This document shows, one piece after another, positions 1 through 22,380 of a stretch of DNA of 22,380 bases; within the stretch, counting starts at the first letter, position 1; every line of letters starts with the position of its first letter. Source of the stretch: a virus. Location: the IMG/VR virus record IMGVR_UViG_3300035228_001665, positions 1 through 22,380 of that record, one strand, 5' to 3'. The notes under the pieces were generated by a model that was not told the DNA's origin, did no database searches, and saw nothing but the letters and a program-made list of their open reading frames with translations. The position numbers were made by a program, and so were the translations under genes.

Positions 1-744
1 CCAAGCATCATAGTCAACATCAACTCTAAGACCTGCTGGAAGGCATCGTGGGAGGTTCTCAGGCAGTCCTCCCCCAGTAATATGTGCCATGCCTAAGATA
101 GGAACTTCATCCAACAGATGCTGAATGAGACGGGCATAGATGGTGGTTGGTCTTAACAACTCAGGCATCTCTTTATAGTAGATGTAATTTCTCCACAGCA
201 TATCATTGACCAGTGTGTATCCATTACTATGAAGTCCACTACTCTCAATACCAATGACTACATCACCAGGTCTGATGTTACTACCATTAACAATATCATT
301 CTTCTCTACAATACCAGTACAGAAACCAGCAAGGTCATAGTCATTTGCCCTGTAATGCTCTGCGGTTTCTCCACCTATAAGTTCCATCCCTGCCATTGTG
401 CATCCAACATTAATCCCATACACAATATCACTCACGTTAGCATCAAGTGTTTTAGTGGAGATATAATCTAAAAAATATAATGGTTTAGCGCCAGAACATA
501 TAACGTCATTGACGCACATAGCAACAAGATCTTGTCCAATAGTGGTGTAATCATTGGCGATCCTACAGATATTCATTTTAGTTCCGACACCATCAGCACC
601 AGATACTAATACAGGTTTCTCATATCCTGATGGTACTTCCATCATTCCACTAAACCCACCATCAATTTTAGGTGCCAATACTTTGATATACTCCACAAAG
701 GATCTACCTTTAATGATGTCAACGCCAGAAGTTTTATAGTCCAT
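1..744 (-). CDS. purM: Phosphoribosylformylglycinamidine cyclo-ligase (AIR synthetase), C-terminus outside window
   Basis: The protein should convert FGAM to aminoimidazole ribotide with ATP, the fifth step of purine synthesis, in the cytoplasm. The visible 248 residues start MDYKTSGVDIIKGRSF and contain the family's GADGVGTKMNIC segment, QDLVAMCVNDV, GGETAEH, GIESSGLHSNGY and HITGGGLPENLPR, in the order expected for PurM. Cellular PurM is about 345 residues, so roughly the last 95 lie beyond position 1. The ATG overlaps the stop of the upstream small gene by one base (TAATG), which fixes the start and suggests coupled translation. PurM and PurC are common host-derived metabolic genes in T4-like cyanophages, where they presumably supply purines for phage DNA. 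The family call is near certain; the phage setting is inferred from neighbours. Confidence 0.96.
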   Translation of the reverse strand, partial: MDYKTSGVDIIKGRSFVEYIKVLAPKIDGGFSGMMEVPSGYEKPVLVSGADGVGTKMNICRIANDYTTIGQDLVAMCVNDVICSGAKPLYFLDYISTKTLDANVSDIVYGINVGCTMAGMELIGGETAEHYRANDYDLAGFCTGIVEKNDIVNGSNIRPGDVVIGIESSGLHSNGYTLVNDMLWRNYIYYKEMPELLRPTTIYARLIQHLLDEVPILGMAHITGGGLPENLPRCLPAGLRVDVDYDAW

Positions 745-1013
745 TAATGAATTTCTCCTTTAGCAATTTGTTCACGACGTTTTAGTTTCCATACTATGTA
801 CTCCATAGTAGGTACACACTGGGGATTCCAACCTACAAATGTTGTCGATTCCTTACTTGGAATCTTCCAACAGGGAGCATCATCATTATCAAGATCTAAT
901 GATTTACGATACTCATCATCACCAAGTAAAACAACTGCTCTCTCAGCAGTATTCAAACTACCGAAACAAGCAAATCCATTCTTCTTAATCTCCTCGGGAA
1001 TTTCGTGTTTCAT
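744..1013 (-). CDS. Conserved-looking small protein between purC and purM, function unknown
   Basis: This 89-aa acidic/basic mixed protein begins MKHEIPEEIKKNGFACFG and ends KLKRREQIAKGEIH. I chose the ATG at 1013 because it overlaps the upstream stop as ATGA; the frame stays open to an ATG at 1031, but that start would bury 22 bases in the previous gene. It has no signal peptide or membrane segment. The centre is rich in Asp (SLDLDNDDAPCW) and is followed by a Trp/Cys/Pro segment (FVGWNPQCVPTMEY). Its own stop overlaps the purM start. I do not recognise a family. Its place inside the purine chain hints at a related role, but phage operons often carry unrelated small genes. Confidence 0.75.
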   Translation of the reverse strand: MKHEIPEEIKKNGFACFGSLNTAERAVVLLGDDEYRKSLDLDNDDAPCWKIPSKESTTFVGWNPQCVPTMEYIVWKLKRREQIAKGEIH

Positions 1014-1231
1014 TTCACAACAACATCCCAAGCTTTCTGAAATTTATTATCCCAGTTATCACAATAGGGTGAATAGAAAGCATTAAGTGCCGCAGTATTA
1101 TCAACAATTCGTTGAGAATCACCAGCATCTACTGCTTCTTGCAATTGATCAAGAAGAAATGAGAATGTAGTAATTTGATTGAATGACTCTTGAAGGTCAT
1201 TCATTGCTGTCCAAGTTTTATTATATGTCAT
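1010..1231 (-). CDS. Small helical protein downstream of purC, function unknown
   Basis: The gene encodes 73 residues, starting MTYNKTWTAMNDLQESF. The sequence looks alpha-helical throughout: a Gln/Leu-rich N-terminal half (FLLDQLQEAVDAGDSQ) and a Trp/Asp/Lys C-terminal half (DNWDNKFQKAWDVVVK). It overlaps both neighbours by 4 nt (ATGA), after purC and before the 89-aa gene, so it is almost certainly translated as part of this chain. No catalytic motif, metal site or membrane segment is visible. I cannot assign a function. Confidence 0.75.
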   Translation of the reverse strand: MTYNKTWTAMNDLQESFNQITTFSFLLDQLQEAVDAGDSQRIVDNTAALNAFYSPYCDNWDNKFQKAWDVVVK

Positions 1232-1926
1232 TGAATAGCAAGTGGTTGTAGTCTATCAAGGATCTCACGATATGCAGGTACAATGTCACCTTCATCCTTC
1301 CTGAATAGATCCTTATCAAATCTTTCCTCACCACCAATCTTCCATAGTCTCATACTATCAGGACTGATCTCATCGGCAAGATACAAATCGCCGTGAGCAT
1401 CATATCCATACTCAACCTTAAAGTCAACCAGATCAATGCCCATAATATAGAACATCTGGCGGAGATAATCATTAATCCGCAATGTCATCTCAATAAAAGG
1501 TTCAGGATCATATCCCATCAGTCGCACACGATCTGGTGTCAACAGGGGATCGTGCTTACTATCATCCTTCAGAAAGAACTCAACAATCGGTTGCGGTAGT
1601 GGAACACCTTCTGCCAAAGTTGTCTCACGAACAATAGATCCAGCAGCACGATTACGACAAATAACTTCTAATGGAACGATGTCCACTTTCTTACAAATCA
1701 TCTTGTTAGCACCAACCATATTAATATAATGAGTTGGGATAAGTTCCTTAGAAAGTTTCTCAAAGATGATAGATGAGATACTACAACAGAGGGATCCTTT
1801 TCCTAAAGGATGATCTTCCTTCTCTCCATTGCCTGCTGTTACTTTATCATGATACTCAATGATGACACGATCAGCATCATCACCAGCATAGACAGTTTTT
1901 ACCTTGCCTTCAATAATTACTTCCAT
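1228..1926 (-). CDS. purC: Phosphoribosylaminoimidazole-succinocarboxamide synthase (SAICAR synthetase)
   Basis: PurC joins CAIR and aspartate with ATP to give SAICAR in purine synthesis. With the ATG at 1926 the protein has 232 residues, close to the roughly 237 of bacterial PurC. The N-terminal nucleotide-binding hairpin (EGKVKTVYAGDD), the first family signature (VPLEVICRNRAAGS) and the second (LADEISPDSMRLW) are all present, as is DFKVEYGYD before the latter. The frame extends upstream to 1944, but the ATG at 1926 forms a TAATG overlap with the previous stop and matches the usual PurC start, so I prefer it. The gene looks intact. It is co-transcribed with purM two genes downstream and appears to be a cyanophage auxiliary metabolic gene. 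Confidence 0.97.
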   Translation of the reverse strand: MEVIIEGKVKTVYAGDDADRVIIEYHDKVTAGNGEKEDHPLGKGSLCCSISSIIFEKLSKELIPTHYINMVGANKMICKKVDIVPLEVICRNRAAGSIVRETTLAEGVPLPQPIVEFFLKDDSKHDPLLTPDRVRLMGYDPEPFIEMTLRINDYLRQMFYIMGIDLVDFKVEYGYDAHGDLYLADEISPDSMRLWKIGGEERFDKDLFRKDEGDIVPAYREILDRLQPLAIQ

Positions 1927-2240
1927 TAATCCCGTTGTCTCCAATCATCAGGTTTTTCAGTGTGGAACCAGTCTTTAATATCATCAGCACTATCGAACCC
2001 CGTTTTATGATTGGATGGGTCGGGGTCTCCTAAACCCATCCTATTCAGAAAATCATCGGTACTTCCTTCTTCAATTTCTTGAGAAGATTGTCTTCGTGCT
2101 TTTTGTAACCAATCACGAGCAGTAGTATGACTTTTTGCCAACTTCTCTGCCCAGATCATATCATCTAATTTTACCTCTTCGCCATTTGCAATACATTTAC
2201 AAATAAACTCCAGTCTTAGACGGTATTGAGTAGATAACAT
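1926..2240 (-). CDS. 104-aa protein upstream of purC, function unknown
   Basis: The protein starts MLSTQYRLRLEFICKCIANG and has a helical N-terminal half with a possible helix-turn-helix-like layout (EEVKLDDMIWAEKLAKSHTTARDWLQKARR), which I would not call DNA-binding without a profile match. The C-terminal half is acidic and probably disordered (SSQEIEEGSTDD, GLGDPDPSNHKTGFDSADD) and ends in a Trp-containing tail. It overlaps purC by one base (TAATG). Unlike its neighbours it is separated from the upstream gene by 21 bases, which hold an imperfect hairpin, and a late-promoter-like box overlaps the upstream stop codon. This may therefore be the first gene of a late purC-purM transcript. Function unknown. 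Confidence 0.75.
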   Translation of the reverse strand: MLSTQYRLRLEFICKCIANGEEVKLDDMIWAEKLAKSHTTARDWLQKARRQSSQEIEEGSTDDFLNRMGLGDPDPSNHKTGFDSADDIKDWFHTEKPDDWRQRD

Positions 2241-2261
2241 AAAGTTACGCTTCGTTACTTT
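2241..2261 (-). promoter_or_regulatory. Imperfect hairpin immediately before the ATG at 2240
   Basis: On the minus strand, AAAGTAACG and CGTAACTTT flank a 3-base loop and form a 9-bp stem with one mismatch, ending directly at the start codon. It could mask the ribosome site, where no good Shine-Dalgarno is seen, or act as a weak terminator for the upstream genes. The sequence shows the symmetry only; any role is inference. Confidence 0.4.
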
Positions 2262-2480
2262 TTATTTATTTTCTTCCATCAATCTCTTTGACAAACTAAG
2301 AGAGCGACGGTATATCATATATTTTACCACAGGATTTCTAGGATTGTTAGTCAACCACCAGATTTGGCGTCTTATGTAAGTATTTGCTAACTTAAATCCA
2401 TAATAAAAAATAGCAGCAGCACCCTCATCCGTAAGGATAAAGTATGCTATCACCACAAATAGTATGGATAGTAGAGTCAC
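2262..2480 (-). CDS. Small single-pass membrane protein, function unknown
   Basis: The 72-aa product begins (M)TLLSILFVVIAYFILTDEG, a hydrophobic segment at residues 2-16 that should act as a signal anchor, followed by a second moderately hydrophobic stretch (AAAIFYYGFKLA). The rest is basic, with many Arg/Lys residues (YIRRQIWW, YRRSLSLSKRLMEENK), predicting a cytoplasmic C-terminus. The start codon is GTG at 2480, overlapping the upstream stop as GTGA; no ATG upstream in frame is possible. The protein probably sits in the host inner membrane during infection. No family is recognised. Confidence 0.7.
   Translation of the reverse strand: MTLLSILFVVIAYFILTDEGAAAIFYYGFKLANTYIRRQIWWLTNNPRNPVVKYMIYRRSLSLSKRLMEENK
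2263..2270 (-). promoter_or_regulatory. T4-late-like promoter box AATAAATA
   Basis: AATAAATA lies 22 bases before the ATG at 2240 and resembles the T4 late box TATAAATA. It overlaps the end of the upstream gene (codons AAT AAA TAA), so it could be coincidence in AT-rich DNA. The same box recurs before other genes in this window. Confidence 0.35.
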
Positions 2481-2656
2481 CTAGATTCCTCATATCTTCT
2501 CTGTTCAAGATATTCAATCATCTCTTGCCTCCACTCCATCAGTTCATAAAAACACTCCTGATTGTGAGCACAACCCCGAAGACGACTATCGGGTTTGATT
2601 ACACTTTCAAGCATTAAACCCAGAGCATCGCGTCTTTTTTCTTTTTTATCGGTCAT
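2477..2656 (-). CDS. 59-aa charged protein, function unknown
   Basis: A short gene of 60 codons including the stop. The product begins MTDKKEKRRDALGLMLES and ends EYLEQRRYEESR. It is rich in Lys, Arg and Glu and likely helical, with two Cys in the middle (RGCAHNQECFYEL). Support comes from the neat packing: ATGA overlap with the gene upstream and GTGA overlap with the membrane-protein gene downstream. Nothing identifies a function; the CxHxxxC-like spacing of the two Cys and a His could bind a metal but is only suggestive. Confidence 0.7.
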   Translation of the reverse strand: MTDKKEKRRDALGLMLESVIKPDSRLRGCAHNQECFYELMEWRQEMIEYLEQRRYEESR

Positions 2657-2880
2657 TTGCGTGACTTCTTTTTAGTGGTTTTCCGTTGGTTGCTGATAAA
2701 ATCAACAGATTGTTTGTAAGTGCTTAGCACCTTTACTTGACTGCCATTATGTATAATCATGAACTTCTTACCGCATGGGACTGCTGCCCATGTCCCATCG
2801 TTGGTAACATAACCCAATGGATTTTTAGGTTTTGCATCAAGGATAGAAGGATAAGGAACGAAGGGTTTCAGAAATCCCAT
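2653..2880 (-). CDS. 75-aa protein with basic tail, function unknown
   Basis: The product begins MGFLKPFVPYPSILDAKPKN, continues with a beta-rich segment (WAAVPCGKKFMIIHNGSQVKVL) and ends in a strongly basic, probably disordered tail (NQRKTTKKKSRK) that might contact nucleic acid. It overlaps the upstream 46-aa gene by one base (TAATG) and the downstream 59-aa gene by four (ATGA). No motif of a known enzyme is present and I do not recognise the family. Confidence 0.75.
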   Translation of the reverse strand: MGFLKPFVPYPSILDAKPKNPLGYVTNDGTWAAVPCGKKFMIIHNGSQVKVLSTYKQSVDFISNQRKTTKKKSRK

Positions 2881-3020
2881 TAAAAAACAGCAGTAACGCT
2901 AACAATTGTGCATCCAGGGTTGCGTGCTAATGCAACATTCTTTGCATCTTGATAATCAACAGCAACGACAGTATCAGTGAAAACAGTGCCTGCCTTGAAC
3001 AGAGTGACTTTGCAACGCAT
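2880..3020 (-). CDS. 46-aa small protein, first gene of the purine chain
   Basis: This short gene of 47 codons encodes MRCKVTLFKAGTVFTDTV followed by a compact beta-helix-beta pattern (AVDYQDAKNVALARNPG, then CTIVSVTAVF). Very small proteins of this pattern are, as far as I recall, frequent in cyanophage genomes, without an assigned role. The start is 24 bases downstream of a TATAAT box and preceded by GAGAGAAA, a modest ribosome site. The stop overlaps the next start as TAATG. It appears to open the nine-gene unit running to purM. Confidence 0.7.
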   Translation of the reverse strand: MRCKVTLFKAGTVFTDTVVAVDYQDAKNVALARNPGCTIVSVTAVF

Positions 3021-3043
3021 GGTGGATTTCTCTCGGTGTTGTT

Positions 3044-3072
3044 ATTATAGCAGATCAGAGCGATCTGATGAA
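3044..3072 (-). promoter_or_regulatory. Sigma70-type promoter before the small-gene/purC/purM chain
   Basis: A perfect -10 TATAAT (3044-3049) lies 24 bases before the ATG at 3020. The hexamer 17 bases upstream is TTCATC (3067-3072), a weak -35. The -10 shares the extended sequence CTGCTATAATA with the box before the helicase gene at 4778-4783, which argues that both are real and co-regulated early promoters. Confidence 0.6.
3051..3069. promoter_or_regulatory. Palindromic element between -35 and -10
   Basis: ATCAGA and TCTGAT pair around a 4-base loop, and CAGATC and GATCTG give an alternative 6-bp stem over the same bases. The element spans the stop codon of the nuclease-like gene (3055-3057) and sits just upstream of the -10 box. 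It could be an operator or a small hairpin ending the helicase transcript; no T-run follows. Confidence 0.35.
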
Positions 3073-3579
3073 GGATAAATCAAAATCTTCAGATTCTCTA
3101 AAGTAATCACGCACTTCCTCCCGCTCCTCTAGGCGATTATAACCAGTGAGAAAGAAGTCAGAGGGTTCAGGATCTGAGCTTGCAGTTACACAAGCACCAT
3201 TGTCTCTAATGTTATAAAGTTTAGATGATGGAATGCAACATGCCTTGCCTTTCTTCACATCAGTGATAATAAAGTAGTCAGCAAGTTTGTCCTCATAGTC
3301 TCCTGCTTGACGACGATTCTTAAGAATCAATCCTCTCACTGCCATCTGAGACTTATTGCCAAATTGAGTTACTTTTGATTCGTAAGTTGTTTCATTGGGA
3401 CCAATCAAATCAATGCCAGGAAGATTTACTCTAGTCAGAAGACCATTGCTATACACATCGAGTGCTTTCTCTACAAGTTCTCCTGCTTTGGGATACCTTA
3501 GATTGTTGTCAGTGTAATCATGAATCGTTTCTAAGAGTTTAGATAAACGATCAAGTTGAAATGTGCTAAAGTCAATCAT
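3055..3579 (-). CDS. Putative PD-(D/E)xK-fold nuclease coupled to the helicase
   Basis: The 174-aa product shows a plausible PD-(D/E)xK layout: an early helix with E34 (KAGELVEKAL), then PGIDLIG with D57, then a strand with E67-S-K69 (TTYESKV), followed by a helix and strand (DYFIITDVKKGK). In this fold the Asp, Glu and Lys bind metal and cut DNA. The N-terminus looks helical and the C-terminus is acidic (REEVRDYFRESEDFD). The ATG overlaps the helicase stop as ATGA, so the two are made together and may act as a complex. The fold call rests on motif spacing alone. Alternatives are an inactive relative or an unrelated DNA-binding partner. Confidence 0.55.
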   Translation of the reverse strand: MIDFSTFQLDRLSKLLETIHDYTDNNLRYPKAGELVEKALDVYSNGLLTRVNLPGIDLIGPNETTYESKVTQFGNKSQMAVRGLILKNRRQAGDYEDKLADYFIITDVKKGKACCIPSSKLYNIRDNGACVTASSDPEPSDFFLTGYNRLEEREEVRDYFRESEDFDLSFIRSL

Positions 3580-4751
3580 CGACGAATAATAGAAATAGCG
3601 GGTTCACCTTGTTCAAAGACAGTATTAACAACTGCCTGAACGCTCCTTGCGGTGCTGATACCCACTTTATCAGCAACAGGAACACACACAAGACCATAAG
3701 TCTTCTGAGCGCCACCCAGACGGATTACACGCCCGATTGACTGAGAAATACCAATGTAGTCCATGTTACGCATGAACAGCACGGCATCAAGTCCCTTTAC
3801 GTTGATACCCTCAGAGAGGATAGAGTGGTGCATGATAACAAATTGAGTATCACTTTCACCCCAAGCATTAAGAGTCTTGAAAAACTCATGGCGGGTAACT
3901 TTCTGACCATTGATGATTGCACCAGTCTTGGATGTAATATACATCCAGTTATAACCACGCTGTTCCAGTTGGAAAGTGAAGTCAGACTGAGTAACAAGAC
4001 GGACAATCTGCTTCGTAGAACGAGCAGCAATCAGGATCTTGCTTGCTGTGTTATCATCAATGGTATCAATCAGATTCTTAGAATCAGACTGCTTGAAATC
4101 ACCTTGAGGAAGTTGAGTAAGACGAACAACAGGAGGAAGAATGTAACCCTGCTCCACAAGTTTAGGTGCAGGAACATTACAAATGACCTGACCATAAACA
4201 CGGGAATCATTCATTCCAGGTTTCCGAGGAGTGACTGAATGTTTAGGAGTTGCAGTAAAAAAATAGCAACGACGAGCGTACCTACTGTAAAATTCAGTAG
4301 GAACAAAGAAGTTACGCTGAACAGAGTTGTGCGCTTCATCAAAGTAGATAGTGTCTACATCAATACCAGACTGAACAATCTTCTCCAACGAATGATAAGT
4401 CGTGAAGATGATACAAGACTCACCCGCAGCGCGAGCAGTATTGTTGAACAACTGAATCTGCCTTGCTTTAGTAGTGCTGAAGAACTCAGTATCACCACTA
4501 TGAACGTGCATCACATGAACCAGATAGTCCTTAGGAAGCAGTTCCAGAAACTCTTTACAGAGTTGCTTAGCAAGGAGAATACGAGGAGCAACAACTACAG
4601 TAGTGTTGCAACCACGGTATTCATGACCCAGATAATCCTGAATCATGCAGATGGTTTTACCGCCACCCGTGGGGATGATGACCTGTCCTTTGTCGTGCTT
4701 CAGCATGGCATCAACTGCCTGTTGCTGATGTGGGCGAAGGGTAATGGTCAA
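3576..4751 (-). CDS. DEAH-box superfamily II DNA helicase, UvsW/ResIII-like
   Basis: A 391-aa helicase with all core motifs: LRPHQQQ (6-11) before motif I, Walker A PTGGGKT (27-33), DEAH (138-141), TATP (166-169), SEGINV (313-318) and motif VI QSIGRVIR (337-344). This places it with the UvsW/type III restriction-subunit helicases that unwind or anneal branched DNA and R-loops in T4. It lacks an N-terminal extension: the core starts almost at residue 1, so it is shorter than T4 UvsW (about 500 aa). The start appears to be TTG at 4751, since no in-frame ATG lies between the promoter and motif I. It is translationally coupled to the nuclease-like gene. Role could be replication/recombination or DNA restriction. 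Confidence 0.9.
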   Translation of the reverse strand: MTITLRPHQQQAVDAMLKHDKGQVIIPTGGGKTICMIQDYLGHEYRGCNTTVVVAPRILLAKQLCKEFLELLPKDYLVHVMHVHSGDTEFFSTTKARQIQLFNNTARAAGESCIIFTTYHSLEKIVQSGIDVDTIYFDEAHNSVQRNFFVPTEFYSRYARRCYFFTATPKHSVTPRKPGMNDSRVYGQVICNVPAPKLVEQGYILPPVVRLTQLPQGDFKQSDSKNLIDTIDDNTASKILIAARSTKQIVRLVTQSDFTFQLEQRGYNWMYITSKTGAIINGQKVTRHEFFKTLNAWGESDTQFVIMHHSILSEGINVKGLDAVLFMRNMDYIGISQSIGRVIRLGGAQKTYGLVCVPVADKVGISTARSVQAVVNTVFEQGEPAISIIRR

Positions 4752-4777
4752 TCGGGTGTCCCGTTCAGTATGAATAT

Positions 4778-4806
4778 ATTATAGCAGAAAACCACTCTCC
4801 AGACAA
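4778..4806 (-). promoter_or_regulatory. Sigma70-type promoter before the helicase gene
   Basis: The -10 is TATAAT (4778-4783) and the -35 is TTGTCT (4801-4806), with a 17-base spacer. The bases around the -10 (CTGCTATAATA) are the same as in the promoter at 3044. The helicase start follows 26 bases downstream. Confidence 0.65.
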
Positions 4807-4818
4807 CCCAGTAGACAG

Positions 4819-5307
4819 TTACTCATCTGGCACATATTTAACTGCTATTGTAAAACGATGCCTATCTCTATACGTTGTAGCGCGATGTAAGATATTAGAA
4901 TCAAAGTAAACCATACGATTTGGAACTGGAGGTACACCTGCAATCTGCCCATTCGCATAGAATTGTGTTTCACCACCAAGGTCTAAGTTCCACTCATCAG
5001 ATGAATAATATAAAAAAGTTATAGATCCTTCTTCATCACAATCAGTATGAAAATATGGATTTTCTGTGGGAGCAAAGCAGTTAATATACATCCTATCTAA
5101 GACAAGATTATCATCTACAATTAGATCTGTCTTGGAACTAAACAATTCATAAATCTCATCAGTCTCAGAAACTTCATGCACCATTCCTGTAGGTGGTGTA
5201 GAATTTGTATCCTTTTCACCATAGGTATATGATGCCATTTTACAATAATCAAATACTGAATTGGAATCATCTATGGATAAAAAATCATCAATAACTTCAA
5301 CAATCAT
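4819..5307 (-). CDS. 2-oxoglutarate/Fe(II)-dependent oxygenase, 162 aa
   Basis: The product has the double-stranded beta-helix signature of 2OG-Fe(II) oxygenases: HTD (H87, D89), distal His in NILHRAT (H141) and the 2OG-binding Arg in HRFTIAVKY (R151). A GGETQFY segment precedes the distal His, as in prolyl-4-hydroxylase-like members. These enzymes hydroxylate a substrate while turning 2-oxoglutarate and O2 into succinate and CO2. The gene is the last of the oxygenase cluster and overlaps the preceding oxygenase by 11 nt. The substrate cannot be read from the sequence; a protein side chain or a nucleotide are both possible. Confidence 0.88.
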   Translation of the reverse strand: MIVEVIDDFLSIDDSNSVFDYCKMASYTYGEKDTNSTPPTGMVHEVSETDEIYELFSSKTDLIVDDNLVLDRMYINCFAPTENPYFHTDCDEEGSITFLYYSSDEWNLDLGGETQFYANGQIAGVPPVPNRMVYFDSNILHRATTYRDRHRFTIAVKYVPDE

Positions 5308-5917
5308 ATTTTGTGACCTTAAAATTAAATGAAAGTGTAATCCTCGGAGTATTACAAACTTTTTGTGGAAAAATTCTATGTTCTAGATATGCTGGAAACA
5401 TAATTAAGTCCCCTTCTTCTACAGTGGGAAGAAAATAATTTCCAACAAAATCTCTATTAAGAGTCAAACTATGTGCTCTTATTGCTGATATAGGATCACG
5501 AAATTCTGTTGCTGTATGCACTTCTTTATCATAAGACAGATAATGAACACAAGAGAAATGAATTTTTTCAAAAGGATCTGCTATGTGTTCGTGTAATTCT
5601 TGATATGAATCTTTTTCGTAATAGTTATACCAAATACCATCGACAATTTCCCAAGCGACTTCTTTATCGAATAACTCAGTTATTGCTTCACTATAGAAAT
5701 CAGTCAATATAGAATTATTTTCTTCAGTGAAAACTTCCTTTCCTTTTGGTTCAGACTCAAAAGATGTTCTTAAATTATCAGTTGCCCAATGTTTGGGTAT
5801 GTCTAATTCTGGTATTGCCTTTTTTATTTTAGGAACAAGTAATTCCTTTAAGTAATCATTATCACTTACACTTGTATGATATATTGTTAAAGGAAATATA
5901 TTATAAGATACAGCCAT
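5297..5917 (-). CDS. 2OG-Fe(II) oxygenase of the TIGR02466-like type
   Basis: With the ATG at 5917 the product has 206 residues. Putative iron ligands are in YQELHEHIADP (H109/H111 or D114) and FPAYLEHRIFP (H180), with the 2OG-binding Arg in TPRITLSFNF (R192). The C-terminal pattern 'FP..L.H...P......RI..SFN' resembles the TIGR02466 family of putative 2OG oxygenases. The frame also allows a TTG at 5938, seven codons earlier, but the ATG fits better with the promoter at 5939-5967. It overlaps the next oxygenase gene by 11 nt. The exact first iron ligands are less clear than in the other cluster members. Substrate unknown. Confidence 0.82.
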   Translation of the reverse strand: MAVSYNIFPLTIYHTSVSDNDYLKELLVPKIKKAIPELDIPKHWATDNLRTSFESEPKGKEVFTEENNSILTDFYSEAITELFDKEVAWEIVDGIWYNYYEKDSYQELHEHIADPFEKIHFSCVHYLSYDKEVHTATEFRDPISAIRAHSLTLNRDFVGNYFLPTVEEGDLIMFPAYLEHRIFPQKVCNTPRITLSFNFKVTKYDC

Positions 5918-5938
5918 CTCTTCAAAAGCAACAAACAA

Positions 5939-5967
5939 AGTTTACTCGTAATTTGGAATCTTGTCAA
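5939..5967 (-). promoter_or_regulatory. Sigma70-type promoter inside the oxygenase cluster
   Basis: TTGACA (5962-5967), a perfect -35, is followed after 17 bases by TAAACT (5939-5944), a 4-of-6 match to -10. The ATG at 5917 is 21 bases further on. The -35 overlaps the stop codon of the previous oxygenase gene. It may allow early expression of the last two oxygenases apart from the upstream ones. Confidence 0.5.
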
Positions 5968-6584
5968 GTTATTTTGTTTCCAAAGAAAGATGTGATAGAA
6001 TATCTACCATATCCATCGCAGTAATCGGAGTCTTTAATAGAAACTTCTGATACACCATGCTCCACCCATCCAGGCATCATTATGACTGAGTTATTAGGAC
6101 AATCAAACTCATAATCATATTTGGGGAATATCAAGTTTCCACCAGTATATTTTTTTGGTTCTTTATGGAAGTAAGAAAATGCTAGAAATTGCATAGCTCT
6201 ATCAACATGTGGTTTGTAATACTCCCCATCGTGGTAGTATCTAACCTTAGTGCAGTCCCAATCAGAATCTTTTGCTATACTGCAACAATCATGAGTTTCT
6301 GAAAATAATTCTAAAAGTGAATCATCAAAAATTTTTCTATTTGTAATTAAAATATCTGATACTCCCCTATGTTCTTCTTGATAGACATCATCAAGTAGAA
6401 GAGCATGGGCATTTGTTTTATCGACAACTCCACCATAATCTTTTGCAGGTAAAAGTTTTCCTGGTTTTGTATAAAATTTAAGTTCTTCCCATATAAGATC
6501 TAGTTCTTCTTGATTGTAAAAATTATAGAGTATTAAATGTGGAAAAGGTTCTGTAAATTGTGATGCTTCAATAGTTTCAGACAT
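5964..6584 (-). CDS. 2OG-Fe(II) oxygenase, 206 aa
   Basis: Clear 2OG-Fe(II) signature: YKPHVDRAMQF (H126, D128), GGNLIFP before the far strand, distal His in MMPGWVEHGVSEV (H176) and Arg in GRYSITSFF (R194). The first half (FPHLILYNFYNQEELDLIWEEL) resembles the helical lead-in of prolyl-4-hydroxylase-like enzymes. The start ATG has a nearby purine-rich stretch (TTAGAGA). It lies 11 nt after a 156-aa gene and just before the promoter at 5939. Despite equal length it is clearly divergent from the neighbouring oxygenases, so recent tandem duplication is unlikely. Substrate unknown. Confidence 0.9.
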   Translation of the reverse strand: MSETIEASQFTEPFPHLILYNFYNQEELDLIWEELKFYTKPGKLLPAKDYGGVVDKTNAHALLLDDVYQEEHRGVSDILITNRKIFDDSLLELFSETHDCCSIAKDSDWDCTKVRYYHDGEYYKPHVDRAMQFLAFSYFHKEPKKYTGGNLIFPKYDYEFDCPNNSVIMMPGWVEHGVSEVSIKDSDYCDGYGRYSITSFFGNKIT

Positions 6585-6595
6585 TCTCTAAATCA

Positions 6596-7066
6596 TCAAA
6601 ATTTTCTAGTAAAAATACCAATACATCCATCATTTATTGTTACATCATAATGTTTATCTTCTAGTTTTGAATAATCCCATCTACTCAATTCTTTACCATT
6701 AACAATAGGATTTCCATCAAAACATATCAACCAACTCATATCATCACCAGTAAAAGACTCTGTAACTAATCTTCCATCCCAATTATGTCCAGGTTTTAAT
6801 GGATTGAATCCAATAATATGGAAGTCTTCTGATCCATAATAAATTCTCTGTTTGTAGAGGTATTCCTTAGTATTTACTAATACATATGGACCATCCTCAA
6901 GATATTCTGCCTCATAAACAGCACCTAATTTTCCACGACCTTTTATCAAAATATGATAAATGGTCAGATTATCTGGATACCCATCAAAAAAGTAATCACC
7001 AGCATCACCAATTTCTGAACATATCGAAAACTCTTCACATTTTTTGAAAAATCTTTTTATAGTCAC
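6596..7066 (-). CDS. 156-aa beta-rich protein in the oxygenase cluster, function unknown
   Basis: Starts with GTG at 7066, overlapping the upstream stop as GTGA. The sequence (VTIKRFFKKCEEFSICSEIG...) is rich in aromatic residues and short strands. The segment NLTIYHILIKGRGKLG resembles a cupin-type strand-turn with His and Gly, and a later GFNPLKPGHNWDG might supply another metal-binding His. This cupin-like reading is tentative. Its position between two 2OG oxygenases suggests a role with them. No signal peptide or membrane segment is seen. Confidence 0.7.
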   Translation of the reverse strand: MTIKRFFKKCEEFSICSEIGDAGDYFFDGYPDNLTIYHILIKGRGKLGAVYEAEYLEDGPYVLVNTKEYLYKQRIYYGSEDFHIIGFNPLKPGHNWDGRLVTESFTGDDMSWLICFDGNPIVNGKELSRWDYSKLEDKHYDVTINDGCIGIFTRKF

Positions 7067-7413
7067 AGTTCAATTCTCCTCATTTTGATTGGATATTTAG
7101 GTCTGGAAAAATATTTTCCTTCTACTACTTTTCCAACTAATTGATCTAGATTTAGATCTTCAGATTCTACAACCTCTGGATGATTGTCTTCATGTGTTGT
7201 CCTCGCTTTTATTTGTTTTTCAACTTGACGTAAAGCATATTTTCTTGTGAGGGAATCTGTAAATGACGCCATATCGTGCATATCTAGATCACTACAGTTG
7301 ATAGACCAATCTAGATAATCATCAATCGAACAATCAGACTTTTGATCACAGAACTTGACTTCTATTCTATTTTCTTCTGGATAGTATGCTACTATCTTAA
7401 AAATCGGATTCAT
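7063..7413 (-). CDS. 116-aa protein in the oxygenase cluster, function unknown
   Basis: I take the ATG at 7413 (MNPIFKIVAYYPEENRIEVKF) as the start; the frame is open to a TTG at 7461, but this would overlap the upstream oxygenase by 65 nt. With the ATG the overlap is 17 nt. The N-terminus forms a beta-hairpin-like stretch, then an acidic part (DCSIDDYLDWSINCSDLDMHD) and a helical Arg/Lys-rich region (TRKYALRQVEKQIKAR). The C-terminal tail is PKYPIKMRRIEL. The stop overlaps the next GTG start. No family is recognised. Confidence 0.7.
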   Translation of the reverse strand: MNPIFKIVAYYPEENRIEVKFCDQKSDCSIDDYLDWSINCSDLDMHDMASFTDSLTRKYALRQVEKQIKARTTHEDNHPEVVESEDLNLDQLVGKVVEGKYFSRPKYPIKMRRIEL

Positions 7414-7978
7414 TTTGTTGAATAACCCCCCATGATGTTGCAATATACTTATCTCCACCAAAAGGTGGATTACCTCTATGAGTATGTGTATATGAAGCAG
7501 GAAAAATAATAAGGTCTCCTGCTACAGATTCTTCCCTTCTTTGTTGGTATAAAAATTCCGTTTCACCACCATCAAAGTCATCATTCAAATATAGTTGAAC
7601 GACAAACTGTCTAGCAGCAACAGACAACGATCCATTCTCATAATGCCAATTATGAAATCCTCCACCAGCAGGAATCTTTTTTAGTTTTAGATCGTGAAGT
7701 AAAAACTTCTTAGATCTTAGAATACTTATCGATTCAAGATATTCTGTTACACAGGGCTTGAAACCTGGAAAAAGCATCGTCGCAAGTTTACTTGATGCTC
7801 CAAGATCATAGTCGTGAGTAACATTAACTATCTTATGATCTTCCAACTCTAAAGCACTTCTATCATACTCTAGTATTTGATTATCCTCAAAAAAGTTGAT
7901 ATAATTAATTATTTCCTTACATTCATCTCTCGAAAAGGCACCACGATACCTTCTAATCAAGTCAGATTCAAATGCCAT
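7397..7978 (-). CDS. Prolyl-4-hydroxylase-like 2OG-Fe(II) oxygenase, 193 aa
   Basis: This protein carries the strongest P4H-like pattern of the cluster: FHNWHYENG (H112, E114 in HxE form instead of the common HxD), then LYLNDDFDGGETEF, a hallmark of P4H-like domains, then PASYTHTHRGNPPFGGDKYIATSW with distal H165/H167 and K177 in the position that binds 2-oxoglutarate. The family hydroxylates proline or related residues in proteins. Its ATG is 19 bases after an AATAAATA late-like box and its gene directly follows the glycine-rich adhesin gene, which makes a late-made virion protein a possible substrate. That link is inference. Confidence 0.9.
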   Translation of the reverse strand: MAFESDLIRRYRGAFSRDECKEIINYINFFEDNQILEYDRSALELEDHKIVNVTHDYDLGASSKLATMLFPGFKPCVTEYLESISILRSKKFLLHDLKLKKIPAGGGFHNWHYENGSLSVAARQFVVQLYLNDDFDGGETEFLYQQRREESVAGDLIIFPASYTHTHRGNPPFGGDKYIATSWGVIQQNESDF

Positions 7979-7997
7979 AATAAAAGTTCAGTTACTT

Positions 7998-8005
7998 TAT
8001 TTATT
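7998..8005 (-). promoter_or_regulatory. T4-late-like promoter box AATAAATA
   Basis: AATAAATA lies 19 bases before the ATG at 7978 and overlaps the stop codon of the glycine-rich gene. Its form and spacing match the other late-like boxes here. It would give late expression of the oxygenase cluster. Confidence 0.45.
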
Positions 8006-9056
8006 GCACACCAGATGAACCAGTATTTCCTCTAACAGTTCCATTAACGCTAAAGTTGATACTACCACTACTTCTACGAATAGCAGCACCAGCACCACCT
8101 TTGTTACCCTTTTCAGCTCCTGAACCTTCGCCACCTTCACCTCTCTCACCATCTGTGGCACTTTGACCATCTCTTCCACCATTTCCACCTTCACCACCTT
8201 TTGCTTCTCCATCATTATTTCCACCCTCACCACCTGAACCAGCAGAATTTTCACCACCATCTCCACCACTAGTACCGTTACGACCCTCTGTTCCACCTTT
8301 TCCACCTTCACCAGCAGGAAGTCCGGCACCACCACCGCCGCCTCCGCCAGATGCTTTTCTCCTTCTTCCACCATTTTTTCCAGCATCATGATCGTGAGCG
8401 CCGCCACCGCCGCCACCTCCACCATAACCAGCAGAGATTAAACCATTGTTAGCGATAACTACAGTTCCATTTTCTGATTGCTGTTCAAGACCTAATCCAC
8501 TGGTTCCGTTGTTGCCATCTTTACCATCCCCAATGGATCCACCATCTCCACCATTTCCACCAGCTCCTATAATTTTACCATTTGATCCAATATCAATTCT
8601 AAAAATAATATTATTACCATAAGTTCCAGTTCTTAAAGAACATTTTCTTCTATTTCTATTATCGCTTCCTGATGGACCTTGGAATGTTTTATTAACATTA
8701 ATAATGATTTTTTCATTACTTGGTGAAGATTTTGGACTTCTATATCCACCAATAACTACAGTTCTGCTAAAGTCATTATATTTGCCTCTAGCATTTGCAG
8801 TCGTTTGAGTGCCTCCCCTATAGCAATCAACAACGGTATTCATTCTTTTACCGTAAAAATCACTAAATCTAATAGTTCCCGATTGTGGAATACCATCATC
8901 TAGAGGCAATCCAGAAAGACTACCTCCTTCACCAGTATTACTGTAATTGACTCTATATGCACCTAGGTTTTTACCTGGGGGCATACCAAACTCATTTCTA
9001 ATTTGCCCAAAACTTATTGGATTTCCTAATTGAGCGGGTCCAGATTGTAGTGTCAT
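8001..9056 (-). CDS. Glycine-rich tail adhesin candidate, 351 aa
   Basis: Residues 1-70 form a conserved-looking N-terminal domain (GNPISFGQIRNEFGMPPG, later GTIRFSDFYGK), a pattern common in structural proteins of cyanophages and probably an attachment module. Residues about 75-160 are a beta-rich linker with scattered Arg/Lys. Residues about 160-330 are dominated by Gly with GGxGG and GGNGGxGG repeats, including runs of 7-8 Gly, and end in GSINFSVNGTVRGNTG. Such segments can pack as polyglycine-II helices, as in the receptor-binding gp38 adhesin of Salmonella phage S16. The gene follows the fibre genes with a 6-nt gap. Host binding is therefore likely but inferred. Confidence 0.8.
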   Translation of the reverse strand: MTLQSGPAQLGNPISFGQIRNEFGMPPGKNLGAYRVNYSNTGEGGSLSGLPLDDGIPQSGTIRFSDFYGKRMNTVVDCYRGGTQTTANARGKYNDFSRTVVIGGYRSPKSSPSNEKIIINVNKTFQGPSGSDNRNRRKCSLRTGTYGNNIIFRIDIGSNGKIIGAGGNGGDGGSIGDGKDGNNGTSGLGLEQQSENGTVVIANNGLISAGYGGGGGGGGAHDHDAGKNGGRRRKASGGGGGGGAGLPAGEGGKGGTEGRNGTSGGDGGENSAGSGGEGGNNDGEAKGGEGGNGGRDGQSATDGERGEGGEGSGAEKGNKGGAGAAIRRSSGSINFSVNGTVRGNTGSSGVQ

Positions 9057-9062
9057 AAGTTT

Positions 9063-11102
9063 TTAGAAGCAATCGTTCCAGGATGAACCATCCCAAACTT
9101 GAAGTTTGTTAGTAGTTGTGTTGTAAATCGTAGCACCAGATTCATCATTATCTAATGCATTTCCTACAGTATCAGTCAGTGCATTTCTTTGAGTAGTTGT
9201 TAGTCTTGGTGGAATCATATATGCAATAGATGCACGAGAAGTACCAGCATCAACAACATCTACAAGACTTGAAAAATCAATACCAGATTTAGGAGTTAAT
9301 GTTGGACCAACAACTAAACCATGTTGTGCTTTAATATCACCATTAACATGGAGTTCTACTTCAGGGGTGATTGTATCAGTTCTAATTCCGACGTTACCAT
9401 CAGAATCAACCATAAATCTATCTAAGACATTAGGACCAATTCTGAATGGGGTATTTCCAGTATCATCAACTGTGACTCCAATAGCAACATTAGAAGTCAT
9501 ATGAACATCATTAAATGTTGAAATTCCCGACTGTGATCTTACATTTCCTATAAGATCACCAGTTACATCACCTGTTAAACTTGCAGTGATAGGATTAGAT
9601 GGATTAACGGAAAGAGCACCATCTATTGTTACATTAGAAGTAAATGTTGCTTCTCCAATAAATCTAGATGAACCTGCAACATGTAATCTATCAGTAGGAT
9701 TGGTTAAACCAATTCCCAAGTTTCCATCATAAGTAAGAGACATCATTCTCTCATTTTTGTTATGCCAGTGGAAACTACCAGTTCCTATACCAGCGTCAGA
9801 TCCTGCTTGTAAGTAATAGTTGATGCTTCCATTACCATAATTCAGGAAATCTAAAGAATCTGATGTACTATATGGAAAACTAAGGGATCTATTTCCATAT
9901 CTTATTTGACCGTTGGCACCAATGGTTGACTCTGAAGTTCCAATAGTAACTGTTGATTCGCCAAGATCACTCCATAATTTAATTCTTGCATTTGTAGTGT
10001 TAATACCTGCTCTGTTAATAAAGAGATCATTACCATCAGAAGTTGTGCTATTACCAATCGCTATAGATCCAGTTCTAAAATTTGTTCCAACACCAATAAA
10101 AGAACTAACTGAAGCGATGCCAACAGTAAGATCAGCAATATCAACATTTGCTGTGGGTGTAAGTGCTGTTGCTGTTGTTGCTGTTCCAGTTAAGTTACCT
10201 GTAACGTCACCAGTGATACCACCAATAAAACTCGATGCAGAAACTGCAGCTGCTGTTAAAATGCCAACAATAATGTTTGGTGTTCCAGTTAAACTTTCTG
10301 CGGTGGATGCTGTTCCAACAACATTACCAGTTACATTTCCAGTAAGATTTCCTGTAAATCCAGAAGTAGCAGTAATCAATCCTGCTTGAATTTCTGTTCC
10401 ATTCAAATTACCATCAAATCTAGTTGCAGTTACTACACCACTTAAAACAAGATTATTTGGGATCTTTGAATTTTCTAGTAGAGGAATTCTTTCATTATTT
10501 AAAGTTCCGTAAGCAATATTATTTGCATTTATTTCTGTAAGTAAAGAACCAATGCCTACAAATGCTGTTGCAGTTACAATACCCGTAGCTAAAATATCAC
10601 CTGTAGTGCTAAATCCAACACCAGAAGTAAATCCAACTACAGAGGTATCATTAGTTCCACCAATTTGAAATCTAAATCGCGGATCTGTGGTTCCCACACC
10701 AACATTTCCTTCATTGTAGATACTTGTGAATCCAAGACCCACATCCATATCTTTCCACTGTGAAGTGGGCATCCCTTGAAGGAATCTAGCATCACCATAA
10801 TATGTGACAATACCAGAACCAGTAGCAGTTATAATTCCACTACCGATTGTAACTCCAGAACCAACAATAAAGTCGGTAAAAGTTACGTTAGGTGTTGTTA
10901 CAGAATCTCTTATCTCTACTGTTTGAGCAAATAGAGATGGTGATGTAGAAAATCCAGTTGCACTTATATTTCCTCTTACATCCAGATTTTGAGTCGGAAC
11001 TGTGGTTCCAATTCCGACTAGACCGGTAGGACTTACAACTAAATTGTCATTGTCAACTTGTACACCATTACGAAAATTAAATTGCTTGTTATAATTCGCC
11101 AT
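9063..11102 (-). CDS. Tail-fibre-like virion protein, 679 aa
   Basis: The product starts MANYNKQFNFRNGVQVDNDN and carries at least four degenerate copies of a 'GIGTT.P...LDV.GNI' motif (near residues 30, 135, 460 and 570), typical of trimeric beta-structured phage fibres. Between them are repeats rich in 'GNLTGNVTG' and 'GDVTG' steps, again typical of fibre shafts. The C-terminus (TTTQRNALTDTVGNALD ... NKLQVWDGSSWND) resembles fibre tips and lacks a self-cleaving chaperone domain. No signal peptide or enzyme motif is visible. It lies between the very large S74 fibre and the glycine-rich adhesin, so the three may build one receptor-binding assembly. Confidence 0.85.
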   Translation of the reverse strand: MANYNKQFNFRNGVQVDNDNLVVSPTGLVGIGTTVPTQNLDVRGNISATGFSTSPSLFAQTVEIRDSVTTPNVTFTDFIVGSGVTIGSGIITATGSGIVTYYGDARFLQGMPTSQWKDMDVGLGFTSIYNEGNVGVGTTDPRFRFQIGGTNDTSVVGFTSGVGFSTTGDILATGIVTATAFVGIGSLLTEINANNIAYGTLNNERIPLLENSKIPNNLVLSGVVTATRFDGNLNGTEIQAGLITATSGFTGNLTGNVTGNVVGTASTAESLTGTPNIIVGILTAAAVSASSFIGGITGDVTGNLTGTATTATALTPTANVDIADLTVGIASVSSFIGVGTNFRTGSIAIGNSTTSDGNDLFINRAGINTTNARIKLWSDLGESTVTIGTSESTIGANGQIRYGNRSLSFPYSTSDSLDFLNYGNGSINYYLQAGSDAGIGTGSFHWHNKNERMMSLTYDGNLGIGLTNPTDRLHVAGSSRFIGEATFTSNVTIDGALSVNPSNPITASLTGDVTGDLIGNVRSQSGISTFNDVHMTSNVAIGVTVDDTGNTPFRIGPNVLDRFMVDSDGNVGIRTDTITPEVELHVNGDIKAQHGLVVGPTLTPKSGIDFSSLVDVVDAGTSRASIAYMIPPRLTTTQRNALTDTVGNALDNDESGATIYNTTTNKLQVWDGSSWNDCF

Positions 11103-11116
11103 CTCTGGATGCTTTT

Positions 11117-14100
11117 CTAGTTATTTAGTCTCTCTTCAAGAGAAGAAACTTTATCGGAAAGTTCCTTGATTGCCTCAATTAGCAATGGAACAAGTTTGTC
11201 ATACTTAACAGTCAAATATTCATCATTAAATGGTGCGGCAGTAACTGCTTCTGGAAGAACTTTTTCAACTTCCTGTGCAGAAACACCAACAAATCGCTTA
11301 GTAGGATCAAATTGATTTCCTTGCTCACTAGCAAACTCATTCCAATTATATGTGAATCCACTCAGAGCATTAACTTTGTCAAGTGCATTAGAAATACCAA
11401 CCTTATTAGTCTTTAAGCGATCATCAGATGCAAAGGCAGCAATATCACCATCACATTTTAATTCATTTGTTCCAGTATTAAACTTAATTTGTTGATCCCT
11501 CATTAAGTCTGTAACTTGTCCGGACCCGTTCCCTGAGGGAACCATCATAAGTGACATATCATGGTTATTGAATCCCCTACCAAGAGTTCCATAAACTGGT
11601 GCTTTATTTGCTACATCAGCAGTTCCCTTAAAATTAGTTGCTGTAACAGAACTATTAGTGATTGAAACAGTGTTACCAGCAAATGTAGCAGATCCATCTA
11701 CTGTAAGATTGAGACGAACTCTAGCATTGGCATCAACATCTAAACCACCATTAAGATTGGTAGTTCCAGTAACAGTTAGATTGTTCTTAACATGTGAATT
11801 ATTATTAACAGTTAAGTTATTATTAACTTCAAGATCATCAAAAATCTTTACACCAGTAGATGTTGTTTCAAGTCTCTTAATACCATCATAGAAGAGTTTT
11901 ACCCATTGATCTTGAACACCTTGAATGATGGTTTCAGTATTGTCAGAATTTCTTAAATAGAAATTACTAGTCTTAATAATTAAAGCACCAGAACCGCCTT
12001 CTTCAATGTAAGAATCGGTTCCATCATTATAAATCTTGAGGTCATCGTTACCGCCAAGTAACAACTTATTATTATTACCCATATCAATGTCCGCATTGAC
12101 ATTGATATTAGAGTTGAATGTACCAATACCAGCCACTTGAATACCACCACTGCTGATGACAATATCATCGCAGATGTACATATTCTTCTGGATAGAGACT
12201 CCACCATATACTCTCAGTGCCGCATTTAAATCACCAGTACACGTAACTGCCTCATTGATACTCTGGATGGTAACGGTTCCTTTAGTTCTTAAACTATAAG
12301 GCACACCATTTAGAGTAAGAAGTTGATTGAATCTTACAGTGTTAGTGAAGGTAACTGGACCATCAAATTGTGTTAGGATTGCTTTAGACTTGCCACCCTC
12401 AACAAGTATTCTTTCTTTAACAATAACTTCATCAAATACAACAGATAGTCTGTTAGGATCCTCACCAGTAATTGTTGGGATAGGTACATCAAATACAGTT
12501 TGCTCACCAGACTGTGAAGAATACTTAGTGTTTCCAATGTAGAAGTCACCATCACTATCCATACCAGTGTATAGAACAGTACCACAAGATGTCTCCTGTG
12601 CTTGTGATAAGAACTCTTCATCTTCAGTCAGAGTCTTAACCTGAACCTGTGGAAGACCTGTAGAGTAGTTACCAGGACCATATCCAAGATATTCAAATGT
12701 ATGAGCAGAAGCACGCAGAATAGATGGTCTACGTAACTCGATTGGTGCTAACTTGATCTTCTTAACTACGGAGTTTTCAAGATGTTGCTCAATAATGGTT
12801 CCCATAGAACCACGAATAACAGGAAGTTCATCATTTTGGGTTCCAGTGACACCACCTTTAACCCTCATGATTTCATTATTCACCTGGATATAAGTACCTA
12901 CAGGGAACTTCTCTTGAATTCTAGATGTTGTATTAGTACCATCAGGAAGTACAACTCTAAACTGATCTGCACTGGTTGATACTGTAGCACCAGACTTTGT
13001 AAACAGAACATTATTATCATAGAATGTCTGAAGTCTAGTTCCAATATTTTCACCAAGACTATCGGCACTTGCATTGTTAGCAGACATACCGTGCCTAAGC
13101 ACATATGCACCAGATGAGATATCAGTTGTGGTGTTGACAGTGAATACTGTAGATGGATTTGTATTATCTAAGTTGTTTACATAGAAATCACCTAGATTAT
13201 TATTGCTACTATCAAGAATTCTAATTGAATTGCCTGCAATAAATCCATGACCTTTAGTTGATGTTATGGTATAAACGGTTCCTTGTGGTGCTGCAACACT
13301 AACTGATGCAACTCTACCAACAACACTTACATATTGACCAGTTCTAGGTGCAGGATCACCAGTTGTTCTAGCAATACCAATTTGATTATTAGATGTAACA
13401 TTTGATGGTACTGAAGTAATTCTATAATATGCATCACTAATTGTACCAATACCAGTTACCTGAATATAATCATCAGTAGCAGAATTGATTGATGCAGTGT
13501 TGATTGTAACTCCTGCATCAAATGCATTTCCGCCAATATCAGCAATATCAAATTTAAGTGTTTCTCCGTCAGTATAACCAGAACCACCTTCAACGATAGT
13601 TGTTGAACTAACATTACCACTACTATCAACAACAACATCTGCTGTTGCACCATCCCAAGTTGCAGTGTTAGCAGCGTTAAGGAGTTTTACATTATAATAT
13701 ATTCCTTCAGTGTGACTTGCATTGTTACCTGCAATAGCATTAAAACCACTGATACTATTGAGATTGTGTGGTTCTGCTAATGTAATTGCAGCAGAAGTAT
13801 TTGTGGTAGATGCAGCAGTAATTTCAATACCAAAAGCATGTGTCTTGTTGAATACATCAAGACTTTCTCTTGTAATACTCCTCTTCAGATCGTTAGTAAC
13901 AACATCACCAATAGGAGATCTCTTAGCAAATGAAACTGCTGCTGGTGGATTATCCAGATCATTATCTCTATCTAACTGTGGATAAAGATCTGTAATATTC
14001 TGACTATACTTAGCATCGCCAATCTGATCACTATCAAATTTAGCGATTGCATTATCAGCGTTCAGAACATAAAGATAGTAAACACCATCCTGAACATCCT

Positions 14101-17100
14101 TAAGGTATTCACTGACAGTTTCTACACGATAAACATAAAGATTTGTCTGTGCATCAGATCTAGAAATCCTAGGAAGATTTATGTCTCGCTGATGACGATC
14201 AAATGTTGCCGTTCCTGGATTATGACTTACACCAAATATATCTACATTAGTTGTTGTAAATTCATACCTATTGGAAGAACTGATAGATTTGACGTTAAAT
14301 CTACCATTAAATCCAAGATTCTCTAAAGCATTTTGATTAGTGCTACTTGGAACTTTATCAATATTGATAATATCTCCAACCTTTAAGTTGTGAGGTCTGT
14401 CAGTTCTAATTGAAATTGTTCCTGGTGTTCCTGCACTATATGTACAACTACTAATGAATCTTGGGTTTCTATCAAAGTCATACTCATTAGCAGTAACATT
14501 ATTAGCAGGATCTGCACTTGTTGCTATAGTAGTCTTATTAAAGTCTGCATTCTTTCTGACACCAGTAGTGTTAGAATCTTGGAGAATAAATCCAGATACA
14601 GGACCTCTAGTATTTTCAAGTTCCTTAGGAACAACATAACGCATCTTATAGAGTTTCTCATCAATACTTCTTCCATCTTCAACTCTCTTGATGAATGAAA
14701 TTTCAGTATCTCCAGTACTATCTCTTAAGAAACCATAGAGATGATTAGTTCCTTGGATATCAGATGATGGAGGGGATTCGCAATAAACAAACCAGTTGTT
14801 TTCAACATAGTCGTATTGAATTGGGTGACCAATTTCTCCAGCTTTCTTATCAGAAACTCTACTCTCTACTCTTAACTCAGAACCAGCACTATAATAGCAA
14901 AGTTGTGAAATTGGGGTTGCTGCATTGGCATTAGTAATTGATGTTGCGACTTGGAATTGAGTTCCTAAAAGATTAACGCCATCATTTCTACCACTACTAC
15001 CTGTACTATTTTTCTCATCAGTGATTGCATAGTAAATTTTACCTTCCTCAAGAAGTTCGGGAAGATCACTTTGCTCACTGAAAACACGGATAGATTCTCC
15101 ATTTCTCAGATTGTGAGCAAGTGGTGTGGTAAAGATTGCTTGATCTTTTCTGTTGTTATCTTGTACTGTAGATACTACAACATCATGATATATCTTCGCA
15201 GAAGTATCACTACCAGTACAAGTATTGGAAGATGCGCTGGTAGGAATCTCATTGGTCATCAAGATTTTAGCACTACGCTCAACCTCAGTACCATTTGAAA
15301 GAGTCTCTTTCAAGACTACTTGCTCATCTACTCTTGCACCAATTCTATATCCTTGAGAAATAATTGGAGGTGCAGTATCAGGTAATGGATAACCCAATAG
15401 GTACAATCTTTTTGCCTTAGCAATTTGCTGTGTTGTATTGCCACCAGACATCTTGTCGGCATCAAATTGAACCCATTCAATCTCAATGGGTCCAGCTGCG
15501 ATTGATCTAGGTGTAACAACACCAGTTATAAATCCTTTATCGTCTTTATCAAATGCATCTTTCTTAAATCCATCTGCTGCCAGTGAGAACTGACCAAAGT
15601 TCGAGTTAGAGTTGGTGATAGAAGCGTCACCACCACTCAGACATTCAAAGTGCTTATGGAAACCAATAGCAAAAACAGAAACGACCTGAATAACAGAATC
15701 GTTAGACATCTTGATATGAGTTGTCTTCCAACCTTCCCTATAAACAGCATCAGAATCTAAGTGATAGATCTGAGAACTTTCAAGGGAACTTGCACCTGCT
15801 GGTAGTTCGGCACCAGATACACGAGTGTTAGCATTAGCAATACCACTCCAACGTCTGTCAGACTGGTTATACTTAATAAATGCACGATCATCCTTCTGGA
15901 GGGACACAGCGGTGAACTGTGCAACAACCATTGAGCGGAAACCATCTGCCTTAGATCCATCGGCGTGCATACCTGCCATACCGAAGACAGAACGCAATGA
16001 TACGTTAAAGATATAAGGAGATGCACCAGATACGGTATCAGTTTCAATAACTACCGCTGCACCTCGACTAGGAGCAAGACCTGCACTTATACCAGCAGGA
16101 AGTGTTGGTCTGACAGATTCTAGAGCATAAGTAAACTTTCTGTCATTCAGAACTTGAACAACTTTAGTTGAAACATTATAATCTTGTACGTTGATACCAC
16201 GAATCTTAATTGGTGTCCCAGAGTTTAGATTATGTGGTATCTGTGTTGTAACAGTAACCACTGTGGATGGTGTTGCGCCATCACCAGAAATGATTCCAGA
16301 GATTGTAATCGGATCAGATGCAAATGCACCAACAATTTCCCACTCAGGACGCTTCTTAGCAAATCCTCCAGCATCATTTGGATACTTCTCTTCAATCTCT
16401 CTATCAGATGCTCTGTTAAAAGCATTTGCAACCTTAGCATAATAAATGTCAAGATCGGTGAGGTTGTCGTATCCAGAATTCTTGTTTACACCATCAGCAT
16501 ACTCAAAGCAAGTAAGTTTATGGTGAGAAAAATTTGGTTTAGACTGATTATTTACTGAAAAGTCTCTTGGATCAGTATATACCAATCCTGTCTCATCACC
16601 GTCAAAGAAGGTAAACTGCCAGAAATAACAAGCACCAGTAACTCTAAAAATTGCAGAAGATGGTACGTTAGAATCTGTTGGATTAGGAACATACTTGGGT
16701 CTAACTTTAGTCTTTCTTAAATCTAGACCAACGATAGAAGTACCACGGGGAATGATGATACCACCATTAATACTATTAAACTTATACAGGACATTATCTT
16801 CCTGTGTAAGATCAAAGTTGGAATTTAATGTAAGTGTTAATGTATCGATTGCGCCAGTTTCTGCTCCACCCGGTGCAATTGCAATAGCATTATTACCTTG
16901 ATCTTTAATACCAAATCCAGGTCTATTATCAATCAGGTGCTCACCAGGAAAACACAGAATTGTAGTTTTCTCAGTTATGTCGTTATCATCACCTCTAAGA
17001 TATGAAAATCTAGCAGACTCAATTAGAGCACGCTGGATAGTTTTAAAAGGTTTGGTTAATGAGTTACCTTGGTTCTCAATACCATCAGTAGAGTCAAGGT

Positions 17101-17170
17101 CATTAGGGTTAACATATAGAATGCGACCTTCGGCATTCTTAATAAAATTCTCAAGCTTATTAAGAGGCAT
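11117..17170 (-). CDS. Giant tail fibre/spike with C-terminal S74-type intramolecular chaperone, 2017 aa
   Basis: The largest gene here. Residues 15-210 (ILYVNPNDLDSTDGI, SLTKPFKTIQRALIESAR, TTILCFPGEHLIDNRPG) resemble a parallel beta-helix start as in pectate-lyase-like fibres. The middle holds at least five copies of a 'T...PHNL..G..I.I' module near residues 313, 687, 928, 1136 and 1308. From about 1650 come fibre-shaft repeats (NNNLTVNNNSHVKNNLTV). The end is an S74-type domain starting SDDRLKTNKVGISNAL, with GVSAQEVEKVLPEAV and a final coiled coil (LSDKVSSLEERLNN). Such domains help trimer folding and then cut themselves off. It is certainly a virion fibre-like protein; the receptor is unknown. 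Confidence 0.92.
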   Translation of the reverse strand: MPLNKLENFIKNAEGRILYVNPNDLDSTDGIENQGNSLTKPFKTIQRALIESARFSYLRGDDNDITEKTTILCFPGEHLIDNRPGFGIKDQGNNAIAIAPGGAETGAIDTLTLTLNSNFDLTQEDNVLYKFNSINGGIIIPRGTSIVGLDLRKTKVRPKYVPNPTDSNVPSSAIFRVTGACYFWQFTFFDGDETGLVYTDPRDFSVNNQSKPNFSHHKLTCFEYADGVNKNSGYDNLTDLDIYYAKVANAFNRASDREIEEKYPNDAGGFAKKRPEWEIVGAFASDPITISGIISGDGATPSTVVTVTTQIPHNLNSGTPIKIRGINVQDYNVSTKVVQVLNDRKFTYALESVRPTLPAGISAGLAPSRGAAVVIETDTVSGASPYIFNVSLRSVFGMAGMHADGSKADGFRSMVVAQFTAVSLQKDDRAFIKYNQSDRRWSGIANANTRVSGAELPAGASSLESSQIYHLDSDAVYREGWKTTHIKMSNDSVIQVVSVFAIGFHKHFECLSGGDASITNSNSNFGQFSLAADGFKKDAFDKDDKGFITGVVTPRSIAAGPIEIEWVQFDADKMSGGNTTQQIAKAKRLYLLGYPLPDTAPPIISQGYRIGARVDEQVVLKETLSNGTEVERSAKILMTNEIPTSASSNTCTGSDTSAKIYHDVVVSTVQDNNRKDQAIFTTPLAHNLRNGESIRVFSEQSDLPELLEEGKIYYAITDEKNSTGSSGRNDGVNLLGTQFQVATSITNANAATPISQLCYYSAGSELRVESRVSDKKAGEIGHPIQYDYVENNWFVYCESPPSSDIQGTNHLYGFLRDSTGDTEISFIKRVEDGRSIDEKLYKMRYVVPKELENTRGPVSGFILQDSNTTGVRKNADFNKTTIATSADPANNVTANEYDFDRNPRFISSCTYSAGTPGTISIRTDRPHNLKVGDIINIDKVPSSTNQNALENLGFNGRFNVKSISSSNRYEFTTTNVDIFGVSHNPGTATFDRHQRDINLPRISRSDAQTNLYVYRVETVSEYLKDVQDGVYYLYVLNADNAIAKFDSDQIGDAKYSQNITDLYPQLDRDNDLDNPPAAVSFAKRSPIGDVVTNDLKRSITRESLDVFNKTHAFGIEITAASTTNTSAAITLAEPHNLNSISGFNAIAGNNASHTEGIYYNVKLLNAANTATWDGATADVVVDSSGNVSSTTIVEGGSGYTDGETLKFDIADIGGNAFDAGVTINTASINSATDDYIQVTGIGTISDAYYRITSVPSNVTSNNQIGIARTTGDPAPRTGQYVSVVGRVASVSVAAPQGTVYTITSTKGHGFIAGNSIRILDSSNNNLGDFYVNNLDNTNPSTVFTVNTTTDISSGAYVLRHGMSANNASADSLGENIGTRLQTFYDNNVLFTKSGATVSTSADQFRVVLPDGTNTTSRIQEKFPVGTYIQVNNEIMRVKGGVTGTQNDELPVIRGSMGTIIEQHLENSVVKKIKLAPIELRRPSILRASAHTFEYLGYGPGNYSTGLPQVQVKTLTEDEEFLSQAQETSCGTVLYTGMDSDGDFYIGNTKYSSQSGEQTVFDVPIPTITGEDPNRLSVVFDEVIVKERILVEGGKSKAILTQFDGPVTFTNTVRFNQLLTLNGVPYSLRTKGTVTIQSINEAVTCTGDLNAALRVYGGVSIQKNMYICDDIVISSGGIQVAGIGTFNSNINVNADIDMGNNNKLLLGGNDDLKIYNDGTDSYIEEGGSGALIIKTSNFYLRNSDNTETIIQGVQDQWVKLFYDGIKRLETTSTGVKIFDDLEVNNNLTVNNNSHVKNNLTVTGTTNLNGGLDVDANARVRLNLTVDGSATFAGNTVSITNSSVTATNFKGTADVANKAPVYGTLGRGFNNHDMSLMMVPSGNGSGQVTDLMRDQQIKFNTGTNELKCDGDIAAFASDDRLKTNKVGISNALDKVNALSGFTYNWNEFASEQGNQFDPTKRFVGVSAQEVEKVLPEAVTAAPFNDEYLTVKYDKLVPLLIEAIKELSDKVSSLEERLNN
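11120..11428 (-). other. Intramolecular chaperone (peptidase S74-like) domain with predicted self-cleavage site
   Basis: Residues 1915-2017 of the giant fibre form this domain. In characterised relatives (endosialidase and other tailspikes) cleavage occurs just before the Ser of the S-D-x-R-x-K motif, using a Ser-Lys dyad; here that is S1915 and K1920. Cleavage would release a 103-residue fragment and leave a mature fibre of 1914 residues. Confidence 0.8.
11122..11128 (-). promoter_or_regulatory. Late-like box CTAAATA before the 679-aa fibre gene
   Basis: CTAAATA lies 19 bases before the ATG at 11102 and covers the last codons of the preceding gene. It differs by one base from the ATAAATA core. 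The same CTAAATA occurs at similar distance before the genes starting at 17517 and 21742. Confidence 0.3.
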
Positions 17171-17202
17171 CTTATTCTGACAACTATTAGATTTCTATGT
17201 TT

Positions 17203-17210
17203 TATTTATC
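17203..17210 (-). promoter_or_regulatory. T4-late-like promoter box GATAAATA
   Basis: GATAAATA lies 32 bases before the ATG of the giant fibre gene and overlaps the stop of the small gene upstream. It fits the T4 late core ATAAATA and would drive the fibre genes late in infection. Confidence 0.45.
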
Positions 17211-17517
17211 CCCTCAAATCTTCCTCGTCAAAGTAAGAAACTAGATCATCTGGCAGTATTTCAGGATTTGAAATCTCGATCATATCAAAGCAAGGATGAC
17301 ATTGTTCATGCATTAGATAGTTTGATCCTTTATATACATCCTCTATCTCAAAACTTCTATTAGCATTCGCTTCTTTAACTAAATCCTGATCCCAAAGATA
17401 TCCAATTGGTAATTCATCAAATGTAAATGGGATATCATTTAGAAAAAACATCTTTACAATCATCTTCTCATCATTGTACCAGACAAGAGATGAACTAACT
17501 TCAAAGTTGTTCCTCAT
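17206..17517 (-). CDS. 103-aa protein before the giant fibre, function unknown
   Basis: The product starts MRNNFEVSSSLVWYNDEK and is acidic, with a hydrophobic beta-like middle (MIVKMFFLNDIPFTF) and a His/Cys cluster, MHEQCHPCFD, that could hold a metal. The ribosome site is good: AAGAGGT three bases before the ATG. Two late-like boxes (17534-17540 and 17557-17564) lie upstream, between it and tRNA-Leu. It sits alone between the tRNA cluster and the fibre genes and may be a late virion or chaperone protein; no family is recognised. Confidence 0.72.
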   Translation of the reverse strand: MRNNFEVSSSLVWYNDEKMIVKMFFLNDIPFTFDELPIGYLWDQDLVKEANANRSFEIEDVYKGSNYLMHEQCHPCFDMIEISNPEILPDDLVSYFDEEDLRG

Positions 17518-17533
17518 GATACCTCTTTTTAAA

Positions 17534-17540
17534 TATTTAG
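17534..17540 (-). promoter_or_regulatory. Late-like box CTAAATA
   Basis: CTAAATA lies 16 bases before the ATG at 17517, in truly intergenic DNA, followed by a good ribosome site. It is the only CTAAATA copy here not overlapping a stop codon. Confidence 0.35.
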
Positions 17541-17556
17541 ATTACGAAATAAAAAT

Positions 17557-17564
17557 GATTTATA
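17557..17564 (-). promoter_or_regulatory. T4-late-like box TATAAATC
   Basis: TATAAATC matches the T4 late box TATAAATA in seven of eight bases and lies 6 bases beyond the 3' end of tRNA-Leu, 39 bases before the ATG at 17517. Either this or the CTAAATA box could be the working late promoter. Confidence 0.4.
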
Positions 17565-17570
17565 TAGAAA

Positions 17571-17655
17571 TGCGAGTAGGGAGACTTGAACTCCCACGGG
17601 CATTATGCCCAACAGATTTTAAGTCTGGTGCGTCTACCGATTCCGCCATACTCGC
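17571..17655 (-). tRNA. tRNA-Leu (anticodon UAA)
   Basis: Acceptor GCGAGTA pairs with TACTCGC. The anticodon loop CTTAAAA gives UAA. The long variable arm (GGGC/GCCC) is typical of tRNA-Leu, and the T stem is GGGAG/CTCCC with a TTCAAGT loop. Discriminator A; CCA is not encoded. The first anticodon-stem pair (C-U) is mismatched. It reads UUA codons, which are common in this AT-rich genome. Confidence 0.93.
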
Positions 17656-17658
17656 GGA

Positions 17659-17731
17659 TGCTTCCTGTGAGGATCGAACTCACCTTAGGCAAATTATGAG
17701 TTTGCTGCATTCACCAGATTGCTAAGGAAGC
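17659..17731 (-). tRNA. tRNA-Met (anticodon CAU), or Ile2 if lysidine-modified
   Basis: Acceptor GCTTCCT/AGGAAGC pairs perfectly; anticodon stem GCAAA/TTTGC encloses CTCATAA, giving CAU; T stem GTGAG/CTCAC. Discriminator A, no encoded CCA. It lacks the three GC pairs in the anticodon stem of an initiator tRNA. A CAU tRNA can also be tRNA-Ile2, but the neighbouring Ile-UAU gene makes Met more likely. Confidence 0.9.
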
Positions 17732-17734
17732 AGA

Positions 17735-17806
17735 TAGGAATGCCGAGAATTGAACTCGGATGACCCCGTTATAAGCAGGGCGCATTAACCATTATGCGAC
17801 ACTCCC
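17735..17806 (-). tRNA. tRNA-Ile (anticodon UAU)
   Basis: Acceptor GGGAGTG/CATTCCT includes a G1-U72 and a further G-U pair. D stem GCAT/ATGC; anticodon stem CCCTG/CGGGG with loop CTTATAA, giving UAU; T stem CCGAG/CTCGG; discriminator A; no CCA. The variable loop is 4 bases. It would read AUA directly, without lysidine modification. Confidence 0.85.
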
Positions 17807-17868
17807 TGATGATGAATTACTGAGCGTCGTTGTTTTGCTCAGTGTGTATTCGTAGAATTTCATCATCA
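17807..17868. repeat. Nested inverted repeats between tRNA-Ile and the Phd-like gene end
   Basis: TGATGATGAATT (17807-17818) pairs with AATTTCATCATCA (17856-17868) apart from one extra T. Inside it, CTGAGC and GCTCAG form a second stem around an 11-base loop. The structure covers the end of the Phd-like gene and abuts the 5' end of tRNA-Ile. It has no T-run, so it is not a standard terminator; it could steer tRNA processing or be chance. Confidence 0.35.
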
Positions 17869-17990
17869 GCAGGCATCATTACTGCTGCTTTACCATCTTC
17901 TCTCACAATACCTATAGTCTCACCTTTCTCAACTCTTTCTATGAGATTATCAAAGTTATCTTCCCATTCTTTTAGAGTAAAAATTTCCAT
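17817..17990 (-). CDS. Phd/YefM-like antitoxin-fold protein, 57 aa
   Basis: The product reads MEIFTLKEWEDNFDNLIERV, then EKGETIGIVREDGKAAVMM and PADDEIL onward. This is the N-terminal Phd/YefM pattern: a short strand, a helix ('l..ll..v..G'), then 'i.i.r.dgk..avm'. Full Phd/YefM antitoxins are about 70-90 residues and bind the toxin through a C-terminal tail; here that tail is short (RIHTEQNNDAQ). No Doc- or YoeB-type toxin gene adjoins it. The ATG overlaps the upstream stop as TAATG, with GGGAAT about 9 bases before. It may repress its own promoter or neutralise a host toxin. The fold is a pattern match; the function is inference. Confidence 0.75.
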   Translation of the reverse strand: MEIFTLKEWEDNFDNLIERVEKGETIGIVREDGKAAVMMPADDEILRIHTEQNNDAQ

Positions 17991-18193
17991 TAAACTTTAT
18001 TCCCTTTAACTGAAAGATCTGCATACTCAATTTGATCATCATTAAGATGTGAAGTACATACTTCCTTGACATTCATAAACTCTTCAGGAGTATCACATTT
18101 GATTAAACGTTCTTCTCCCTGATCACTAATGAGAAGAAAGGTACGTGAGCAAATATCTATCACTACACCTTCAACGTATGCCTCAGTGTTCAT
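17990..18193 (-). CDS. 67-aa protein coupled to the Phd-like gene, function unknown
   Basis: The protein starts MNTEAYVEGVVIDICSRTFL and continues LISDQGEERLIKCDTPEEFM. The first 35 residues look like a small beta-barrel (four or five short strands), the rest helical. It is not recognisably a toxin: no RelE, Doc or PIN motif is visible. It is the first gene after the promoter at 18217-18245 and ends in a one-base overlap with the Phd-like gene. That layout is like a toxin-antitoxin pair with the partner gene first, but could simply be an early phage operon. Confidence 0.72.
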   Translation of the reverse strand: MNTEAYVEGVVIDICSRTFLLISDQGEERLIKCDTPEEFMNVKEVCTSHLNDDQIEYADLSVKGNKV

Positions 18194-18216
18194 AGTGGTT
18201 TTTTGATTACCTTGAT

Positions 18217-18245
18217 ATTATAACGGATTCTAGTCGGAGCGTCAA
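18217..18245 (-). promoter_or_regulatory. Near-perfect sigma70 promoter for the 67-aa gene, Phd-like gene and tRNAs
   Basis: TTGACG (18240-18245), 17-base spacer, TATAAT (18217-18222). It lies in the 53-base gap after the 795-aa gene and points to the 67-aa gene, whose ATG is 23 bases beyond the -10. It should be read by host RNA polymerase early in infection. Confidence 0.82.
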
Positions 18246-18246
18246 G

Positions 18247-20634
18247 TCATTCAAAGGTAAGAACCACCAATCCACCTTGACCACTGCCACCATATCCTGC
18301 AACATAATCTGCATCACCATTGTCTCTAGCAGTCCTACCTCCTCCAGTTCCCGACTGTCCCTGTTCAGATGCGGTATTTGTCCATGAACCAGAGATAACA
18401 CCTGAACCACCGCCAGCGCCACCGCCAGTACAGTTTCCGTTACCATCACCGCCGCCACCGCCGCCACCACCAAAATAACCTGCACCACCGCCGCCACCAC
18501 GATTTCCTTGATTTAGACCAGAACCACCCGCTGCACCACCATCTTTTACATTAGATCCATTATTCCAAGCAGTACCACCACCACCACCACCTGCACCACC
18601 AGAGCCTGGTCCAGATCCAGATGGTAAATTATATCTAATCATATCAAATGAATTGCAAGTATCTCCATTTGGAGAACTACAAGTTCCACAAGAATCATCA
18701 CTACACCAACCATAAACACTATTTCCTGCTTTTATTCCTGGAACATAGAAATAACCACCATAAGCAATACCTTTTACAGTTCCAATACTTGTTAGTTCAT
18801 TATCATCAAATGTACCTATAGTTGCTCCATCCCATTTAATGACTACCTTTCTTAAATCATATGGATCATTTTCTCCACTACCAGTTCTTGTATACCAACC
18901 ACTAATACCACCGATACACGCTGGATTTTGTGTCAGTCCACCAGTAGCACTTCTAGAAGTAGCATTTGAAAGGTCACTTTCTGTTGCTGCTGCTCCACCA
19001 GCACTACCATTATTTGATCCAGTTCCGCCAGTACCAGCACCATTTCCACCTCCAGCACCACCTTGACCGTTTTGACCAGCACCACCACCACCGCCAGCAA
19101 TTAATATATTTCCAGAATACTTAATAGCGGATAATCCTCCACCAGCACCTGCTCCAGATCCTTCGTTTCCAGGTTGCGAACCAGATGAAGATCCACCAAC
19201 ATATACATCTACAGTTCCACCTGATACTGGTACTGTACCTTCAACGTGACCACCACTACCACCACTAAAACTATTAGATGGACATTCGCCAACTCCTGCT
19301 CCACCAGCACCCCATAACTTTGCAGTCATTGTTGTAGCATTTGCTGGTACATTAACTGAATAAGTTTCATTATCACCACCCGTGCTCACATACGCGAAAG
19401 AAGTAATACCTTCAAATACTATCTTTGAATTTTGACCAGACTCTCCAGCATCTTCTCTATCTGGATGATTTTGACCACTGGCAAATCCACCAGTGAATCC
19501 ATTGATGACAGAAGAATGAACATATCCTGATCCACCGCCACCACCTGAGGAAGAACGTGATCCTAAACCATCATCATTACCGCCGCCGCCTCCGCCGCCA
19601 CCATAATATCCGCCACCGCCGCCACCGCCACCAGCATAGTTGGGATAACTGCCTGAACCATTTCCCCCTCTTCCACCTTGAAGGGCACTACCAGTACTGC
19701 CACCGTGACCTCCTCCACCGCCACCAGAACTTTGTGATGCTCCTCCACCACCAGTAGAACCTTGTTGTGTATCAGGAGAATTATCGCCACCAGAACCTGA
19801 TGGTCCACCACCACCTCCACCATTGACAGAACCAGATTGTCCAACTGGATTTGCTCCGCCACCGCCACCACCAGCAATTAGTCTTGCGTTGGATTGATTG
19901 ATTGTTGATGATGAGAATATACCTGCTAGTCCTCCACCATCGCCAGAAGCACCATTACCACTTCCATTCTCGTTTCCGTGGTTGCCACCACCATAGTTTA
20001 ATCGTATATGAAGGACTTCATTTGCAAGTAAATTGAAAGTTCCATATGAATATCCACCTTGTCCACCACGTAGAGTTCCACCTTGTCCCCAAAGATATGC
20101 TCTTAACTTTACATTTGTAGAAGCAGTGTATGTGAATGAAGTAGAAGTATTTGAGTCAAAAATAAGATTACCATCAGTACCAAAGTCGTGGAATGATCCT
20201 CCACCACCTTGCCCATCATCAACTCCACCAACTCCACTTGAAGTTGAACCTTGAATATAAACTGATTGTGTTGTTTCTAGTAAAGAACCACTATGAGAAT
20301 CTGATCTAATATCAATAACAAATCCTTCACCTTCTTCTACAATACCATCAGAAGCAATCGCTTTAGTGAAAGAACCACTATCATTATTGATAGTAAATGT
20401 CCCTGTTAATGAATTATCTACAAAGTCTGATGCTGTTATTGTACCTAAAGTACCTCTAATAGTATAATAAAGAGTCGTTCCATCATCAATACCATCTGAA
20501 GTTACAGTGACAGTAATTACATTACCTTCAGTTAGATTTCTTGGTGCAACAGTAGATTGTACAGTTCTTGTTTCTGCACCAAGAAAACCATATCCACCAG
20601 CATTAATAGACGATTGTGTTCCAAATACAGGCAT
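18247..20634 (-). CDS. Large glycine-rich virion/adhesin protein with Calx-beta-like domain, 795 aa
   Basis: Residues 33-128 look like one Calx-beta domain (TEGNVITVTVTSDG, TASDF, NNDSGSFTKAI, EEGEGFVIDI). Two tandem modules follow, each opening with a beta-strand and an 'L/YLWGxGG' motif: FTYTASTNVKLRAYLWGQGG at about 167-186 and YSVNVPANATTMTAKLWGAGG at about 425-445. Each continues in long Gly runs, the second ending GYGGSGQGGLVVLTFE. A non-glycine insert with five Cys (C573, C644, C649, C652, C660) splits the second glycine region. Start ATG overlaps the previous stop (TAATG). It is likely a tail-associated or adhesin protein; polyglycine-II packing is possible. It is a poor match to any enzyme. 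Confidence 0.82.
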   Translation of the reverse strand: MPVFGTQSSINAGGYGFLGAETRTVQSTVAPRNLTEGNVITVTVTSDGIDDGTTLYYTIRGTLGTITASDFVDNSLTGTFTINNDSGSFTKAIASDGIVEEGEGFVIDIRSDSHSGSLLETTQSVYIQGSTSSGVGGVDDGQGGGGSFHDFGTDGNLIFDSNTSTSFTYTASTNVKLRAYLWGQGGTLRGGQGGYSYGTFNLLANEVLHIRLNYGGGNHGNENGSGNGASGDGGGLAGIFSSSTINQSNARLIAGGGGGGANPVGQSGSVNGGGGGGPSGSGGDNSPDTQQGSTGGGGASQSSGGGGGGHGGSTGSALQGGRGGNGSGSYPNYAGGGGGGGGYYGGGGGGGGNDDGLGSRSSSGGGGGSGYVHSSVINGFTGGFASGQNHPDREDAGESGQNSKIVFEGITSFAYVSTGGDNETYSVNVPANATTMTAKLWGAGGAGVGECPSNSFSGGSGGHVEGTVPVSGGTVDVYVGGSSSGSQPGNEGSGAGAGGGLSAIKYSGNILIAGGGGGAGQNGQGGAGGGNGAGTGGTGSNNGSAGGAAATESDLSNATSRSATGGLTQNPACIGGISGWYTRTGSGENDPYDLRKVVIKWDGATIGTFDDNELTSIGTVKGIAYGGYFYVPGIKAGNSVYGWCSDDSCGTCSSPNGDTCNSFDMIRYNLPSGSGPGSGGAGGGGGGTAWNNGSNVKDGGAAGGSGLNQGNRGGGGGAGYFGGGGGGGGDGNGNCTGGGAGGGSGVISGSWTNTASEQGQSGTGGGRTARDNGDADYVAGYGGSGQGGLVVLTFE

Positions 20635-21134
20635 TATCCAAAGGTACTTAGAGTTCCCAATACCGTATAATCTGTAACAGTAGTTTTCACAATAGCAAAG
20701 GTGTATGAATTTACTGCATTAGTAACTCCAGACGTTGGTGCTGTTGAATTTATCCACTTCACTACAACATTATTACCATCAATTTTAAATCCAGTTGTAG
20801 TTGGATTTGACATTACGTAAGCACTGGAACCCATATTTACCAATACTGTTACAACTATGCTCTTCTCAATAGGCATATTTGCAACATTTTTAATATTAAA
20901 AGTAAAATTGCCAGTTGCTTGTGCAATATAATAGTGTAGAGATCCTTTTTCTATATCAATTTCTATTTCACTTTCACTACTATATGTGTCATATAAACAT
21001 ACTTTCTCAAAGATTTCTTTTACTTGTGCATCTCCATTAAGAAGTAAACCTTTTTCAAATTTAGTTTGCTGATAAAAATTTACCTTTGCTCCAAAAGATT
21101 TTGGAAATGCGTCTATACTCCCTTTTCTTGTCAT
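20634..21134 (-). CDS. 166-aa virion structural protein candidate
   Basis: The product starts MTRKGSIDAFPKSFGAKVNF. A beta-rich pattern runs through it (IEIDIEKGSLHYYIAQATG, TFNIKNVANMP, IVVTVLVNMGSSAYVM), and it ends YTFAIVKTTVTDYTVLGTL-STFG, a C-terminal style I associate with small tail proteins of cyanophages. The ATG overlaps the upstream gene's stop (ATGA) and its stop overlaps the glycine-rich protein's start (TAATG), so it is made with both neighbours. It may be an adaptor that carries the glycine-rich protein. No enzyme motif is seen; the structural role is inferred from context. Confidence 0.72.
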   Translation of the reverse strand: MTRKGSIDAFPKSFGAKVNFYQQTKFEKGLLLNGDAQVKEIFEKVCLYDTYSSESEIEIDIEKGSLHYYIAQATGNFTFNIKNVANMPIEKSIVVTVLVNMGSSAYVMSNPTTTGFKIDGNNVVVKWINSTAPTSGVTNAVNSYTFAIVKTTVTDYTVLGTLSTFG

Positions 21135-21742
21135 AATCCAATCCCTGATTTCAGATTACTTATACCTTCTTTCATCACCCCTGCTACCAATTGAGATCCA
21201 ATTCCACCTGCACCAACAGATGCTGCTACTGCAATACTTTCGGCAGCAAGACCAGCATATACTCTAGTTAAGAAAGTCTCATTGGTCTTAGTGGCAATAC
21301 AATCAGGTCCATAAGAATGTGGTGCAACACAATATGCTTCTTTAGATTTAAAATCAATCTTTTTAGAAGCATCTACTTCAAAATTTCCACCACATTTGAA
21401 AGTTACATTTTCTTTAGCATTGAATACTAAATTATTTCCATTTATACGAACATCACCATTCTCCATCGCGGTAATGCAGACACTACCCTGCTTACCAGTG
21501 ATCATTACATCAACACCACCTCTACCAGAGATACCTCCACCTATAAGTTCGATGCACTTGTCACCATAGATTCTATAGTTTCCACCCTCTGTCATGCCTG
21601 CAAGACAGACATCACCTTTATCACTTACTCCGTAAATATCATAAACAACTGAACCATTGTCTCCTACTGTAGGATTACATGATTCAATTCTGACTTGAGG
21701 TCCAAGTGCAATGTATTGTCTCTTTTCCCAGTTATTAGACAT
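21131..21742 (-). CDS. Beta-helical spike/baseplate-like protein, 203 aa
   Basis: Residues about 70-135 show short regularly spaced strands with Gly/Asn turns (VDVMITGKQGSVCITAMENG, DVRINGNNLVFNAKEN, VTFKCGGNFEVDASKKID), as in triple-stranded beta-helices of phage spikes such as the end of T4 gp5. The N-terminus (MSNNWEKRQYIALGPQVRIE) is polar. The C-terminus is Ala/Gly-rich and fairly hydrophobic (AESIAVAASVGAGGIGSQLV). The ribosome site AAGGAGGT is the strongest in the window, predicting high expression. It lies directly after the Pro/Thr-tailed gene. A baseplate or spike role is likely but not proven; a VgrG/gp5 enzymatic part is absent. Confidence 0.72.
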   Translation of the reverse strand: MSNNWEKRQYIALGPQVRIESCNPTVGDNGSVVYDIYGVSDKGDVCLAGMTEGGNYRIYGDKCIELIGGGISGRGGVDVMITGKQGSVCITAMENGDVRINGNNLVFNAKENVTFKCGGNFEVDASKKIDFKSKEAYCVAPHSYGPDCIATKTNETFLTRVYAGLAAESIAVAASVGAGGIGSQLVAGVMKEGISNLKSGIGL

Positions 21743-21745
21743 ATT

Positions 21746-21753
21746 ACCTCCTT
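21746..21753 (-). promoter_or_regulatory. Consensus Shine-Dalgarno AAGGAGGT for the gene at 21742
   Basis: AAGGAGGT fully matches the anti-Shine-Dalgarno core and lies 3 bases before the ATG. It fixes the start and is unusual among the mostly weak ribosome sites here. Confidence 0.85.
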
Positions 21754-21759
21754 CTCAGA

Positions 21760-21766
21760 TATTTAG
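21760..21766 (-). promoter_or_regulatory. Late-like box CTAAATA
   Basis: CTAAATA lies 17 bases before the ATG at 21742 and overlaps the stop codon of the previous gene. It may be a late promoter variant. Confidence 0.3.
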
Positions 21767-22380
21767 TATCCGCCACCATAACTTGGTGGTGGAGACGGTG
21801 TTGGAGTTGGTGTGGGAGTTGGTGTGGGAGTTGGAGTTGGAGTTGGTGTAGGTACTGAACTAACGCCTCCGCCACTAGATGTAGTGGTTGTAGTTGTAGT
21901 GGGTGCAGTGGTAGTGGTTTCGGTGGTAGTTTCAGATGTGGTTGATGTTTGAATAATTTGAGTTGTTGTACTTACAGGTCTGGATGCAGCAAGACTTTCT
22001 GCTGAACTATTATAGATGTATTGATGTGGAGTTGATACATGTTTAGCACCAACCATCTTTCTTCCAGTTGTTGGATGTACGTGGAATGGACCATAGTATG
22101 GTTTTCCATTTACATATCCAACAAGATCATCATCTTTGGAAATACAATCAATGACCTGTCTAATAATACCCTGAGGATCATCAGGTCTGACTATCAATTT
22201 GGGTTCTAATAGTGCTCCAGAACCTCTTTTAGACTTAATCGTATATTCAAGAGGATCATTGATTGACGGAAACTTCATTTCTTCTGACACTTCACCAGTC
22301 TCAGGATCTTTGATGATTTCTGGAAGTTTAATTACTCTAATTACTCCACCATTAGTATCAACTTGAATATTATATTTGTC
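21763..22380 (-). CDS. Virion protein with Thr-rich and Pro-Thr tail, N-terminus outside window
   Basis: The frame is open to the window edge: 30 codons (DKYNIQVDTNGGVIRVIKLP...) precede the first GTG at 22290, so the gene almost certainly starts beyond 22380. About 205 residues are visible. The central part holds NGKPYYGPFHVHPTTGRKM followed by VGAKHVSTPHQYIY, with several His; I recall similar segments in cyanophage structural proteins but cannot name the family. Then come a Thr-rich region, about nine Pro-Thr pairs and the end SPPPSYGGGY. The tail is surely extended and disordered, like a flexible linker. It is the first gene of the structural chain here and likely a tail or baseplate component. 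Confidence 0.78.
   Translation of the reverse strand, partial: DKYNIQVDTNGGVIRVIKLPEIIKDPETGEVSEEMKFPSINDPLEYTIKSKRGSGALLEPKLIVRPDDPQGIIRQVIDCISKDDDLVGYVNGKPYYGPFHVHPTTGRKMVGAKHVSTPHQYIYNSSAESLAASRPVSTTTQIIQTSTTSETTTETTTTAPTTTTTTTSSGGGVSSVPTPTPTPTPTPTPTPTPTPSPPPSYGGGY
21797..21854 (-). repeat. Hexanucleotide repeat encoding a Pro-Thr tract
   Basis: About nine imperfect 6-base units (on the plus strand GGAGTT/GGTGTG-like) encode consecutive Pro-Thr pairs at the end of the protein. Third-position variation keeps the peptide while breaking the DNA repeat. Such tracts can change length by slippage in steps of two residues. Confidence 0.85.

Follow-up and report, generated by a model that had tools for sequence, protein, structure and literature searches.

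A predicted PD-(D/E)xK nuclease gene as an optional, mobile cassette behind the UvsW-type helicase gene of T4-like cyanophages

Overview

The window analysed here is a 22,380-bp virus stretch of the T4-like cyanophage type. In it, a gene for a 174-aa protein lies directly behind a UvsW-type helicase gene, and this gene is an optional, laterally mobile cassette that is parked at that position in cyanophages. From its conserved motif and its predicted fold, the protein can almost certainly be counted among the PD-(D/E)xK nucleases, and it presumably cleaves DNA. Since the gene comes and goes between related viruses, it has the look of a mobile nuclease and not of one half of a two-part machine. 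Our leading interpretation is a free-standing, homing-like, site-specific endonuclease, for which we see about an even chance; its cleavage, its target and its repair-driven transfer are all putative.

The locus and its helicase

The features of the locus are the following.

2880-3020, minus strand: 46-aa gene (MRCKVTLF...), found directly 3' of the helicase in nuclease-free relatives
3021-3575, minus strand: extent of the insert in the alignment with the empty site L138, made up of the nuclease body and the TGCTATAAT element
3044-3052, minus strand: extended -10-like element TGCTATAAT in the interval between the nuclease and the next gene, read from the sequence
3055-3579, minus strand: predicted PD-(D/E)xK-type endonuclease gene (the cassette), 174 aa, ATG start, with invariant E37, D57, E67 and K69
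3373-3381, minus strand: codons of E67-S68-K69 (motif YESK), invariant, in model strand 65-70 and paired with E68-x-K70 of PvuII
3409-3411, minus strand: codon of D57 (motif GIDL), invariant in the alignment and paired weakly by hhalign with D58 of PvuII
3469-3471, minus strand: codon of E37, an invariant Glu within helix 26-43
3576-3579, minus strand: ATGA stop/start overlap of 4 nt between helicase and nuclease, a general feature of the slot behind the helicase
3576-4751, minus strand: UvsW-type SF2 DNA helicase gene (T4-GC 36), the conserved neighbour, 391 aa, TTG start, with Pfam and PHROG 16 matches
4778-4806, minus strand: plausible sigma-70-like promoter 5' of the helicase, TTGTCT-17-TATAAT with an extended -10 (10/12 matches, TG before the -10)

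The preliminary description placed two open reading frames at 3576-4751 and 3055-3579 with an overlap of 4 nt at 3576-3579, and these coordinates are exact. It also named the larger product a DEAH-box helicase, and that the product is a helicase is confirmed by matches to the Pfam domains ResIII (1.8e-18), DEAD (1.6e-14) and Helicase_C (1.3e-5) and to PHROG 16, “DNA helicase” (5.3e-63). With its SF2 motifs and these family matches, the protein belongs to the UvsW type. The matching group T4-GC 36 is annotated as helicase or UvsW, and relatives are present in 419 phage records, almost all of them from cyanophages. The N-terminus is indeed short, as had been described, but this is ordinary here: in S-SM1, Syn19, P-SSM2 and S-SKS1 the helicases annotated as T4-GC 36 type likewise have only about 395-415 aa.

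As for the early-type promoter that had been attributed to the two genes, the site exists and ranks first among 7 in its region, although shuffled sequences are expected to contain 7.3 by chance. A promoter at this position is plausible, while as a class such sites are at chance level in number. Elements resembling the one at 3044-3052 are found at many related loci, with the nuclease present or absent.

Elsewhere in the window, several neighbouring ORFs (4819-5307, 5297-5938, 5964-6584 and 7397-7978) resemble 2OG-Fe(II) oxygenases by eye, and genes for such enzymes are annotated near the same helicase in Sf-CH5 and S-CAM9. The end of the window holds an open-ended ORF (21763-22380) that finishes in a long Thr-Pro repeat tract.

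Family, conservation and predicted fold of the small protein

The small ORF is real, because more than 100 homologous stretches are present in IMG/VR and the dN/dS of the gene is about 0.08-0.17. Such purifying selection means that the nuclease is kept functional. No family match was obtained in Pfam, PHROG or PADLOC; known homing endonuclease families gave no Pfam, PHROG or PDB sequence match either, and a pattern search of the genome collection found no bacterial or archaeal homologues. Among isolates the sole relative is in S-SM1 (two accessions), and a profile search of 16 complete isolate genomes found the nuclease in one of them. The S-SM1 protein, SSM1_072 (T4-GC 1436; UniProt E3SI79), is annotated only as hypothetical. 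It is diverged, with 34.9% identity, but shares the motif, lies directly behind the S-SM1 helicase as well, and its predicted structure superposes on that of the 174-aa protein with a TM of 0.91.

In an alignment of 40 sequences, reaching down to the S-SM1 protein at 35% identity, D57, E67 and K69 are invariant, which gives the conserved D...(D/E)xK motif of the PD-(D/E)xK superfamily. The same is true of G55, S68 and the Glu at position 37 in the N-terminal helix. The preliminary description had proposed an E34...D57...E67xK69 layout; its last three residues stand, whereas E34 varies and the N-terminal Glu is E37.

When AlphaFold was given nothing but close homologues, the resulting model was of low quality (pLDDT 54). 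Once the alignment was extended by S-SM1-type relatives, with S-SM1 itself taken from its IMG/VR locus, AF2 gave a confident model with a pLDDT of 89.3 and a pTM of 0.85. It has a helix at residues 26-43, a strand at 56-59 that carries D57, and a strand at 65-70 that carries E67 and K69. The top PDB neighbours in Foldseek are DpnI, NhoI, NaeI, Eco15I, PvuII, SPARDA nucleases and I-Ssp6803I, mostly PD-(D/E)xK enzymes. The best match has an E of 3.3e-3 and a TM of about 0.37 and none is significant singly, so that the restriction-endonuclease-like fold is indicated by these neighbours collectively. In the viral structure library the S-SM1 homologue and two others pass an E of 0.001. The nuclease fold, which had been inferred from residue spacing, therefore survives with a conserved motif, a confident model and mainly restriction-type structural neighbours.

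The spacing in PvuII, D58-x9-E68-x-K70, equals the D57-x9-E67-x-K69 of the 174-aa protein; we take D58, E68 and K70 to be the active-site residues of PvuII, whose query sequence agrees fully with the PDB entry. A direct profile comparison by hhalign puts the catalytic residues in register with a probability of 0.9% and an E of 0.065, and this alignment is an illustration, no evidence of homology. PvuII, DpnI, NaeI and NhoI/Eco15I are type II restriction endonucleases, from which the 174-aa protein differs in having no significant sequence relation to them and no dedicated cognate methylase. I-Ssp6803I, a PD-(D/E)xK homing endonuclease of a cyanobacterial group I intron, is likewise a small nuclease, but it is intron-encoded, its structural score is weak and a sequence match is absent.

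A structure-selective nuclease similar to Holliday-junction resolvases, or a catalytically dead DNA-binding protein, is very unlikely in our view. Sulfolobus Hjc was matched by the early low-quality model, but it does not figure in the first 50 hits of the confident one, and the sporadic occurrence of the gene speaks against an essential resolvase. The invariant catalytic residues speak against a dead protein.

Distribution and mobility of the cassette

Each search covered up to its best 80 loci, and the proportions given here describe the retrieved sequences. Among the matches listed, 56 distinct nuclease sequences have a determinable context. The gene is directly behind the helicase (within 90 nt) in 50 of these, and 31 of the 50 have the 4-nt overlap. 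The others are five at a second, rarer junction, between the clamp-loader gene 44 and dam, and one displaced by 295 nt behind the helicase. Outside the 56 are two sequences with too little upstream sequence, and L066, which falls in none of the classes.

A different picture is seen from the side of the helicase. Among the matches listed, the nuclease is present in only 3 of 51 loci whose helicases are the most similar. The closest view of an empty site is given by L138, where the helicase is 91% identical to that of the window and its stop codon is followed, after 6 nt, by a homologue of the window gene at 2880-3020. Syn19 is in turn the empty site for S-SM1, with the T4-GC 36 helicase and the downstream GC 956/957 common to both isolates. 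The nuclease gene is thus optional: conserved genes lie on either side of it, and close relatives have the site empty.

In nuclease-free loci the slot behind the helicase is taken by methylases, a deaminase-like ORF and many other unrelated genes. In several of these loci (e.g. L160, L167, L201 and L209) the start of the unrelated gene likewise falls within the helicase stop codon and gives an identical 4-nt overlap. The operon reading of this overlap is tempting and has to be corrected, as an overlap in the helicase slot says nothing of partnership.

Furthermore, the nuclease has moved independently of its neighbours. Between the window and L012 the DNA identity is 91% in the nuclease, while it is 66% and 76% in the two halves of the helicase and 62% and 68% in the next two genes. 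The same island of identity at the nuclease, between diverged neighbours, is seen when L023 and L079 are compared with the window. In L015/L073 a fair similarity (84%) extends to the first downstream gene as well, and exchange tracts therefore vary. At four-fold degenerate sites of the window and L012, 55/67 are identical in the nuclease (0.82) against 66/134 in the helicase (0.49; Fisher p = 7e-6), and five further comparisons go in the same direction with p from 5e-4 to 0.06. These pairs were picked for similar nucleases, so they are evidence that separate exchange happens and not of its frequency. Across 39 representatives the nuclease and helicase protein identities correlate (Spearman 0.81) and the median four-fold identities are nearly equal, 0.45 and 0.48; much of the history of the two genes is therefore shared or saturated.

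These results bear on the two-gene helicase-nuclease unit of the preliminary description, a working pair that would degrade DNA or process recombination intermediates. The conserved adjacency of the nuclease, its frequent translational overlap and the correlated protein identities favour such a pair, but shared phylogeny, too, would lead one to expect that correlation, and unrelated genes occupy the slot with an identical overlap. The helicase is widespread on its own, nearly all of its 419 phage records being nuclease-free, and empty sites such as L138 exist. Recent histories of the two genes are separate in several contigs, and the five gp44-dam sequences, among the matches listed, place the nuclease away from the helicase altogether. 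Joint inheritance is therefore not what we observe, and the unit is not supported; a working pair is improbable. Conservation of the gene pair across cyanophages, on which the unit had been staked, is found for the nuclease, which mostly adjoins the helicase, but not for the helicase. Homologues that never adjoin it had been named as contrary evidence, and the gp44-dam homologues supply part of it.

Two observations on individual contigs concern the same junction. In L086 / L037 (a 231-kb contig) the helicase before the nuclease seems to be without roughly residues 244-295 and the nuclease without its first 11 residues, by assembly error or real decay. In IMGVR_UViG_3300030085_000087 (L041, L154) the sequence behind one helicase is nuclease-free, whereas a second helicase tail, a short distance further along, is followed by the nuclease; the two alleles may have been joined in one scaffold. 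Separately, a 766-aa ORF just 3' of the nuclease in L136 (6703-9003) is ATPase/helicase-like by eye.

Methylases and site avoidance

The main alternative to homing is a restriction-type endonuclease that would destroy host or rival phage DNA without phage methylation, with the near-universal Dam or another phage methylase guarding the phage's own genome. We regard this as possible but rather unlikely. Most of the folds nearest to the 174-aa model are restriction enzymes, which agrees with such a role. In 4 contigs that include the 3' end of the nuclease gene, its stop codon region shares 4 nt with the beginning of a D12-class adenine methylase gene, and a D12 methylase is present in the two largest nuclease contigs and in S-SM1. 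However, nearly all T4-like cyanophages have the D12 dam, whether they carry the nuclease or not, usually in the order gp44-dam-gp62; the contact between nuclease and dam may therefore reflect the insertion site only, and may be incidental. In the 2.5 kb downstream of the helicase, a methylase is present in 6/24 loci with the nuclease and 4/30 without it, no significant enrichment (p = 0.31), and apart from the D12 dam no methylase is common to all carriers.

A restriction arrangement is known by annotation from other cyanophages, as Syn19 and ACG-2014j encode an R.RsaI-annotated endonuclease whose gene overlaps that of a methylase. This is also a small protein of T4-like cyanophages, with weak structural resemblance to the 174-aa protein; it differs in being directly paired with its own methylase. 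Kinship between the 174-aa protein and the Syn19 protein was considered and dropped, the profile comparison being negative. In L092 (6522-9564) one replication cluster has a D12-class dam directly behind the nuclease and, about 2 kb further, an N6_N4_Mtase that is 79% identical to the R.RsaI-paired methylase of Syn19.

In terms of site avoidance, no 4-bp palindrome is absent throughout the nuclease carriers. Among 6-bp palindromes in the pooled carriers, zero counts occur only where the expectation is low or non-carriers are depleted too, and CAGCTG is equal in carriers and non-carriers. This absence of avoidance fits a long, rare target or protected self DNA and decides neither.

GTAC has 0 occurrences in 100 kb of S-SM1 against 278 expected (L303-L307). 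Self-avoidance by the S-SM1 nuclease was dropped as a cause, as the nuclease-free Syn1 is also without GTAC (0 in 20 kb against 71 expected, L335). Host restriction is probably the simpler cause in both. GTAC is present in Syn19 (L215/L296), which carries the R.RsaI-annotated endonuclease and its overlapping methylase. S-SM2 (L337) has 0 CTAG in 20 kb against 35 expected, and other sampled phages differ.

A proposed homing-like endonuclease

A homing-like role is favoured because free-standing homing genes show this very pattern: the nuclease gene is optional, occupies a fixed junction and moves apart from its neighbours (PMC6083498). Such genes are optional and lie between two conserved genes, one of which gets cut (PMC6083498), and phage homing genes often adjoin essential genes (PMC10448857). 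In T4, SegE is located at inh/uvsW and has uvsW as its cleavage target (PMC2988022). SegE is thus an optional gene beside uvsW, as the 174-aa nuclease gene is beside the UvsW-type helicase; it is, however, a GIY-YIG enzyme, and the 174-aa protein is of PD-(D/E)xK type with a putative homing role. F-CphI of cyanophage S-PM2 is another free-standing endonuclease gene of a T4-like cyanophage and adjoins its target gene, psbA (PMC6083498), but it has an Endo VII/DHHRN catalytic motif and belongs to an unrelated family.

Under the homing reading, the nuclease would be made early in infection, together with the helicase. In a co-infecting phage without the cassette it would then cleave a long, specific target at the corresponding locus or close to it, and recombination repair of the break would copy the cassette, along with a stretch of flanking DNA, into that phage's genome.

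Against homing, the protein is small and single-domain, with no recognisable separate DNA-binding module, and the solved structures closest to it belong mostly to restriction enzymes, at the weak scores given above. Phages shuffle genes in the helicase slot anyway, so mobility alone is no proof that the nuclease drives it. Comparison of the helicase 3' end between carriers and non-carriers gave no clear gradient of co-conversion.

Lastly, with more reserve, we suggest that this might be the first free-standing phage homing endonuclease family on a PD-(D/E)xK restriction fold, occupying the uvsW niche of SegE in marine T4-like cyanophages. The analysis assigns a likely function to a cyanophage gene family that had no annotation and has more than 100 copies in environmental data. 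If the homing reading is true, restriction-fold nucleases would be among the drivers of gene exchange at the core replication loci of abundant marine phages.
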